From Bacillota bacterium (GTDB lineage: Bacteria > Bacillota > UBA4882 > UBA10575), in the NCBI GenBank assembly GCA_012838955.1, contig DUOH01000032.1, positions 1-64,000 on the forward strand: 64,000 bases of DNA. Direction: 5' to 3'. Below the pieces are notes generated by a model. It was not told the DNA's origin. It ran no database searches and saw only the letters and a list, made by a program, of their open reading frames with translations. A program made the position numbers and the translations under genes. This document shows positions 1 to 64,000 of this stretch, piece after piece. The stretch's first letter is position 1. The number at the start of each line of letters is the position of its first letter.

Positions 1-14
1 TTCGCGGTATCCTT

Positions 15-95
15 ATGGTAAGCCATCGGACAACACTCCTTTTTGGGTTTGTTTTGAGCAACTTACCATTTCGGAGTCCCGATGGCTTTTTCCTT
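15..95 (+). terminator. Terminator-like hairpin with a competing stem
   Basis: AGCCATCGG (21-29) can pair with CCGATGGCT (79-87), followed by TTTTCCTTTT, which looks like a rho-independent terminator. A second stem, ATGGTAAG (15-22) with CTTACCAT (62-69), overlaps its left arm, so the two are partly exclusive. It either ends an upstream gene outside the window or is the expression platform of a leader for the gene at 165. Confidence 0.5.
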
Positions 96-164
96 TTATG
101 AAATTGCGAACTTAATTATACACTAACATTTACTATAAGAAGAAAATAAAAAAGAGGTACTGCT

Positions 165-845
165 ATGGCTTTTACTTCAAAGGCTGTTGTTTTTGATTTG
201 GATGGCACCTTGCTCAACACTTATCGCCTGATCTTTGATTCTTTCAACTATGCCTGGGCTTTCCGGGGAATAAGACTCTCTGATGAAGAAATTGAGGCGC
301 TATTCGGTCCACCTGAGGCGGGTGTGATTCAAAGAGTGATTGGTGAGGAATGGCGGGAAGGATTGGTCCGATTTCATCGATATTATCAAGAGAATCATGA
401 CAATGTGGTTAAGCTCGCGCCGTATTGGCCGAAGATATTTTCCCTCTTCAAAAACAAGGGATACTATGTAGCGTTGTTTACCGGAAAGGGGAAAGAAGCG
501 ACCACAATTACTCTGGCGCGAACCGGATTGGCGCCGTATTTTGATTCGATCTTAACCGGTACGGAAGTTAAACGTCCCAAGCCTGATCCGGAAGGAATCC
601 TCATTACCGCGCAGCGGATTAGAGTCGAACCGGAGGAGATCATTTATATGGGCGATACTTGGGTTGATGTTAAAGCTGCCCATTCCGTCGGGGCAAAGTC
701 AGTGCTCACTTCTTTATATCATAGCCTTGATGAAGAAGGTCTAAAGCTAAACCCGGATTGGGTAATAAGGACCGTGGAAGAACTTCGGGCTTGGGCTACG
801 GAGCTAGCGCCGGTTGGCGCGGAAAAAGAGTATATACAAGCCTAA
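165..845 (+). CDS. HAD-superfamily phosphatase, PpaX/Gph-like
   Basis: A 226-residue soluble haloacid dehalogenase-type phosphohydrolase. Motif I DLDGT is at residues 11-15 with both Asp residues present, motif II Thr lies in LFTGKG (104-109), the conserved Lys is in RPKPDP (137-142) and motif IV is GDTWVD (163-168). The cap between motifs I and II is helical, as in pyrophosphatase PpaX and phosphoglycolate phosphatase. Length matches those families (about 215-230). The substrate cannot be fixed from the sequence. The ATG follows an AAAGAGG ribosome site. tadA starts 20 bases after the stop, so the two are probably co-transcribed. Confidence 0.85.
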   Translation: MAFTSKAVVFDLDGTLLNTYRLIFDSFNYAWAFRGIRLSDEEIEALFGPPEAGVIQRVIGEEWREGLVRFHRYYQENHDNVVKLAPYWPKIFSLFKNKGYYVALFTGKGKEATTITLARTGLAPYFDSILTGTEVKRPKPDPEGILITAQRIRVEPEEIIYMGDTWVDVKAAHSVGAKSVLTSLYHSLDEEGLKLNPDWVIRTVEELRAWATELAPVGAEKEYIQA

Positions 846-865
846 CTCCTGGCAGGTGATGACCG

Positions 866-1345
866 GTGGAGGACCGGACGGAATTGGATAGACTATTCAT
901 GCAGGAGGCGCTGAAAGAAGCGGAGAAAGCGTATGCTCTGGATGAGGTTCCCGTTGGCGCAGTGATTGTTTGCGACGGCGAGGTTTATGCCAGGGGACAC
1001 AATTTGCGAGAGACCATGGGAGATCCTACCGCTCATGCCGAGATTATTGCGATCCGGAATGCTGCGCGAAAACGGAAAAGTTGGCGGTTGCATGGGATGA
1101 CCATCTATGTTACTCTGGAACCTTGCCCCATGTGTGCCGGGGCTATGGTGAATTCGCGTTTAGATCGAGTGGTTTTTGGCGCTGCTGATCCGAAGGGTGG
1201 AGCGGTTGTCTCATTAATGAATTTGGTGGCTGATGATCGATTGAACCATCGTTTACAGGTTGGAGGAGGAGTGTTGGCCGGTGAATCCCAAGAACTACTC
1301 AGACGGTTTTTTCGGCAAAAAAGGAAAGAACAACCGGAAAAGTGA
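866..1345 (+). CDS. tadA: tRNA-specific adenosine deaminase TadA
   Basis: A 159-residue zinc deaminase expected to convert A34 of tRNA-Arg(ACG) to inosine. HAEI (57-60) supplies the zinc His and catalytic Glu; PCPMC (86-90) supplies the two zinc Cys. Length is typical of TadA. The GTG start at 866 follows a GGCAGGTGA sequence; an in-frame ATG at 899 is an alternative that would remove 11 N-terminal residues. The gene lies upstream of tRNA-Ser and the SRP RNA, a common Firmicute neighbourhood, although the dnaX gene that often follows is absent here. Confidence 0.95.
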   Translation: MEDRTELDRLFMQEALKEAEKAYALDEVPVGAVIVCDGEVYARGHNLRETMGDPTAHAEIIAIRNAARKRKSWRLHGMTIYVTLEPCPMCAGAMVNSRLDRVVFGAADPKGGAVVSLMNLVADDRLNHRLQVGGGVLAGESQELLRRFFRQKRKEQPEK

Positions 1346-1357
1346 GGATAAAAAGTA

Positions 1358-1386
1358 TTGACCTTTTATGATATTCCGTGTAAAAT
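1358..1386 (+). promoter_or_regulatory. Sigma-A promoter for candidate RNA and tRNA-Ser
   Basis: TTGACC (1358-1363), 17-base spacer, TAAAAT (1381-1386). The predicted start near 1393-1395 coincides with the 5' end of the folded region described next. Confidence 0.65.
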
Positions 1387-1394
1387 TATATAAT

Positions 1395-1552
1395 GTCGAT
1401 TGGATTTAATGGCTGCAGCCTAGACTTACAACCGGATCTATGGTCTGTGAGTATTGGCGTGTCTGTTGTGTCGCGTGCACGATGGTCCTTAGCGAACTGC
1501 GAACGGAAAGAGAGCATGACTTTAGGCCTAGGTTCAGTCTCTATGCATCGAC
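1395..1552 (+). ncRNA. Candidate structured RNA, perhaps 6S RNA
   Basis: About 158 bases between the promoter and tRNA-Ser(CGA). The ends pair: GTCGAT (1395-1400) with ATCGAC (1547-1552). Further in, GGCTG (1411-1415) pairs with CAGTC (1535-1539), CCTAG (1419-1423) with CTAGG (1528-1532), and GGATC (1434-1438) with GGTCC (1484-1488), leaving a large internal bubble. A long rod with a central bubble is the shape of 6S RNA. No T-run follows, so the 3' end would have to come from processing at the tRNA. I have no covariance support, and it may only be a long tRNA leader. Confidence 0.35.
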
Positions 1553-1563
1553 CTGTTAAAGAT

Positions 1564-1654
1564 GGAGAGATGGCTGAGTGGTCGAAAGCGCCCGCCTCGA
1601 AAGCGGGTAGGGGTGTTGAGCCCCTCGCGAGTTCAAATCTCGCTCTCTCCGCCA
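1564..1654 (+). tRNA. tRNA-Ser (anticodon CGA)
   Basis: Acceptor GGAGAGA (1564-1570) pairs with TCTCTCC (1644-1650), followed by G and encoded CCA. The anticodon loop is CTCGAAA between CCCGC and GCGGG. A long variable arm, typical of tRNA-Ser, and a T-arm with GTTCAAATC are present. Confidence 0.97.
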
Positions 1655-1695
1655 AACCAAAACTATTTCCAATCACACTATATACTTTATAATAT

Positions 1696-1785
1696 GGAGA
1701 GATGGCCGAGCGGTTGAAGGCGCACGCCTGGAGCGCGTGTAGACGTTAACGCGTCTCCTGGGTTCGAATCCCAGTCTCTCCGCCA
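1696..1785 (+). tRNA. tRNA-Ser (anticodon GGA)
   Basis: Acceptor GGAGAGA (1696-1702) pairs with TCTCTCC (1775-1781), then G and encoded CCA. The anticodon loop CTGGAGC sits in a CACGC/GCGTG stem. The variable arm is long and the T-loop reads GTTCGAATC. It lies 41 bases after the first tRNA-Ser and is probably on the same transcript. Confidence 0.97.
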
Positions 1786-1794
1786 TATGCAAAG

Positions 1795-1826
1795 AAAACC
1801 AGTGATAAAAGCTGGTTTTTTCTTTT
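1795..1826 (+). terminator. Rho-independent terminator after tRNA-Ser pair
   Basis: AAAACCAG (1795-1802) pairs with CTGGTTTT (1812-1819), followed by a T-rich tail. Confidence 0.8.
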
Positions 1827-1936
1827 CTGTGTCGGCGTTAGAACAGGTTGTACAAAGACAGTGGAGAGAATTATTCTGAAGCCATTGCTATATGATGATA
1901 TTGGTAAAAAATGGGAACCTTGGCGAATCATTATAA

Positions 1937-2046
1937 TATTGACGGTTTAATATCATAAAAATGGTAAACCAATATAGTAGTATTGACAAACCAGTATGAC
2001 AATATTGACGGACCAATATGGCAATATTGGCAAACACCTGGTCCTT
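1937..2046 (+). repeat. Five-unit 22-bp tandem repeat array
   Basis: Units begin at 1937, 1959, 1981, 2003 and 2025 with an exact 22-base period. The third and fourth units are best conserved, starting TATTGAC and continuing A/G-A/G-ACCA-A/G-TATG. The first, second and fifth are degenerate. Within the array CAATATTG and CCAATATGG repeat as near-palindromes. The array ends at the -35 element of the SRP RNA promoter. A 22-base period would place sites on the same face of the helix, as expected of an operator array or an intrinsically bent segment. Confidence 0.7.
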
Positions 2047-2073
2047 GTCATTTATTATAATAGATGATATACT
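2045..2073 (+). promoter_or_regulatory. Sigma-A promoter for SRP RNA
   Basis: TTGTCA (2045-2050), 17-base spacer, TATACT (2068-2073). A second TATACT at 2082-2087 is too close to the RNA start. The -35 element abuts the 22-bp repeat array. Confidence 0.6.
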
Positions 2074-2090
2074 AATTTAGGTATACTGTT

Positions 2091-2361
2091 TGGCTGTGCT
2101 AGATGGGGAGGTAGCGGTGCCCTGTAACCTGCAACCCGCTATAGCAGGATTGAATGCCGGCTTGCGGCGGCTATTCGTAGTGACGGCCATGATAAGTGGT
2201 GTTGAAGATTGGGTCCTACGCAACGGAGACCGGTGAACCCCGCCAGGTCCGGAAGGAAGCAACGGTAAGCCGGACCCTTCGTGTGCCGTGGGGTAGCCTG
2301 ATTGGAGCTAACTATCTTGGCACAACTGGGAATCGCTTGTCAAGAGCCGGTGCACAGCCAT
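2091..2361 (+). ncRNA. ffs: Signal recognition particle RNA, large bacterial type
   Basis: About 270 bases resembling the Bacillus scRNA with its Alu domain. The 5' part contains GTGCTAGATGGGGAGGTAGC and then GGTGCCCTGTAACC; the apical S-domain region has GGTCCGGAAGGAAGCA, the Ffh-binding signature. The ends close as GGCTGTGC (2092-2099) with GCACAGCC (2352-2359), followed by ATATTTTTT, which should stop transcription. This RNA with Ffh targets membrane and exported proteins, including the many secreted proteins encoded here. Confidence 0.96.
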
Positions 2362-2368
2362 ATTTTTT

Positions 2369-2405
2369 CCGCCTGGGAAGCCTTTGGGTAGCTACGCCCA
2401 GGCGG
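2369..2405 (+). other. Perfect 9-bp hairpin after SRP RNA
   Basis: CCGCCTGGG (2369-2377) pairs with CCCAGGCGG (2397-2405). No T-run follows on the plus strand, and on the minus strand it is followed by A residues, so it is not a standard terminator. It may protect the end of a read-through RNA. Confidence 0.5.
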
Positions 2406-2489
2406 GTTATTAATAAAAATGCATTTATATTTAGATCTAGATACATAGTTTAATTAGAGAATAATAAATAAAAGAGGTTGCGACCGTAA

Positions 2490-3434
2490 ATGGGAAATAC
2501 ACCGGACCGGTCTACCGAGAGAATCAAAGTAAAGGCATTTGCCAAGATCAACCTTTCCTTAGATATAGTTGGAAAGCGTAGTGACGGGTATCACGAAGTA
2601 AAAATGATTATGCAATCAATCGCCCTTCATGACTCCCTTACTTTTACCTTAGCCCCTGAGCTTTCGTTACGTACCTCCGAATCCTACCTGCCCGTCAATG
2701 ATCAGAACCTAATTATCAAAGCAGCAAAACTCCTAAAGCAATATGCCGGCATAAAGTCGGGAGCGGATATATACTTACAGAAAACTATTCCGGTGGGAGC
2801 CGGTTTAGGTGGGGGAAGCGCTGACGCAGCCGCCACCTTAATGGCGTTAAATCAGTTGTGGGGATTACATCTCGATACTACGGACTTAATGAAGCTTGCC
2901 GTTATGATCGGAGCTGATGTACCGTTTTGTTTGACCGGTGGAACCATGCTGGCTGAGGGGATAGGAGAAAAACTGACTCCTTTACCGGCTCTGCCTAAAG
3001 TACGGTTATTACTGGCTAAGCCTCCTTTTACCGTCAAAACCAAAGAAGTTTATGGGAAATATGGTACTCTGTCGGTTACCGCCCATCCACAGATCATGAA
3101 GGTTGTGGATTGCATCAAGTTAGGAAATTTTTGGGGGATCACCAATTATTGGGGTAATGTGCTTGAGGAAGTCACTCTACAGTTGCATCCGACGCTCAAA
3201 ACACACATGCTCGAACTCACTCGCTCTGGATTACCGGTGCGAATGACCGGTAGCGGACCAACGATCTTCGCCTTGATTCCGGAGGGTTTTACCGAATTGG
3301 ATAAGCTTAAGGAGAAACTAAGCAAAGACAATTGGTGGGTCTATGAAAGCGATTTTCATCAAGGAGGTAATCAGTTTTTAGTAGAAAAGGGTGGTGAGCA
3401 TGGAGAGAAAACCATTACTCCCCATAAAGCTTGA
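2490..3434 (+). CDS. ispE: 4-diphosphocytidyl-2-C-methyl-D-erythritol kinase
   Basis: A GHMP-family kinase that phosphorylates CDP-methylerythritol at the 2-hydroxyl in the MEP isoprenoid pathway. The N-terminal AKINLSLDI (from residue 18) carries the conserved Lys, SDGYHEV (31-37) is a family signature, and the glycine-rich ATP loop GAGLGGGSADAA lies at 103-114. A second conserved segment MTGSGPTIF lies near the C-terminus. The 314 residues are slightly longer than usual, with a short charged tail. The tail overlaps the next gene by about 35 bases, which implies coupled translation with the GntR regulator. Confidence 0.95.
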   Translation: MGNTPDRSTERIKVKAFAKINLSLDIVGKRSDGYHEVKMIMQSIALHDSLTFTLAPELSLRTSESYLPVNDQNLIIKAAKLLKQYAGIKSGADIYLQKTIPVGAGLGGGSADAAATLMALNQLWGLHLDTTDLMKLAVMIGADVPFCLTGGTMLAEGIGEKLTPLPALPKVRLLLAKPPFTVKTKEVYGKYGTLSVTAHPQIMKVVDCIKLGNFWGITNYWGNVLEEVTLQLHPTLKTHMLELTRSGLPVRMTGSGPTIFALIPEGFTELDKLKEKLSKDNWWVYESDFHQGGNQFLVEKGGEHGEKTITPHKA

Positions 3435-4092
3435 TAGCTACAAGCCATTAAGAGAATTGGTCTTTGAAACACTGAGAGAGGCCATTATCAATGGAGATCT
3501 TCCGCCGGGAGAGAGACTAATGGAGGTACAAGTAGCTGAGGAACTTGGGGTTAGCCGAACACCGGTGCGGGAGGCCATCCGGAAACTGGAGTTAGAAGGA
3601 CTGGTCGCGATGGTCCCCAGAAAGGGCGCATATGTTTCAGGGCTTTCTATGAGAGATTTAATTGAAGTCTTTGAGATCAGAGGCGCTCTTGAGGGAGTAG
3701 CCTCTTCTTTATCAGCGGAAAGAGCGACTGATGAAGAGTTGGAGGAGTTGGAACGGTATTTGGTGAAAACAGCGGAACTAATTGAAGATAAAGACTTTGC
3801 CGGAGTAGTGGAAGTTGATACTGATTTTCATTCTTTATTATATAAGACCAGTCGTAATAACAGGCTGGCTCAGATTATCAATAATCTTCGTGAACAGATT
3901 CAGCGTTTTCGACAGACTTCCCTCTCTTACCCGGGTCGAATGAAAGAGGCTTTGGAGGAGCACAGAAAGATCGTTGAGGCTATCTCTGACCGTAACCCAG
4001 AGCTGGCCAGCAGATTGGCGCAAGAGCATATTGAAAACGCTGAAAACTGTATGATGCAGGTCATTCGGGCGGAGAAAATCGTGAAATCATAA
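3400..4092 (+). CDS. GntR-family regulator, FadR/FCD subfamily
   Basis: A 230-residue transcription factor. The winged helix-turn-helix at about 17-82 includes LPPGERLMEVQVAEELGVSR followed by TPVREAIRKLE. The C-terminal all-helical FCD domain keeps the Asp/His metal and ligand residues (VDTDFH, EEHRKI, AQEHIE). FCD regulators usually sense small carboxylates; the ligand here is unknown. I chose the ATG at 3400 after a GGGTGGTG ribosome site instead of the GTG at 3391. It sits between ispE and a nucleotidyltransferase, an arrangement I recall from other Firmicutes. Confidence 0.88.
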   Translation: MERKPLLPIKLDSYKPLRELVFETLREAIINGDLPPGERLMEVQVAEELGVSRTPVREAIRKLELEGLVAMVPRKGAYVSGLSMRDLIEVFEIRGALEGVASSLSAERATDEELEELERYLVKTAELIEDKDFAGVVEVDTDFHSLLYKTSRNNRLAQIINNLREQIQRFRQTSLSYPGRMKEALEEHRKIVEAISDRNPELASRLAQEHIENAENCMMQVIRAEKIVKS

Positions 4093-4222
4093 GAACATTA
4101 TGTTGCAGATGATTAATGAACTATTCGATCGTCGATGATTTGTTGATCATTATTGAAGTGAGTATAGATGAATTTTGAAAGCTTGCCGCAACGCTTAATC
4201 TGTTGTATCATGGAGGGAAAAG

Positions 4223-4966
4223 ATGGACGCGATAATTCTGGGTGGAGCTTTAAATAAAGGAGCTCTCCGAGAGAGCTCCGACCAAAAGTATGAAGCTGCC
4301 ATCAAAATCCACGATCTGCCAATGGTCCAATATGTGTTGACTGCTTTGGAAAGAACCCAAAGTATAGAACGGGTGATTATGGTTGTTCCCGAGGAGATGG
4401 CAAGCTCCATTCGGGGTGAAAAAAGGATGGTATTTGTTTCACCGGGAGATAGTATGGTAGACAGCCTGTTACGGGCTCTTTCCCGCCTTAATTCGGAGAA
4501 ACATGTGTTAGTCCTGACGTCCGATATTCCACTGATTACTCCTGAAGCGCTCGAGGATTTTTTGCAAAAGTGTACAAAGCGTGAAGCTGATATCTATTAT
4601 TCGTTTGTGCCAAAGGAAGCCATCGAAGAAAAGTATCCCGGAGTGCGGCGAACCTATGTTAGATTAAAGGACGGAACTTTTACTGGGGGAAACGTGGTCT
4701 TAATCAATCCACAAGTTATTTTAGCTCGGAAGCACCGGATTTTACAGGCGGTGCAGTTACGAAAACACCCGGTCAAACTCTGCCAGATGTTAGGCTTTAA
4801 ATTCTTCTTAAAGTTACTGATTGGCAGGCTATCTGTGACGGAGATTGAGGAGAGGGTTGGAGAGATTCTTGGGTTTACAGGCGCGGGTATAGTTTCTCAA
4901 TATCCGGAGGTAGGTGTGGATGTTGACAAACCCAGCGATTTAGAGTTGGCTAAAGCCTTTTTATAA
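4223..4966 (+). CDS. MobA-like nucleotidyltransferase domain protein
   Basis: A 247-residue protein resembling the NTP_transf_3 (MobA/GlmU-like) Rossmann fold. It begins DAIILGGALNKGAL, a loosened version of the LAAGxGxR nucleotide loop, and has LVLTSDIPLITPEAL (97-111), where the Asp would bind metal. The C-terminal third ends with VGVDVDKPSDLELA, a typical closing motif of sugar nucleotidyltransferases. The Arg of the usual GxGxR loop is not obvious, so substrate choice and even activity are uncertain. A GGAGGG ribosome site precedes the ATG. It lies between the GntR regulator and spoVG. Confidence 0.75.
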   Translation: MDAIILGGALNKGALRESSDQKYEAAIKIHDLPMVQYVLTALERTQSIERVIMVVPEEMASSIRGEKRMVFVSPGDSMVDSLLRALSRLNSEKHVLVLTSDIPLITPEALEDFLQKCTKREADIYYSFVPKEAIEEKYPGVRRTYVRLKDGTFTGGNVVLINPQVILARKHRILQAVQLRKHPVKLCQMLGFKFFLKLLIGRLSVTEIEERVGEILGFTGAGIVSQYPEVGVDVDKPSDLELAKAFL

Positions 4967-5137
4967 GCCGGGCAAAGGTGTAAATGTACAGTCCCAGTAC
5001 TGCGATTGTGAAGAGCGCTCTGCTTTATACAGTCGCCTTTGTGTTTTTAGACAAAATTTATCGCAAGAAAAAAGGGTTTTTTCACGCAATGTCGAAAGTA
5101 GTATTTACTTACTTTATTTTCAAAAAGAGGTGAAATT

Positions 5138-5392
5138 ATGAACATCACTGATATCCGCCTAAAAAAAATTGACAACGGTAGTAAGATGAAGGCTATTGCT
5201 TCTGTGACTTTTGATGATTCCTTTGTTGTACGGGAAATCAGAGTCATCGAAGGACAGAACGGGCTCTTTGTGGCCATGCCGAGCAGAAAGACTCCTTCCG
5301 GGGAATTCCGTGATATCGCCCATCCAATCAACTCCGAAGCTCGGGAATTAATTCAAAATGCGATCTTGGAAGAATACGAAAAAGCCGAATAA
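5138..5392 (+). CDS. spoVG: Septation regulator / RNA-binding protein SpoVG
   Basis: An 84-residue protein matching SpoVG along its whole length: it begins [19 protein letters not shown] and has the signature [20 protein letters not shown] followed by HPIN. SpoVG influences asymmetric septation and other traits in Bacillus and binds nucleic acid. AAAGAGGTG precedes the ATG. In many Firmicutes spoVG lies just upstream of glmU, as here, though a tRNA-Gln intervenes. Confidence 0.96.
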
Positions 5393-5543
5393 AGTGGACT
5401 CAAAAGATCCGAGATCGAATAAGTCTAGTCCTGTTTATACTGGAAAAGATACAAGAGTCAATTCTGAAATCCAGATAACGCTGTAGAAGTGAAATTATGC
5501 AGTTCGGGGATTACATTGCCATGCGACGTTCCTACATATATCC

Positions 5544-5573
5544 TTGACAGAACCACATCTGATTTGCTATAAT
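5544..5573 (+). promoter_or_regulatory. Near-consensus promoter for tRNA-Gln
   Basis: TTGACA (5544-5549), 18-base spacer, TATAAT (5568-5573), ending 13 bases before the mature tRNA. Confidence 0.8.
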
Positions 5574-5586
5574 AAATTTTGCGCGT

Positions 5587-5661
5587 TGGGGCGTCGCCAA
5601 GCGGTAAGGCACGGGACTTTGACTCCCGCATGCGTTGGTTCGAATCCAGCCGCCCCAGCCA
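5587..5661 (+). tRNA. tRNA-Gln (anticodon TTG)
   Basis: TGGGGCG (5587-5593) pairs with CGCCCCA (5651-5657), then G and encoded CCA. The anticodon loop CTTTGAC lies in a CGGGA/TCCCG stem. Confidence 0.97.
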
Positions 5662-5707
5662 TTATCTTTAGTCTTTCTACTCTCATACTTAAATAATAGC
5701 TAAATCA

Positions 5708-5735
5708 AAAGGCCCTGCTGTGCAGGGCTTTTTGC
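5708..5735 (+). terminator. Terminator after tRNA-Gln
   Basis: GCCCTGC (5712-5718) pairs with GCAGGGC (5722-5728), followed by TTTTT. Confidence 0.85.
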
Positions 5736-5865
5736 TGTAATGGGAGTTAGCCGGGCTTGAGCATGGACGCGCAAATCCTATATTGTCAAGAGAATTTAAA
5801 TAGAGTAATATTTAGGTGAAGGTTTATACAGAGGCTATTGTTAGTTGGCTTAGGAGGGCAAAAAT

Positions 5866-7239
5866 TTGTTTGAATCAGATCTTAGAATTATAATTTTAGC
5901 TGCTGGAAAAGGTACAAGAATGAAATCGGATTTGCCAAAAGTTCTGCATCCGGTATGTGGTGTACCCATGATTCAGCACGTAGTTGCTGTGGCCAATCAG
6001 ATCTCTCGGAGAAGACCATTGGTAGTAATTGGACACAAGGCCGAGAAGGTCTCCGTGATCTTGGGAGAAGAGGTCGATTATGTACTTCAGGAAAAACAGT
6101 TGGGTACTGGGCATGCCGTGATGATGGCCGCTCCTCAATTGCAGGATTTTTCCGGAGATTTGCTGGTGTTATATGGCGATACCCCTTTAATCACCACTGA
6201 GAGCCTAACTAAACTTGTGGCTGAACATCAAAGAGCAAAGTCTTCAGTGACAGTTCTTTCAGTGGAGGTTGAAAATCCTACGGGTTATGGCAGAATAATA
6301 AGAGATGAGCATGGAAGGTTAGAAAGAATAGTTGAAGAGAAGGATGCTTCTTCAGAGGAGAAGATAGTCAAAGAAGTTAATACTGGTATATATATCTTTA
6401 ATTATCCGGATCTGGCTGAAGCATTAAGGTGTATTGAACCTAAAAATGCTCAAGGAGAGTATTATTTAACGGACGTCATCGCATTACTGGCAGCTAGAGG
6501 GAAGAAGGCCGGGGCTGTACCTTGTCCAAACTCCGAAGAATTATTAGGGCCCAATGACCGTCTGGCACTGGCGGAAACCGATCGAATTATGAGGCGCCGG
6601 ATCCTGGAGAACCTGATGACGGAAGGCGTGACCATCATTGATCCGGCCTCCACTTATATCGAACTTCAAGTGGAGATCGGACGCGATTCTATTATCTATC
6701 CAGGGACATTTCTCCAGGGGAAGACGAAGATCGGAGTTGGTTGTCAGATTGGACCTTATAGTCAACTCCGAGACTCGCAGATAGGTGATGCCTCTATAGT
6801 GAGGTTTAGCGTTCTTGAGCAGGTCAAGACCGGGGAAGGCGTTAACATCGGCCCGTATTCCTTCTTGCGACCCGGTACGGTTGTGGAGAAGAAGGGAAAG
6901 GTCGGAGGCTTTGTAGAAACTAAAAATACCCATATCGGAGAGGGTAGTAAAGTACCACATTTAAGTTATATCGGCGATTGCCTGATCGGTGCAGGTGTCA
7001 ACATCGGCGCCGGTACCATTACCTGCAACTATGATGGGTATGCTAAACATCAAACCACCATCGGGGATGAGGCCTTCATCGGGAGTAACACCAATTTGGT
7101 TGCTCCGGTCTCTGTAGGAAAAGGAGCTTTAGTGGGAGCCGGCTCCACAATTACCAAGGATGTTCCGGAGTACGCTCTGGCGTTAGCCCGTTCTAAACAG
7201 ATCAATAAAGAAAGGTGGTCCAAAAGGACAGAAGGTTGA
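5866..7239 (+). CDS. glmU: Bifunctional UDP-GlcNAc pyrophosphorylase / GlcN-1-P acetyltransferase
   Basis: The 457 residues match GlmU, which acetylates glucosamine-1-phosphate and then makes UDP-GlcNAc for peptidoglycan (and for lipid A if present). The N-terminal uridylyltransferase has LAAGKGTRMKSDLPKVLHPV (11-30). The C-terminal left-handed beta-helix runs from about residue 260, with hexapeptide repeats and acetyltransferase signatures RPGTVVEK, KNTHIGEGSK and NYDGYAKHQT. The start is TTG at 5866, seven bases after AGGAGGGC; no closer ATG fits. Confidence 0.97.
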   Translation: MFESDLRIIILAAGKGTRMKSDLPKVLHPVCGVPMIQHVVAVANQISRRRPLVVIGHKAEKVSVILGEEVDYVLQEKQLGTGHAVMMAAPQLQDFSGDLLVLYGDTPLITTESLTKLVAEHQRAKSSVTVLSVEVENPTGYGRIIRDEHGRLERIVEEKDASSEEKIVKEVNTGIYIFNYPDLAEALRCIEPKNAQGEYYLTDVIALLAARGKKAGAVPCPNSEELLGPNDRLALAETDRIMRRRILENLMTEGVTIIDPASTYIELQVEIGRDSIIYPGTFLQGKTKIGVGCQIGPYSQLRDSQIGDASIVRFSVLEQVKTGEGVNIGPYSFLRPGTVVEKKGKVGGFVETKNTHIGEGSKVPHLSYIGDCLIGAGVNIGAGTITCNYDGYAKHQTTIGDEAFIGSNTNLVAPVSVGKGALVGAGSTITKDVPEYALALARSKQINKERWSKRTEG

Positions 7240-7242
7240 AGT

Positions 7243-7271
7243 TTGCTCTCTAATGGAGTTAATGGTATAAT
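7243..7271 (+). promoter_or_regulatory. Promoter for L25/Ctc
   Basis: TTGCTC (7243-7248), 17-base spacer, TATAAT (7266-7271). A better -35, TTGAAG at 7236, would be 24 bases away. Confidence 0.5.
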
Positions 7272-7329
7272 ATTTCTGTTATGAACGGGAAACCTTTACT
7301 ATCTATAAATTATCAGGGAGGTTATTGCG

Positions 7330-7956
7330 ATGGAAGCAATACTTACAGCAAGTATTAGAGAAGAAACCGGAAAGGGAATAGCTAATAAACTACGCTCAGC
7401 AGGGCAATTACCCGCTGTTCTCTATGGGAAGGATAATTTAGTAATCACTTTAAACACCCGTGAAGTACAGAAGTTCTTAGCAACATATGGTACCAGCCAG
7501 TTAGCGCAGGTGAATTTGGTAAAAGGGAAAAAATCCAGTAAACGGCCGGTGTTAATCAAAGAAGTTCAGGTTGATCCGGTTAAAGGAGATCTGCTCCATG
7601 TTGACCTTTATGAAGTATCTATGGATACTAAGGTGACCGTATCCGTACCCATAGTCCTGGTTGGACAGGAAGAACGGCAAAATGACGGGGCATTGGTGGA
7701 TCAGCTTCTGTATGAGGTGGAGGTGTCTTGTCTGCCCACGGAGATTCCCAAAAGAATTGAGGTGGACGTTTCAAAGCTTGCCATGAACCAGAGTATTGCC
7801 GTGCAGGATATTACACCACCTAAAGATGTGGAATTCATTACCGCCTTGGATGAAGTGGTGGTTACGGCTATTCCACCCAGGGTTGAAACCACGGAAACTG
7901 GAGCAAAAGCAGAAGCAGAGGATGAAGCCGAGGCGGCTCCGGCTCCGGAAGCCTAA
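7330..7956 (+). CDS. rplY: 50S ribosomal protein L25 / Ctc (TL5 family)
   Basis: A 208-residue protein with an N-terminal 5S rRNA-binding L25 domain (about 1-90, including LPAVLYGKDN and HVDLYEVSMDTKV) and a C-terminal TL5/Ctc beta domain (about 95-185, with VSCLPTEIPKRIEVDVS). An Ala/Glu-rich tail follows. In Bacillus the ctc product is stress induced and lies in the same glmU-prs-ctc-pth region; prs is missing here. It has its own promoter and lies 45 bases upstream of pth. Confidence 0.95.
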   Translation: MEAILTASIREETGKGIANKLRSAGQLPAVLYGKDNLVITLNTREVQKFLATYGTSQLAQVNLVKGKKSSKRPVLIKEVQVDPVKGDLLHVDLYEVSMDTKVTVSVPIVLVGQEERQNDGALVDQLLYEVEVSCLPTEIPKRIEVDVSKLAMNQSIAVQDITPPKDVEFITALDEVVVTAIPPRVETTETGAKAEAEDEAEAAPAPEA

Positions 7957-8001
7957 AAGCTCCATATTTATCTATGTTAAAAAGAAGGTAGACGACTGAC
8001 T

Positions 8002-8604
8002 ATGGATTATTTAATAGTGGGTTTAGGTAATCCTGGAGAAGAATACGAGTTAACCCGGCATAATGCCGGGTTTTTGGTCGTGGACCGCCTAAAGGCATTA
8101 TATCAAGTTAGGCTAAAACAGGAATGTCATGCCTTATGCGGCTGGTTTAATCTTTCAGATGACGAAGAGGCGCCTACACGTCATCGGATCATGCTGGCTA
8201 AACCTTTAACTTATATGAATTTAAGTGGAAATGCCGTTTTTGCCTTGATTAACAAGTATGGTTTTGCATTATCACGGGTAATAATAGTGTATGATGATCT
8301 ATCCCTGCCCTTTGGGGTGTTGCGCATACGTGCTCAAGGCAGTTCTGGAGGGCATAAAGGGATCGCATCCGTTATTAACAGGATCGGACCGGTGGTCCCC
8401 AGACTGAAGGTGGGAATAGGCGCGCCTCCGGAGGGCATGAGTCTGCCTGATTATGTACTTGACAAATTTTCAAAAACAGAACAAAGGATGCTACCGGAAA
8501 TTACATCAATCGCCGGGGAAGCCATAATTACTTGGGTGAAGAAAGGAACAGAAAAGGCCATGAGCATCTATAATGGAATAGTCCTGAATCCATATGAGTC
8601 TTAA
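8002..8604 (+). CDS. pth: Peptidyl-tRNA hydrolase
   Basis: A 200-residue enzyme that frees tRNA from dropped-off peptidyl-tRNA. The signature VGLGNPGEEYELTRHNAGF (6-24) contains Asn10 and catalytic His20. MLAKPLTYMNLSG, the Asp in VYDDLSLPFG and GSSGGHKGIASV are also conserved. The ATG at 8002 follows AAGAAGG. It probably shares a transcript with the L25 gene. Confidence 0.96.
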   Translation: MDYLIVGLGNPGEEYELTRHNAGFLVVDRLKALYQVRLKQECHALCGWFNLSDDEEAPTRHRIMLAKPLTYMNLSGNAVFALINKYGFALSRVIIVYDDLSLPFGVLRIRAQGSSGGHKGIASVINRIGPVVPRLKVGIGAPPEGMSLPDYVLDKFSKTEQRMLPEITSIAGEAIITWVKKGTEKAMSIYNGIVLNPYES

Positions 8605-8776
8605 CAAGAAGCAGGCATGAAAACCTGGCTCCAAAATATTGTGGTTTTTAAGATTCATGTGTACCCAGAGGATACTTTTTGTATCCGCAGTAACGTTAAT
8701 GCGCTTTGTTATGGTTTTTGTCTGGGAGACAAATGAAGACAAAGTTTTATTATATATTCATATTATATATTAGTAC

Positions 8777-8803
8777 AAAAGGCCTTTGCCAGAGGTCTTT
8801 GTT
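8777..8803 (+). terminator. Weak hairpin before mfd
   Basis: AAAGGCCT and AGGTCTTT pair with one wobble and are followed by GTTTAT. It may end the pth transcript. The rest of 8605-8830 shows no gene that I can support. Confidence 0.4.
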
Positions 8804-8830
8804 TATATTGGGACTTGAGGAGGAAACCAC

Positions 8831-11800
8831 TTGTTTGCCTGGATTACTCAGCAGATGCGAAACTGGCCCGAAGTTAAAGGGCTTTTTGCCTGTTCCACCG
8901 GGACAAAGGCGGATGGGCGTACGCGCCAAAATCAAGGAAAAAGTTTAATACAAGGGATCAGCGGAGCACAGAGACCTCTTTTATTGGCTGCTATGTGGCA
9001 TCAACTTTCAAGCCCGCTCATAGTCATTACTTTTTCTCCGACGGAAGCACAAAGGCTATCTGCTGATCTGGCGGAGATCATTGGTGCAGACTTAGTATCG
9101 GTCTTTCCCGCCTATGACCTAATGGCCCATGAAGAGGCTTATGAAAAAGAGGTGGCCGGAGCCAGGCTCTCCGTACTCAGCAGATTGCTTAAAGGAGAAG
9201 AAGATCTACTGGTTGTTACTTCCTGGCCTGCTTTGGTCAGAAAGGTCATCCCGCCAGAGGTCTTGTCTTCTTTCATCTTCCATTTGGAATTAGGGGGGGT
9301 ACTGGACCGCGATTCGTTGCTCACCAATTTGGTTACCTTGGGATATGAGCGAACTAATAAAGTCTATACTCTGGGACAGTTCAGCGTACGTGGGGATATC
9401 GTTGATATTTTTCCGCCTGATCAGGAGAATCCAGTACGTATAGAGTTTTTTGGTGATGAGATCGATTCGATTCGCCGTTTCGAGCCGGATACCCAAAAAT
9501 CCCTGGAAAATATGGAGGAGATCAGGCTATTGCCCGCGCGGGAAGGACTATGGCGGCCAGAGGATTTTCAAAAAGCCCGCCCCCGGATGGAGGAACTCTT
9601 ACAAAAGCAGGCTGAACGTTTGGAGAAACAAGCCGGTCAAAAAACAGCCGGACTTTTGAGAGAGAAGATACAGAAGCGTCTGGAACAAATCTCCGCTGGT
9701 CTGGTCTTTCCAGGCATTGACCGGTTTTTGCCATTAATCAGGGATGATTTAGGGCCTGTGTGGGCCTATATGGAACGGGCCTTTGTTGTTCTGGACGAAC
9801 CGGTCAGGGGCAGTGAATATCTACGGACTGTGGAAGAGGAGAACTCAAAGACTTTAGGTGGGTTTTTAGAGAGAGGGCTTTTGTTGCCTGAAGAGATCGG
9901 CTTATATTACAACTTGCCGGATCTGCAAAACGGTTTGGGCCGACTCTCCTCCATTCAGTCATCTGTTTTGGGCAGGTCGTTAAAGGGGTTTGATCCGGTC
10001 AATACGATCTTGTTGCCTATACGACCGGCTCCGGAGTTTGGGGGTCAGCCCAAAAGGTTTTTGGAGGAAGTGAAGACCAGAATTAAAGGGAAATGGATAG
10101 TTGGTATCGCTGTTTCCGGGGAAGAGCGGCTGAATAACTTAAGAGAAGCGCTTAGAGATGAAGGCTTGAACCCGATCAAAGCGGATCGTTCTCTGTCTCC
10201 TGCCTCAGGCCAGGTTTATCTCTTGGATGCCTCCCTTTCCACAGGTTTTGAATTACCCCATGAACATCTGGTCATTTTTTCCGAGGCGGAGGTTTTCGGC
10301 CGTACTCGCCTGCGCAAAAAGGTAAGGACGAAATTTGGCAAGGAAGGAATCCGCGTTACTGATATCACCGAATTGCAGGTAGGAGACTATGTCGTCCATA
10401 TCAATCACGGAATCGGAAAGTATTTAGGGCTCAAGAATTTACAGATCGGGGGAGGAAACAGGGATTATTTGGAAGTGAAATATGCGGAAGGGGATCGACT
10501 GTTTGTCCCTACTGATCAAGTACACTTACTCCAGAGATATGTGGGTTTGGAAGATTCCGCGCCGAAGGTTAACCGCTTGGGCGGATCCGAATGGCAGAGG
10601 GCAAAAAACAAAGTCAAGGAATCCGTGGCGGAAATGGCAGATAAGTTATTGGTTCTCTATGCCGACCGGTATACGGCTCAAGGTTATGCTTTCCCGCCGG
10701 ATAGTAATTGGCAACAAGAATTCGAGGCCTCCTTTGTTTATGAAGAAACCCCGGATCAACTTCGGGCCTTGGCAGAGATCAAAAAGGATATGGAGTCATC
10801 GCGTCCAATGGATCGGTTACTCTGCGGCGATGTGGGATACGGTAAAACAGAGGTGGCGATTAGAGCCGCTTTTAAGGCTATTACCGGGGGAAAACAAGTA
10901 GCGTTCTTGGTTCCCACTACAATCCTGGCGCAACAGCATTTTCAAACAATAACACAGCGCTTTAGCGGATATCCAATTAAAATTGCGGTTTTAAGTCGTT
11001 TTCAGTCGTCTTCCGAACAAGAAGCAATTGCCAAAGGGTTGAGACAGGGCACTATCGATTTGGTGATCGGGACTCATCGTTTACTCTCCAAGGATATAGT
11101 CTTTAAAGATTTGGGATTATTGATCGTGGATGAGGAACAAAAATTTGGGGTATCTCATAAGGAGAGGTTGAAGGAGTTGAGAAAGAATGTAGATGCCCTG
11201 ACTCTCACGGCGACTCCGATTCCTAGAACTCTACACATGTCATTAGTGGGGATCAGGGATATGAGTGTAATCGAGACTCCCCCGGAAGAACGTTATCCGG
11301 TGAGAACTTATGTGCTGGAGTTTAATGAGGAGATCATTATTGAGGCGATCAAGAGGGAGTTGGATCGCGGGGGACAAATCTTCTTTGTCTATAATCGGGT
11401 AGAGACGATTGAACGAATGGCCTCCTACCTTCAACATTTAATTCCTGAGGCCCGGATTGAAATCGCTCATGGGCAGATGCATGAGGATGCCTTGGAAGAC
11501 GTAATGCTTAGTTTCTATGAAGGTTCAGCAGATATTCTGCTCTGTACCACAATTATTGAGAATGGGCTGGATATTGCAAATGTAAACACCATAATTGTTT
11601 ATGATGCCGATCGGTTGGGCTTATCCCAACTTTACCAACTGAGAGGAAGAGTAGGGCGGAGCAACCGGGTGGCTTATGCTTATTTCACGTACAGGAAGGA
11701 TCGGGTGTTGGGGGAAGCGGCGGAGAAAAGACTGGCTGCAATCAGAGATTTTACAGATTTAGGATCCGGATTTAAGATAGCCTTGCGTGATTTGGAGATC

Positions 11801-12385
11801 AGGGGGGCAGGCAATCTTCTAGGTCCGGAGCAGCATGGGCATATCGCCACAGTAGGTTTTGATCTTTACTGTCGTCTCTTAGAAGAGGCCATTAGGGAGC
11901 GTCGAGGCGAGAAGAAGCCAGAATTACCCGAGCCTACCATTGAGTTGTCTGTTGATGCCTATATTCCGGATAACTATATAAACGATCCTGGGCAGAAGGT
12001 TGAGATCTACAAGAAGATCGCGGCGATTTCCACTTTTGAAGAAGCGGATGAAGTGGCGGACGAGATTGAGGACAGGTTTGGCGCCCCTCCTGCACCTGTC
12101 ATCAACTTATTAGAGATCGCCCGTTTGAAGATCTATGCCAAACTCTTAGGACTTGCCACTATTGCCTCGGAAAAGGGAGATTTTATTGCCCGTCCGGTGC
12201 CGGGTTTAAGTCTCAACCCCGAACGAGTTGCTTCCTTATTAGTAAACTTCCGCGGAGAGGTCAGGTATCAGCCCGGGCGACAACCGGTGCTTAGATGGAA
12301 AATAGCGGGTAAGAGCCATCACCAGGTCTGGCGCCTCCTCAAGGATTCCCTGGCATTTTTGCTGGATGAGGGAAGGTCAGCATAA
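8831..12385 (+). CDS. mfd: Transcription-repair coupling factor Mfd
   Basis: The 1184 residues are the usual Mfd length. The N-terminal UvrB-homology region (about 1-330) includes LVTLGYERTNKVYTLGQF and RGDIVDIFPP. A CarD-like RNA-polymerase-interacting domain (about 510-580) contains VGDYVVHINHGIGKYLGL. The RecG-like translocase has Walker A GDVGYGKTE (about 665-673), DEEQ (about 766) and TATPIPRTLHMSL. The C-terminal D7 domain follows. It removes polymerase stalled at lesions and recruits UvrA. The start is TTG at 8831 after GAGGAGG. The mfd-spoVT order is common in Firmicutes. Confidence 0.97.
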   Translation: MFAWITQQMRNWPEVKGLFACSTGTKADGRTRQNQGKSLIQGISGAQRPLLLAAMWHQLSSPLIVITFSPTEAQRLSADLAEIIGADLVSVFPAYDLMAHEEAYEKEVAGARLSVLSRLLKGEEDLLVVTSWPALVRKVIPPEVLSSFIFHLELGGVLDRDSLLTNLVTLGYERTNKVYTLGQFSVRGDIVDIFPPDQENPVRIEFFGDEIDSIRRFEPDTQKSLENMEEIRLLPAREGLWRPEDFQKARPRMEELLQKQAERLEKQAGQKTAGLLREKIQKRLEQISAGLVFPGIDRFLPLIRDDLGPVWAYMERAFVVLDEPVRGSEYLRTVEEENSKTLGGFLERGLLLPEEIGLYYNLPDLQNGLGRLSSIQSSVLGRSLKGFDPVNTILLPIRPAPEFGGQPKRFLEEVKTRIKGKWIVGIAVSGEERLNNLREALRDEGLNPIKADRSLSPASGQVYLLDASLSTGFELPHEHLVIFSEAEVFGRTRLRKKVRTKFGKEGIRVTDITELQVGDYVVHINHGIGKYLGLKNLQIGGGNRDYLEVKYAEGDRLFVPTDQVHLLQRYVGLEDSAPKVNRLGGSEWQRAKNKVKESVAEMADKLLVLYADRYTAQGYAFPPDSNWQQEFEASFVYEETPDQLRALAEIKKDMESSRPMDRLLCGDVGYGKTEVAIRAAFKAITGGKQVAFLVPTTILAQQHFQTITQRFSGYPIKIAVLSRFQSSSEQEAIAKGLRQGTIDLVIGTHRLLSKDIVFKDLGLLIVDEEQKFGVSHKERLKELRKNVDALTLTATPIPRTLHMSLVGIRDMSVIETPPEERYPVRTYVLEFNEEIIIEAIKRELDRGGQIFFVYNRVETIERMASYLQHLIPEARIEIAHGQMHEDALEDVMLSFYEGSADILLCTTIIENGLDIANVNTIIVYDADRLGLSQLYQLRGRVGRSNRVAYAYFTYRKDRVLGEAAEKRLAAIRDFTDLGSGFKIALRDLEIRGAGNLLGPEQHGHIATVGFDLYCRLLEEAIRERRGEKKPELPEPTIELSVDAYIPDNYINDPGQKVEIYKKIAAISTFEEADEVADEIEDRFGAPPAPVINLLEIARLKIYAKLLGLATIASEKGDFIARPVPGLSLNPERVASLLVNFRGEVRYQPGRQPVLRWKIAGKSHHQVWRLLKDSLAFLLDEGRSA

Positions 12386-12478
12386 ATAGAAAGTATATTC
12401 ATCTAGAGACAGGGTAAGATAAAAAAGGAATCCCACCGCTAAAACCAAGGGAAGATGACTTTTCAAGCATGGTTCCAA

Positions 12479-12506
12479 TGAATAATCCTGCCGGTTAAAG
12501 TATATA
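12479..12506 (+). promoter_or_regulatory. Possible sigma-G-type promoter for spoVT
   Basis: TGAATA (12479-12484) resembles a sigma-G -35 and GTATATA (12500-12506) loosely resembles its -10, with 15 bases between. In Bacillus subtilis spoVT is transcribed by sigma-G. The match is weak; TATAAT at 12503 has no good sigma-A partner. Confidence 0.25.
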
Positions 12507-12606
12507 ATAAAATAGCAAAAGCAGGAAAAAATAAAGAGCAGACCAGGGAGGAAGGTTGGAGAGGGAGGCGGCTGGCGATTCCGCAGAAGGAGGGAAAAAA
12601 TAGAGG

Positions 12607-13170
12607 ATGAAGGCAACTGGAATAGTCCGGAGAATCGATGACCTGGGTCGAGTGGTAATCCCCAAGGAAATACGGAGAACCCTCCGGATCAGAGAGGGAG
12701 ATCCTCTGGAAATCTTTGTTGACCGCGAAGGAGAGGTAATTCTAAAAAAGTATTCGCCCATCGGTGAATTGGGGGACTTTGCCAAAGAATATGCGGAATC
12801 CCTGCATGAATCCACCGGACATATCGCCTTAATCGCCGATAGGGATATTGTGGTAGCGGTGGCGGGAGCTTCCAAAAAAGAGTTTTTAGATAAAGCAATC
12901 TCCAAGGCTGTGGAAAGCGCCATTGAAGACCGGAGAGTGGTTCTGATGCCTAAACCCGGGGATCATAAATACTGTGAAACCTGTGCCGTTTTGGATGATG
13001 AAGGGGAGTGTGATTTTACCGCACAGGTTATAGCGCCTATTATTGCTGAAGGGGATCCCATCGGCGCAGTTATATTAACCTCCAGGGAACCGGGGGTAGT
13101 CATGGGAGATATGGAACTTAAAATCGCCGAAACCGCCGCTGGGTTTCTGGCCAAACAGATGGAGCAATAG
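12607..13170 (+). CDS. spoVT: Stage V sporulation protein T
   Basis: A 187-residue regulator. The N-terminal AbrB-type swapped-hairpin DNA-binding domain (1-50) reads MKATGIVRRIDDLGRVVIPK and continues EIRRTLRIREGDPLEI. The rest (about 55-187) is the GAF-like domain that separates SpoVT (about 178 residues) from AbrB (about 95). In Bacillus it adjusts forespore gene expression under sigma-G. It lies 221 bases after mfd. Confidence 0.95.
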   Translation: MKATGIVRRIDDLGRVVIPKEIRRTLRIREGDPLEIFVDREGEVILKKYSPIGELGDFAKEYAESLHESTGHIALIADRDIVVAVAGASKKEFLDKAISKAVESAIEDRRVVLMPKPGDHKYCETCAVLDDEGECDFTAQVIAPIIAEGDPIGAVILTSREPGVVMGDMELKIAETAAGFLAKQMEQ

Positions 13171-13299
13171 AATAGCCTACCGGTTCAGGAAAACAACGGA
13201 AAGTTTTATGCAGAGGCTGCGTGCGTAATCAAGTAACAATCGAAAGAAAAGAATAGAAGCGCTCTGTATAGGCGTACGCGTGATGAACAATAGTTTTGA

Positions 13300-13321
13300 A
13301 ACCCCGGAATGACCCGGGGTT
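13300..13321 (-). terminator. Hairpin at the 3' end of the minus-strand gene
   Basis: AACCCCGG (13300-13307) pairs with CCGGGGTT (13314-13321). The T-tract on the minus strand is weak. Confidence 0.45.
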
Positions 13322-13326
13322 ACCAA

Positions 13327-13719
13327 CTATTTGGGACGAGTTGGCGCCATCATCCCGAGCAGGCTGGTTAGTAAAGCCGGACTGAATGGTTGGTTTCCCC
13401 CGTGCGATGCTGAAGTGATGAGTGGCCATAAAGTCATTAGTTGCTGAAGTGCAGGGTTTTGGGATTGCCCTACATAGAAACTGATTAACTGCCATAATTG
13501 ATCTGTGTTTAACTGACCATTCTGATCAAAGACTTTCAGTAATAGGTTCAGCACTTCTTGTCCTTTGGGACTTAGTTTGGGCGCTACTTCCCGGAGGGCT
13601 TCCAGATCTTCCGGAGGTAACCCTGCTTTCTTCTGAGGTTCCTCATTTTCCTTTTTTCCTAGAGAACGTCTTTTATACACACGTTTACGAGGAAAGATCT
13701 TTTCTTCATTTTCGGACAT
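13327..13719 (-). CDS. Uncharacterised small protein
   Basis: A 130-residue protein not recognised from any family. The N-terminus is very basic and charged (RKRVYKRRSLGKK), and the rest is predicted mostly helical with a Gln/Leu-rich middle (LNTDQLWQLISFYVGQ). There is no signal peptide or obvious membrane segment. A textbook AAGGAGG lies upstream of the ATG on the minus strand and a hairpin follows the stop, so I believe it is expressed. It lies between spoVT and the TM1266-type regulator, on the opposite strand. Confidence 0.7.
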   Translation of the reverse strand: MSENEEKIFPRKRVYKRRSLGKKENEEPQKKAGLPPEDLEALREVAPKLSPKGQEVLNLLLKVFDQNGQLNTDQLWQLISFYVGQSQNPALQQLMTLWPLITSASHGGNQPFSPALLTSLLGMMAPTRPK

Positions 13720-13807
13720 ACCTGTACCTCCTTGCCCGATGTTTACTTCAAGGTATGCGCTTTTCGGGAAAGAAGTGTCTGTCCAGTAAAAGATGGAGGG
13801 TTAGTCT

Positions 13808-14050
13808 ATGGAAATCAAGTTGACAGTGGTAGGACTAATGGTTAATAACCGGTCTGGTTCCGCGCCAAAAGTGCAGGAGATCATCACCAGGCATGGTACG
13901 GATATCCTTTGCCGGATGGGGGTACCGACTCAAGATAAAGAGAATGGGTTAATTACTTTGGTCATGGACGGGCCTGAGACCTCCATCCAAGAATTAATCA
14001 GCGATCTACAAGTCACAGAAGACGTTGTTGTACAGGCAATGTCTTTCTAG
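13808..14050 (+). CDS. TM1266-family putative iron-only hydrogenase regulator
   Basis: An 80-residue ACT-like protein. VVGLMVNNRSGSAPKVQEII and the later GRMGVP-like segment (CRMGVPTQDKENGLITLVMDG) match the TM1266 family, often annotated as the iron-only hydrogenase system regulator because it occurs beside hydE/hydF/hydG. None of these maturation genes is in this window, so its link to a hydrogenase is by family only. A strong terminator follows. Confidence 0.8.
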   Translation: MEIKLTVVGLMVNNRSGSAPKVQEIITRHGTDILCRMGVPTQDKENGLITLVMDGPETSIQELISDLQVTEDVVVQAMSF

Positions 14051-14102
14051 CAAATGCTTGAACTTCACACGCGCCCAGGCGCGTGCTGGCCATTATAGAC
14101 AT

Positions 14103-14137
14103 AAAAAAGTGTTACACATAAAGTGTAACACTTTTTT
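14103..14137 (+). terminator. Perfect bidirectional terminator
   Basis: AAAAAAGTGTTACAC (14103-14117) pairs with GTGTAACACTTTTTT (14123-14137) over 15 bp with a 5-base loop. It serves both converging genes. A G+C-rich hairpin, CACGCGCC with GGCGCGTG, lies just before it. Confidence 0.93.
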
Positions 14138-14233
14138 GTATAATGAACGTAAAAAGAAAGGTTGGTAACGGATTGCCACTTCAATGGCGGAGTTCCCGTC
14201 ATCCATACAGACAAGCGCCAGCAAGTAACGGCT

Positions 14234-14944
14234 TTATCCGAAGGATATTTCCTTAATAATTAAAGGCAATTCTTCCAGGGAACATTGAAAGTCCGGTTTG
14301 ACCTGTATCTCCCCTCTACTTATTAAGTGGTCCGTAATCAGGCAGGTTTTCATCCCGAGGTATGAGGCGACCAGATCTTCCTCCATATCATTACCGATCA
14401 TCATACACTCATGAGGATTTACCTCAAGACGCTCTATGATTTCCTGGTAGTATTCGCGGTTGGGTTTGCAAAAATGCATATCTTCTAGAGCAGTAATCAG
14501 TCGAAAAGGGATCTCATGGCAATTGATCCAAGCCAGTCTTTCTACAATGGCTTGAAGGGGAAAGAGAGGATTTGTCGCTAAAGTTACGGAAAATCCTTCT
14601 CGTAGCGCATAATCAAGCACCAGGCGTGGTGTGTCCGTTGGTGACAAATGTTTTTTTAGCTTCGGAAAGTCGCGGTCATAAAATCTTTGAAAGATGGGCT
14701 CTAATTCTGGGCGGGAAATGCCCATTCGTTCTGTGAAATCCCTCCAAAACACTTCTTCGTTGGTGAGGTTGGGATCAAGGCTGTTTACCATCGCCATAGT
14801 GCTGGCCATTAGCTGGGCGCAAAATTCCTTCTTTGGAATATTCGGAAAATGTAAAGCTAAAGCATGTATATAGTGTTTCATAAAAAAATCCAGGTCGATC
14901 GGGAGTAATGTCCCGTCTAAATCAAAGAGTAAATGCTTGATCAT
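14234..14944 (-). CDS. HAD-superfamily hydrolase
   Basis: A 236-residue phosphohydrolase of the haloacid dehalogenase superfamily. Motif I is FDLDGTLLPID near residues 7-17, motif II is the Thr in TLATNPLFP, the conserved Lys lies in FCKPNREYY and motif IV is IGNDMEEDL. The cap domain is helical. NPLFPLQAI and the wider pattern resemble YjjG/phosphoglycolate-type enzymes, but the substrate is unknown. It is transcribed away from the rhomboid gene. Confidence 0.85.
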   Translation of the reverse strand: MIKHLLFDLDGTLLPIDLDFFMKHYIHALALHFPNIPKKEFCAQLMASTMAMVNSLDPNLTNEEVFWRDFTERMGISRPELEPIFQRFYDRDFPKLKKHLSPTDTPRLVLDYALREGFSVTLATNPLFPLQAIVERLAWINCHEIPFRLITALEDMHFCKPNREYYQEIIERLEVNPHECMMIGNDMEEDLVASYLGMKTCLITDHLISRGEIQVKPDFQCSLEELPLIIKEISFG

Positions 14945-15129
14945 TAAGTTCTTCCTTTCTCTTTTTTTGAAATTAAATGAAGCTCATGGCCGACAGTAAA
15001 TTTTTGTTGCGCAGACAAATTCTTATAATTATTCTACCTTTATCCATCCTTTTCCTCCCCGACTATCGCAGTTCCGGAAAGAGGGATTAAATAACGGACA
15101 CCGAATATCCAAGTGAGGAGGTTACTCCA

Positions 15130-16569
15130 GTGAAATCAATGGGATTAGTGGAACGAATTTGCGCACTAGGATATGAAGAGACGCCCGTGGAGGAAATAGG
15201 GTATAGGGTCTTTCTACGGAAAGAACCGTTTCTGCGCAAAGTTTTTGTCTTAAGTGATAACGGCGACGATTTCCTCGAATGGAAAGAGTTTTTAAAGAGA
15301 AGAGTCTTACCTTTGCAGAGCGGGGAGTCAGCTTTCACCGTAGCTCTCCTCCTGCCGCCTGGAGAGAAGGTTAGCCCCTTCTTGGCGGAGTATGGTTGGG
15401 TTGAGACTATATGGAGCACTACCGGTTATGGGGTAAAGACCATAAAAAAGGAATCAAGCGCAGAACAGCATTGGATGATCGAGGAAAGATTAATCTCTTC
15501 AACGCTTTATCCGGTTCCGCAACAACAAAAAGAAGAGGTCGTGATCTATAAGGGCTCTATCCTTCCTTATCTGCTGTTGGCAGTTAATCTCTTGCTGTTT
15601 ATATTAACCATGATGCATGGTAATAGTCAAGATATAGAGGTCTTGATTAGAATGGGCGCCAAATACAACCCAGGAATTTGGCTGGGTGAATGGTGGCGGC
15701 TATTCACCCCGCTCTTTCTGCACGCCGGGTTCTTACATTTTTCTATGAATTCGTATGCCCTTTATCAATTAGGAGTAGTGGTTGAACGGCTCTTTGGGAG
15801 AGGAAGATTCTTCTTCATCTATTTCTGCTCTGGAATTTTTGGCTCAGCCGCTGGCGCCTTCTTTCGTCCCGAGGTAATCTCCGTAGGGGCTTCAGGGGCG
15901 ATCTTTGGCCTGTTCGGTGCCTTAGTATATTTTGGGCTGAGAAAGCCGGCAGCTTCCCGCAGGTTTTTTGGACGGTCGCTCTGGGTGACCATTGGGGTCA
16001 ATCTCTTGCTGGGTTTTATAATTCCGGGTATTGATTATATTGCGCACCTGGGGGGACTAGTGGGGGGGATATTATGCGCTGCTGCCATCGGTCTTGGGCA
16101 AAAAGACTTTCTTAGAAAAAGATGGTTTTGGCAGGGTGCTTGCTTACTTTCTTTTTCCGTAGTGGTCTGGCTGGCGTTGACTCCGCCGGCAGTGAATTGG
16201 TATCAACCGTTTGAAGAGGGAAGAATTGCTCTGCAACAGGGGAATACCGCTCAGGCCATCAGCAGCCTGGAAGAGAGTTATCATTTGAAGCCCGATAATT
16301 CTTTGGTCCGGACTTATCTCTTGCAGGCTTATATATCCAGCCTGCCTCAGTTGTACAAAGAGAAAGATTCAGAAGCAATAATCCGGACTTATCAGCGGAT
16401 GATTCAGATCGAAGATTACTGGGTATATCATTTTAACTTAGGAAGGACTTATTTTTATCAGCAGCAGTATGCGGCCGCCAAGAGGGAATTTGTAGAGGTC
16501 CTGAGGTTAAACCCGGAAAATCAAGATGCCCGCCGGATCCTGCAAATATTGGAGGAGCATGGATACTGA
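15130..16569 (+). CDS. Rhomboid-family intramembrane protease with TPR tail
   Basis: A 479-residue membrane protein. A soluble N-terminal region (about 1-145) precedes a six-helix rhomboid core. The catalytic Ser lies in GASGAIFG (about 254-261), the His in YIAHLGGLVGG (about 304-314), and the L1-loop motif is EWWRLFTPLFLHAG. Tetratricopeptide repeats follow (about 362-479, ending FVEVLRLNPENQDARRIL). The same N-domain/rhomboid/TPR order is found in Bacillus YqgP (GluP). The GTG start at 15130 follows GAGGAGG. Confidence 0.9.
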   Translation: MKSMGLVERICALGYEETPVEEIGYRVFLRKEPFLRKVFVLSDNGDDFLEWKEFLKRRVLPLQSGESAFTVALLLPPGEKVSPFLAEYGWVETIWSTTGYGVKTIKKESSAEQHWMIEERLISSTLYPVPQQQKEEVVIYKGSILPYLLLAVNLLLFILTMMHGNSQDIEVLIRMGAKYNPGIWLGEWWRLFTPLFLHAGFLHFSMNSYALYQLGVVVERLFGRGRFFFIYFCSGIFGSAAGAFFRPEVISVGASGAIFGLFGALVYFGLRKPAASRRFFGRSLWVTIGVNLLLGFIIPGIDYIAHLGGLVGGILCAAAIGLGQKDFLRKRWFWQGACLLSFSVVVWLALTPPAVNWYQPFEEGRIALQQGNTAQAISSLEESYHLKPDNSLVRTYLLQAYISSLPQLYKEKDSEAIIRTYQRMIQIEDYWVYHFNLGRTYFYQQQYAAAKREFVEVLRLNPENQDARRILQILEEHGY

Positions 16570-16590
16570 GGAGATCTGAAGACCGGAGAG

Positions 16591-16625
16591 GGCTCCCCAT
16601 AACTATTCCGCTTTATGGGGAGCTT
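16591..16625. terminator. Hairpin between converging rhomboid and cimA genes
   Basis: GCTCCCCATAA (16592-16602) pairs with TTATGGGGAGC (16613-16623), 11 bp. T-runs on both sides are short, so termination may be inefficient. Confidence 0.6.
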
Positions 16626-16667
16626 TACGAAGGTTATTATCTGAACTCCACTAAACAGGGAGGGTAT

Positions 16668-18275
16668 TCAAGTGTCGGCGCAGGAGGGGCCCTTATTACC
16701 CTTCTTTTTTCTTCCTTGCTGTTCTAGAATACCATATTCAATACTGTCCACCAACGCTTGCCAGCTGGCTTCAATAATGTTCTCCGAGGCGCCCACTGTT
16801 CCCCAGTGCTTATGACCATCGGAGGTATCAATTAAGACACGGACGGCCGCGGCGGTCCCTTTGTTCTCTTCCAGAACGCGCACTTTATAGTCGACCAAAT
16901 TGAAGTCTTTAATTTCTGGGTAAAAACGGAGTAAGGCCTTGCGAATCGCCATGTCCAAGGCATTAACCGGACCGTCGCCTTCTGCGGCGGTTAATTCTTC
17001 TTCTCCATTGACTGTAACTTTGATGGTAGCTTCTGTCAAAGCCGGTTGATTCCCTCTCTTCTCCACAATAATCCTGAAGCCGTCCAGAGAAAAAACCTCA
17101 TCATATAAGTCAAAGGCTTTTTTGATCAGGAGCTCAAAAGAAGCCTCGGCTGCTTCAAATTGATAGCCCAGGTTCTCTAGCTCTTTGAGCTTATCAGTTA
17201 ATTCGCTAATCTTCGGGTGATCTTTGGTGAGATCGGGCACCAACTTTTCGGCTTTAATCAACACTGTACTGCGTCCGGCTTGATCCGACAAGAGGAACCG
17301 GCGTTCGTTGCCAACGGAAGACGGGTCAACGTGTTCGAAAGTATGCATATTCTTTTTGACGGCGTCTATATGCATACCGGCTTTATGGGCAAAGGCCGAT
17401 GAACCAACATAAGGCAGGCGTGTGTCATGGGTCAAGTTGGACAGTTCCGAGATGAATTTGGATGTTTCCGTTAAGGCGCTTAGATTAGGGGTGATGGCTG
17501 ATTCATACCCCAGTTTGAGGAGGAGGTTGGGAATGATCGTGCACAGGTTGGCGTTTCCACAGCGTTCGCCGTAGCCGTTGAAGGTCCCCTGTACTTGAAG
17601 TGCGCCTTCTTGAACCGAAAGGATGGAGATGGCCGTAGCCATTCCACAGTCGTTATGGATATGAACACCAAGGGGGGTAGTGATTACTGAACGCACCTTA
17701 CGCAGAATCTCTATGGCTTCATATGGTAAGGTTCCACCGTTGGTATCGCAGAGTACGATAAAATCCGCTCCACCGCGCAGAGCGGCTTGTAAAGTCTGAA
17801 TGGCATATTCAGGGTTGTGTTTAAATCCGTCATAAAAGTGTTCCGCATCATAAATCACTTCTTTATTATGTTTCTTTAAATAGGAGACAGAGCCTTCAAT
17901 GATCTTCAAATTCTCTTCCAAGGAAACACGGAGGACTTCATTGACATGAAAGTCCCAGGATTTGCCGAAGATGGCGATGGCGGGGGTACCGGCTGTCAGC
18001 AAGTTTTGGAGGACAGGATCATTCTCTTCGGTGTTTCCTGCCCGTCTGGTGCTGCCAAAAGCCACCAATTTAGCGTGGGAAAACTGATAATTGCTGATTT
18101 TACGGAAGAATTCCATGTCCTTAGGATTGGAACCCGGCCATCCACCTTCAATATAATCCACTCCAAGCTCATCAAGTTTCTTTGCAATCTTGATCTTGTC
18201 TTCCACAGAGAAATAGACATTTTCACCTTGGGCGCCGTCACGTAGAGTAGTATCATATATCAAGACTTTGGACAT
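16668..18275 (-). CDS. cimA: (R)-citramalate synthase
   Basis: A 535-residue DRE-TIM metallolyase condensing pyruvate and acetyl-CoA to citramalate, the threonine-independent entry to isoleucine. Residues 8-14 read DTTLRDG; DYIEGGWPGSNPKD and HIHNDCGMA are family signatures. HKAGMHIDAVKK supplies the metal-binding region. The C-terminal LeuA-type allosteric domain starts near 410. Length and the EGGWPGSNPKD motif favour the CimA/TIGR00977 group over 2-isopropylmalate synthase. AAGGAGG precedes the ATG on the minus strand. Confidence 0.93.
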   Translation of the reverse strand: MSKVLIYDTTLRDGAQGENVYFSVEDKIKIAKKLDELGVDYIEGGWPGSNPKDMEFFRKISNYQFSHAKLVAFGSTRRAGNTEENDPVLQNLLTAGTPAIAIFGKSWDFHVNEVLRVSLEENLKIIEGSVSYLKKHNKEVIYDAEHFYDGFKHNPEYAIQTLQAALRGGADFIVLCDTNGGTLPYEAIEILRKVRSVITTPLGVHIHNDCGMATAISILSVQEGALQVQGTFNGYGERCGNANLCTIIPNLLLKLGYESAITPNLSALTETSKFISELSNLTHDTRLPYVGSSAFAHKAGMHIDAVKKNMHTFEHVDPSSVGNERRFLLSDQAGRSTVLIKAEKLVPDLTKDHPKISELTDKLKELENLGYQFEAAEASFELLIKKAFDLYDEVFSLDGFRIIVEKRGNQPALTEATIKVTVNGEEELTAAEGDGPVNALDMAIRKALLRFYPEIKDFNLVDYKVRVLEENKGTAAAVRVLIDTSDGHKHWGTVGASENIIEASWQALVDSIEYGILEQQGRKKKGNKGPSCADT

Positions 18276-18310
18276 AAGGAGATGCCTCCTTCCGATTAAG
18301 TATTGGTCTT

Positions 18311-18339
18311 ATTTTATGCGAGGATAAGTTGAGTGTCAA
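18311..18339 (-). promoter_or_regulatory. Sigma-A promoter for cimA
   Basis: On the minus strand TTGACA (18339-18334), 17-base spacer, TAAAAT (18316-18311). The expected start lies about 30 bases before cimA, leaving no room for a T-box or leader. Confidence 0.8.
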
Positions 18340-18467
18340 TATTCTATGCACGTTTTTGTGAGAAAATGCTACAAACCCTCTTACCTTGTCACACAGGACA
18401 AGCCCCGTTCATAAAATAAAGATGCGCCTCTATAACATAAGGATTTTCTAAGAGAGGGATTTGAAGC

Positions 18468-19715
18468 ATGGGCCGTTGGGCATTGGTTAAGGTTGAAGAA
18501 TTACCACTGGGCGAAAGACCGTTATCTTTTGGGACAAAAGGCCGTGACGTGCGGGAACTCCAAACAATTCTGCGGGAGTTAAGATTGTTGCCGTACGAAC
18601 CAACCGGGGAATATGATTATCTAACCATGGAGGCAGTAAGGAACTTTCAAAAGAGTTTTTCCATTTATCCGGATGGGAGGGCCGGATTCAAGACCATTAG
18701 GATGTTGAAGGAACCCGGCATCCAGGAACGTCTATATGTACAAGTCGGGGAGCAGGCGAGTTTGACGGCTCTCGGGTTGGCGAAGCAAGTCAACTCGTTA
18801 GCTTTCAAGAACCCGGAAAACAGAAGGAAGATTAAGCAACAACCTGCCAACGGGGATATGCTAATCGAGAAACGGGAAGTCTGGACGGCCGGGTCTGATC
18901 TGAACTGGGAAGAGATCCGGGGCGCAGGTTACTCCGGATTTTTGCTGGAGACGGGTCATGAGATGACTGCAGAGAAACAAAGAGACAGCCGCGGAAGGGC
19001 CATACGGGAAGAGTTGAAGACTTTTAATCTGTATTTATCGGTAGACACCAAGGAGAATGAGGAAGACTCCTTTGTTCAAAAAGGAGTTGTTTATGACCTA
19101 AGGGGGGAGAAGCGCATCTCCGGAAAGACCCGGAGGAAGGTCAGTAAACGGGGACTCCTGTACGGGCGGTTGAAGCAGAGGGGGAAGGATAACGACTCTT
19201 TAGTCTTTTGGTGGTTATCTCCGGGTGAGAAGATTTATTACACTCTACCTACTCCTCAGGAAGCAGACGGAATAATCGTTACTCCGTCTATCCGTGTGGA
19301 GAACGGTTACTCCCATCAGGTGTGGCAGCGGGAGATTAGAAGACTGATCCAGGTTTACCCTTGTACCAGAATCCTGGCGTATTTTGATTTAAGAGGACGG
19401 GAGAGGATTGGAGATGGGGAAGAAAACAGGCTTACCTATTATGAGACGAAAGCCTTACGTTTATCCGGCATGAGGTCTGGCGTCATCACCCGGCGCCGGT
19501 TGGAAGACGAAGGGTGGATCCATGTTTGTTATGAAAAAGATGGCGAGGGAAGAGAGGCCTTGCTTTCTGATGTTCACACCTTGCGAGGAATCTTAGTCCG
19601 TGTGGACCGTTTGAATTTAGCCGGGGTGGTGATTACCGGCGCCGGTTTTCTTCAGGAGCGGTTGTCAATCGAACTGAACCGTTTTTTTACCGCCGCTCCT
19701 AGAAGGTGGGTCTGA
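18468..19715 (+). CDS. Peptidoglycan-binding-domain protein, perhaps GH18-derived
   Basis: A 415-residue protein without a clear signal peptide. Residues about 20-80 form a PG_binding_1 domain (GRDVRELQTILRELRLLP through DYLTMEAVRNFQKSF). The rest shows segments reminiscent of a TIM-barrel glycosidase of the GH18/YaaH kind: ILAYFDLRG in the middle and VDRLNLAGVVITGAGF near the end. I cannot find the DxxDxDxE catalytic motif, so the barrel may be inactive or unrelated. It lies directly upstream of a SipL-like gene, which suggests a role in spore envelope or cortex. Confidence 0.6.
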   Translation: MGRWALVKVEELPLGERPLSFGTKGRDVRELQTILRELRLLPYEPTGEYDYLTMEAVRNFQKSFSIYPDGRAGFKTIRMLKEPGIQERLYVQVGEQASLTALGLAKQVNSLAFKNPENRRKIKQQPANGDMLIEKREVWTAGSDLNWEEIRGAGYSGFLLETGHEMTAEKQRDSRGRAIREELKTFNLYLSVDTKENEEDSFVQKGVVYDLRGEKRISGKTRRKVSKRGLLYGRLKQRGKDNDSLVFWWLSPGEKIYYTLPTPQEADGIIVTPSIRVENGYSHQVWQREIRRLIQVYPCTRILAYFDLRGRERIGDGEENRLTYYETKALRLSGMRSGVITRRRLEDEGWIHVCYEKDGEGREALLSDVHTLRGILVRVDRLNLAGVVITGAGFLQERLSIELNRFFTAAPRRWV

Positions 19716-19819
19716 ACCGATAATTCTATGCATATGAATTAGGTGTGAACCCCCGTGTGTGAAAGCCCTAGAAAGGAGGGTAGGGTTGCGGGTGGATTCT
19801 ATTTAAGGAGGGAGATAGT

Positions 19820-21433
19820 ATGCTGAAATGTCGGTACGAAGAGGTTAGAACAACGCAGGTTCTGGTCGCGGATGAACAGGTCGTTTTTTTAGAAGGTGAA
19901 CTGGTCTTACCTGATGATTGCCGGGAAGTGCGGAGGATCTACTCCTGCCGGGGTTACCTGGGAGAGATCAGAGGCGAGCTGGACGGAAAGAGCCTATCCC
20001 TTTACGGGCAGGTTGAAGCGCACCTGACTTATGAAGGACAGACCGGAGAGGAAGAGAGACCGGAATATGGATATAACTGGCAAGGAACAGAGGCGATTAT
20101 TTTTACGGAAAAGATTGTCTTACCTGAAGTAGCTAGCGGGCAAAACGTGGAGTGGGACTGGGACGCGGAGCTTCTTGCTTTTTCCATGGAGGTCTTATCC
20201 GGGCGAAAGGTCAGATTCAATGCAGAAGTCGGTGTAAAGCTTAGAGCAGGGGTGGAAAAAGCTCTCACCTTCCTAAATAATCTGGAGACAGAAGCCAGGA
20301 TTGAAACGGTTAAAGAACGGATCGTCCCGGAGGAGTTGGTGGCAAGCGTTAAGGGTAGTAAAGAAGTGAACAATCAGTATCAAATATCGTACCCTAAGGC
20401 TCCGATTGCCAGGATTATCGGGAGTGATGCCAAACCGGTCGGGGTGAAGGCGGCTGTTTCCAGGGGACGAGTTACTATAGAGGGCTTTGTGGAGGTTAAT
20501 ATGGTCTATGTTTCCCTGGGCGCCGATGGAGAGGAGAACGGAGTTAAAGCAGTGAACTGGAATCAGCAAAACGGGGGGGCCCTTCCTTTCCAGATTGTTT
20601 TAGAGGAACCAAAGGCCCAAACGGAACAGGTCACTTTTGCCCGAGTCTGGGTGGAGTCTTTGGCTCTGACTTCTCCCCATCCGGAAGTTTGCCGGGTGCA
20701 AGCTGTATTGGGAGCGAAGGCGGAACTGATCAACCCCCGGACTGCGCAAGTAATCGTAGAGGCTACTGCGGAAGCTGAGATCCTGGATGTCCTGCGCCAG
20801 GATTGTGAAGTGGAAGAGATTGTCGGCGAAGCGGAGAAGGTATTACGGTTGGAAAAGAACCTAACTCTGCCTACAGAAAGCCCCAACCTCGAGGAGATAC
20901 TGCTGGTCTCCTCTTCCCGGCCGCAGATAATTGAGTGCCAAGCCGACGCGGATCGGGTCTTTCTCGAAGGCGAAGTCTACTTTACCCTTATTTATCTCGG
21001 TGAGGGAGAAACGGATGCCGTGCTGACGAGTGCGTTCTGGGGACCGCGGAGCATGGATAAGGCTGTCTTTGGCGAATTTATTGACCTACCGGGTGTAGAA
21101 GAAGGAATGTCCGCCTCAGTTTACCTGGAGGAAGATGGAGTTGATCTGGAGATCCTGGATGAGCGTTCCGTACAGGTAAATGTTACCTACCGGGCGCGAG
21201 TAACCGTGAAAGCTAAACGAATGCTCTCTGTAGTCCGGGACTGCGCCTTGGTTACCGAAGATGAACGCCCTAAACCCAGTATGCTCTTTTATTTTGTACA
21301 AAAGGACGATAACTTGTGGAAAGTGGCCAGACGCTATAATACCACAATGAAGGCTATTGCCGATGCTAATAACCTGTCGGAAGAAGAAGGGTTGGTGGCA
21401 GGGACAAAACTGCTCATCCACAAAAAGAGATAA
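19820..21433 (+). CDS. SipL/SpoVID-like spore coat morphogenetic protein
   Basis: A 537-residue protein built of repeated beta domains of the SPOCS/DUF3794 type, seen as recurring VEGEVxxxLIYxG-like segments (for example FLEGEVYFTLIYLGEGETDA), and ending in a LysM domain at about 487-535 (YFVQKDDNLWKVARRYNTTM). SPOCS plus LysM is the layout of clostridial SipL, which links the coat protein SpoIVA to the forespore surface. No signal peptide, consistent with action in the mother-cell cytoplasm. GGAGGGAG precedes the ATG. Confidence 0.85.
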   Translation: MLKCRYEEVRTTQVLVADEQVVFLEGELVLPDDCREVRRIYSCRGYLGEIRGELDGKSLSLYGQVEAHLTYEGQTGEEERPEYGYNWQGTEAIIFTEKIVLPEVASGQNVEWDWDAELLAFSMEVLSGRKVRFNAEVGVKLRAGVEKALTFLNNLETEARIETVKERIVPEELVASVKGSKEVNNQYQISYPKAPIARIIGSDAKPVGVKAAVSRGRVTIEGFVEVNMVYVSLGADGEENGVKAVNWNQQNGGALPFQIVLEEPKAQTEQVTFARVWVESLALTSPHPEVCRVQAVLGAKAELINPRTAQVIVEATAEAEILDVLRQDCEVEEIVGEAEKVLRLEKNLTLPTESPNLEEILLVSSSRPQIIECQADADRVFLEGEVYFTLIYLGEGETDAVLTSAFWGPRSMDKAVFGEFIDLPGVEEGMSASVYLEEDGVDLEILDERSVQVNVTYRARVTVKAKRMLSVVRDCALVTEDERPKPSMLFYFVQKDDNLWKVARRYNTTMKAIADANNLSEEEGLVAGTKLLIHKKR

Positions 21434-21444
21434 AAGTCTAGCCT

Positions 21445-21480
21445 AAAGTAGCCACCTGTGACCGGTGGCTACTTTATTTT
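21445..21480 (+). terminator. Terminator after the SipL-like gene
   Basis: AAAGTAGCCACC (21445-21456) pairs with GGTGGCTACTTT (21464-21475), then ATTTT. Confidence 0.9.
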
Positions 21481-21605
21481 ATGGGAAAGGTAAAACCGGT
21501 GGGGTTGACAACAAAGAGGGTTTGTTTTATATTTATTGGTTGATGGGGTATAGATGGTTTCTCCTAAACGCTTATCCAATCATCATAATAGCTGGAGGTG
21601 TAGGG

Positions 21606-21851
21606 ATGCCTACTTATGATTACGCTTGTTCGTCTTGTGGGGATTTTGAGTATTTTCAAAAAATAACTGACGAACCCTTGAAGACTTGCCCCAAATGCGG
21701 TAGTGCAGTAAAACGGTTGATTAGCAAGAACGCTAATATCATATTTAAGGGGCCGGGTTTCTATATCACCGACTCCCGGAAACCGGATTATGAGAGTAAA
21801 GCCAAGGCAGAAGCCGGGGAGAACGGTAAGAAAGAAACTAAAGCCTCATAA
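21606..21851 (+). CDS. FmdB-type zinc ribbon protein
   Basis: An 81-residue protein. The first 45 residues form a zinc ribbon, MPTYDYACSSCG with CxxC at 8-11 and CPKC at 28-31, matching the FmdB/CxxC_CxxC_SSSS family of presumed regulators. GPGFYITDS (about 56-64) is also typical; the tail is rich in Lys, Glu and Ala. I take ATG 21606 after TGGAGGTG as the start; a longer reading frame extends upstream but lacks similarity. Confidence 0.88.
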   Translation: MPTYDYACSSCGDFEYFQKITDEPLKTCPKCGSAVKRLISKNANIIFKGPGFYITDSRKPDYESKAKAEAGENGKKETKAS

Positions 21852-21889
21852 GGGAAGAATTTAAACAAAAAATTTTAACAATCAATAAT

Positions 21890-21915
21890 AAAAGGTCACT
21901 GACCAGTGACCTTTT
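21890..21915 (+). terminator. Terminator after the FmdB-type gene
   Basis: AAAAGGTCACTG (21890-21901) pairs with CAGTGACCTTTT (21904-21915); the small loop means the inner pairs probably open. Confidence 0.8.
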
Positions 21916-22054
21916 ATTGGTGTATAATGGTATGTAGCACGCGCCGTTTCTACGTAATGGTCTTTTTGCCAAGACCGCTTGAGAACATAGGGAATGCATA
22001 ATGAATATTGGCGCGAACGAGGGGTCAGAAGAGTTTTTCTAAGGAGATGTTTAT

Positions 22055-23734
22055 ATGAAGCAACCGGTCTTCCGTGAAGTGCAAAACCGCTTGAAAGAGG
22101 AAATATGGCAGGCTTGGGCAAAGGCTAGCCAGGAAGGGCTGTTACCTGAACCCACCGGTGATATTGAGATCTTGCTGGAGATCCCCAAGGAAAGGGTACA
22201 TGGAAACTTCGCTACTAATCTTGCATTTGTTTTGGCCAAACCCGCCCGTCGCGCTCCGCGGGAAATTGCAACAATACTAGTTGATAAACTGGTCGATTCA
22301 GATCTGGTTAACCAGGCGGAAGTGGCCGGACCCGGATTCATTAACTTTTTTCTGAAGCAATCTTGGTTGAATAGGGTACTGGTCGCGCTGGTGGAGGCGC
22401 CGGAGGAATATGGCAGAGTAGATGATCTGGCTGGAAAAAAGATTCAGCTTGAATTTGTCAGCGCTAATCCGGTCGGCCCAATGAATGTGGTTAATGCCAG
22501 AGCCGGGGCTTTGGGTGATAGTTTAGCTAGGCTTTTTAAGTTTTGCGGCGCGGAGGTTGCCAAGGAATACTACATCAATGACTACGGGATCCAAGTTTAT
22601 ACTTTGGGCCGCTCTATTGATGCCCGCTACCGGGAATTATTAGGGCAAGAGGTTGTCTTCCCGGAAGATGGCTATCAGGGTGAGTATATTTATGACTTGG
22701 CCCGTGCTTTGATCGAGGAAAAAGGCCGATCTTTACTGGAGATGTCGGAGGAAAAGCGGATCGAAGCCTGCCGAGACTGGGGATATAAAAAGATACTTGC
22801 ATCCCAACAAAAAGATTTGGCGGATTATGGAATCATCTACGATCAATGGTTCTCCGAACGAAGCTTGCATGAGGCGGGCCGGGTGGATCAAGTTGTGGCT
22901 GAAATGAAGGAGAGAGGCCTGTTATATGAAGAAGAGGAGGCCGTTTGGTTTCGATCCACCGAATTTGGAGACGATAAAGACAGGGTAGTCAGAACTGCCG
23001 ATGGCCGCACTACTTATTTTGTGGCGGATATCGCCTACCATTTAAACAAATTTGCCCGGGGCTTTGATCATTTGATCAATATCTGGGGGCCGGATCATCA
23101 TGGTTACATCCCCAGAATGAAAGCGGCCATGGCCGCCTTCGGCTTTGATCCGAACCGGCTCGAGGTTTTGATCGCCCAACAAATCAATCTTTTAAAAGAG
23201 GGAAAGCCCTTTAAAATGTCTAAACGGCGTGGAGAGTTTATCACCATGCGTGATCTCTTGGAGGAAGTGGGAAATGACGCAGCTCGCTGGTACTTCTTGA
23301 TGCGCAGCCCTGACAGTCATCTGGATTTCGACCTGGAACTGGCGAAAAAAGAGACAGCGGAAAACCCCGTTTTTTACGTGCAATACGCTCACGCCAGGAT
23401 CTCCAGTATCTTTAGGCAATTGGATGGGGAATTCATCCCGGATCCGGAGTTCATCGCTTCTGTGGTCTGGGAAGATGATGAAAAGGAGATTCTGGAGAAA
23501 GTGGCGGTCTTTCCAGAGGTGGTGAGCGGCGCCGCCCGGGAGCGGGAGCCGCACAGACTGACAAATTACCTTTTAGATCTGGCCACACTCTTTCATTCAT
23601 ATTATAATCGTAAACGGTTTTTAACAGAGGAGGAGCAGTTAACCAAAGCCCGAATTTTGCTGGCTTATGCTGTACAGAACGTTGTCCGGAACGGGCTGGG
23701 CTTATTAGGTATATCCGCTCCGGAACAGATGTAG
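22055..23734 (+). CDS. argS: Arginyl-tRNA synthetase
   Basis: The 559 residues match class I ArgRS. The N-terminal Arg-S domain includes HGNFATNLAF (about 49-58). The position of the HIGH signature reads GPMNVVNARAG, with NVVN at 144-147 in place of H-x-G-H; the second signature KMSKRRG is intact at 387-393. The C-terminal DALR anticodon-binding domain has NYLLDLATLFHSYYN and ends in Met, as ArgRS usually does. The NVVN variant may be normal in one ArgRS subgroup. The next gene starts 11 bases after the stop. Confidence 0.94.
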   Translation: MKQPVFREVQNRLKEEIWQAWAKASQEGLLPEPTGDIEILLEIPKERVHGNFATNLAFVLAKPARRAPREIATILVDKLVDSDLVNQAEVAGPGFINFFLKQSWLNRVLVALVEAPEEYGRVDDLAGKKIQLEFVSANPVGPMNVVNARAGALGDSLARLFKFCGAEVAKEYYINDYGIQVYTLGRSIDARYRELLGQEVVFPEDGYQGEYIYDLARALIEEKGRSLLEMSEEKRIEACRDWGYKKILASQQKDLADYGIIYDQWFSERSLHEAGRVDQVVAEMKERGLLYEEEEAVWFRSTEFGDDKDRVVRTADGRTTYFVADIAYHLNKFARGFDHLINIWGPDHHGYIPRMKAAMAAFGFDPNRLEVLIAQQINLLKEGKPFKMSKRRGEFITMRDLLEEVGNDAARWYFLMRSPDSHLDFDLELAKKETAENPVFYVQYAHARISSIFRQLDGEFIPDPEFIASVVWEDDEKEILEKVAVFPEVVSGAAREREPHRLTNYLLDLATLFHSYYNRKRFLTEEEQLTKARILLAYAVQNVVRNGLGLLGISAPEQM

Positions 23735-23745
23735 GGAGGGTAATA

Positions 23746-24531
23746 ATGGGGTATGAACAGACTTTTTCCCGGAATCCTTGGCAGATCATCAAGAAGACAG
23801 CAGTTGATCTTTACAACCATATGACGTATACGGCGGTAATGAGTGTACTCTGGCTAATTACAATGATACCGGTTGGGTTTATTGGCATTTTATTTTTGAC
23901 TGAAACCGGAAAAAACCCAATCGGTGTGTTATTACAGTTAGTACCGATCGCCGTTCTCTATTGCGCATTCATTCTTGGCCCGGTACACTGTGGCCTGTAT
24001 TACTTGGCCGGAGAGATTATAGAGGATGTAGCCCGGCCGGGAAGTTTGTGGAAGGGATTACGGCAAAAGTATGCCTTGGCGGCCAAAGTTTATGCTATAT
24101 ATTCATTTATTTTACTCTTTACCATAGTCGATTTTTATATCGCTTTCTTTTTGTTCTCTGCGCTTTCCATGAAGATTATCGGTATCATCCTCTTTTATAT
24201 GCAACTTTTTCTGTTAATGATCGGTATTTATCTCCCCGGTTTTATTGTACGGCAAGACAATACAGTGAGTAAAGTCTTTAAGAAAGCCGTCTTCGTTGTC
24301 TTGGACAATACTATTTTAACCTTGGTAATGGGCGTGATTTATTTACTGTTTCCTGTTTTAGCGTGCTTTATAAAGTTTCTCCTCCCTTTACTGATGTTTG
24401 GGTACGGTGGATTTCTGCAATTTGCCGGAGTGAGAACTTTCTTCGGCATCCTCGCTAAATATCCGGATCCGGTAAGCCAAGAGACTAACCTGCCAGAACA
24501 GGACGGGCAGGAGCATTTGCCAGACAAGTAA
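23746..24531 (+). CDS. Integral membrane protein, DUF624-like
   Basis: A 261-residue protein with about five or six hydrophobic segments (for example around residues 25-50, 65-90, 115-145, 150-170 and 190-230) and a charged C-terminal tail. The arrangement recalls DUF624/YesL proteins, but I see no decisive motif. GTAGGGAGG precedes the ATG and it follows argS closely, so the two are probably co-transcribed. Confidence 0.7.
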   Translation: MGYEQTFSRNPWQIIKKTAVDLYNHMTYTAVMSVLWLITMIPVGFIGILFLTETGKNPIGVLLQLVPIAVLYCAFILGPVHCGLYYLAGEIIEDVARPGSLWKGLRQKYALAAKVYAIYSFILLFTIVDFYIAFFLFSALSMKIIGIILFYMQLFLLMIGIYLPGFIVRQDNTVSKVFKKAVFVVLDNTILTLVMGVIYLLFPVLACFIKFLLPLLMFGYGGFLQFAGVRTFFGILAKYPDPVSQETNLPEQDGQEHLPDK

Positions 24532-24588
24532 TGGAGGTTTATTTTTATAAGTCAGTTATACTATTACCCGACGAAATGATCTGAATAA

Positions 24589-26232
<1,644 letters not shown>

Positions 26233-26239
26233 GAGATTT

Positions 26240-26275
26240 CGAGAGCCTGAATAGAAGTTCGGGCTCTTCTTTTTC
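26240..26275 (+). terminator. Terminator after pyrG
   Basis: AGAGCCTGAA (26242-26251) pairs with TTCGGGCTCT (26258-26267) with one wobble, followed by TCTTTTTC. Confidence 0.85.
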
Positions 26276-26366
26276 AGCCAAGAGATTAGTGGGAACTCAT
26301 TTTCAGCAGGAAATGCCAGGCCATTTGAGGAACTGGTAAAGGTGGAGAAATTTTGGGGGTGTTGCT

Positions 26367-27215
26367 TTGATTATAGAAAGAATAAGACAAAAGTATGCCC
26401 AAAACAGAATAGACTACAGAAGAAAGGTCGCTCAGGTTATTGGGTGGATTGTGCTTGTTTTGGCCAGTCCTGTCTTCATGCTCATCGATGCGGTGCGTCC
26501 CAGCAGTTCCCGGAAGATTCTCCTCGCTTATTTATGGTTTATGGTTATTTTTCTGTGCTTAACAGCCGTCTGTTATTGGAGTAATGATAGAATCGTCTCC
26601 AAGCTGCAAAGCTTATTGGGGCGCTTCTTCTATCCCCAGGAAGAAGCGGTGGCCTTGAATAAAGACACTGCTGAATTGGTAAATCGTTACTCCGTGATGT
26701 TTAATATTAATCCCCAGTTGATTAACGCCATCATTCAAGTAGAGAGCAACAATAATCCGAATGCCCGTTCCCCCAAAGGCGCCGCGGGTTTAATGCAGAT
26801 TATGCCAGCGGTTTGGCGGCAATATAATCCCCATTCCCGGTGCGACGGTAGGCATCTGCCGGGAAAGGTCGATCATGGAACAGATTGTATTTACAGTGTA
26901 GAAGCTAATATCAGAACAGGCGTGCGTCATCTACGCTTTCTCATCGATTATTTTCACGGGGAAATTGGAATGGCGATTGAAGCGTATAATGCCGGGATAG
27001 TCAATGTTGACCTCGACAGAAACAGGCCGAAATTCAAAGAAACCAGAGATTATTTACATAGGATTGCCACAGTAATGGCGCCCGCCACCACTCCCAGTAT
27101 TACCAGAAGACTCTCCATGGCAACACGCTCAAAGGTTTTGGTCAGAAGAATGCTGATTATTTCGCAAATGCTATGGGGGATCCTCATCTTCTGGCTGTTC
27201 AAGAGGGTTCTATAA
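26367..27215 (+). CDS. Membrane-anchored lytic transglycosylase (SLT domain)
   Basis: A 282-residue protein. Two hydrophobic segments (about 22-42 and 52-72) anchor it, followed by an SLT/lysozyme-like domain at about 105-230: VESNNNPNARSPKGAAGLMQ with catalytic Glu near residue 126, then IMP, and AIEAYNAG. A basic stretch and a C-terminal hydrophobic helix (about 255-280) close the protein. The TTG start follows GGGGGTG. The neighbours yabQ and divIC suggest a role in cortex or septal wall, but that is inference. Confidence 0.87.
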   Translation: MIIERIRQKYAQNRIDYRRKVAQVIGWIVLVLASPVFMLIDAVRPSSSRKILLAYLWFMVIFLCLTAVCYWSNDRIVSKLQSLLGRFFYPQEEAVALNKDTAELVNRYSVMFNINPQLINAIIQVESNNNPNARSPKGAAGLMQIMPAVWRQYNPHSRCDGRHLPGKVDHGTDCIYSVEANIRTGVRHLRFLIDYFHGEIGMAIEAYNAGIVNVDLDRNRPKFKETRDYLHRIATVMAPATTPSITRRLSMATRSKVLVRRMLIISQMLWGILIFWLFKRVL

Positions 27216-27305
27216 TTATTCCTACCATGGCATAAATTATTATTTAACCGGAATAGAGTGGTAGGGAAGGTGTTAACTTCAATGTACAGAAGGAGGAGGA
27301 GACTG

Positions 27306-27614
27306 GTGGAGTTCATCAACTGGCAACTAAGCTCGATGTCTATCTTGTTTATAACCGGTGTGATCTGGGGTTTACTTTTTGATCTACATAATTATATCAA
27401 GAAAAAAAGTGGCGTCGGTCGAGTAAAAAAGGCCGGTGGCCTCAGGGACTTTTTCTTCTGGGTGTGCTCATTTTTTCTAATCCCGCCCCTGATCTTCGTT
27501 GCCAACTGGCTCGAACTCCGGCTATATGTCTGGTTCAGTATAGGAATGGGGCTCATTGCTTATTACTGTCTGTTCCATCCATCGTTGGCGTCGGTGTTTG
27601 GGTTTAAAGGATAA
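27306..27614 (+). CDS. yabQ: Spore cortex protein YabQ
   Basis: A 102-residue membrane protein with three or four hydrophobic segments. It resembles YabQ, needed for cortex formation in Bacillus: an early FLxGVxxGLLFDLHN-like segment (ITGVIWGLLFDLHNYIKKK) and a later KAGGLRDFFFWVCSFFL. I choose GTG 27306, five bases after AGGAGGAG; the frame opens earlier, at 27258. yabQ usually pairs with yabP and precedes divIC; here divIC follows but yabP is at 54714. Confidence 0.78.
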   Translation: MEFINWQLSSMSILFITGVIWGLLFDLHNYIKKKSGVGRVKKAGGLRDFFFWVCSFFLIPPLIFVANWLELRLYVWFSIGMGLIAYYCLFHPSLASVFGFKG

Positions 27615-27752
27615 AGTACATTCCAATTACCGTACTGTCAATTGGCAGGAAAGAGTAGAGAACCAGCGAAGTATAATACGATTGTCGGTAAGAATACCAA
27701 GATGGTTCAGGTGGAATAAGATCGAGGTTAACAGGGAAAGGGGAGGCTAATT

Positions 27753-28145
27753 GTGGGACGGAGACCGCAAGGGAGGGCGCAATACCACCCGGTAAATTTT
27801 TTTGAGCAGACACCGGACAGGCCGAACCCGCAGGTTGGAATAAAAAAACGATACCATCTGCGTATCTTCGGTTATAGAATCAGCCTATTGTCTCTGGTAT
27901 TACTCATCATTTTCTGCTCCGTCCTCTATCATATCATAGTTGGGCTTCATGGTTTGGTCATGAACTACCTCAAACTGGCAGAGAGTGAAAGGGCTATCGA
28001 AGAAAGAACCAGAATGAAACAGGCGTTGGAGATGGAGAAGGAACTTTGGAAGACCGATGAGTATCTGGAGGGAGAAGCCAGAAAGCTGGGCTTGATTAAG
28101 CCGGGCGAGCTTTTTTCTTCCGAAACCGAAGCTAATGAGGAGTAG
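27753..28145 (+). CDS. divIC: DivIC/FtsB-like septum formation initiator
   Basis: A 130-residue bitopic protein. A basic cytoplasmic N-terminus is followed by one membrane helix (about 43-65) and then a coiled-coil stretch (about 72-105, LKLAESERAIEERTRMKQAL). EGEARKLGLIKPGE is the conserved FtsB/DivIC-type end of the coil. It is expected to join FtsL and DivIB at the septum. The GTG start follows GGGGAGG. In Bacillus yabQ-divIC-yabR are neighbours, as nearly here. Confidence 0.88.
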   Translation: MGRRPQGRAQYHPVNFFEQTPDRPNPQVGIKKRYHLRIFGYRISLLSLVLLIIFCSVLYHIIVGLHGLVMNYLKLAESERAIEERTRMKQALEMEKELWKTDEYLEGEARKLGLIKPGELFSSETEANEE

Positions 28146-28185
28146 CTTCACTTCTGTTTTACCCAAGTATTAAGGAGGAACCGGT

Positions 28186-30381
28186 TTGGATATAATCAAG
28201 GAATTGGCGACAGAATTGGGATTGTCGGAGGCACAAGTAAGCAGAACTGTAGAATTATTGGAGCAAGGTAACACCTTGCCTTTTATTGCAAGGTACAGGA
28301 AGGAAGTAACCGGAGGTCTTGATGACGAACAACTTAAAATCCTGGAGGAACGCTTAAATTATCTACGTAATCTCCAGGCTAGAAAAGAAGAGGTTCTCCG
28401 CCTCATTGATGAACAGGGAAAGCTCACAGAAGATTTGGCAAACCAGATTAAGGAAGCCACTAAACTGCAAGAGGTCGAAGAATACTACCGGCCTTTCCGG
28501 CCAAAGCGGCGGACGCGGGCTACTATTGCCAGAGAAAAAGGGTTGGCGCCGTTGGCGGCTTTAATCAAAGAGGAAAGCATGACCGAGGGTAGCCTGGAGC
28601 AGATTGTCGGGGAGTATTTACGCCCCGATGTACAGGTAAATACAGTAGAACAGGCTTTAGCTGGCGCCATGGATATAGTGGCTGAAGAAATCTCCGATGA
28701 TCACAATCTACGACGGATTGTACGGGAGTTCATTTGGGAGGAGGCGCTAATCTGCTCCGAACTTAAGGAGAAGTCTTCTGCGGATGCGGTGGCGGACGCC
28801 ACAGAGGCAGCCAAAGAGGGTGCTGTTTACCGGCAATATCACCACTATACGGAGGCGGTAAAGAAGATTCCTCCCCATAGAATTCTCGCCATAAATCGTG
28901 GAGAAAAAGAAGGCTATCTCAAAGTAGAATTACAGCTGGATAAAACAGCGCTCGTTTCCAGACTGGAAAGACTGGTAGTAAAAAATACGGCTTCTATTTT
29001 TACGGAGTATCTGCATAAAGCGGTGGAAGATAGTTTTTCCCGTCTGATCTGGCCAAGTATAGAGCGGGAAATCAGGGCAAATCTGACCGAAAAAGCGGAA
29101 GAACAGGCTATTAAGGTGTTTGCCATGAATCTGCGACAACTTTTACTACAACCGCCCGTTCGGGGGAGAAGGGTTATGGGTATTGACCCCGGATTTCGGA
29201 CAGGATGTAAGGTGGCGGTAGTAGACGAGATTGGTAGAGTAATGGCCACGGAGACTATCTACCCACACCCTCCGATCAATAAAACCGCTGAAGCCAGGCA
29301 GACGGTGGCTGGTTTGATTAGTGATTATCAAGTGGAGTTGGTAGCGATTGGGAACGGAACCGCCAGCCGGGAAACGGAGGAGTTCATCGCAGATTTATTG
29401 GCACAGTGCGGCCGGGAGGTATATTACTGTTTAGTGAGTGAAGCCGGAGCCTCTGTTTACTCCGCTTCCAAACTGGCTCGGGAGGAACTTCCCGATTTAG
29501 ATGTGTCCATGCGTGGGACTATTTCCATCGCCCGTCGGCTGCAGGATCCCTTGGCCGAACTGGTTAAGATCGAACCCAAATCGATTGGTGTAGGTCAATA
29601 CCAGCATGATGTCAACCAAAAGGAATTAGGCGATACCTTGCAGTGGGTAGTGGAATCCTGTGTCAATTTTGTGGGAGTAGACTTGAATACAGCCTCCCCG
29701 GCTCTTCTCCAAAATGTGGCCGGCATTGGACCATCCTTAGCCAAGGCGATTGTGGAGTATAGAGAAGCCAACGGGGCCTTTAAGAAGAGGGAAGAATTAT
29801 TAAAAGTGAAGAGGCTGGGAAAGAAAGCTTTTGTCCAAGCGGCCGGATTTCTGAGACTGCCGGATGGTGAGAATCCTTTGGAGAATACCGGGATTCATCC
29901 TGAATCGTATCAAGCGGCGGAAAAATTATTGACTTCCTCTGGATTCAGCAGGGAGGATCTGAGGGATGGTGCCCGTCTGCGAGCGTTGAGAGAGAGATTA
30001 CAGAAGATAGATCTGGAAGCCACCGCTGAAAGACTAGGCGTAGGAGTTCCCACTTTAAAGGATATTGTTGAAGCCTTGGCTAAACCCGGGCGTGACCCGC
30101 GCGAAGAGATGCCAAAGCCGCTCTTTAGGAAAGACGTGAAGACTTTGGCAGATTTGCGCCCGGGAATGGTGCTGACCGGGGAAGTTAGAAACGTAGTTGA
30201 TTTTGGTGCCTTCGTTGATATTGGTGTGAAAGAAGATGGGCTTGTTCATATCTCGGAATTGAGTGAGAGATACGTTAAACATCCGGTGGAAGTGGTATCC
30301 GTAGGACAGACGGTTAACGTCAGAGTGCTCAAGGTTGATCTGGAGAGTAAACGGATCTCACTTTCCATGAAGGACGTATGA
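28186..30381 (+). CDS. tex: Tex-family RNA-binding transcription accessory protein
   Basis: A 731-residue protein with the full Tex layout: helical N-terminus (PFIARYRKEVTGGLDDEQL), a YqgF/RuvX-like domain with GIDPGFRTGCKVAVVD (about 334-349), helix-hairpin-helix repeats (LNTASPALLQNVAGIGPSLA), and a C-terminal S1 domain (about 658-728, GEVRNVVDFGAFVDIGVKED). Tex binds nucleic acid and affects transcription and ribosome-associated processes. The TTG start follows AAGGAGG. It lies between divIC and the S1 protein. Confidence 0.96.
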   Translation: MDIIKELATELGLSEAQVSRTVELLEQGNTLPFIARYRKEVTGGLDDEQLKILEERLNYLRNLQARKEEVLRLIDEQGKLTEDLANQIKEATKLQEVEEYYRPFRPKRRTRATIAREKGLAPLAALIKEESMTEGSLEQIVGEYLRPDVQVNTVEQALAGAMDIVAEEISDDHNLRRIVREFIWEEALICSELKEKSSADAVADATEAAKEGAVYRQYHHYTEAVKKIPPHRILAINRGEKEGYLKVELQLDKTALVSRLERLVVKNTASIFTEYLHKAVEDSFSRLIWPSIEREIRANLTEKAEEQAIKVFAMNLRQLLLQPPVRGRRVMGIDPGFRTGCKVAVVDEIGRVMATETIYPHPPINKTAEARQTVAGLISDYQVELVAIGNGTASRETEEFIADLLAQCGREVYYCLVSEAGASVYSASKLAREELPDLDVSMRGTISIARRLQDPLAELVKIEPKSIGVGQYQHDVNQKELGDTLQWVVESCVNFVGVDLNTASPALLQNVAGIGPSLAKAIVEYREANGAFKKREELLKVKRLGKKAFVQAAGFLRLPDGENPLENTGIHPESYQAAEKLLTSSGFSREDLRDGARLRALRERLQKIDLEATAERLGVGVPTLKDIVEALAKPGRDPREEMPKPLFRKDVKTLADLRPGMVLTGEVRNVVDFGAFVDIGVKEDGLVHISELSERYVKHPVEVVSVGQTVNVRVLKVDLESKRISLSMKDV

Positions 30382-30416
30382 GTGGGTAGGAATAATTAGT
30401 TTTCGTTTTGTACTGC

Positions 30417-30446
30417 TTGACAACACATTTTTAACTAGGATATAAT
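30417..30446 (+). promoter_or_regulatory. Sigma-A promoter for the S1-domain gene
   Basis: TTGACA (30417-30422), 18-base spacer, TATAAT (30441-30446). The leader is about 90 bases. Confidence 0.8.
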
Positions 30447-30542
30447 ATGATATATTAAGCTTAGTTAAGGAAGTTATATATCCCGTTTGTCTGGGGAACT
30501 TCTTCAGGGCAGCCGAATACAAAGAGGAGGAATAGGCGTAGG

Positions 30543-30917
30543 ATGTCTTTTTCTGTGGGCCAGATTGTGGACGGAAAGGTAACGGGGATAACGAATTTTG
30601 GCGCTTTCATTGAACTCTCCCCTGGGATAACTGGATTGGTCCATATTTCTGAAGTTGCTGATGTTTATGTCAAAGATATCAAAGAGTTTTTGAAGATAAG
30701 CGATGTTGTAAAGGTTAAGATTTTATCTATGCAAGAAGGAAAAATTGGACTTTCGATCCGGCAGGCCCAACCAAAGCCCAAACAAAGCCGTCAATCATTT
30801 GAAGACAAATTATCCAAATTTTTAAAGGATTCTGAAGAGAGACAGTCGGAGCTAAAGAGGAGTTTAGATTCTAAACGGGGCGGTAGAGGCCGAGGGCGGA
30901 TCTCCAATTTTTCATAG
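30543..30917 (+). CDS. S1-domain RNA-binding protein, YabR-like
   Basis: A 124-residue protein with one S1 domain at 4-75 (VGQIVDGKVTGITNFGAFIE and GLVHISEVAD) and a basic, disordered tail ending RGGRGRGRISNFS. Size and position downstream of divIC match Bacillus YabR, whose exact role is unclear. It has its own strong promoter, separate from tex. Confidence 0.88.
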   Translation: MSFSVGQIVDGKVTGITNFGAFIELSPGITGLVHISEVADVYVKDIKEFLKISDVVKVKILSMQEGKIGLSIRQAQPKPKQSRQSFEDKLSKFLKDSEERQSELKRSLDSKRGGRGRGRISNFS

Positions 30918-30922
30918 AAGGA

Positions 30923-30940
30923 AGCGGCCTCTTGGCCGCT
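30923..30940 (+). terminator. Hairpin after the YabR-like gene
   Basis: AGCGGCC (30923-30929) pairs with GGCCGCT (30934-30940); no T-run follows, so it is a weak candidate. Confidence 0.45.
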
Positions 30941-31055
30941 ATTCGGATCCGGTCTGTAACATTATTCACAAAATCAGGCTAAATGGAGCGAACTTTTTTC
31001 AGGAAATCTCTTCGATCCACGGCAAAATCTAGGAATAGTTTTTTAGAAAAATATC

Positions 31056-31084
31056 TTGATTACAATCGTATAATGTATTATAAT
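31056..31084 (+). promoter_or_regulatory. Promoter for tRNA-Met and tRNA-Lys
   Basis: TTGATT (31056-31061), 17-base spacer, TATAAT (31079-31084), 18 bases before tRNA-Met. Confidence 0.7.
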
Positions 31085-31102
31085 ATAATATGCCGTTATT
31101 TT

Positions 31103-31179
31103 GGCGGTGTAGCTCAGGTGGTCAGAGCATACGGTTCATACCCGTAGTGTCACTGGTTCGAATCCAGTCACCGCCACCA
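31103..31179 (+). tRNA. tRNA-Met, elongator type (anticodon CAT)
   Basis: GGCGGTG (31103-31109) pairs with CACCGCC (31169-31175), then A and encoded CCA. The loop is TTCATAC. The first acceptor pair is G:C, unlike the mismatched initiator tRNA. An Ile(k2C-A-T) identity cannot be excluded by eye. Confidence 0.93.
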
Positions 31180-31182
31180 TAT

Positions 31183-31258
<76 letters not shown>

Positions 31259-31271
31259 AATATGAGATTAG

Positions 31272-31334
31272 AGCACATGAAGATGTGCTTTTTGTTTAGA
31301 AAAAACCACCTTAAGTTAACAGGGTGGTTTTTTG
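31272..31334 (+). terminator. Two consecutive terminators after the tRNA pair
   Basis: AGCACAT (31272-31278) with ATGTGCT (31283-31289) then TTTTT; and AAAACCACC (31302-31310) with GGTGGTTTT (31323-31331) then TT. I see no gene, repeat or clear signal in the rest of the gap up to 31702. Confidence 0.85.
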
Positions 31335-31702
31335 TCAATTCATCTAATTGATTACCAAGGGGTAAACTTATCTGAGCCGAAATGGATTTCCCGTCGTGTG
31401 GAAACCGACATCAAATATCTGTTCGTCCTTGGTTGAAGAGTCAGGAATAAAGCCGAGCTGTTGAGGTATGAGGTGAGCTAACAGTAATGGACCGGTTTTG
31501 CAGGAATAAGACCCTAAAAGCTCAGCAGGGGTGAAGGGGCTATGAGAAGAGCAACGTAGTAGCAAGAGTAGAATATACTAGTTTTATTAGGTAAAAATAT
31601 GGTAATATAGAGCAGCGGGGTAGCCGGGATAACACAGGTTTTCAGGATAATTGAGATAAAGCTTAGTAATGTGTGAAGAGAAAAAAATTAGGAGGAGATT
31701 GA

Positions 31703-32203
31703 ATGTTAAACGATACTATTTTTCAGACTGAACCGGAAATGATGAAACAGATGAGTACCGGTGGATTATTTTTGACCACTAAAGCGAAGTCTGTGAATAC
31801 GATGGTCATTGGATGGGGGGGGATAAATTATTACTTCAACATCCCCATCTTTATTGTGCCGGTCAGGACTTCCAGATTTACGCATGAACAAATGGAAAAC
31901 TCCAGCTATTTTACGATCAGCGTTCCCCGTAGTGGGGAACTCCAAAAAGAGCTTGCCTTTTGTGGTAGAAAATCCGGGAGGGATTTTGATAAATTTCAGG
32001 AGTGTAAATTAACAGCACAAGCGGGCCGGGTGGTGGACGTACCGATCATCAAAGAATGCTATCTTCATTATGAATGTGAGATTATCAATAAACAACAGCT
32101 TATGCCTGAATTTTTGAACAGTGAGATTGAACGCCGTTTCTATCAGGGTTCCGATTACCACACTTTATATTTTGGAAAGATCTTGGCTTGTTATACGACC
32201 TGA
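31703..32203 (+). CDS. Flavin reductase-like domain protein
   Basis: A 166-residue protein of the flavin reductase/DIM6-NTAB split-barrel family, which binds FMN. Features include STGGLFLTTKAKSVNTMVIG, the VRTSRFTHEQMENSSYFTIS segment and FCGRKSGRDFDKF, all typical. The substrate or electron partner is not known. A GGAGGAG site precedes the ATG. It stands alone, so its job cannot be read from neighbours. Confidence 0.85.
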   Translation: MLNDTIFQTEPEMMKQMSTGGLFLTTKAKSVNTMVIGWGGINYYFNIPIFIVPVRTSRFTHEQMENSSYFTISVPRSGELQKELAFCGRKSGRDFDKFQECKLTAQAGRVVDVPIIKECYLHYECEIINKQQLMPEFLNSEIERRFYQGSDYHTLYFGKILACYTT

Positions 32204-32251
32204 GGAAAGATAGAATCCCAGAGCCGACAAGCAACTGGAGGCAAGATATAA

Positions 32252-32902
32252 TCAGGTTATAGTATACTCTTCCAAAGTTAGTCTCTTTGCGGCGATGACT
32301 AAAGCGGCTTCTCGCCCAACATACCGTATATGCCACGGTTCATATTGATACCCGGTAGTCTCTTCCTTGCCTTTGGGGTACCGGATAATAAACCCATATT
32401 TATGAGCGTTCTCCCGTAACCACCGGCCTTCTTTGGTCTCTCCAAACTCTTCGATTAGCTGGTAATCGACGGCGGGGGCGGAGACGTCAATGGCCAATCC
32501 GGTTTGGTGCTCGCTCTCACCTGGTCTGGCGCTGACTTTGTTGGCTTCGGTTTCTCCTCTGACTTTGCTATTATGGGTGAAGATCTCCTGCTGTCTTAGG
32601 TATGAACGATAGGCGGATACGCTCGTCAGTTGCAGACCATCATGTTCCGCTTGGGTGAAGAGCATCTCCACTGCGCGCGCTGCTTCTTGGCGCATCTTTC
32701 TTTTCGGCAAGTCTTCAGTAAAAGAAAAAGGGATATTGGGGACTACCAAATCTTGAGGCACATATTCCGCAGATAGAACCAGTTCTTTATTGACCAGAAC
32801 CTCAATAGAATTTGCAGGAACCGCAAGATTTTTCTGTTTTTTTAGGATTAGGCCGGTATAATTGGGAATGATCGGATGGTCAGTATCTACCTGCTTGATC
32901 AT
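32252..32902 (-). CDS. VanY-type D-Ala-D-Ala carboxypeptidase domain protein
   Basis: A 216-residue zinc peptidase of the VanY/M15B family. SAYRSYLRQQEIF, the zinc motif ESEHQTGLAIDV (His132 and Asp139) and EPWHIRYVG (Glu188 and His191) are all present. It would trim the last D-Ala from peptidoglycan stems. Oddly, no signal peptide or membrane helix is visible: the N-terminus reads MIKQVDTDHPIIPNYTG, and an in-frame stop lies just upstream of the start, so a missed upstream start does not explain it. Confidence 0.88.
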   Translation of the reverse strand: MIKQVDTDHPIIPNYTGLILKKQKNLAVPANSIEVLVNKELVLSAEYVPQDLVVPNIPFSFTEDLPKRKMRQEAARAVEMLFTQAEHDGLQLTSVSAYRSYLRQQEIFTHNSKVRGETEANKVSARPGESEHQTGLAIDVSAPAVDYQLIEEFGETKEGRWLRENAHKYGFIIRYPKGKEETTGYQYEPWHIRYVGREAALVIAAKRLTLEEYTIT

Positions 32903-33015
32903 TTTCTTTCTACACCTTTATTTTTCTTTTGATCCATACTTATTTTACCCTCGCCCATTTTGTTCGCTACAAAAAGAGATTTGCGCCGTTTGCTAGAATA
33001 CTTTGAAACTTTTCA

Positions 33016-33043
33016 TTGACGAAAAGCAAAAATCTATTATAAT
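33016..33043 (+). promoter_or_regulatory. Promoter for the small gene at 33159
   Basis: TTGACG (33016-33021), 16-base spacer, TATAAT (33038-33043). The leader of about 110 bases contains a nested hairpin at 33088-33117. Confidence 0.6.
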
Positions 33044-33158
33044 ATATTGCACAGCTGGTTAATATTGTTAATAGAGAAAGTTTTATCCTGCGTAGTGGGC
33101 AGCCCACGAAGGCGGGAAAAAACTGACCTGACAGTAATATGCATTGAGGAGGACGGTT

Positions 33159-33353
33159 ATGGATTTGGAATCGATCTTTGAGGGGCAAGTATTACAGACC
33201 CGTGAAGAGGCGCTGGCTGTGTTGGAAAGAAAAGGGAATATACGGTTGCTTGAGGCCGGGCGGGATGTGCGGATTTATTGGTTTGGCGCTTCCTCCGGAG
33301 AAAAAGTCCGGCTTTGTCTCTATAATGACGGAACCTGTGAGATTTATAGGTAG
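33159..33353 (+). CDS. Uncharacterised 64-residue protein
   Basis: Not recognised. The sequence MDLESIFEGQVLQTREEALA suggests an N-terminal helix, followed by beta-type segments (VRIYWFGAS, VRLCLYNDGTCEIYR). No signal or membrane segment. The ATG at 33159 follows GAGGAGG, and a promoter and structured leader lie upstream, so it is probably real. Confidence 0.65.
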   Translation: MDLESIFEGQVLQTREEALAVLERKGNIRLLEAGRDVRIYWFGASSGEKVRLCLYNDGTCEIYR

Positions 33354-33459
33354 ACAGGCTATTAAGGTTATTTACAAGAAAAGATGATGAGAAAACTAAA
33401 GAAGTCATAAAGCTTTGCCGATAATAGATATGGGGAATCTTACGAAGGAGAGAAAGAAG

Positions 33460-33972
33460 ATGCATCTAAACGGGGTTCACCAGGTCAGGTTGGTTAAGGA
33501 CGATCTCAAAAGCCTTAACAACCGAATGGAGAATAGAAATCTAAGACGAAGAATGAGCGATTCCGCGGTTTTGGAATTGGGTTCCCCTAATCTTCGCGAA
33601 TCCGGTATCTATCATCCACAAAGCATCAAGAATGTTAATCAATTTGGAAGACAGCAAGGAAATGATAGTAAAATTGAGACCCTGCGTTCTATCGTGGAAA
33701 AAATGATATTTAAACAGGCTTTAGCAGATTCAGAGGCGGATGAAGAGTACTGGAACGCCGCTGCTACCTCTCAAAGGGTCATTGAGTTAGCAAAAACGCT
33801 GGCTATTGATGATCCGGAACAGGCCTACCGGATGAAAACAGGGTTTATTAAAGGCTTTCATGATGCGCAGCATTTATATGGCAAAGATCTCCCCCAAGTA
33901 TGTACTGATACCCTCAGATTAACCACCGAGGCTTTTGAGTCCTGGATTATTGAGGCAAAGAATGAAGAGTAA
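33460..33972 (+). CDS. Uncharacterised protein
   Basis: A 170-residue protein I do not recognise. The basic N-terminal third (RRRMSDSAVLELGS) seems disordered; the C-terminal half is helical (YWNAAATSQRVIELAKTLAI, and a closing TLRLTTEAFESWI) and vaguely resembles helical domains of flagellar or DUF5610-type proteins, but that is weak. ATG 33460 follows AAGGAG; in-frame starts at 33415 and 33430 lack a ribosome site. A terminator follows. Confidence 0.65.
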   Translation: MHLNGVHQVRLVKDDLKSLNNRMENRNLRRRMSDSAVLELGSPNLRESGIYHPQSIKNVNQFGRQQGNDSKIETLRSIVEKMIFKQALADSEADEEYWNAAATSQRVIELAKTLAIDDPEQAYRMKTGFIKGFHDAQHLYGKDLPQVCTDTLRLTTEAFESWIIEAKNEE

Positions 33973-34041
33973 GATATGAATTCTTTTCTTGTTTTGCGAT
34001 TGAGACCCCTCGACAAATGTCTAGTTGTGCTCGTTACTAAA

Positions 34042-34070
34042 GGGACCGCCTATACAGACGGTCCCTTATT
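34042..34070 (+). terminator. Terminator between converging genes
   Basis: GGGACCG (34042-34048) pairs with CGGTCCC (34059-34065), followed by TTATT. Confidence 0.75.
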
Positions 34071-34129
34071 ATTGATGAAAGAGACTATGTAAAGAAAGAG
34101 CGTTGTTTCGGACAAAATCAAATCAGGTT

Positions 34130-36916
34130 TTATTTATGAAGAGGAAAATCCAAATCCTCTATTTCCTCTGCAGCTGTAGTAATGGTGATGATGTTTTCTT
34201 TGAAAACCAATTCTTCAGGAAGAGATGAAGTATCCAGCACCACACGATAGGTTCCGGGGGTCAGCAGTAAATAATAGTCTCCTTGTTGGCCGGTAACCGC
34301 AGAGTATCTTCCATCCGCCGTCATCACCTTTACTCTTCGCAAAGGTTGATCCGGTTGATCATAAAGACCGTTTTTGTTTGCGTCAATATACACCCGACCA
34401 GAGATAGAACCGACGATTTCGATACCCAGATCCACCGATTGGGTGGAGCCAGCGGTAACGGTCAGCAGCACGTCTCCGTTAACTGCCCGGTAATTAAGGG
34501 GTAAGGTGAAGATATTTATCCTGATGCGGCGAATCCCCGGGGGGATGCGGTGGAAGATAAACCTTCCCTGCGCATCCGTGGTGGCCAGCGCGATATCATC
34601 CACTGATACCTCGATTCCCGGGACGCCCTTCTCTTCTTCATCCATGACGCCATTGGCGTTTTCATCCAGGAAGACCCGGCCGGAGATGTATCCGTCGCGA
34701 ATACTTCTGCTTTTATCTCCGGGGAGGAGTCCGTGAGGGGTAAAGGCAAAACCACCATCAAGCTCAATGGAGATTTGGTATGATTCGGCGTCTCCCACCG
34801 GAGAGCCGGGTTCATAATAATAATTACCGGCTATTCTAAAATAGGTCTCCGGAAAAATTTCTTTGTAATATGACGTATGCAAGGACCATTTTTCCCAGGT
34901 AAAGGCATTCCTGGCGCGTGCACTGAAACCAACTCCCAGCCCGAGATAGGAAGAGTCTTTATTTTTATGCCAGAAGGTTAGGCTTAAGCCGTTCTCTTGG
35001 CTTTTATCCTCGTTCTCCCTTGCAGATTCGGAGAACAGGTAAATGGAATACCGGTGATCAGCTTCCAGTCCGAGTCCTACTCCCAACCAGTAGTTATCCA
35101 AATGGTAGTATTCTTCCACTCCTGGCTCCGCTTTGGAGGTGGTCTTCTCCTCTTCTTCAGTCCAGCCAAACTCCAGACGTTGGTTAGAAAGACCTCCTGA
35201 GCGCCAGCTCAGTTCGGTCCGTTTATTCACCGTCTTGAGCTCATCAACGGAGAAGCGGTTAGTTTTACCGAAGAGACCTGTGGTATGCCCGGAGAATAAG
35301 GGAAAGGTCATTCCGGTTTCCCGGGTGGACAGTGATTCTTCTGTAGTGTTCTGGTAATTTTCGTCCCGCTGAGCCCCGCGTAAATGGACCAAGTAATTCC
35401 GCTGCGGTTGCCAGTAAGCTCCCAGTTCATATTCGTTAACTCGGCCTTCTTCCGGTGGGGCGAAGACCGGACGGAAAGTCTCTGGTTGATAATAATAAGA
35501 AGCTAAAAGCGTCGTGCCGGGAAGTCCAAGGTTTAGTGAGGCGCGTCCGGCTCTCCCCAAATCAGGCCCAACGAACCAAGCCCTGGTGTCAAAGGTCAGG
35601 TTGGGTAGGAGTTGCCAATTGGAGAATTCGCTGATCTGCAGGATCTTGTCGGAGTTATCTGTTTTTTCGATGGCCGCCAGGTTGAGACCAACAGTGGCGT
35701 CGGTAAAGCCAATCAGCAGTTCGGAGACGGAGCTGAAGAGGTTTTTATAAGTATTATAAAAATTCTTTTCTTGGAATCCCAGAGAGGTTAAAAAGTGAAT
35801 GGAGCCGGGTTTCACATAGTTATCCCGGGGAAGAAGGATCCACTTTTTTTCGTCAATCAATACCTCTCCCGCTTTTATCAGCAGGCGCATTTTATGGCTC
35901 CTCCGGGGAACCAACCATAATTCGAAGATATACTCTCCGTCCTCCACGGTTTTGGTCTGATATAGGAGATCGTCCACCCAGAGCTCTACAGTGCAACCTG
36001 TCGGCGCCTGACCATGAAGTAGAGGCTTCGGCCCCATATATAACGGGCGCCAATCAGGCGTGGCATAGGCAATACCTGTGGAGTGCCAGTTATAGGGATC
36101 GAAGGCGGCATAAGGCAGCTCCACAGTGCCCAACTGCCAATAGCCCAAATCCGTTTCTTTTTTCCAAAGATACTTGTAAAGATCAAAATTATAGTCATGG
36201 GTATCAAAGTCATACTTCATTGCGCCACCGATGCTTAATTGACCACCTCGGATCGTGCCTCCGGTTTCCAAGGACAAAACCGTGGTAAAGTTGGTGTAAT
36301 CCGGAGGGGTGTAAAAGGAGTAGTCCGTATAATTCAAATAAGATAAGCGGTTAACGGGCTGAAAAGGGTCATGCTCAACGGTTGGTTCTTTAGAATCCGC
36401 TTCTTCCGGTTCAAGTAGAGCGGAGTTAGGTAATCCCCGTAACCTAATCTCCAACTGTGAAGGATCCCACAAGGCGGAAGCGCCTGTTAAGATCTGGAAA
36501 CTGTTTAAAGACATAAAGTATTCTTCGCGTACGGGAAACCAGTAGCCTTTAATAGAGACTTTAACTCCTGCCAGGTCCAGGAGGTTTTCCTTTAAGTACA
36601 GGTGGATGTTCTTCTCACGGTGGCGCGCTGTGCTGATTACCCAGCTGTCTTCCTGAGTAGACACTTCATATCCACAGTAAAGAGCGAGGCCGCGGATGGG
36701 TACATATGGTTCTTCCTTGATCAGGACTTCAAGAAGAGCTGAGCAGGAAGGGAAGAGGAAACAGACGATTGAGAAGTCATTCTCCTTTTTTAACTCCGTG
36801 AAGTTGAGGGGAACGAAGGCTCCCCCGGTTTGCCCTATAGTCGTCTGGGAAGACAGAGATAGTGAGCTGATTAACAAGAAGAGTAGTAAAGCGCTTTTTC
36901 CCTTCAATAGGCTCAC
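34130..36916 (-). CDS. Usher-like outer-membrane protein with SdrD-type C-terminus
   Basis: A 928-residue protein with a signal peptide (about 1-28). The N-terminal 165 residues carry two YVPIRGLALYCGYEVS-like beta segments, resembling archaic usher or copper-amine-oxidase-N domains. A long run of alternating beta strands with many Tyr and Trp (about 190-730) fits an outer-membrane barrel. At 301-347, HGQAPTGCTVELWVDDLLYQ and what follows resembles an usher plug (neutral loop, then xVELxVDGxL, then GxYxFE). Two SdrD_B-like modules follow (about 741-830 and 834-925), each with a calcium-type loop: FLDENANGVMDEEEKG and YIDANKNGLYDQPDQP. It starts three bases after the chaperone gene. Assignment to ushers rests on pattern and context, not on a search. 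Confidence 0.7.
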   Translation of the reverse strand: MSLLKGKSALLLFLLISSLSLSSQTTIGQTGGAFVPLNFTELKKENDFSIVCFLFPSCSALLEVLIKEEPYVPIRGLALYCGYEVSTQEDSWVISTARHREKNIHLYLKENLLDLAGVKVSIKGYWFPVREEYFMSLNSFQILTGASALWDPSQLEIRLRGLPNSALLEPEEADSKEPTVEHDPFQPVNRLSYLNYTDYSFYTPPDYTNFTTVLSLETGGTIRGGQLSIGGAMKYDFDTHDYNFDLYKYLWKKETDLGYWQLGTVELPYAAFDPYNWHSTGIAYATPDWRPLYMGPKPLLHGQAPTGCTVELWVDDLLYQTKTVEDGEYIFELWLVPRRSHKMRLLIKAGEVLIDEKKWILLPRDNYVKPGSIHFLTSLGFQEKNFYNTYKNLFSSVSELLIGFTDATVGLNLAAIEKTDNSDKILQISEFSNWQLLPNLTFDTRAWFVGPDLGRAGRASLNLGLPGTTLLASYYYQPETFRPVFAPPEEGRVNEYELGAYWQPQRNYLVHLRGAQRDENYQNTTEESLSTRETGMTFPLFSGHTTGLFGKTNRFSVDELKTVNKRTELSWRSGGLSNQRLEFGWTEEEEKTTSKAEPGVEEYYHLDNYWLGVGLGLEADHRYSIYLFSESARENEDKSQENGLSLTFWHKNKDSSYLGLGVGFSARARNAFTWEKWSLHTSYYKEIFPETYFRIAGNYYYEPGSPVGDAESYQISIELDGGFAFTPHGLLPGDKSRSIRDGYISGRVFLDENANGVMDEEEKGVPGIEVSVDDIALATTDAQGRFIFHRIPPGIRRIRINIFTLPLNYRAVNGDVLLTVTAGSTQSVDLGIEIVGSISGRVYIDANKNGLYDQPDQPLRRVKVMTADGRYSAVTGQQGDYYLLLTPGTYRVVLDTSSLPEELVFKENIITITTAAEEIEDLDFPLHK

Positions 36917-36919
36917 CCC

Positions 36920-37759
36920 TTACTCGGCTTTAACCTCAAAAGCAATGGTATTCTTCAAATCGGTGTGGCCCGGTTCCAAGCCATATTCCGCCAGATCCCC
37001 CGCATATAACGGTGGGACAAAGGAGAACTCACTCTCCACATGGTAGATACCGGGAGGAAGTTCCAGAGGCAGATGGCCGGTGAAAAAACGGGATCTGCCC
37101 GGAAAGACCACATTTCCTTTGTAGGCGCCTTCACCTAAGACCGTTTTGTTCTCGTCAAACACTTTAAACCTTCCAGTGCAGCGTAGATGGGCGTTGCCGC
37201 TGGAGTTGATTTTACATCTAAGTTGTAAGCCATTATCCTTGTGATAATCTATGAAGACTTCTTCCAAGGAACCGCGTCTCGTTACGGGTGGGGTGTATCC
37301 ATAGATGGTGACCAGAATATTACTGACGATTGTCAGGGTAGTCTCCTCCACCGGTTCGCTAGCAAAGAGAATGGCGCACCGGTGTTCTCCGGCAGGCGCC
37401 TGAGCAGGGGCTGTAAGGCTAAATCTTACTACTTGCCGGTCTCCGGGCGCCAATTGGAAAAGGCGGGGATTAAACCGTAACCAGGTGGCGCAAGAGTTGG
37501 ATGCTTCCCCAGGTATGGTAAATAGAGGATTTCCTTCTTCATCCATTTCCCAGTCCCGGACATCTACCCCGATGCGTAATGTGTCTGTGCCGTTATTAAG
37601 TATAGTAATGGCCTGAGTTTCTGCTTTGCCCGGAGTGAGTAATAGCTCAAAACGGGACGGTTGGATAATCAATTGGGTGGCGCTTTGGCCGCTGGCGGAG
37701 AGTAATAATAAAAGAAGCAAGATGCCCAGGGAAGAAAGGATTTTTCTTTTATGCCTCAT
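36920..37759 (-). CDS. Exported PapD-like pilus chaperone
   Basis: A 279-residue protein with a signal peptide (about 1-27, cleaved after SGQSA). The first domain shows the periplasmic chaperone pattern: IIQPSRFELLLTPGKAETQA, ITILNNGTDTLRIGVDV, then the LFQLAPGDRQVVRFSL motif at 100-115, the counterpart of the PapD segment that stabilises subunits. A second beta domain (about 155-275) follows. In ushers and related systems such proteins hold subunits and hand them to the barrel. GGAGGTAAGG precedes the ATG. The nearest alternative is a DUF916-like extracytoplasmic beta protein. Confidence 0.72.
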   Translation of the reverse strand: MRHKRKILSSLGILLLLLLLSASGQSATQLIIQPSRFELLLTPGKAETQAITILNNGTDTLRIGVDVRDWEMDEEGNPLFTIPGEASNSCATWLRFNPRLFQLAPGDRQVVRFSLTAPAQAPAGEHRCAILFASEPVEETTLTIVSNILVTIYGYTPPVTRRGSLEEVFIDYHKDNGLQLRCKINSSGNAHLRCTGRFKVFDENKTVLGEGAYKGNVVFPGRSRFFTGHLPLELPPGIYHVESEFSFVPPLYAGDLAEYGLEPGHTDLKNTIAFEVKAE

Positions 37760-37871
37760 GTCCTTACCTCCAGAGTGGTTTCTCCGGTTACAATAGGCTT
37801 ACATGGATTGCCGATCCGTTACGACTCTTCCGGGTCAATACCTGGATATTTTTGTCAGAAAGGATCCAAGG

Positions 37872-37896
37872 AAAAAAGGCGGACCGAAGTCCGCCT
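37872..37896 (-). terminator. Internal rho-independent terminator in the usher locus
   Basis: On the minus strand AGGCGGAC, TTCG tetraloop, GTCCGCCT, then TTTTTT. It follows the 194-residue secreted protein gene by a few bases and precedes the chaperone gene, so most transcripts should end here and only a fraction read on. Confidence 0.9.
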
Positions 37897-37903
37897 CTTC
37901 GGG

Positions 37904-38488
37904 TTATTCCTGATACGCAGTGAAGTATACGGCAAAGCTGTACTTTCCAGGGGTGGTCCTGCTGTCTACCACACCGCGGAACTGATAACTTCCCAATTCT
38001 TGACCGTCGTTACCGGTTGGTCCGGCAGCGTCCCAAATCGGAGTCATACTCCAGACATTTAAGGGTTGCCAATTGTCGCTGTCGGTTTTCCGGTATTCAA
38101 AACCCAACCTATTTTCCTGATCGATCTGGTTTTCAAATCTGCTTTGCCTAGCGGCCCGCACGATATAATCGGTGCGACCGATCCGGGCGGCCCAGGGAGC
38201 ATTGGAGTATACCCAGACCTCGTACGCGCGGCTCTCCACGTAGGTTGCCTCTTGTCCGGGAACAGGAGTGACCTCTTTTCTAAAGGAGTGGGTTAAGACC
38301 CCACCCGGGAGCCAATCATTGGAGAAGTCCTTAACCCCGTTAACACTTAGGATGAGTAGAGGCTTGACGGTTAGTTCGGCCGGAATGAGGACAGTAGCAT
38401 CGACTTTGTGACTTTGGGCAAAAGCCGGTGCCGCTGTCAGGCAAATTAAGAGGAGAACAATGGGTAGAACGCGAATGGCCTTCATCAA
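37904..38488 (-). CDS. Secreted structural protein, candidate pilus subunit
   Basis: A 194-residue protein with a clear signal peptide (MMKAIRVLPIVLLLICLTAA, cleaved after PAFA near 24). The mature part looks all-beta. SNAPWAARIGRT at 95-106 matches the ANAPWVLQVEVT segment of the adjacent 283-residue protein, and it ends TPGKYSFAVYFTAYQE, a strand pattern typical of fimbrial or Ig-like subunits. There are no Cys residues in the mature chain. Its start overlaps the upstream stop (ATGA), and a terminator follows. No pilin family is recognised with confidence. Confidence 0.6.
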   Translation of the reverse strand: MMKAIRVLPIVLLLICLTAAPAFAQSHKVDATVLIPAELTVKPLLILSVNGVKDFSNDWLPGGVLTHSFRKEVTPVPGQEATYVESRAYEVWVYSNAPWAARIGRTDYIVRAARQSRFENQIDQENRLGFEYRKTDSDNWQPLNVWSMTPIWDAAGPTGNDGQELGSYQFRGVVDSRTTPGKYSFAVYFTAYQE

Positions 38489-39336
38489 TATTCACCTCCT
38501 TTCTGTAAAAGCTCTCCCCGTACGGGAAGAACGGAAAAACGTAGATAAAAAGGATAATCACCAGCCCGGAGAGGGGCGGAAGGGGCTTTCTGCCAATCCA
38601 GGACCAGCCTGTGGTCTCCTCCTGCTTCACCTTGCGCCAAACCGATTATTTGGTTGGGTAAAACCAAAACTGGAGCAGAGGATAGAAATTGGGTTGCCAC
38701 CGAGTGGTACAGGCAGTTACAGACCAAAGCCAGGCTCTCGTGGGACTTTGTTACTTCCACTTGTAACACCCAGGGCGCATTGGCGTGGATTTCCAACGAG
38801 AGCTGCCTGTCCAAATGGTTATCATCTGTAATACGTAGACGGCGGAAGGATTGAGGCGTGATCACGGCCAAAAAAGGGACTCTTAGTTTGAGCAGTTTCC
38901 TCTGGGTGATGCTCTCCTCACCGGCGATCTCTAACATAATGTTTATGGGAGCTTCATAGAGACCAGGGGGGGTCATCCAGTCAAACTTCCAGACAATAGG
39001 GATCCTCTGCAAGCGTGCGCCTTTTCCTGAAACCTCTTGTCCCAAAGGTGAGGTGATCCGGTAATCTTCGGATAAAAATTCCCATCGTAGTCTCCAACGG
39101 GCGTCGGTCACCACTTCAACATAGAGTTCTCCTCTGGCTGTGATCAGGGGACCCGCTATGCCGGAGGGCAGAGGAGCTATGCGAAAATGATCCGAAGAGA
39201 TCTTCAGGAGGGTCTCGCGGGGAGCGGCCAGAGAATAGCCGCCCATGAAAAGCAGGGTGACCAAAGTCGATGCAAGCAGGTGATACCGTATACGCGTACG
39301 TGTGCGTGCCTTGCCTTTCCGTCCTTTTGTTTTCAA
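38485..39336 (-). CDS. Secreted protein with two beta-sandwich-like modules, candidate subunit
   Basis: A 283-residue protein with a very basic N-terminus (KGRKGKARTRTRIRYH) and a signal segment cleaved near 38 (YSLAA). The mature part has two similar halves: one with LYVEVVTDARWRLRWEFL (71-88) and PPGLYEAPINIMLEI, the other with LSLEIHANAPWVLQVEV (179-195) and RAGDYPFYLRFSV. The second half resembles the 194-residue neighbour. The 4-base overlap with that gene indicates coupled translation. I infer a minor or adaptor subunit. Confidence 0.55.
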   Translation of the reverse strand: MKTKGRKGKARTRTRIRYHLLASTLVTLLFMGGYSLAAPRETLLKISSDHFRIAPLPSGIAGPLITARGELYVEVVTDARWRLRWEFLSEDYRITSPLGQEVSGKGARLQRIPIVWKFDWMTPPGLYEAPINIMLEIAGEESITQRKLLKLRVPFLAVITPQSFRRLRITDDNHLDRQLSLEIHANAPWVLQVEVTKSHESLALVCNCLYHSVATQFLSSAPVLVLPNQIIGLAQGEAGGDHRLVLDWQKAPSAPLRAGDYPFYLRFSVLPVRGELLQKGGEY

Positions 39337-39391
39337 GTTTTTACCCCCAAATTATGAATCTAAAATAATCTATGTAATTTAACAGATAATA

Positions 39392-39422
39392 TGACAAAAA
39401 AATAACAGGGTAAAACCCTGTT
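39392..39422 (-). terminator. Terminator of nrdJ, with possible downstream -35
   Basis: AACAGGG, TTTTA, CCCTGTT, then ATTTTTTT on the minus strand (39422 to 39395). TTGTCA (39397-39392) just beyond could be the -35 of the usher-locus promoter, but I see no convincing -10. Confidence 0.88.
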
Positions 39423-39455
39423 AGAAAGAGAAGGATGGTTAGCTTTATATGGTAT

Positions 39456-41762
39456 TTAGCATTCCGTATGCCCGCAGGCTAAACATTTGGTGCACCCTTC
39501 AAAGTAACCGAAGGCAGACATCCCGCAGGAGGGGCAGAGATTAAGCCCGGCCCGGGAGCGGCCGACGCTGCCTGCGGAGTTTGTTTGGGATTTTTCCTGT
39601 GGGTTGGGGAATTCCAAGTTACATTGGACGAGGGGAGGATCCTCCAGCGTACGATGTTGTGTGTAGGTATAGAGGAATTGTCCGATCGCATCAGGAACGG
39701 AACGGGTGCGCTGGGGACCGAAACCTACGGAGCGGCTACCGCCGATGCCCATCAGTTGCTTGGCCACTTCTTCGGGGTCAATGCCACAGCGAAAGGCCAG
39801 AGAGACCAGGCGGGCAATGGCCTCGGTAAAGGCCATGATGTCGCTTCCCGCTTTACCGATTTGGGCAAAAAGTTCAAAAGGTGAATCATTATGTAAATTA
39901 AGGGTCAAATATAGAGTCCCTTCCGGAGTACGTTTACTGTCCGTAATTCCGGTTAAGCGAGCCGGCCGGTGCAGGGGTTTGATCTTTCCCCAGACTGGAG
40001 AGGCAGTGGCCTGATGGGGTGATAACTTTCGTGAAGAAGTCGTGGCTTTAATCCCTTTCTGTATGGGCTGGTTGGCAATAGATCCGTCTCTGTAGACGGT
40101 CACCCCTTTACAACCTAACTGATAAGCCAGCCGGTATACGGAGGCGACCTCCTCTATAGTAGCGCTTTCCGGGAAGTTGACTGTTTTGGAGACAGCGTTG
40201 TCTGTAAATTTTTGAAAGGCGGCTTGCATCTTGACGTGCCATTCCGGTTTAATATGATGGGCGGTAACAAAGATCCTTTTGATCTCCGCCGGAATCTCCG
40301 GAAAGTCGTTCAAGCTACCCCCATCGGCCAGAGTGTTGATTAGTTTATCCGTATAGAAATTGTTTTCCTTGGCGACAGCGGTAAAGAGCGGATTTACTTC
40401 AATTAGACGGTCCTGGTCCAGGATTTCTCTGGTAAAGGCCAAGCTGAAGAGGGGCTCAATTCCTCCGCTGGCGCCGGCGATGATACTGATCGTGCCGGTA
40501 GGCGCAATTGTAGTGGTGGTGGCATTTCGGAGGCAGGGGAGGCCCGGGCGGTCATAGATACTACCGGAGAAGTTGGGGAAGGCTCCCCGTTCCTCCGCCA
40601 GCATGGCCGAGGCGGCCTTGGATTCTCGGTCAATGAAGCTCATGATTTGTTCCGCCAGGGTGAGAGCTTCTTCTGAATCATAGGGGATCCCCAATTTAAT
40701 CAAGAGTTCGGCCCAGCCCATCACCCCAAGACCGATCTTCCGGTTACCCTTGCACATCTCTTCAATCTTCGGAATGGGGTAAAAAGTGGCGTCAATCACA
40801 TTATCTAAGAATCTCGTGCTCAGATGGACGGTGTGCTTTAAATCCTCCCAATCCACGGTTGGCCCGTCTTCTCCCGTACGAACCATCAGGGAGAGATTAA
40901 TTGACCCCAAGTTACACGCTTCATAGGGAAGGAGAGGCTGTTCTCCGCAAGGATTGGTGCTTTCGATCTCCCCCAAGGCCGGGGTGGGGTTTGCCTCGTT
41001 GATCCGGTCGATGAAGATGATCCCCGGTTCACCGGAGGCCCAGGCTGAATAGACAATCAGATCAAAGATTTCTCTGGCGTTTTCAGAGCGCACCAGCGCT
41101 TTGGTTCTAGGGTTGATCAGCGGGTACGACTCTCCCTTGGCAACAGCCTCCATAAAGGAGTCGGTTACAGCCACCGACAGGTTAAAGTTGGTGTATTCTC
41201 CGGTTCCTAGTTTAGCGGTGATAAACTCCCGGATATCCGGGTGATCCACACGTAAGATGCCCATATTAGCGCCTCGCCGGGTTCCTCCTTGTTTTATCGC
41301 CTCTGTACTGGCGTTATATACCTTAAGGAAGGAGAGGGGGCCACTGGCAACTCCACCGGTACTGCCGACCTGATCATTCTTAGGGCGTAGCCGGGACAGG
41401 GAAAAACCCGTACCTCCCCCGCTCTTATGAATGAGAGCGGCTATTTTTAGGGTTTCATAGATCGATTCCATAGAGTCCTCAATAGGCAGGACAAAACAAG
41501 CAGCTAATTGTTGCAGTTCGCGACCGGCATTCATCAAAGTCGGGGAGTTGGGGAGGAATTTTCCTGCGTTCATTAGGTTGAAAAACTTTTCTCCCCACTC
41601 TTTGGCCTGCAAAGCCGTACAGGTATATACCTCTGTTTCGACTTTGGCGATGTTCTTTGCCACTCGGAGTAACATTTCTTCCGGAGTTTCCACGATTTTT
41701 CCGTTGACTTTCTTTAAGTATCTTCTCTCTAAGACTGCGCGTGAGATCTCCGATAATTTCAT
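39456..41762 (-). CDS. nrdJ: B12-dependent ribonucleotide reductase, class II
   Basis: A 768-residue adenosylcobalamin-dependent enzyme that makes deoxyribonucleotides with or without oxygen. Conserved parts include FLPNSPTLMNAGRELQQLAA followed by the substrate-site Cys, the active-site NPCGEQPLLPYEACNLGSIN, and APTGTISIIAGASGG. The C-terminus has a zinc or redox tail, CPSCGMSAFGYFEGCTKC and CGHTEC. There is no N-terminal ATP cone. The promoter region carries two NrdR-like boxes. Confidence 0.96.
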   Translation of the reverse strand: MKLSEISRAVLERRYLKKVNGKIVETPEEMLLRVAKNIAKVETEVYTCTALQAKEWGEKFFNLMNAGKFLPNSPTLMNAGRELQQLAACFVLPIEDSMESIYETLKIAALIHKSGGGTGFSLSRLRPKNDQVGSTGGVASGPLSFLKVYNASTEAIKQGGTRRGANMGILRVDHPDIREFITAKLGTGEYTNFNLSVAVTDSFMEAVAKGESYPLINPRTKALVRSENAREIFDLIVYSAWASGEPGIIFIDRINEANPTPALGEIESTNPCGEQPLLPYEACNLGSINLSLMVRTGEDGPTVDWEDLKHTVHLSTRFLDNVIDATFYPIPKIEEMCKGNRKIGLGVMGWAELLIKLGIPYDSEEALTLAEQIMSFIDRESKAASAMLAEERGAFPNFSGSIYDRPGLPCLRNATTTTIAPTGTISIIAGASGGIEPLFSLAFTREILDQDRLIEVNPLFTAVAKENNFYTDKLINTLADGGSLNDFPEIPAEIKRIFVTAHHIKPEWHVKMQAAFQKFTDNAVSKTVNFPESATIEEVASVYRLAYQLGCKGVTVYRDGSIANQPIQKGIKATTSSRKLSPHQATASPVWGKIKPLHRPARLTGITDSKRTPEGTLYLTLNLHNDSPFELFAQIGKAGSDIMAFTEAIARLVSLAFRCGIDPEEVAKQLMGIGGSRSVGFGPQRTRSVPDAIGQFLYTYTQHRTLEDPPLVQCNLEFPNPQEKSQTNSAGSVGRSRAGLNLCPSCGMSAFGYFEGCTKCLACGHTEC

Positions 41763-41906
41763 TTTTATCCGCTCCTTCCTTGGTGGTAATGGTTAAAAAG
41801 AGAGCCGATCTATTTATGTTGCAACAGCTAGGAGGCGCTGTTCAGTTTATTTACTGCACTGCTCGATCTGGCGTTAAATTTATCCAGTTATGTAGGGTTC
41901 GGATTA

Positions 41907-41952
41907 ACCACAAGATATTGATCATTTTTTATTTTATCCACAATATCTTGAA
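41907..41952 (-). promoter_or_regulatory. nrdJ promoter with two NrdR-like boxes
   Basis: The 16-base sites ACCACAAGATATTGAT (41907-41922) and TCCACAATATCTTGAA (41937-41952) resemble the NrdR box (ACACwATATmTwGT-like). Their centres are 30 bases apart, near three helical turns. On the minus strand TTGTGG (41943-41938), 17 bases and CAATAT (41920-41915) form a promoter whose elements lie inside the two boxes, so NrdR binding would block polymerase. Confidence 0.65.
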
Positions 41953-42009
41953 ATGTCCACCATTATATCTGTCCTCAGGAGCGGAAATTGGCCGGTAGAA
42001 GATCCTAAC

Positions 42010-42053
42010 AAAAAAATATGGGGCTTAGACAGAGTAATTCTAATAAGCCCCAT
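42010..42053 (-). terminator. Terminator after the BASS transporter gene
   Basis: ATGGGGCTTA and TAAGCCCCAT (42018-42027, 42044-42053) pair over 10 bp; on the minus strand ATATTTTTTT follows. Confidence 0.88.
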
Positions 42054-42113
42054 TTCAAAAAGGAACTTGTTTTAGGTTCTTTCCCTTCTAAAACTTCTTC
42101 TTTGTGAACGCCA

Positions 42114-43073
42114 CTACTGCTGTGCTGTGGAAGATTGGCTTTTTCTATTTAATAAAGGTAGAATGATGCTAGAGAGAGGTTGTTGCAGGAGGATGGTGGC
42201 GATCAAGGGGAGGGCAACCTCTGGGGGAAAATAGCTTAAAGCGATCACGATTCCCACTCCGTTGTTACGGAGGCCGGTCACAAAGATAAAAGTCCGGGTC
42301 AGGGCAGGGGAGTATCCCATGAGGCGAGCCACCCAGTAGCCAAGAGTCATATTAAAAAGGAGAACTGTGAGGATGACCAAGAAGAGGCCGAGGAGGTTTA
42401 GGGAAAGGATTTCTTTTTGTGCAGAGGCGATATTAACGGAGATGATGAAGCACAGTGAAAATTTGGCGTAAAGTCCCCGCCAGTGCGCACGCGCTGTTTT
42501 ATTCCGTCCCTTTGTTAGTATTAGTTCATGGATTAGAACTCCGATCAACGTAGGGATCAATACCATCTGCAACAAACTGAGAATCAGGCTGGAAGCATTA
42601 AAATCAACAGATTTCTTTAGAAATAAAGAGATCAGAAAGGGTACTGTCAGCGGACAGAGTAAAGAGTCAATAGCCACTGCGGTTAGTGCCAGAGGAAGGT
42701 GGCCTCCGGCTAAACCCACCCATAAAGTGGAGGATACGGCGATGGGAATGGCAGAAGTTAAGACTAGGCCAGTGAAAAAAGGTGAATCAGGACCAAACGC
42801 GAATTTCCCCAAAAAAAAGGCGAATAACGGAGAGACGCCGTGAACACACAGGAGAATCAGGAGTAAAGGGAGAGGAGAGGTAAAGACTCTCCCCAGGTCG
42901 CGAAGACCGGTTTTTAAGGCCTGCGTCAAGGTGTATAAGGCAAAAACCCATGGTACGAGAGGTTTTAAGAAAACAAAAAAATCAGGAAAGACAAAACCTA
43001 GGATTAGGCCGGTAGTGACGATCAGATAAGGCTTTTTCTCCAGAAAGCTGTTGAGTCTTGCTGTAGTCATCAT
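42114..43073 (-). CDS. Bile acid:sodium symporter (BASS) family transporter
   Basis: A 319-residue membrane protein with about nine or ten hydrophobic helices. The pattern matches the BASS family: a paired-helix segment with LTSAIPIAVSSTLWVGLAGG and the later TFIFVTGLRNNGVGIVIALS, which corresponds to the conserved crossover region. Substrates in this family include organic anions and pantoate-like acids; arsenite exporter ACR3 is a relative but its Cys signature is not seen. It is transcribed away from uvrC. Confidence 0.83.
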   Translation of the reverse strand: MMTTARLNSFLEKKPYLIVTTGLILGFVFPDFFVFLKPLVPWVFALYTLTQALKTGLRDLGRVFTSPLPLLLILLCVHGVSPLFAFFLGKFAFGPDSPFFTGLVLTSAIPIAVSSTLWVGLAGGHLPLALTAVAIDSLLCPLTVPFLISLFLKKSVDFNASSLILSLLQMVLIPTLIGVLIHELILTKGRNKTARAHWRGLYAKFSLCFIISVNIASAQKEILSLNLLGLFLVILTVLLFNMTLGYWVARLMGYSPALTRTFIFVTGLRNNGVGIVIALSYFPPEVALPLIATILLQQPLSSIILPLLNRKSQSSTAQQ

Positions 43074-43377
43074 CTGGACTTCCTTTACTATAAAATGATT
43101 AACATAACAGGTGCGGTAGTTACAAGCTATTACCCAACCCCATCAACCAGGAGCCTATGTAAGTAGTAGCCGTTCCAGGGGGTTTGATGGGTATGCAGCG
43201 CGAAACTTGTAGAAGTTCTCCTCTATATCACCTCCATATATCTGGAGCGTATTGTCAGGCAGGATTAATTACCTTGATCGATTTGGTTAAACTTTATCTA
43301 TACTTCATCAATACTTCTACTAAGGGTGAAGAAATCCTGCTATATTAGAAAAAAGTAAGACTAAGGGGGTAAAACAA

Positions 43378-45237
43378 ATGGTGAGCCAGGAAGAATTGAG
43401 TATGATTCCTACCAAACCAGGGGTTTATATAATGAAGGATCAAACGGGAGACATCATCTATGTGGGGAAGGCCGTTTCTCTACGCCACAGAGTTCGTTCA
43501 TATTTTCAACCCTCGGCTAAACATTCGCCTCGGATCGCTAGTATGGTGCAACAAGTGGCCGGAGTGGAGTTCATCACCACTTCTTCTGAAGTGGAGGCTT
43601 TAGCCTTGGAATGTAACTTGATCAAAGCCAACCGGCCTAAATATAACGTACGCTTACGCGATGATAAACAATACCCATGGTTGAAAGTAACTTGGCAGGA
43701 ACCTTATCCCCGGGTTTTTATGGTGCGGCGTCCGCAGAAGGACGGTGCTCGCTATTTCGGACCTTATACTAATACCGGTTCCATGAGGGAAATCTTTCGT
43801 TTATTGCGGAAGGTCTTTCCCATTAGAACCTGTAAAAAGCAGCTTTCTTCACCGGGAGAGGAGACCGCGCATTCACGAGAAATACGGCCTTGCCTGAATT
43901 ATCATATTGGAAGATGTCTGGGACCTTGTAGCGGGACGGTGGACCCTGCGGAGTACCGGCGAAATGTTCAGGACTTCTGCTCGGTGTTGGAGGGTAATCC
44001 TGAAGGATTAGTCACCACTTTGAGCGAGAAGATGAAGGAAGCTGCAGCTAATCTCGAGTACGAGAAGGCTGCGGCCTACCGGGATAAATTACGGGCCTTG
44101 CGTCAAGTGGTTGAACGTCAAGTTGTAGTCTCGACAGAGATCAAAGACAGGGATGTTTTCGGTATAGCCAAAGCCGAGGAGGGCTGTATGATTATAGTAC
44201 TTAAAATCCGTAGGGGGAAACTGATCGCGAGCGACTCATATTATTATCCAGGGGAGGAACTAGAGGAACAGGAAGACTTCTTCCGGGCTTTTCTCTTGCA
44301 ATACTATGATGACCGGGATTATATCCCCAAAGAAGTTCTGATCCCGTGTCCATTGTCGGATCAAGAGGTGATCACAGCCTGGTTCCGGGAGAAGATGCAA
44401 AGAGCGGTCCAGCTTATTCACGCGCAAAGAGGAGAGAAGCGCCGTCTGCTGAAGATGGCTATGGATAATGCTGCTACCGTTTTGCACCAAGAACTGATTA
44501 GGCGGGCCGAGAAGGATGCTACAGCCGCACGGAGCCTGGACAGTCTGGCTCAAGCCCTGGCTTTGCCGGAAAAACCCAGAAGAATTGAGGCCTTTGATGT
44601 CTCGAATTTTCAAGGAGCGCAACCTGTGGCCTCAATGGTGGTCTTTGTGAACGGATTTCCGCAAACTACAGCATATCGCCGTTTTAAAATTCAAGGGGTG
44701 ACCGGAATCAATGACTTTGCTATGCTGCAGGAAGCGGTGAGACGGAGGTTTACCCGTGGCTTGAAGGAAAAAGCGGGAGAAATAGAAGAAAAAGGATTTG
44801 CCGTTTTCCCGGACTTATTGGTGGTTGACGGGGGAAAGGGACAACTCAGCGCAGTGGTGGAGGTCTTGACTGAGCTGGGATTAGAAGAGCAACCAGTAAT
44901 CAGTCTGGCCGAAAAGGAAGAAGCGATCTTCCTCCCTAACCGTTCTGCTCCCCTTGTTCTGCCCCGGACCGATGAGGGCTTGAAACTTTTACAAAGAGTG
45001 CGTGATGAGGCTCATCGTTTTGCTGTGACTTTTCACCGTAGTTTACGGAAGAAGAAGACCACGTATTCCGCTTTGGATGGGGTGAAAGGGATCGGTCCGA
45101 AGCGGAAGAAAGCTTTGTTACAGCGCTTTGGGTCAGTCAAACGGATTAAAGACGCTAGCCTGGAAGAGCTGATGACAGTGGAAGGGATGACCGTAGAGGC
45201 GGCCCGCGCGGTTTTGCAGGAACTGAGGGAGCTCTAA
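43378..45237 (+). CDS. uvrC: Excinuclease ABC subunit C
   Basis: A 619-residue nuclease making both incisions in nucleotide excision repair. The N-terminal GIY-YIG domain reads TKPGVYIMKDQTGDIIYVGK; a Cys-rich patch (RPCLNYHIGRCLGPC) follows. The UvrB-binding coiled coil (AANLEYEKAAAYRDKLRALR) lies near 220-240, the RNase H-like domain has EAFDVSNFQG, and helix-hairpin-helix motifs (LDGVKGIGPKRKKALLQRFG) end the protein. It shares a repair role with Mfd. AAGGGGG precedes the ATG. Confidence 0.97.
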   Translation: MVSQEELSMIPTKPGVYIMKDQTGDIIYVGKAVSLRHRVRSYFQPSAKHSPRIASMVQQVAGVEFITTSSEVEALALECNLIKANRPKYNVRLRDDKQYPWLKVTWQEPYPRVFMVRRPQKDGARYFGPYTNTGSMREIFRLLRKVFPIRTCKKQLSSPGEETAHSREIRPCLNYHIGRCLGPCSGTVDPAEYRRNVQDFCSVLEGNPEGLVTTLSEKMKEAAANLEYEKAAAYRDKLRALRQVVERQVVVSTEIKDRDVFGIAKAEEGCMIIVLKIRRGKLIASDSYYYPGEELEEQEDFFRAFLLQYYDDRDYIPKEVLIPCPLSDQEVITAWFREKMQRAVQLIHAQRGEKRRLLKMAMDNAATVLHQELIRRAEKDATAARSLDSLAQALALPEKPRRIEAFDVSNFQGAQPVASMVVFVNGFPQTTAYRRFKIQGVTGINDFAMLQEAVRRRFTRGLKEKAGEIEEKGFAVFPDLLVVDGGKGQLSAVVEVLTELGLEEQPVISLAEKEEAIFLPNRSAPLVLPRTDEGLKLLQRVRDEAHRFAVTFHRSLRKKKTTYSALDGVKGIGPKRKKALLQRFGSVKRIKDASLEELMTVEGMTVEAARAVLQELREL

Positions 45238-45542
45238 AGCGTTTGTGCTGGAAGAGTAATCTTTTCCGTTGGTATCTATAGGTCTAGTCTGTACGCAAGT
45301 GCATAATCTTCTCCAAATATAGCTGCTCTTTCCAGAGGCGCCATTATATACATTACCGGCTTTAGCAGGAGTTTTAATAAAAAAAAAGAAAATAACGGCG
45401 TAAGAGGACGGTACCTTGAAAAACAAATAATTAACTCTTTGCTACTCCGTGTTCCCGGATTGATGTGAGAGGAGGTGAAAAAACGACTTGGCATTGACCG
45501 GGAGACCGGTGTAGTAATTCATCGCAATAATAGACACAGTCG

Positions 45543-45590
45543 GAGAAGGAGAAGATGAGGTAACCAGGAAGGCTCATCAGGTTCCTTCTC
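45543..45590 (+). other. Stable hairpin in the porin mRNA leader
   Basis: GAGAAGGA (45543-45550) pairs with TCCTTCTC (45583-45590), and inside it GATGAG (45554-45559) with CTCATC (45573-45578). No T-run follows. The 433-base gap 45238-45670 otherwise shows only AGGAGGTG at about 45470, without a convincing reading frame behind it. Confidence 0.5.
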
Positions 45591-45670
45591 TTATCGCAGC
45601 AATCATCGGCGCAAAGAAGTAATCGCACTAGAATCAGACTAATATTCACAACCAAGGAGGAACAAAATTT

Positions 45671-46762
45671 ATGAAACGCATCATAGCACTAGTCTTAGCA
45701 ACATTAATGTTAACCGTCGTCTCTCCGGTGGTGTTCGCCGCTGAACTGGATTTCTCCGGAGAAATTACTTCTCAAATCGGTTACTATAAAATCGATGAGG
45801 ATAACGAGGATCTTCCTTCATATTTCCACGGCGACTCCACCTTCTCGCTCAGCGCTTCTTTGGGTGAGAATCTCACCGCCGGCCTCTCTCTGAGCGGACT
45901 GGAACACATCTTCGGTGAACCTTGGACCGGAGATATTACCGCTGAAGATAGGCCTCAGAAGTATCTTGATTTAGACAGTGTCTGGTTGGAAGCCAAAGGC
46001 TCAATTGTTCCTGGCGCTCCGCCAATGATCACCCGGCTAGGTGGATTAAACACCAACTACTCTCCGTATATCGCCGACCTGGATAATGCCGGTGGTGTTA
46101 ATGGAATCAGCGTTGACAACATTAACATCGGTCCGGTTTCCGTTGGCGCTTTCTACGGATGGAATAACGAGCGGGAGGATAAAGGCGCGCAAATCAGAAT
46201 TAACCCTAACGAACAAGTAGAAGTCAAGGGGACCGTAGTCGAAGCAGACCAGCTCTACTATGAGGTTGCTGGAAAGGTTATCCCCGTGGAGAACCTGGAA
46301 TTTGCCGCGACCTATGCTGCGGGAGAAAACGAAGAAAATGCTTTACTGGTCGAAGGGCAGTTGCAGGTAACTGAGAACACTACAGTTCGAGCCGGATACC
46401 GGAGCGTCACCGAGAGCTTTGTGGATACTTCCGTTTATGTCAATGCAGACGACATTCCTGTGGACAATGGGGAAGAAGGATTCAGCGTTGGCGCCACCAC
46501 GAAACAGCTTGGTTTTGAGTTAGCCGGAGATTATCACATGTATAGTGACAGCGTTGAGTTCTCTGCCGCCCGTGGGATTACCTTGGCCGGTATGAACTTT
46601 GACACCAAACTTGAAGGTGAATACGGTATAGAAGACTCTGAGATGCTTACTTTGGATGCGACCATTGGCTATACCGCTCCGAACGGGATGGCCATCTCCG
46701 CCGGATATGACTTTGTCTATGAGCATCCCACCTTCACCGCTGGTTTATCAATGGCTTTCTAA
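45671..46762 (+). CDS. Porin-like outer-membrane beta-barrel protein
   Basis: A 363-residue exported protein. The signal peptide is clear (MKRIIALVLATLMLTVVSPV, cleaved after VFA at 23). The mature chain is acidic, has no Cys, and consists of alternating hydrophobic/polar strands of about ten residues separated by Gly/Asp/Asn turns, such as FTLSASLGENLTAGLSLSG-like runs. The last strand FTAGLSMAF ends in Phe, the beta-signal recognised by BamA. No SLH domain, unlike OmpM porins. A very strong AAGGAGG, a long leader and its own terminator suggest high expression. Confidence 0.75.
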   Translation: MKRIIALVLATLMLTVVSPVVFAAELDFSGEITSQIGYYKIDEDNEDLPSYFHGDSTFSLSASLGENLTAGLSLSGLEHIFGEPWTGDITAEDRPQKYLDLDSVWLEAKGSIVPGAPPMITRLGGLNTNYSPYIADLDNAGGVNGISVDNINIGPVSVGAFYGWNNEREDKGAQIRINPNEQVEVKGTVVEADQLYYEVAGKVIPVENLEFAATYAAGENEENALLVEGQLQVTENTTVRAGYRSVTESFVDTSVYVNADDIPVDNGEEGFSVGATTKQLGFELAGDYHMYSDSVEFSAARGITLAGMNFDTKLEGEYGIEDSEMLTLDATIGYTAPNGMAISAGYDFVYEHPTFTAGLSMAF

Positions 46763-46776
46763 AGTGATATAAAATA

Positions 46777-46809
46777 AAAACAGGGGAGCGATGCTCCCTC
46801 TGTTTTTAT
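46777..46809 (+). terminator. Terminator after the porin-like gene
   Basis: AAAACAGGGGAGC and GCTCCCTCTGTTTT pair around GAT with one mismatch, followed by TATTTT. Confidence 0.85.
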
Positions 46810-46852
46810 TTTACATATTTTGTGCTGAATAAAATAGAATGTTATAGAAACA

Positions 46853-46882
46853 GTCAAATTTGACTTGCGCCTAAGCAAGTCA
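46853..46882 (+). other. Palindrome and hairpin in a 397-base gap
   Basis: GTCAAATTTGAC (46853-46864) is a perfect 12-base palindrome. It overlaps TGACTTGC (46861-46868), which pairs with GCAAGTCA (46875-46882). Either could be an operator. The rest of 46810-47130 shows nothing I can name. Confidence 0.45.
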
Positions 46883-47130
46883 GAGCATGAACAGACTGAT
46901 CAGCCTGTTAAAAGCAAGTAGAAAACAGGAAAAAAAGAGCAGGAAATTTTGACTTTATGTCGAATAATTAAAACAAGAAAAATGAGTCTAAGATATGTAT
47001 TTTTCAGTCAGAATGGGAGATAGCGTAATATCACTTGGTATATGTTAGATTCAGGTCTAATCTATGGCTTAAGATAAAAACGAAACAAGCCCTGTTCTGG
47101 TTGGACTAGGAGGTGGTATTCTTATTTTTT

Positions 47131-47159
47131 TACTCAAATAAATAGTAAAAAAATATAAT
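47131..47159 (+). promoter_or_regulatory. Likely promoter for the MsmX-type ATPase
   Basis: TATAAT (47154-47159) with a weak -35 TACTCA (47131-47136) 17 bases upstream, in an A+T-rich stretch. Confidence 0.4.
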
Positions 47160-47206
47160 AGTATTTTATTTTTTTGAAATTATTTAAAAAACAAGGAGGA
47201 GTTTGA

Positions 47207-48304
47207 ATGGCCAAAGTTATATTTGAGCATGTAAGCAAGAAGTTCCCCAATGGTATTTTAGCTGTGAATGACGCAAACTTGGAGATTAAAGACAAGGAGT
47301 TTATCGTCTTTGTCGGTCCTTCCGGCTGTGGAAAAACCACTTCATTACGGATGGTCGCCGGCTTGGAAGAGATTACTTCCGGGAATATTTTCATTGGTGA
47401 CAATATCGTTAATGACGTGGCGCCCAAAGACAGGGATATTGCGATGGTCTTCCAGAACTATGCTCTTTATCCCCATATGGATGTCTACAATAATATGGCT
47501 TTTGGTTTGAAACTGCGTAAATTTCCCAAACCGGAGATTGACCGCAGGGTAAAAGAGGCCGCCAAGATTTTGGGCATTGAAAACTTGCTTGACCGGAAAC
47601 CGAAGGCTCTTTCCGGTGGGCAACGGCAACGTGTGGCTCTGGGACGGGCCATCGTACGTGAGCCTAAAGTCTTCCTGATGGATGAGCCCCTCTCCAACCT
47701 GGACGCGAAACTACGTGTCCAGATGAGGGCTGAGCTTTCCAAGTTACAGAACCGCTTACAGACTACAACGATTTATGTTACACACGACCAGGTTGAAGCC
47801 ATGACCATGGGTGACCGGATGGTTGTGATGAAAGACGGTATTATTCAACAGGTTGGAAAGCCCTTGGAAGTTTATGATCATCCTGTTAACGTTTTTGTGG
47901 CCGGCTTTATCGGCACTCCGCCCATGAACTTCTTAGACGGTGTCTTAAAGGAAGAAAACGACCAACTATATGTGGACTTTGACGTCTTCCGTGTCAATGT
48001 GCCGGAAGGCAGATTTAAGACTGTTAGAAATTATTTGAATAAAGAAGTAATCTTTGGAATTCGTCCGGAGAATATTTTGGATCCGGAGTCCGCCGGTACG
48101 GAAGAGAACGCCATTGTCGTTACTGTTGATGTCAGCGAGTTGATTGGCGCCGAGAGTTATCTCTATGTTTCCAAAGGACCGCATAGTTTCGTGGCTCGGG
48201 TCGACGCGCATGTTAGACCTGAAGACGGCGCTGAGACCAAGGTGATCGTCAATAATAAAAAGATGCATCTCTTTGATAAAGACACGGAAAAGGCTATTCT
48301 GTAA
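47207..48304 (+). CDS. Sugar ABC importer ATPase, MsmX/UgpC-type
   Basis: A 365-residue ATP-binding subunit. Walker A is GPSGCGKTTS (about 37-46), signature LSGGQRQR (about 135-142), Walker B VFLMDEPLSNLDA and the H-loop VTHDQ. After residue 235 comes a TOBE/MalK-type regulatory domain (FVAGFIGTPPMNFLDG, FGIRPENI). This group energises several carbohydrate importers in Firmicutes. No permease or binding protein is nearby, consistent with a shared ATPase. AAGGAGG precedes the ATG. Confidence 0.93.
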   Translation: MAKVIFEHVSKKFPNGILAVNDANLEIKDKEFIVFVGPSGCGKTTSLRMVAGLEEITSGNIFIGDNIVNDVAPKDRDIAMVFQNYALYPHMDVYNNMAFGLKLRKFPKPEIDRRVKEAAKILGIENLLDRKPKALSGGQRQRVALGRAIVREPKVFLMDEPLSNLDAKLRVQMRAELSKLQNRLQTTTIYVTHDQVEAMTMGDRMVVMKDGIIQQVGKPLEVYDHPVNVFVAGFIGTPPMNFLDGVLKEENDQLYVDFDVFRVNVPEGRFKTVRNYLNKEVIFGIRPENILDPESAGTEENAIVVTVDVSELIGAESYLYVSKGPHSFVARVDAHVRPEDGAETKVIVNNKKMHLFDKDTEKAIL

Positions 48305-48348
48305 GCAGCGGACTTCCGTGTAGGTTTCTGAAGACGCGAAAGCAAAAA

Positions 48349-48375
48349 GATCCCCCACTTCCGGTGGGGGATTCT
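48349..48375 (+). terminator. Terminator-like hairpin after the ABC ATPase
   Basis: TCCCCCAC (48351-48358) pairs with GTGGGGGA (48364-48371); the T-run is broken (TTCTTG), so read-through into the kinase gene is likely. Confidence 0.65.
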
Positions 48376-48395
48376 TGCATTGAAGGAGGTTCAGC

Positions 48396-49355
48396 ATGGG
48401 AGAATATTATCTAGGGATCGACTTAGGAGGAACCAAAATCGCAGGTTTAATCGGGGATGAGCAAGGAAAGATTATAGCGGAGAAGACCATTCCTACTCTG
48501 GCTGAGGAAGGTGTGGAGCCAGTCATCAACAGAATAAAAAATATAATCTTGGAGCTCATGGGGGAAGTCACTCCCGGGCAGGTTAAAGGAATTGGTCTTT
48601 GCGCTCCGGGGCCGTTAAATATCAAGACCGGCGAGGTGATGCATGCGCCTAACCTTAAGTGGAAGAATGTCCAGATTGTCGGTATTTTAGAGAAGGAGTT
48701 CGGCTTACCTGTTATCTTGGAGAACGATGCGAATGCCGCCGGATATGGTGAGTGTATCTACGGGGCCGGTAAAGGCGCTGTCAATATGCTCTATATGACG
48801 GTGAGCACCGGAATTGGCGGGGGAATTATCGCCAACGGCGAGTTGGTGTACGGAAGGGACTACTGTGCCGGCGAAGTAGGTCATATGATTGTCTTACCAG
48901 GCGGTCCCCTTTGTGGATGCGGACAACATGGCTGTATAGAGGCGCTGGCTTCAGGAACGGCTATTGCCCGCACGGCGCGGAAGAGGTTGGAAGATGGAGA
49001 ACAGAGTATTATCTCGGATCTGGTTAAGGGCGACATTAACACTGTCACCTCCCGCGAAGTAGCCGAGGCTGCCCGTCAAGGGGATCAGCTGGCTGTTTCC
49101 CTACTGGATGAGGCCTTCTTTTACCTGGGAATTGCCATCGGAAACCTAATTAATATATTGAATCCGGAAACGATCGTGATCGGGGGAGGAGTAGCCAAGA
49201 TGGGAGATTTGCTCTTTGATCGGGTAAGCCGGGTATTACAGGATCACGCTTTTCCGCATATGGTGAAGGGAGTCAGCATTGTACCGGCGGTTTTGGCGGG
49301 GAGAGCCGGAACCATGGGTATGGTAGCTTTAGTGCGGAAGAGATTAAATTCATAA
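48396..49355 (+). CDS. ROK-family glucokinase
   Basis: A 319-residue sugar kinase. The phosphate loop is GIDLGGTKIAGL (7-18), LENDANAAGYGE carries the catalytic Asp, and the zinc motif GCGQHGCIEALASG together with AGEVGHM (ExGH) marks ROK kinases. Glucose is the likely substrate by similarity to GlcK, but mannose, fructose or N-acetylated sugars are possible. It lies next to an MsmX-type ATPase and a porin, suggesting sugar uptake and entry. GAAGGAGG precedes the ATG. Confidence 0.9.
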   Translation: MGEYYLGIDLGGTKIAGLIGDEQGKIIAEKTIPTLAEEGVEPVINRIKNIILELMGEVTPGQVKGIGLCAPGPLNIKTGEVMHAPNLKWKNVQIVGILEKEFGLPVILENDANAAGYGECIYGAGKGAVNMLYMTVSTGIGGGIIANGELVYGRDYCAGEVGHMIVLPGGPLCGCGQHGCIEALASGTAIARTARKRLEDGEQSIISDLVKGDINTVTSREVAEAARQGDQLAVSLLDEAFFYLGIAIGNLINILNPETIVIGGGVAKMGDLLFDRVSRVLQDHAFPHMVKGVSIVPAVLAGRAGTMGMVALVRKRLNS

Positions 49356-49372
49356 TATCAGTTATACAAATA

Positions 49373-49400
49373 AAGCTCCCCGTCAGGGGAGCATTCTCTT
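49373..49400. terminator. Hairpin between converging kinase and yyaC genes
   Basis: GCTCCCC (49375-49381) pairs with GGGGAGC (49386-49392), with T-rich sequence on the plus side. Confidence 0.75.
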
Positions 49401-50130
49401 ATCCCTGAGAACCATCGCCATAAACAGGGGTAAAATTATTCTCAGAATTGGGGTAGGAATAAGGCGTCCTATAAAACTCCCTAACCGCGTGCAGCAGACT
49501 GTTGCTGATGAGTTCTGACATCTTCATTACTAGGCTTAAGCGGGTATTCTGCAGCACTAGATACTCCATGAAGCCACCGACATTGACTACGCCGATAATG
49601 TGAAAGTTACCGACCTCCGGTAGGGTTTTGTTCACTCCGGTACCGGGTTGTAAAGGTCCCGGTTTGATGCTGATGCAGCCGATGCTTTCCGACTTTCCCA
49701 AACAGGCGTCGATCGCGATGACCGGCGTCTGCGGGTCTTCGGTGGAGATTTTGTTCAGTGTTTCCTCCAGATTAACCGCGTGAACCGGGTGATCCAAAGT
49801 ACCGTAGATTTTAATTCCGGGAAGGTTGGCCGCAGTCAATCTCGAACCAATGAGCGGTCCCAAGCTGTCACCGGTAGAGCGGTCAGTGCCGATACAAAGA
49901 ACAGTCAGGTAATTGCCGGATGCACTGGCTGAGTTGAATGTTTGATCCGAAAAGGAAGACGGTCTTTTATAAAAAGGATTTTCATCATAAACGCGGTTTA
50001 AATAGATCTTCAAATGCTTTGTAATCAGCGCTTGAGCTTCCGGATGGTTTATATGGACTCGGCAAGGAAAGAGGCTGTGAAGATCCGGGGTTTTTTTGTA
50101 AAATGGAAACCACATCGGTTTGACATCCAC
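49399..50130 (-). CDS. yyaC: Spore protease-like protein YyaC
   Basis: A 243-residue protein. The central part matches YyaC: LCIGTDRSTGDSLGPLIGS (with the Asp residues seen in GPR-like proteases), YGTLDHPVHAVNLEETL, and IAIDACLGKSESIGCISI then KPGPLQPGTGVNK. YyaC is conserved in spore formers and related to the germination protease fold; its role is not settled. The N-terminal 70 residues are an extension compared with Bacillus YyaC (about 205). Confidence 0.9.
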   Translation of the reverse strand: MDVKPMWFPFYKKTPDLHSLFPCRVHINHPEAQALITKHLKIYLNRVYDENPFYKRPSSFSDQTFNSASASGNYLTVLCIGTDRSTGDSLGPLIGSRLTAANLPGIKIYGTLDHPVHAVNLEETLNKISTEDPQTPVIAIDACLGKSESIGCISIKPGPLQPGTGVNKTLPEVGNFHIIGVVNVGGFMEYLVLQNTRLSLVMKMSELISNSLLHAVREFYRTPYSYPNSENNFTPVYGDGSQG

Positions 50131-50206
50131 CTTTCTTCAGAAAAGTTCTATATAGTGTATGTACAAACAGATTATGGTATACATAAATTCTTAAAACACA
50201 CTGCAA

Positions 50207-50245
50207 TTGGCGGCATATAAAATTTATGGTATAATTATCCATAAA
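50207..50245 (+). promoter_or_regulatory. vanW-gene promoter with palindrome over the -10
   Basis: TTGGCG (50207-50212), 17-base spacer, TATAAT (50230-50235). TTTATGG (50223-50229) and CCATAAA (50239-50245) form an inverted repeat around the -10, a good position for a repressor site. Confidence 0.6.
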
Positions 50246-50348
50246 GATACAGTCTGCTTTGGGATGTTTATTGACCGCTCCGGCTCTATAGATCCACTAC
50301 CGTCCATTATGGATTGCACCTATTAAGTAATGAGGATGGAAAAGATCA

Positions 50349-51788
50349 GTGGAAAAAGGTTTTTGGAATAGATTTTTTCTAAATCTGTCTCCTAACAGTT
50401 CCGGCTGGTGGAAAAGCCTGGTTGGCTCCTGGTCGTTTTGGTTATTCATCCTTGTTCTTCTGGGAGTCTTCTCTTTTATGCATTGGCTCTATCAACCTTT
50501 CGTTTACGAGCAGGATATCTTTATCGCCGGGGTACGAGTAGGAGACGTAGACCTGACCGGGCTGGGTAAGGATCAAGCGCTAAAAGCTCTTCGGGAGCGT
50601 TTTGAACCCTGCCTTGACCAACCCCTGGTTATTGTGGATAATGGTTTTAGATTTTATTGTCTGCCGAGAGAATGGGGCTTTACTTTCGATTATGAGACAA
50701 TGTTGACGGAAGCCTTTGCGCTGGGGCATGAAGGGAATATCCTTCGACAGTGGGCAGAGAGGAGAAGGATTAAGCAAAACCCCGTGGTATGCCGAGCAAA
50801 GGTCATTACCGACCAAGTGCTGTTAGGGGAGTTAATACGCCTGCTTGAGATGCAGGTTAATGTGGAACCTGTGAAGTCTAATATTACTGTAAATAAAGAA
50901 GGACAGGTACAGCATACCCACAGCCGGATGGGAAGGCAACTAAACACCAGCCGGTTCTTGGAAGTTTTATCCAAAGACATCATTAGTGCAGAAGGCAAGG
51001 AAGTAACTCTACCGGTTGATCAGGTGAAACCGGCCCTGGTTGATGAAGAAGTAGCCGGCTGGGAGTTGACCAGAATAATAAGTGCTTATACCACTGAGTT
51101 TGATGAGAGTAATCCGGATCGAACCAACAACTTAAAAGTGGCTGTGGCTCGTTTGCATGGCGCCTTACTCCCCCCGAAGCAACAATTTTCTTTTAATCGT
51201 TGGGTCGGTCCGCGAAGCCTGCAGCACGGATACAGGGAAGCCCCGGTGGTCTTAGAGAACGAGTTAGTTCCCGGAGTGGGCGGCGGTATTTGCCAAGTAT
51301 CAACCACTTTATATAACGCTTGGTTACTGGCTGGTTTTCGAGTGGATAAGCGGCATAACCACTCGATCCCTGTCACCTATGTGGAAATGGGTCTTGATGC
51401 CGCAGTGGTTTATGGCGCTCAGGACTTGATCTTTACTAATCCCCTCAAGACCCCGATCCTGATCTCCGGCGTTATTGAGGGTGATACTTTGACCATTGCT
51501 TTATTAGGAAAGGCTGTTCAAAAATACCGGTATACGCTGGTGCCAAAAATCGTGGAGAGAATTCCTCCCCAGCTGGTGCGGGTGGAGGACCCTTCTTTAG
51601 AGTATGGCCAAGAGGTTATAGACAAAGAAGGACAGGAAGGGTTTAAGGTGGAATTATGGAGAAAAGTTTTTCTGGATGGAGAAGAAGTACGTAGAGAGCA
51701 ACTAGGGCTTAGTGTATATAAACCAAAACCGTGCCTAATTAGAGTGGGGCTTCGGGAAAGGGAAATCATTGTCGACAGTGAGGAATGA
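50349..51788 (+). CDS. VanW-family protein with YoaR-like domain
   Basis: A 479-residue protein with one membrane helix (about 28-50) and a large extracytoplasmic part. Residues about 60-225 are of the YoaR/peptidoglycan-binding-4 type (VGDVDLTGLGKDQALKAL). The VanW domain (about 245-385) has NLKVAVARLHGALLPPKQQF, VGGGICQVSTTLYNA and RHNHSIPVTYVEMGLDAAV. A G5-like beta domain ends the chain. VanW proteins are widespread outside vancomycin resistance and their function is unclear; no van resistance genes are here. The GTG start follows GAGGATGG. It overlaps the next gene (ATGA). Confidence 0.88.
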   Translation: MEKGFWNRFFLNLSPNSSGWWKSLVGSWSFWLFILVLLGVFSFMHWLYQPFVYEQDIFIAGVRVGDVDLTGLGKDQALKALRERFEPCLDQPLVIVDNGFRFYCLPREWGFTFDYETMLTEAFALGHEGNILRQWAERRRIKQNPVVCRAKVITDQVLLGELIRLLEMQVNVEPVKSNITVNKEGQVQHTHSRMGRQLNTSRFLEVLSKDIISAEGKEVTLPVDQVKPALVDEEVAGWELTRIISAYTTEFDESNPDRTNNLKVAVARLHGALLPPKQQFSFNRWVGPRSLQHGYREAPVVLENELVPGVGGGICQVSTTLYNAWLLAGFRVDKRHNHSIPVTYVEMGLDAAVVYGAQDLIFTNPLKTPILISGVIEGDTLTIALLGKAVQKYRYTLVPKIVERIPPQLVRVEDPSLEYGQEVIDKEGQEGFKVELWRKVFLDGEEVRREQLGLSVYKPKPCLIRVGLREREIIVDSEE

Positions 51789-52348
51789 AGATGCGATCAA
51801 AAAAAAATACCGGAGTAATCTTGGCTGCGCTCGGCATTGTTCTGCTATTGGCCCGTCATAAACTAGTAAAACTGGGGTGGATTGGGTTTTGGCCTCTTTT
51901 TATTTTAGGCCTCGGGTTATTGTTTTTATTAGAATATTTTAACGGCTGGCTGATTCATAAAGATCCGACTGAAAAAAAAGAGCTGTTAGTTCCAGGGGTT
52001 TTTTGTACTGGAACAGGGATCTTTTTATTCTTGTTTTCCTTGGAATATCTGTCGTGGACTTATTTAGTTGGATTATGGCCGGTTTTCCTCCTCTTTCTGG
52101 GGCTTGGTTTCTATGCGTCTTTCTTCGCGGACAGACAGGATCAAGGCCTGCTCATCCCCGGCGGGTTTCTAACATTTGCCGGTGGGAGCGGTCTGACCGT
52201 TTACTTAATTAAACGTCATTTGTGTGGTCAATTCTGCTACGGTTTGCTCGTCCTCGGTATTTTACTGGCGTTTGTTTTCGGGGTAGGCTTGAATCGACGG
52301 CGAAAGAATCGCAAAGCAACTCAAACCAGCAAGGATGAAGTGGTGTAA
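51785..52348 (+). CDS. Small polytopic membrane protein
   Basis: A 187-residue protein with six hydrophobic segments arranged as pairs: GVILAALGIVLLLARHKLVK, WIGFWPLFILGLGLLFLLEYF, then similar pairs later, each containing a W-P-x-x-L-x-L-G pattern (FWPLFILGLG, LWPVFLLFLG). This is the repeat of DUF5668/LiaF-N-terminal-like membrane domains. The C-terminus is basic. The start overlaps the vanW stop by 4 bases, so translation is coupled and function probably linked. Confidence 0.75.
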   Translation: MKMRSKKNTGVILAALGIVLLLARHKLVKLGWIGFWPLFILGLGLLFLLEYFNGWLIHKDPTEKKELLVPGVFCTGTGIFLFLFSLEYLSWTYLVGLWPVFLLFLGLGFYASFFADRQDQGLLIPGGFLTFAGGSGLTVYLIKRHLCGQFCYGLLVLGILLAFVFGVGLNRRRKNRKATQTSKDEVV

Positions 52349-52457
52349 TCTTCAGCGGTCTTAGTTTTAGTGTGATAGTTGAATAATATCCCTAGTGATG
52401 CTTATCTGTCTAGGCAGAAGATAGTAGTGCTTCTGGCGAGGAGGAGGTTTTTATTTT

Positions 52458-53417
52458 ATGGTAAAAGCGAACACCACAACAAACTCTGGAGAAGAAGTGG
52501 AGCGGTTGGAGTCAATTATGGAACAGCTGCGGGGGGATAACGGCTGCCCGTGGGACCGGAAGCAGACCCATCAATCACTCCGTCCTTATTTGTTGGAAGA
52601 GGCCTACGAGGTTCTACAGGCTATCGAGGAAGACCAGCCAGGGCATGTTCAGGAGGAACTGGGGGACCTTTTATTCCAGGTGGTTTTTCATGCGCAAATT
52701 GGGAAGGAACGGGGTGCCTTTGATCTAGCATCCGTGATTAGAGGAGTAAATGAAAAAATGATCCGTCGCCATCCCCATGTCTTTAGGAGTAGCATAAGTA
52801 ATAAAAACCCACAGGTACGTCCGGTGAACGGAGTGGTTGATGTCTTGGATAACTGGGAAAAGATCAAAGCGGAGGAAAGAGCCGGTGGTTTCAACGGGGA
52901 AACGGGTGGGCAAGGCGCGGGAGAAGAGTCTATTCTGGATTCGGTGCCTATCAACCTTCCCGCTCTACTTCAAGCGGAAAAGCTCCAAAGAAAAGCGACT
53001 CAGGTGGGGTTTGACTGGCCGGATCTAAAAGGGCCCTTGTCCAAGGTCAGGGAGGAGCTTGACGAAGTAAGGAATGCTTGGGAGGAGTGGCGGAACTTTT
53101 TAAATAAAGGATCTGAGGCGAGCCGGGGTAATCAGGACCCCAAAATAGCCGCAGAACTCCAGTCTAAGGTGGAAGAAGAATTTGGAGATCTCTTGTTTGC
53201 ACTAGTAAATACCGCCCGCTTTTTGGGAGTGCATCCGGAAATCGCGCTCCTGCGTACAATTGAAAAGTTCCGACGTAGATTTCGACGGATGGAGCAGCAG
53301 GCAAAGGCTGCAGGGACAGAGTTGGCCGCCTTGACTCTGGCGGAGATGGACGCATTATGGGAGCAGAGCAAGGCAGAAGAGGAGAAAAAGGAGGATAATG
53401 ACGCCGGGGAAAGATAA
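52458..53417 (+). CDS. mazG: Nucleoside triphosphate pyrophosphohydrolase MazG
   Basis: A 319-residue tandem MazG protein. The first domain has NGCPWDRKQTHQSLRPYLLE and the metal motifs EEAYEVLQAI and EELGDLLFQVVFH; the second, starting near 205, repeats EELDEV and EEEFGDLLFALVNTARF. It hydrolyses NTPs and dNTPs, including non-canonical ones. A Gly/Glu-rich linker (about 150-170) and a Glu/Lys-rich tail make it longer than E. coli MazG (263). Clostridial relatives often sit beside sporulation genes, as here. Confidence 0.93.
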   Translation: MVKANTTTNSGEEVERLESIMEQLRGDNGCPWDRKQTHQSLRPYLLEEAYEVLQAIEEDQPGHVQEELGDLLFQVVFHAQIGKERGAFDLASVIRGVNEKMIRRHPHVFRSSISNKNPQVRPVNGVVDVLDNWEKIKAEERAGGFNGETGGQGAGEESILDSVPINLPALLQAEKLQRKATQVGFDWPDLKGPLSKVREELDEVRNAWEEWRNFLNKGSEASRGNQDPKIAAELQSKVEEEFGDLLFALVNTARFLGVHPEIALLRTIEKFRRRFRRMEQQAKAAGTELAALTLAEMDALWEQSKAEEEKKEDNDAGER

Positions 53418-53595
53418 AGAAGGTTTTTTTTTATGGATGTTCGGCAAGAGATTTGGGTATTAACTCCCCTCCACTTAGCTAAACTAAGATTGGTGATCCG
53501 TTCAGGACACTCCGGCTAACCGGTGGGCATTAGGTGTCACTCGCAGCTACTACCAATGGCCGGATCGCTGTAAGGATGAAAGAGGGGGGAATGGA

Positions 53596-54564
53596 TTGAA
53601 ACATAAGTATAAGCATATTGGGCTGGCGGTACTGACTCTGATTATAGGGATTACAGTCTCCTTCATCGGTTGTCCCGGACCGGAACGGAAGATTATTGAC
53701 CGGATCGCCAGGAAGCTGGATCAGGAACCTCAAATCTCTGTTTACTTTCACGAATCCAAGACTAAAAAGACCATGCCTATTGAGGAATATCTGCTCGGGG
53801 TGGTCGCGGGAGAAATGAAGAAAGGGTGGCCGCTGGAGGCCTATGCCGCCCAAGCTATTGTCGCCCGTACATTTACTATGGACTTTATCGCGCAGGGCGG
53901 CACCAGAAAACAGCATAATACTGACATCTCTACGGATGAGGTGGAAGCTCAGGCCTATAACGCCGAAGCAATCACCCCAATCATCAGACGGGCGGTACGG
54001 ATGACTAAGGGCAAGGTTATAACTTACCGTAATCGATATGTAAAGGGCTGGTTCTCCGCTAGTTGTGGAGGAAGAACCGCTTTAGCCAAAGAAGGGTTGG
54101 GCTATAAGGAAAAAGAGCCTCCTTATATGCGATCCGTACCTTGTCCGGAGGAAAAAGTGATTCCCAAGGAAGAATTGTATTGGAAGGCTACCTTAACTTC
54201 TGCGGAGATGGCGGAAGCCCTCAAGAAGTTGGGACAGTCTATCGGAACTGTCCAACGGCTGCAGGTAGAGGAGAGGAGTAAACAATCCCATAGGGCGACA
54301 AAGTTAAAATTTACCGGTACGGAGGGGAGCGCCACTGTCCTGGGTGCGGATTTCCGAGTAGCTCTGGATCCGCAAAAGGTTCGTTCAATATGGATTACGG
54401 ACATTAATAACAAGAATACCGGAATTGAGCTGGAAGGGCGCGGGTATGGCCATGGAGTTGGCCTCTGTCAATGGGGAGCTCATGCTCTGGCCAAAGAGGG
54501 AAAATCTCCGGAAGAAATCATTAAGCATTATTATCCGCTGGGGGAGATTAAGGATCTTTGGTAA
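53596..54564 (+). CDS. spoIID: Stage II sporulation protein D
   Basis: A 322-residue peptidoglycan lytic transglycosylase acting during engulfment. An N-terminal membrane helix (about 8-26) is followed by the SpoIID domain: PIEEYLLGVVAGEM with the catalytic Glu near residue 73, AYAAQAIVARTF, FSASCGGRTA, and the C-terminal GYGHGVGLCQWGAHALAKEG. TTG 53596 is the start, seven bases after AGGGGGG; an ATG at 53591 is out of frame and stops at once. yabP follows after 149 bases. Confidence 0.93.
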   Translation: MKHKYKHIGLAVLTLIIGITVSFIGCPGPERKIIDRIARKLDQEPQISVYFHESKTKKTMPIEEYLLGVVAGEMKKGWPLEAYAAQAIVARTFTMDFIAQGGTRKQHNTDISTDEVEAQAYNAEAITPIIRRAVRMTKGKVITYRNRYVKGWFSASCGGRTALAKEGLGYKEKEPPYMRSVPCPEEKVIPKEELYWKATLTSAEMAEALKKLGQSIGTVQRLQVEERSKQSHRATKLKFTGTEGSATVLGADFRVALDPQKVRSIWITDINNKNTGIELEGRGYGHGVGLCQWGAHALAKEGKSPEEIIKHYYPLGEIKDLW

Positions 54565-54713
54565 AAAGACTCTTTCTTTTTTCCATCCCCTGTGTGTTAC
54601 AAAGTCCCAAAAGGCGCATATGATAATTATAGCCACGGTAATACAGGTGTTTTGTCAAGACTGGGGTAGATGAAGCGCTTTGCCGGGAAGGCCAGAGAAT
54701 TGGGGGGTGGATT

Positions 54714-54995
54714 ATGGAGGAGAAGAACACCAAGAAACTACACCAATTATCCCTTTCCGGGCGGGAAAGATTATCACTGGAGGGTGTGATCAATGTCGGA
54801 AGTTTTGATCGGGAAGTGATTATCTTGGAGACGGAAAGAGGAGTATTGACCATCAAGGGAGACGAATTACACATGAAACAACTTAATTTGGAACAAGGGA
54901 AACTATCCCTGACTGGACGGGTCGATTCCTTGGTCTATTCCGAAGAATCCTTGGCCCAAAAAAACAGGGGCTTCTTCGGAAAGATATTTAAGTAA
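54714..54995 (+). CDS. yabP: Spore cortex protein YabP
   Basis: A 93-residue protein. LHQLSLSGRERLSLEGVINV, SFDREVIILETERGVLTIKG and ELHMKQLNLEQGKLSLTGRV are the YabP family pattern (small beta fold). The C-terminal part FFGKIFK is also usual. In Bacillus yabP and yabQ are adjacent and both needed for cortex; here they are about 27 kb apart. A G-rich ribosome site precedes the ATG. Confidence 0.9.
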   Translation: MEEKNTKKLHQLSLSGRERLSLEGVINVGSFDREVIILETERGVLTIKGDELHMKQLNLEQGKLSLTGRVDSLVYSEESLAQKNRGFFGKIFK

Positions 54996-55085
54996 CCATT
55001 TACTTTATAAATTCAAATGACTGTACAGGTTAACGTCTTTGTGCATGCGCCGACGGGTATCGACGTCTTCGGGATCTGCGAAGCA

Positions 55086-55113
55086 AACGGGGAAAGACCC
55101 GTTCATTTTTTTT
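55086..55113 (+). terminator. Terminator after yabP region
   Basis: AACGGG (55086-55091) pairs with CCCGTT (55098-55103), followed by CATTTTTTTT. Confidence 0.75.
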
Positions 55114-55195
55114 ATCCTAATTAATTCCGGGAGGATTGACTGCCGAGATATGGAATTATTATAAGGATTTTGAAATTCTTTACTGGGGTGATAAG

Positions 55196-56881
55196 ATGAC
55201 ACGCAGAGGAAGACAAGGTTTTTTCCTTGTTATTATTATATGCTTATTACTGGTTTTTATCCCGAATGCAGAGGTTACATGGTCGGCCCTGGAAATAACC
55301 GATACCGGGGCGGAAAGTCGCTTCGGGAAGGTAAAGGCCCCGCCTCGTCCTTTGCGGTGGAAGGTTCTGAAAACCCCTCATTTTGAGATCTATTTTTATC
55401 AGGGGATGGAAGAGTTGGTGATGCGTTGCCGGGATATTTTGGAAAACGAGGCCTATGAGCGTATATACCCGGATTTTGAAAGCTTTTACGCTCTTCACCC
55501 CTATAAAAAGATCAAGGTTATCATTTTTACCTCAAGAAAGGAATATCAGAATTCCCGCGCGAACGGACTCCCACTTTCCACCACCTCCGAGGGGGTGGCC
55601 AACATCCTGAACAACCGGATTGTGGCCATTCGCCAACCAACCCTCCAGGATTTGAGGTGTGTATTAACACATGAAGTGACACACTTGATTACTCTAGGTA
55701 ACAGATCGGCGCTATCCTCTTCTTTAGGGGGGCAAGTACCGGGCTGGATGGCCGAGGGATTGGCGGAGTTCTACGAACCGGAAGACACCAGGTTTTTCAT
55801 GCGTGAGGTCGCCTTGAGAGACGCGGTGCTCCGCGAGGGGTTGCATACTTTATCCCGTCTGGAACAGATCGGGGGTAATCTGGACTATGCAGAGGCGTGG
55901 TCGTTAGTGGATTATATCGCCCGGGTCCATGGTAAGGATAAGCTACCCGAGTTGTTGATGGAAATGTTTAAACGGGGAGATAGGGATACAACCTATGAAC
56001 GGACCCTGAGCCTCAATAAACAGGAGCTGTGGGAGAATTGGAAGACTGATCTGGAGAAACACTATGTGGAAGGAAAGGATAATCCCAGTATAAAACAGGA
56101 ACACCTTCCCTTGATTGAGGGTTACGGTCACCAACAGGATCCGAAGATCGATCGGAACGGCCGGGTATTTTTCCTCTCCACGCATCAGAGTAAATTTTTT
56201 GACCTTTATATGTGGACGATGGATGGATGTCGCCGGTTGACCGAGCAAACCGTAATCGCCTACGACATAGCCCCGGACGGTCAAGAAGCAATCTTCATCT
56301 CCGACTCTGACGGGGAACGTAACTTATATAAGCTGGAGATCGAGACCGGAAAAATTACCCCGTTTCCGATGGATTTGTCAAACCCGGTTGATCTGGCCTG
56401 GTCTCCTAGAGGAGATAAATTGGCCGTAACTGTGAACACCAGAGGCGATACGGATATATTCATCATCGATCTTCAGGGGAGGGTCTTGATGAAGGTGGCT
56501 GCCGGATCTATGGATGAACGCGCGGCGGCTTGGGCGCCTGATGGAGAGAGACTCGTCTATATGCTGACCAGATTAGGCCGTAACCAACTGATGATCTGGG
56601 AGGGAGAAACAAGCCGACCTTTGACCATCCCGGATCGTGACTACCTGGAGCCGTTTTGGGGGACGGATGATTTTATCTGGTGTATTACCGGAGAAAACGG
56701 TTATTATCAGGTGGTGACTATTGATCCGGAAAACGGTGAGGTTCAGCAGGTTTCCGGCTTTCAGGAAACACTCCTGCATGCCGTTCCGGCGCCGGATGGG
56801 AGGATTTTGTCTGACGTCTACGCCGAACAAGAGACCAAGATATATTCCTGGACGCCGCAGGAGGTGAAGTCCGATGAATAG
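55196..56881 (+). CDS. Peptidase MA-like protease with beta-propeller
   Basis: A 561-residue exported protein. An N-terminal signal or anchor (about 8-30) is followed by a gluzincin domain (about 50-270): THEVTHLI holds the HExxH zinc motif near 159-163 and WMAEGLAEFYE the third-ligand Glu region. From about 310 a TolB/WD40-like propeller has repeated blades such as DIAPDGQEAIFISDSDGERN, DLAWSPRGDKLAV and AAAWAPDGERLVYML. I use ATG 55196 after GGGGTG rather than the TTG at 55136. It overlaps the BamA-like gene by 8 bases, so the two are coupled. Confidence 0.85.
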   Translation: MTRRGRQGFFLVIIICLLLVFIPNAEVTWSALEITDTGAESRFGKVKAPPRPLRWKVLKTPHFEIYFYQGMEELVMRCRDILENEAYERIYPDFESFYALHPYKKIKVIIFTSRKEYQNSRANGLPLSTTSEGVANILNNRIVAIRQPTLQDLRCVLTHEVTHLITLGNRSALSSSLGGQVPGWMAEGLAEFYEPEDTRFFMREVALRDAVLREGLHTLSRLEQIGGNLDYAEAWSLVDYIARVHGKDKLPELLMEMFKRGDRDTTYERTLSLNKQELWENWKTDLEKHYVEGKDNPSIKQEHLPLIEGYGHQQDPKIDRNGRVFFLSTHQSKFFDLYMWTMDGCRRLTEQTVIAYDIAPDGQEAIFISDSDGERNLYKLEIETGKITPFPMDLSNPVDLAWSPRGDKLAVTVNTRGDTDIFIIDLQGRVLMKVAAGSMDERAAAWAPDGERLVYMLTRLGRNQLMIWEGETSRPLTIPDRDYLEPFWGTDDFIWCITGENGYYQVVTIDPENGEVQQVSGFQETLLHAVPAPDGRILSDVYAEQETKIYSWTPQEVKSDE

Positions 56882-58013
56882 ACGCGTGTCCATAAAACTT
56901 TGGAAAAAAATATTTCTTCTTCTGCCTATATTTCTGCTCGTCCCTGCAGAGATCAGAGCGGAGGATGATGCGCTCTGGGAGAGTTATCGCCCGAAACTGG
57001 AGATGGAAATAATCTACCCTGTTCTATACTATGATGAGCAGTACGGGTTCTTTGGCTTACTTTATGGACAGATGAGCGATGTCTTACGCGAACATGATCT
57101 ACGATTTGTTTTTTATATCAATGAACGGGATGACGAATCACAGTATGTAGTAGGATATACTAGGCACCTCAGCCAGTGGTCTTTAGGGGCCAACCTCTAC
57201 TCGGGGCCTGTTTATCTAGGTTCCATTTGGTCTCCGGGCTTTTCTGAATACCAAAATGGTCTGAGTCTGCTTGCCAGCTATCATTGGAATAATGAATCAA
57301 GAATAGATTTTCGTCTGCAATGGGAGGAGTTTGAAACGAAGGCCTACTCTTCGGTGCTGAAGGATTTACCGGAAGACGGGAAGGCTGTCGGGTGGGATAT
57401 TACCTTGAATCAGGACACCCATGACTTGTTCGCGCAGGATGGAACCAGACAATATCTGAGTGTAGGTGGGGCATTCCCCATCCTCGGCACAGACTATGAT
57501 TACCTAAAAATTGAAGGGGACCACCGCAGTTACCATCCGCTAGGGAAGAGGGTATCCCTAATTTGGAGCGCGCGGGCAGGTAAGATTTGGGGAGATTATC
57601 CTTCACACCGGGGGTTTTTGGTGGGAGGGATTCAGAACACCAGTACTAGCGCGCTTGGAACTCTGGTTAATACAGGCCTTTTCGGAATTCTTTCTGATTC
57701 CGTGTTGCGGGGATACGACACCGACGCCTTTACGGGTGACGCCTTTGTCATCTCCAATTTTGAATTAAGGGGGTTGCTCTGGCCTGGTGACTACTATAAC
57801 ATTGGCGGTTTTGCCTGTATCAGTTCTTTATTTATTGATGCGGGCCAAATTTGGCGTCAGCAAAAGCAGTTAACTTCCAAACCACCGGCTGCCTATGGCG
57901 TAGGGCTAAAGTTTTTGATTCTGCGTGGATTGATGCTGGGCGTTGATTATGCGGTGCCTTTTGATCCGGAAGAGGATGCAAAATGGCATTTTAGTTTGGG
58001 TGAAGTCTTTTGA
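56874..58013 (+). CDS. BamA/TamA-like (D15) outer-membrane barrel
   Basis: A 379-residue protein with a signal peptide (about 1-28, ending in EIRA). The chain is strand-rich and its C-terminal 110 residues match the bacterial surface antigen (D15) domain: SVLRGYDTDAF contains the conserved RG-Y/F loop motif near 279-283, followed by ISNFELRGLLWPGDYYNIGG, SLFIDAGQIWRQ, AYGVGLKFLILRGLMLGVDY and a final strand WHFSLGEVF ending in Phe. No POTRA domain is seen in front, unlike true BamA. The partner protease may fill part of that role. Confidence 0.88.
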   Translation: MNRRVSIKLWKKIFLLLPIFLLVPAEIRAEDDALWESYRPKLEMEIIYPVLYYDEQYGFFGLLYGQMSDVLREHDLRFVFYINERDDESQYVVGYTRHLSQWSLGANLYSGPVYLGSIWSPGFSEYQNGLSLLASYHWNNESRIDFRLQWEEFETKAYSSVLKDLPEDGKAVGWDITLNQDTHDLFAQDGTRQYLSVGGAFPILGTDYDYLKIEGDHRSYHPLGKRVSLIWSARAGKIWGDYPSHRGFLVGGIQNTSTSALGTLVNTGLFGILSDSVLRGYDTDAFTGDAFVISNFELRGLLWPGDYYNIGGFACISSLFIDAGQIWRQQKQLTSKPPAAYGVGLKFLILRGLMLGVDYAVPFDPEEDAKWHFSLGEVF

Positions 58014-58061
58014 TGAGAAGTTTTCTGATGTGAAGTCTTCTGGTATAAAGTCTTTTAATGC
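58002..58061 (+). repeat. Four 15-bp tandem units across the barrel gene stop
   Basis: Units start at 58002, 58017, 58032 and 58047: GAAGTCTTTTGATGA, GAAGTTTTCTGATGT, GAAGTCTTCTGGTAT and AAAGTCTTTTAATGC. The first contains the last three codons and stop of the barrel gene; the others follow it. This looks like slippage duplication of the gene end. Confidence 0.7.
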
Positions 58062-58370
58062 GCCACAGGCGCATTCAGAAGTCGTTTTTTGGCTCTCCAC
58101 TATACTCCTTGTGCTAAAACAAGCATGGATTTGAGTGGCAACTCTATAACTGTGCCACAGTCCCGTTTTCGAGTCGTATTTTATGTATTTTGGAGCCATC
58201 AGGAGGCGCGCAAATACTTGCGCGTAGGTAATTACTACGTAAAAAAAATTACCAACGCCGAGCTACGAGTTCTAAAGAGAACCAACAACGGTAAGCTTTC
58301 AACACGGGTGCCGTGTGACAAAAGACCAGTGAAGGCAATCTTTCACCTTCGATCCACGAGATTATATGTA
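58058..58370 (+). other. Hairpin-rich region without a gene
   Basis: Between the barrel gene and 58421 there are several small inverted repeats: ATGCGCC/GGCGCAT (58058-58074), CGCGCAA/TTGCGCG, GTTCT/AGAAC and GTGAA/TTCAC. Frames here look unlike coding sequence. It may be a structured leader of the next gene, but no riboswitch class is recognised. Confidence 0.35.
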
Positions 58371-58420
58371 TAAATCTTCCTTCAGGAACCTAAAATGGTT
58401 ACTGAAGGGAGGTTATTCAG

Positions 58421-59020
58421 ATGCACAGATTTTGCCCATATCAGCTGGGAATGGTGGTTACTCTTTTGGCCCTGGCCTTTTTGGCGCGAAATCCATGTCA
58501 GGCTACGATCGCCGATCTGCCTTCTATGGACAGGACTGTAATCAAACAGAAGGTTATGGAAGCGGAAAGCGGCGGAGGCCGACTTCGCCGGATCACAGGC
58601 GAGATTTTGGTAGCAGGAAAAACCAAATTAACTTTGCGGACTGAGGAAGAGGTCATTCAAGAATTCTCCCTTGTCGGTACGGATCTTTATTTAAATGGTC
58701 AGCCAAGCAGTGGAGAGGCTTTATACCCGGTTTATCCCGGCAGGAATATTCAAGCCTGCCTTTATATAGATGGAGAGGACAGGGTAAAGATAGTCGAAGC
58801 CTGGTATATTGGGGGAGAAGGTAAACTAGTCCGTCTGCATCCACCAGATCCGGACGGGTATTTTTCCATTACTCTTCGGGCCTTGGACACCTCTAGGGAA
58901 AGACGGTTTTTGGTAAGTCAAGAACTGAATGAGGTAGTCAAGGGGATCCCTCTGGGAACCTGTCTTTACTATCAGCTGAATCTTAATGGAGAGATTGGCT
59001 ACATTTTGATCAGTCAGTAA
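58421..59020 (+). CDS. Secreted protein of unknown function
   Basis: A 199-residue protein with an N-terminal signal segment (about 10-29, MVVTLLALAFLARNPCQA), possibly cleaved after QA. The mature part is mostly beta: GEILVAGKTKLTLRTEEEVI, SLVGTDLYLNGQPSS, IQACLYIDGEDRVKIVEAWY, ending LNGEIGYILISQ. No known domain recognised. Good ribosome site GGGAGG. The gene lies between the barrel gene and cheB. Confidence 0.7.
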   Translation: MHRFCPYQLGMVVTLLALAFLARNPCQATIADLPSMDRTVIKQKVMEAESGGGRLRRITGEILVAGKTKLTLRTEEEVIQEFSLVGTDLYLNGQPSSGEALYPVYPGRNIQACLYIDGEDRVKIVEAWYIGGEGKLVRLHPPDPDGYFSITLRALDTSRERRFLVSQELNEVVKGIPLGTCLYYQLNLNGEIGYILISQ

Positions 59021-59161
59021 AAACCGGCGGGTATCGTAAACCCGTCAAGATTATGGAACTCTTGCAGGATTACGGAAAAGTTTAGCGAAAATCATAAGTA
59101 CTAAAGGGCGGATGCGATGCATACAACCTGACAACGGATAATGAGAAAGGATTGGTTCTCC

Positions 59162-60232
59162 ATGAGTATTACAGTGCTTGTTGTTGATGATTCTGCCTTT
59201 ATGAGACAACTAATTAAGAAGATTTTGGAGACCGATCCTGAGATTAAGGTTGTCGGGGTGGCCAGTAATGGCGAAGACGCCCTGAAAAAAGTCGACTTTT
59301 ATAATCCTCAGGTTATTACCCTCGATTTGGAAATGCCACAGATGGACGGTTTAACCTGTCTGAAACGGCTGATGATGGAGGACCCCCGTCCGGTGGTAAT
59401 CATTAGTTCTTGGGCGAAGGAAGGCGCGGAGGAAACTTTAAAAGCCCTGGAATTAGGGGCGGTTGACTTTATTACTAAGCCCGGGATTACTTCACCGGAA
59501 GATTTTTGGGAACTCAAAGACGAAATCATTCAGAAGGTTAAGAACGCCTCTTTGGCTCACCCGGAACGCGCCAATGTGATCACACAAAAGAAGTCTTCTA
59601 CACAAATTATAAAGGTTAGAAAGGCTGCTTCCGCACATCTGAAGACGAATAACCCCAAGGTGGTGTGTATTGGAGCGTCCACCGGCGGGCCCCGCGCTCT
59701 GCAATACATACTTACCCACCTTCCAGCAGATTTTCCATTGCCGATCTTAATTGCCCAGCATATGCCGGAGGATTTTATAGGAATTTTTGCCGCCCGGTTG
59801 AATAATTTGGTGCCGATCGAAATCAAAGTAGCTGAAGAAGGAGATTTGCTGGTGCCGGGGAGGGTGTTGATTGCTCCTTCCGCGTTGCAGACCAGCTTAG
59901 TTAAGAAAGGTAATGAGGTGCAGATCAAGCTCACTAAGGAATCAACGATTTACCGGCCGTCCATTGATCATCTTTTTTTCTCTGTGGGTAAAGTATTCAA
60001 AGGGGATGCCATCTCCGTTTTGTTAACCGGGATGGGGGCCGATGGGGCGAAAGGCTTAAAGGAGTTACGTTCGCTTGGCGCCCGCACCATCGCTGAAGCG
60101 GAAGAGACGTGTGTAATTTACGGAATGCCGCGGGTTGCCGTAGAGATGGAGGCGGTGGAATACATTTATCCGCTGGATCGTATTCCCGGACTATTATGTA
60201 GTCTGGTCAATCAAGGAACAATCTCGTCTTAG
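59162..60232 (+). CDS. cheB: Chemotaxis-type protein-glutamate methylesterase CheB
   Basis: A 356-residue response regulator/esterase. The receiver has VDDSAFMRQ (acidic pair near 9-10), the phosphorylated Asp in LDLEMPQMDG and Lys in FITKPG. The esterase domain carries the catalytic Ser in GASTGGPRALQ (about 173), His in AQHMPEDF and Asp in GMGADGAKGL. It removes methyl groups from chemoreceptors. I start at ATG 59162, which gives the usual MSITVLVVDDS terminus; ATG 59141 is also in frame. No CheA, CheR or receptor gene is nearby. Confidence 0.94.
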   Translation: MSITVLVVDDSAFMRQLIKKILETDPEIKVVGVASNGEDALKKVDFYNPQVITLDLEMPQMDGLTCLKRLMMEDPRPVVIISSWAKEGAEETLKALELGAVDFITKPGITSPEDFWELKDEIIQKVKNASLAHPERANVITQKKSSTQIIKVRKAASAHLKTNNPKVVCIGASTGGPRALQYILTHLPADFPLPILIAQHMPEDFIGIFAARLNNLVPIEIKVAEEGDLLVPGRVLIAPSALQTSLVKKGNEVQIKLTKESTIYRPSIDHLFFSVGKVFKGDAISVLLTGMGADGAKGLKELRSLGARTIAEAEETCVIYGMPRVAVEMEAVEYIYPLDRIPGLLCSLVNQGTISS

Positions 60233-60303
60233 AAACGCAGGTATTGGTTGGCTTTCAAACTCTACTGTGCTCCATCGGATAAAAAGACAATTGGAGGACA
60301 AAA

Positions 60304-61167
60304 ATGAGTTTATGGAGACTGTTGGAGAATAAAATAAATGAGATTCCCACTTTACCTGTGGTCGCATGTAAAATTATTGAGATTCTAGATAATCCCCGCT
60401 CTTCTGCGAATGATCTGGAGAAGGTTATTAGCATTGATCAGTCTTTAACCACTAGAGTGTTGAGACTGGTTAACTCCGCTTATTATGGTTTTCCCCGCCG
60501 AATTACTACTGTGGCCCAAGGAGTAGTCATATTAGGATTTGATGTTATTAAGCATCTGACATTATCCGTTTCAATCGCGGACATTTTTCGGCTAAAAGGG
60601 AATAGTCCGATTTTTGACCGTTCATCCTTGTGGAAGCACTCCGTAGGCACTGCGGTTTGTGCGAAACTTTTAGCCCGGAAGGCTTCCCTACCCTTGTTGG
60701 AAGAGGCTTTTATCGCAGGTCTACTCCATGATGTAGGGATTGTAATCATTGATTACTATTTTCCAGAAAAATTTGTGGAAATATTGGAAATGATGGAGAG
60801 AGAGCATATTCCTCTGCTCAATGCCGAACTAAAGGTATTAGGTTTTACTCATGCCTTGGTGGGAAAGTTGGTCGCGAAAAAATGGAATTTTCCGGACCTG
60901 CTGGTGGAGACGATTGGTTATCATAATAAACCTTTTCAGCACGACAACTACTGCGCCAATATTGCCTTGGTTTATGCGGCCGATGCCCTCTGTCGCCAGT
61001 TCGGGGAGGGAGCGGATGGAGATACAACCGATTGGCGTTTGGAGACGGAAGTGTGGTCTTGGTTAGGCTTGCCTTGGTCCGAAAGGCAGGAAGTCTTCCA
61101 GGAGATGAGTAAGGAGATTAAGAAGGCGGCGGAATTTGTGAACCTGGTTCCTTTAAGGACGGGATAG
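60304..61167 (+). CDS. HDOD-domain signalling protein
   Basis: A 287-residue protein with one HDOD domain (about 10-210): LPTLPVVACKIIEILDNPRS-like opening, VISIDQSLTTRVLRLVNSAY followed by YGF, and GLLHDVG with the HD pair. Most catalytic residues of true HD phosphohydrolases are lost in HDOD proteins, which act in signalling. It follows cheB by 71 bases, so the pair may be functionally linked. GGAGG precedes the ATG. Confidence 0.9.
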   Translation: MSLWRLLENKINEIPTLPVVACKIIEILDNPRSSANDLEKVISIDQSLTTRVLRLVNSAYYGFPRRITTVAQGVVILGFDVIKHLTLSVSIADIFRLKGNSPIFDRSSLWKHSVGTAVCAKLLARKASLPLLEEAFIAGLLHDVGIVIIDYYFPEKFVEILEMMEREHIPLLNAELKVLGFTHALVGKLVAKKWNFPDLLVETIGYHNKPFQHDNYCANIALVYAADALCRQFGEGADGDTTDWRLETEVWSWLGLPWSERQEVFQEMSKEIKKAAEFVNLVPLRTG

Positions 61168-61207
61168 GGTGATATACCTAGGAAATTGATGGGGTGGTTT
61201 ATTAGAG

Positions 61208-62500
61208 ATGCAATTAGTTGACTTGGAAACAAAGACCCTGGTAGAATTGCAATCAATGGCTAGTGAGTATGGAATCGAGAATTATACTAGATATCGGAAG
61301 CGGGAACTGATCTTTGAATTATTAAAGGTCTTGGCTACACAAGAGGGGCGGATTTTTTCCCAGGGAATTATTGAGATTCTGCCGGAGGGTTTTGGCTTTT
61401 TGCGGGTGGAGAATTACTTGCCCGGACCGGATGACATCTATGTTTCCGTCTCGCAGATTCGCCGTTTTCACTTGCGGACCGGAGATCTCGTAGCCGGACA
61501 GGTACGTCCGCCGAAAGAAGCGGAACGATATTTTTCTTTATTAAGGATTCAGGCGATCAATTATCAAGATCCTGAAGAATACCGGCATCGCACTTTTTTT
61601 GAGGAACTAACGCCAATCTACCCTCAGGAGCGTATACCTTTGGAGACCAATGGGAAAGAATTAGCCATGCGTTTGGTTGACCTCATTGCGCCTATTGGGA
61701 AGGGACAACGAGGTTTAATTGTCGCCCCTCCCAAAGCGGGGAAGACAACTCTGCTTAAGAAGATTGCCCATAGTATCACCAACAACCTTCCTGACACACA
61801 TCTAATTGTGCTCTTGATTGATGAGCGCCCGGAAGAAGTAACGGATATGCTCCGGTCGGTCCAGGGGGAAGTAGTTAGTTCAACCTTTGATCAACCTGCA
61901 GATAATCATGTGCGCGTAGCGGAGATGGTCTTGGAGAGGGCTAAACGCTTGGTGGAACTGAAAAGAGATGTGGTTATTCTCTTGGATTCCATTACCAGAC
62001 TAGCCAGGGCGTACAACCTGGTTGAGCCGCCCAGTGGTAGAACACTCTCTGGCGGAGTTGACCCCGGAGCCTTACACAAGCCAAAAAGATTCTTTGGGGC
62101 GGCCCGTAATATTGAAGAAGGCGGAAGCCTGACTATTATGGCCACTGCCCTGATTGAGACCGGTAGCCGAATGGATGACGTCATTTATGAGGAGTTTAAA
62201 GGCACCGGCAATATGGAACTTCATCTGGACCGTAAATTAGCCGACCGCCGTATCTTCCCGGCCATTGACATTATGCGATCCGGAACGCGTAAAGAAGAGC
62301 TCTTACTGAATACCAAGGAATTAGAGATGACCTGGGTTTTACGAAAACTCTTAAGTTCCTTGGGACCGGCAGAAACCATGGAGCTGATCTTGGACAGGAT
62401 GAACCATACCGCCTCCAACGAGGAGTTGCAGGAGTTAATCCTGAATTCATCTTTTGCGGAGAATGTATTGACGAAGAGACAAAGAGAGAATGGAGGTTGA
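61208..62500 (+). CDS. rho: Transcription termination factor Rho
   Basis: A 430-residue hexameric RNA helicase. The N-terminal Rho-N helices and RNA-binding cold-shock fold ([33 protein letters not shown]) are followed by the ATPase: Walker [16 protein letters not shown] (about 175-189), [11 protein letters not shown], and the Q/R-loop region [15 protein letters not shown]. Length is normal. The stop TGA overlaps the left arm of its own intrinsic terminator. Confidence 0.97.
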
Positions 62501-62526
62501 CTATCCCTGACGGGATAGTTTTTTAT
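62500..62526 (+). terminator. Terminator of rho
   Basis: ACTATCCC (62500-62507) pairs with GGGATAGT (62512-62519), followed by TTTTTATTT. The remaining gap to 62760 shows nothing else I can support. Confidence 0.9.
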
Positions 62527-62760
62527 TTGAAATAGAAAGAGAAAAGCAGTTTGGCGCCGTGTGGTGACAGAAAATTTTTCTATGGTTAGGTAAATGACGG
62601 AAGAGAAAAAATAGGCGTGAACATGCGCTTAAAGGGCAAAGCGAAGAATGAAACAGGAAGAAAAACCTTGATATTCGGTTTATCGTTTCCAAAAACCATG
62701 AAAATTTATGAAATCGTTTTTTTTTGACCTAAATTAAGCCGGAGGCAAGCAGGGACGTTC

Positions 62761-62789
62761 TTGTCATCATAGAAAAAAGGTTTTACAAT
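62761..62789 (+). promoter_or_regulatory. Sigma-A promoter of the ctsR operon
   Basis: TTGTCA (62761-62766), 17-base spacer, TACAAT (62784-62789). Confidence 0.75.
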
Positions 62790-62797
62790 GAAACTAA

Positions 62798-62814
62798 GGT
62801 CAGGAAAGGTCAAG
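62798..62814 (+). promoter_or_regulatory. CtsR operator
   Basis: GGTCAGG-AAA-GGTCAAG matches the CtsR heptad direct repeat (consensus RGTCAAA-NAN-RGTCAAA) with correct 3-base spacing. It lies at the expected transcription start, so CtsR would repress its own operon. Confidence 0.8.
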
Positions 62815-62828
62815 AAGAGGTGTAAGCA

Positions 62829-63314
62829 ATGCGTTCATTATCTGACCTAATTGAACAGTATCTACGTGAGCAATTGAAAAAAGTAGAAACCCTGGAAATA
62901 CAACGAAGAGAATTGGCGCGGATGTTTCGTTGCGTCCCCTCTCAGATTAATTATGTTTTAGAGACACGGTTCACTATAAACCATGGTTTCTTAGTGCAAA
63001 GCCGAAGGGGGGGCGGGGGATTCATCCGGATTACCCGGCTTAATTGGGAACCTGGAGAAGAATTCTCCGAAATTCTCGAAGAATTACTGGAGATCGGGGT
63101 TTCTCAAGAAGAAGCGGAATTGATTCTGAAAAGACTGATCCAAACCGCAGTTCTCGAATATGAGGAAGCCGTTTTACTGAATCAAGTATTACAGGATGTG
63201 CTGATTAATGAAGCGGAAAGAAACGGTCTGGGCGGCGAGGAACAGAATCAACTGCGAGCCAGAGTCTTGCGGGCACTGCTCCTTTTTGTCTCTGGCAGAG
63301 CTCACGCGCGCTGA
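62829..63314 (+). CDS. ctsR: Class III heat-shock repressor CtsR
   Basis: A 161-residue repressor of clp genes. LSDLIEQYLREQL opens the DNA-binding domain, whose helix-turn-helix is RRELARMFRCVPSQINYVLE; TRFTINHGFLVQSRRGGGGF is the CtsR winged-helix signature with the Gly-rich tip that senses heat. The C-terminal helical domain binds McsB. An operator overlaps its promoter. AGAGGTG precedes the ATG. Confidence 0.96.
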   Translation: MRSLSDLIEQYLREQLKKVETLEIQRRELARMFRCVPSQINYVLETRFTINHGFLVQSRRGGGGFIRITRLNWEPGEEFSEILEELLEIGVSQEEAELILKRLIQTAVLEYEEAVLLNQVLQDVLINEAERNGLGGEEQNQLRARVLRALLLFVSGRAHAR

Positions 63315-63351
63315 CACGCGGGTGAGGGAGTATTGAAAGGAGGTAAAGTGA

Positions 63352-63873
63352 ATGTGGTGTGAACGCTGTAGTGAAAGGCCTGCAACTGTACATGTGACTA
63401 AAATCGTAAATGAACAAAAAACCGAAATGCATTTGTGTGAGGTTTGCGCGCAGGAAACCGGCGGCGATTTGGGGTTCTTATTCGAACAGAATTTTTCCTT
63501 CCCGAATCTTCTGGCCGGCCTCTTGAACAGTGAAAGTCTTTTTCCTAGTGGAGTATTAAGTGGATCCCCGTTGCAACAAGGGGTTAAGTGTTCTTCTTGT
63601 GGATTGACCTTCTCTGATTTTCGTCAAGTCGGTCAGCTAGGGTGTAGTGAATGTTATAGAGGATTCGGTCCCAGTCTTGATCCGTTATTAAAGAGAATAC
63701 ATGGCAGTACAGTTCATGTTGGCAAGGTACCGAGAAGAACCGGAGGTAAGGTGCGCGTCCGCAAAGAAATTGAGGAGCTACGGAAGAAACTGCAGCAGGC
63801 GATTAGTAAAGAAGCCTATGAAGAGGCCGCCCGGATCCGGGATGAAATCAAAGCCAAAGAGAAGGAGTTATAG
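63352..63873 (+). CDS. mcsA: McsA, activator of arginine kinase McsB
   Basis: A 173-residue zinc protein. CxxC pairs lie near the N-terminus (MWCERCSERP, HLCEVCAQE) and in the middle (VKCSSCGLTF, LGCSECYRGF). The C-terminal UVR motif has KLQQAISKEAYEEAARIRDE. McsA activates McsB and links stress such as metal or heat to release of CtsR repression. AAAGGAGG precedes the ATG. Confidence 0.95.
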   Translation: MWCERCSERPATVHVTKIVNEQKTEMHLCEVCAQETGGDLGFLFEQNFSFPNLLAGLLNSESLFPSGVLSGSPLQQGVKCSSCGLTFSDFRQVGQLGCSECYRGFGPSLDPLLKRIHGSTVHVGKVPRRTGGKVRVRKEIEELRKKLQQAISKEAYEEAARIRDEIKAKEKEL

Positions 63874-63900
63874 GGAGCTATTACGGAAGGTGGTGTTTTC

Positions 63901-64000
63901 ATGTCGCTTCAAGACAAGAAGGCTCAATTGATTCCTGCCTGGATCAGAAGTTCCGGCCCTGAGGGCGAGGTAGTCTTAAGTAGCCGGATCAGGCTGGCCA
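63901..64000 (+). CDS. mcsB: Protein arginine kinase McsB (5' part)
   Basis: The first 33 codons are in the window. PAWIRSSGPEGEVVLSSRIR matches the start of the phosphagen-kinase-like domain of McsB. It phosphorylates arginines to mark proteins for ClpCP. The start follows GGAAGGTGG, 27 bases after mcsA. clpC would be expected beyond the edge. Confidence 0.93.
   Translation, partial: MSLQDKKAQLIPAWIRSSGPEGEVVLSSRIRLA

Follow-up and report, generated by a model that had tools for sequence, protein, structure and literature searches.

Evidence for a divergent chaperone-usher locus in a probable spore-forming diderm Firmicute

Organisation of the locus

The window analysed here is a stretch of 64,000 nucleotides from a Bacillota bacterium (UBA4882; UBA10575), positions 1-64,000 of contig DUOH01000032.1 in assembly GCA_012838955.1. 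Between positions 34130 and 39336 the minus strand carries four co-directional open reading frames in the order tip-like (283 amino acids), pilin-like (194), chaperone (279) and usher (928), and each protein has a hydrophobic N-terminal signal. A first-pass annotation, made from the sequence alone, had claimed four same-strand genes in this order encoding exported proteins. Both claims held, the second in that all four products carry such signals.

38485..39336, minus strand: tip-like protein P0004, 283 amino acids, a signal peptide and two pilin-like domains (open reading frame; profile)
37904..38488, minus strand: pilin-like subunit P0003, 194 amino acids (open reading frame; profile of P0003-type pilins)
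37873..37900, minus strand: intrinsic-terminator-like hairpin between the pilin and chaperone genes (-22.3 kcal/mol, z -3.4)
36920..37759, minus strand: putative periplasmic chaperone P0002, 279 amino acids, two Ig domains (AF2, Foldseek, profile, residues P98, R127 and R193)
34130..36916, minus strand: putative usher P0001, 928 amino acids (profile matches, AF2, Foldseek)

The SD sequence AAAGGAGG precedes the ATG at 38485, and the listed start of P0003 is therefore probably one codon too early. A strong hairpin is also found in Orenia L062 and is absent from most relatives; it is possible that the one between the pilin and chaperone genes keeps expression of the chaperone and usher lower than that of the pilin.

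The survey of the locus that the first-pass annotation had proposed found the operon in Orenia, Halanaerobium, Halobacteroidaceae and Hydrogenispora-type genomes, with chaperones and ushers showing ∼17–36% identity to the proteins of the window. Since the identical gene order recurs in distant genomes, the locus is more than a chance arrangement. When the phylum was surveyed with the usher profile, 161 of 399 genomes were matched at E 1e-5, mostly through the Cu_amine_oxidN1 and SdrD_B domains, and usher-scale matches occurred in only ∼15 genomes. In the samples surveyed the system is confined to Firmicute lineages. The genome encodes Spo0A, LpxC and Omp85 proteins and therefore the host is likely to be a spore-forming diderm, as the annotation had also claimed.

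Sequence searches and controls

None of the four proteins reached the Pfam cut-offs for usher, PapD or pilin families, and P0001 had no match to the Pfam Usher model PF00577, which is a model for detection and not a mechanistic feature. Single-sequence and HMM searches (Pfam, NCBIfam, phmmer against the PDB and hmmsearch with profiles) did not reveal the usher or the chaperone; the significant PDB profile matches were to SdrD-like and other repeat domains and none was to an usher. A scan for viral contigs returned nothing.

The families of the system were then compared, profile against profile, with those of E. coli K-12. The chaperone and the usher matched known chaperone-usher families whereas reversed and shuffled controls did not. 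Profile scores are inflated by signal peptides, and values obtained with these removed are preferred; chance matches were weaker than the real ones with signal peptides removed as well.

The chaperone

The AF2 model of P0002, which contains the segment LFQLAPGDRQVVRF, is a two-Ig chaperone with a pLDDT of 85.6. Foldseek matched it to CsuC (1.1e-10) and also to CfaA, Caf1M and FimC, so the PapD-like character assigned to this protein in the first-pass annotation held. The first-ranked match was to WxLIP (6.6e-11), and the annotation had missed WxLIP of monoderm Firmicutes among the nearest relatives of the chaperone. Against K-12 chaperones the profile gave E 1.4e-7, or 4.6e-5 without signal peptides.

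Hallmark residues, whose roles are as described in PMC4654587, were examined in the aligned chaperones of the system. P98, the super-conserved strand D1 proline, is kept in 18/18 and aligns with EcpB Pro60. R127 aligns with the carboxylate-anchoring EcpB Arg89 (CsuC Arg89) and is R or K in 17/18, and R193, kept in 17/18, aligns with EcpB Arg148 (the CsuC-type second anchor, Arg174). No conserved equivalent of the archaic carboxylate-anchor tyrosine (Tyr196; EcpB Tyr169) was present in these chaperones. For the classical basic pair (FimC Arg8/Lys112), R36 is mostly R or K but nothing basic is found at the position of the G1 lysine.

The usher

36437..36724, minus strand: usher N-terminal domain, residues 65-160, Cu_amine_oxidN1-like, in the place of an usher NTD (E 0.0012)
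36059..36343, minus strand: usher barrel strands 1-6, residues 192-286 (AF2; profile match together with the plug)
35834..36022, minus strand: usher plug, residues 299-361 (AF2 and profile)
34739..35800, minus strand: remaining usher barrel strands, residues 373-726, ∼18–20 modelled (AF2, low confidence)
34133..34693, minus strand: two C-terminal SdrD_B-like domains, residues 742-928, in the place of usher CTD1 and CTD2 (Pfam SdrD_B, 5.9e-16)

Pfam recognises only the SdrD_B and Cu_amine_oxidN1 domains in P0001. A profile built from 15 relatives matched the seven K-12 ushers with E 4.1e-7 over 272 columns, while the best of 40 block shuffles gave 0.03. Barrel strands 1-6 and the plug on their own matched FimD-type ushers with E 1.2e-6 over 216 columns (reversed, 0.13). 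The second half of the barrel had no sequence match when its profile was compared with K-12 ushers. Only the last 32 columns of the N-terminal domain matched K-12 (E 6e-4), and the C-terminus matched the K-12 usher C-terminus with E 5.7e-5 over 120 columns at a probability of 66%.

The AF2 model shows a large barrel in which six strands are followed by the plug and then by ∼18–20 strands of low confidence. The model is weak, with a mean pLDDT of 59, a pTM of 0.42 and a TM score to FimD of about 0.33–0.48. When this low-confidence model was searched against the PDB with Foldseek, ranks 1–17 were all FimD or PapC (1.7e-23 to 9.3e-10); the best non-usher match was at 2.5e-8 and other barrels were at best at 6.2e-5. 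The structure prediction that had been proposed for the 928-residue protein thus gave a large barrel in which the plug follows strand 6, and the plug-like segment claimed at residues 301-347 held, being modelled as the strands at 299-361.

The pilin-like and tip-like subunits

38363..38407, minus strand: candidate N-terminal donor strand of P0003, residues 28-42, KVDATVLIPAELTVK (alternating hydrophobic pattern, 0.91)
37907..37948, minus strand: last 14 residues of the pilin, GKYSFAVYFTAYQE, with Gly exactly at -14 (22/22 system pilins)

The profile of P0003-type pilins matched the syntenic pilins of relatives with E 9.8e-12 over 147 columns without signal peptides. Gly at -14 and an aromatic residue at -12 are present in 22/22 system pilins, against a background of 14/209 and 2/209 respectively, and Gly is likewise found at -14 in 10/11 K-12 subunits. 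K-12 pilins gave no profile match to the system pilins, the cysteines of archaic pilins are absent from mature P0003 and there was no SCPU-type Pfam match. That residues 28-42 act as a donor strand is inferred from the alternating pattern only.

Each of the two domains of P0004 has a W-x-L-type strand (residues 77 and 186) and a G-x-Y final strand (residues 125 and 259). With signal peptides removed, the P0004 family profile matched the pilin profile with E 2.6e-5 over 127 columns.

Relationship to WxL and WxLIP proteins

According to PMC10599100, the two Ig domains of WxLIP stand perpendicular to one another, and strand insertion into WxL is predicted for the protein. With signal peptides removed, the chaperone profile matched the tandem Ig domains of WxLIP over 230 columns at E 2e-12, and the reversed control gave 0.13. 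The system chaperone is thus clearly homologous to WxLIP (DUF916-DUF3324), and more closely than to K-12 chaperones. The DUF916 model PF06030 gave E 0.14 on P0002, which is under the cut-off. P98, R112, R127, Y153, H191 and R193 are conserved among the system chaperones but not in WxLIP, and no C-terminal transmembrane helix was found in the P0002 model.

The match of the pilin to WxL fell from 3.1e-8 to 6.3e-4 on removal of signal peptides, so homology here is suggestive only. A match of WxLIP to the pilin (1.2e-6) was rejected; it was gone (0.13) after removal of signal peptides.

Discussion

Chaperone-usher machinery builds adhesive hairs in Gram-negative bacteria. The locus very likely represents a new, divergent, non-classical branch of this machinery making a surface fibre in a diderm spore-forming Firmicute. 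Computational support comes from the gene content and its conservation, the homology of the usher and the chaperone, the fold matches, the hallmark residues, the invariant pilin C-terminus and an outer-membrane-type gene set. The first-pass annotation had proposed a divergent chaperone-usher system, possibly a new branch, and this is supported; donor-strand complementation has not been shown.

The mechanism proposed is inferred. All four proteins would be exported by Sec, with P0003 as the main fibre subunit, P0004 as a two-domain tip, P0002 as the periplasmic chaperone and P0001 as the outer-membrane usher. Each subunit, having an incomplete fold, would borrow the G1 strand of P0002, whose R127 and neighbouring residues would grip the fixed subunit C-terminus. 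Chaperone-subunit complexes would dock at the periplasmic domains of P0001. The chaperone strand would give way to the N-terminal strand of the following subunit, and the fibre would leave through the gated barrel tip first. That donor strands are exchanged, that P0004 forms the tip, that a fibre is made and that it serves adhesion all remain inferences.

An alternative is that the locus is an outer-membrane relative of WxL/WxLIP without pilus assembly. P0001 would then serve as a porin or an anchor in the outer membrane, and P0002 would keep P0003 and P0004 stable at the surface or on the peptidoglycan, the part that WxLIP plays for WxL. In favour of this alternative are the closeness of the chaperone to WxLIP by profile and its first rank in Foldseek, and WxL clusters usually comprise one WxLIP with a small and a large WxL, which resembles a chaperone with a small and a two-domain subunit. 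Against it, P0002 lacks a transmembrane helix and has six conserved residues not conserved in WxLIP, the pilin C-termini are fixed at -14, unlike the C-termini of the WxL proteins examined, and the partner barrel matches ushers, plug included. This alternative is considered very unlikely. It is also very unlikely that P0001, as an outer-membrane protein carrying SdrD-like domains, works as a porin, exporter or adhesin and that its exported Ig-like neighbours are unrelated. The restricted Pfam matches and the low-confidence model would allow this, but the four-gene order is conserved over distant lineages, the usher-specific profile match runs through the plug and FimD is matched far better than any other barrel. 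Recent acquisition from Proteobacteria, where known chaperone-usher pathways mostly occur (PMC4654587), is all but excluded because of the divergence (∼13–15% identity when profiles are aligned with K-12 proteins, and no Pfam match) and the sampled distribution, restricted to Firmicute lineages.

The chaperone-usher reading would extend this assembly to spore-forming diderm Bacillota, for which none was described in the literature searched; PMC5007114, a wide-ranging study of the envelopes of diderm Firmicutes, makes no mention of ushers. Halanaerobium saccharolyticum, H. kushneri and Orenia metallireducens are cultured hosts for tests. A bolder reading, offered tentatively and falling a little short of probable as a whole, is that WxL/WxLIP and chaperone-usher pili descend from one ancestral chaperone-pilin pair with the diderm system as a surviving intermediate, and that on loss of the outer membrane the usher disappeared, the chaperone became membrane-anchored WxLIP and the pilin became WxL. 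If true, WxL/WxLIP would be a chaperone-pilin pair without an usher and would show the fate of a surface appendage after the Firmicute outer membrane was lost.

Comparison with known systems

The locus resembles WxLIP/WxL of monoderm Firmicutes in its partner make-up, but WxLIP is membrane-anchored, has no usher and lacks equivalents of P98 and R127. With the classical FimC-FimD (type 1 pili) and PapD-PapC systems it shares the succession of six strands, plug and remaining strands, the chaperone fold and the subunit Gly at -14; it differs in that the G1-strand anchoring lysine has no counterpart in P0002 and the pilins are unrelated by sequence at the sensitivity used. From the archaic (sigma) and alternative (alpha) systems, CsuC-CsuD of Acinetobacter and EcpB-EcpC of E. 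coli, it differs in the absence of Pfam-level similarity, in pilins without the archaic cysteines, in an anchoring tyrosine that is not conserved and in an usher with Cu_amine_oxidN1-like N-terminal and SdrD_B-like C-terminal domains. Archaic systems are listed only in Proteobacteria, Cyanobacteria and Deinococcus-Thermus (PMC4654587) while the present system is in Bacillota. What it has in common with the archaic and alternative systems is a chaperone of two Ig domains that keeps both the invariant proline and the arginine by which non-classical chaperones anchor the carboxylate, a plugged barrel usher, a fixed C-terminal subunit strand and one operon holding tip, pilin, chaperone and usher.

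Gene order and domain searches

The first-pass annotation had claimed four same-strand open reading frames at this locus, and all were present as described, on the - strand. In gene order they are:

38485-39336, - strand: P0004, two-domain tip-like protein, 283 aa
37904-38488, - strand: P0003, pilin-like protein, 194 aa
36920-37759, - strand: P0002, periplasmic chaperone, 279 aa
34130-36916, - strand: P0001, usher, 928 aa

P0002 and P0001 are nearly contiguous (3 bases apart), and the gap between P0003 and P0002 holds a hairpin that resembles a strong terminator (-22.3 kcal/mol, z -3.4); it has a counterpart in Orenia and is absent from most relatives. A terminator-like site upstream, 39403-39423, divides the operon from a gene that, from sequence alone, may be ribonucleotide reductase-like. 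Promoter-like matches did not rise above chance level.

The four-gene locus escapes ordinary database searches. Pfam gave SdrD_B in the P0001 C-terminus, Cu_amine_oxidN1 below threshold near its N-terminus, PapD_N below threshold in P0002 (E 0.068) and no domain in P0003 or P0004. The Pfam Usher model gave zero matches in 29 genomes of the class.

The usher and the chaperone

A profile of 15 relatives of the P0001 usher matched seven E. coli K-12 ushers with E 4.1e-7 over 272 columns, the best of 40 block shuffles being 0.03. Barrel strands 1-6 plus the plug, without the signal peptide, gave 1.2e-6 over 216 columns (0.13 when reversed) and the C-terminal domains 5.7e-5, while the rest of the barrel gave no profile match to the K-12 ushers. 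The AlphaFold model of P0001 was weak (pLDDT 59, pTM 0.42) and suggests six strands followed by a plug (299-361) and ∼18-20 more strands. When it was searched against the PDB, ranks 1-17 went without exception to FimD or PapC, the top match scoring 1.7e-23 over 911 columns; the first non-usher appeared at 2.5e-8 and other barrels at 6e-5 or worse. The TM-scores were low, 0.26-0.48, as expected for a model this weak, and the strand count of 24-26 is therefore provisional.

The chaperone profile matched nine K-12 chaperones with E 1.4e-7, or 4.6e-5 with signal peptides removed, against 0.0028 for the best chance pair without signal peptides. The structure model of P0002 was good (pLDDT 85.6) and its fold matched WxLIP, from the WxL surface system of monoderm Firmicutes (6.6e-11), and CsuC (1.1e-10), as well as CfaA, Caf1M and FimC. 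EcpB numbering in the alignment agreed exactly with the published residues (Pro60, Arg89, Arg148, Tyr169). P98 aligned with Pro60 in 18/18 sequences, R127 with Arg89 (R or K in 17/18) and R193 with Arg148 (17/18); the tyrosine partner equivalent to Tyr169 is not conserved in these chaperones. The proline is invariant across the entire chaperone superfamily, and the arginine, which binds the C-terminal carboxylate of the subunit, is the most characteristic trait of non-classical chaperones (PMC4654587).

Subunits and related loci

Of 61 related genomes, 29 contain a homologue of P0002, and two systems could be distinguished around these homologues. In System I, the type found here, the tip gene comes first, followed by pilin, chaperone and usher. 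In 22/22 of its pilins, position -14 is Gly and position -12 is aromatic; Gly at -14 occurs in 10/11 K-12 subunits vs 14/209 other proteins from the same loci. A chaperone holding the carboxylate would presumably need such a constant distance from the C-terminus. Residues 28-42 of P0003 show an alternating pattern suited to a donor strand, a role inferred from the pattern only. P0004 has two copies of the pilin motif, and a match links its family to the pilin profile, as in a tip adhesin carrying a pilin domain, though its role at a tip is inferred.

By scanning genomes of named species and calling genes, System I was found in Orenia metallireducens, Halanaerobium kushneri and Halanaerobium saccharolyticum, and also in several Halobacteroidaceae bins, one Hydrogenispora bin and further Bacillota bins. 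Usher-scale matches occurred in ∼15 of 399 genomes sampled from the phylum, and one small class had at least two chaperone matches in 5/5 genomes. In UBA4882 (L021/L061) a single usher is flanked on both sides by duplicated tip, pilin and chaperone; Halobacteroidaceae T1Sed10_148 has a tandem pair of ushers (L080) and a seemingly broken one (L081), with a 401-aa transposase-like reading frame between chaperone and usher remnants.

In System II (L037-L047, L050, L051, L055-L058; for example L057:7003-12703) the chaperone is flanked by several pilins of ∼165 aa, with a convergent barrel-like gene bearing Ig-like N-terminal repeats and two SdrD_B domains. W replaces R127 in 17/17 of its chaperones, and its barrel gave no profile match to K-12 ushers. 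System II was not found in the genome studied here at the sensitivity used.

A third arrangement, in Halanaerobium kushneri and other genomes (L063:660-4723, L048:5447-10204, L059:4562-9439), has a chaperone/WxLIP-like protein of ∼500-570 aa preceded by pilin-like genes and followed by an exported protein of 390-530 aa; the L063 protein matches WxLIP_HBD (E 4.4e-5).

Relationship to WxLIP

WxLIP is described as two perpendicular Ig domains with a strand predicted to insert into WxL, usually encoded as one WxLIP with two WxL proteins (PMC10599100, where chaperones and ushers are unmentioned). Compared by profile with the System I chaperones, WxLIP sequences from two genomes gave E 2e-12 over 230 columns with signal peptides removed, but they did not match K-12 chaperones directly (0.12), thus the System I chaperones bridge both. 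N55, P220, G237 and Y239 of P0002 are common to WxLIP, while P98, R112, R127, Y153, H191 and R193 are not. The WxL proteins examined lack a fixed C-terminus, unlike System I pilins, and System II pilins matched WxL only weakly (E 6.3e-4). Given the strong WxLIP profile match and the weak pilin-WxL match, homology of chaperone and WxLIP is well supported, but a shared origin of the whole pair is still hypothetical, and we lean slightly against it. Among the control genomes, Thermotoga maritima gave a WxLIP_PGBD (PF06030) score above cut-off, which was not expected of a bacterium with an outer sheath; this match may be a related chaperone-like protein.

Envelope context and comparison with known systems

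The genome encodes LpxC, Spo0A and four Omp85-type matches, one at 56874-58013. At 55136-58013 a Peptidase_MA_2/PD40 protein immediately precedes a short member of the Omp85 superfamily (379 aa), with a SpoIID gene close by. Published work reports that Halanaerobiales and Limnochordia have diderm envelopes and makes the case for a diderm ancestor of Firmicutes, without mention of ushers (PMC5007114, PMC11456536), and archaic chaperone-usher systems are given for Proteobacteria, Cyanobacteria and Deinococcus-Thermus only (PMC4654587). An earlier description of Firmicute ushers may exist outside the open-licence literature searched.

Good support covers the usher, the chaperone and the pilin C-terminus, and the locus is in all likelihood a new and divergent branch among non-classical chaperone-usher systems. 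It is not assigned to the archaic family because tests for that family's pilin features came out negative. Fibre formation and donor-strand exchange rest on inference. The system would function in the manner of an archaic chaperone-usher pilus.
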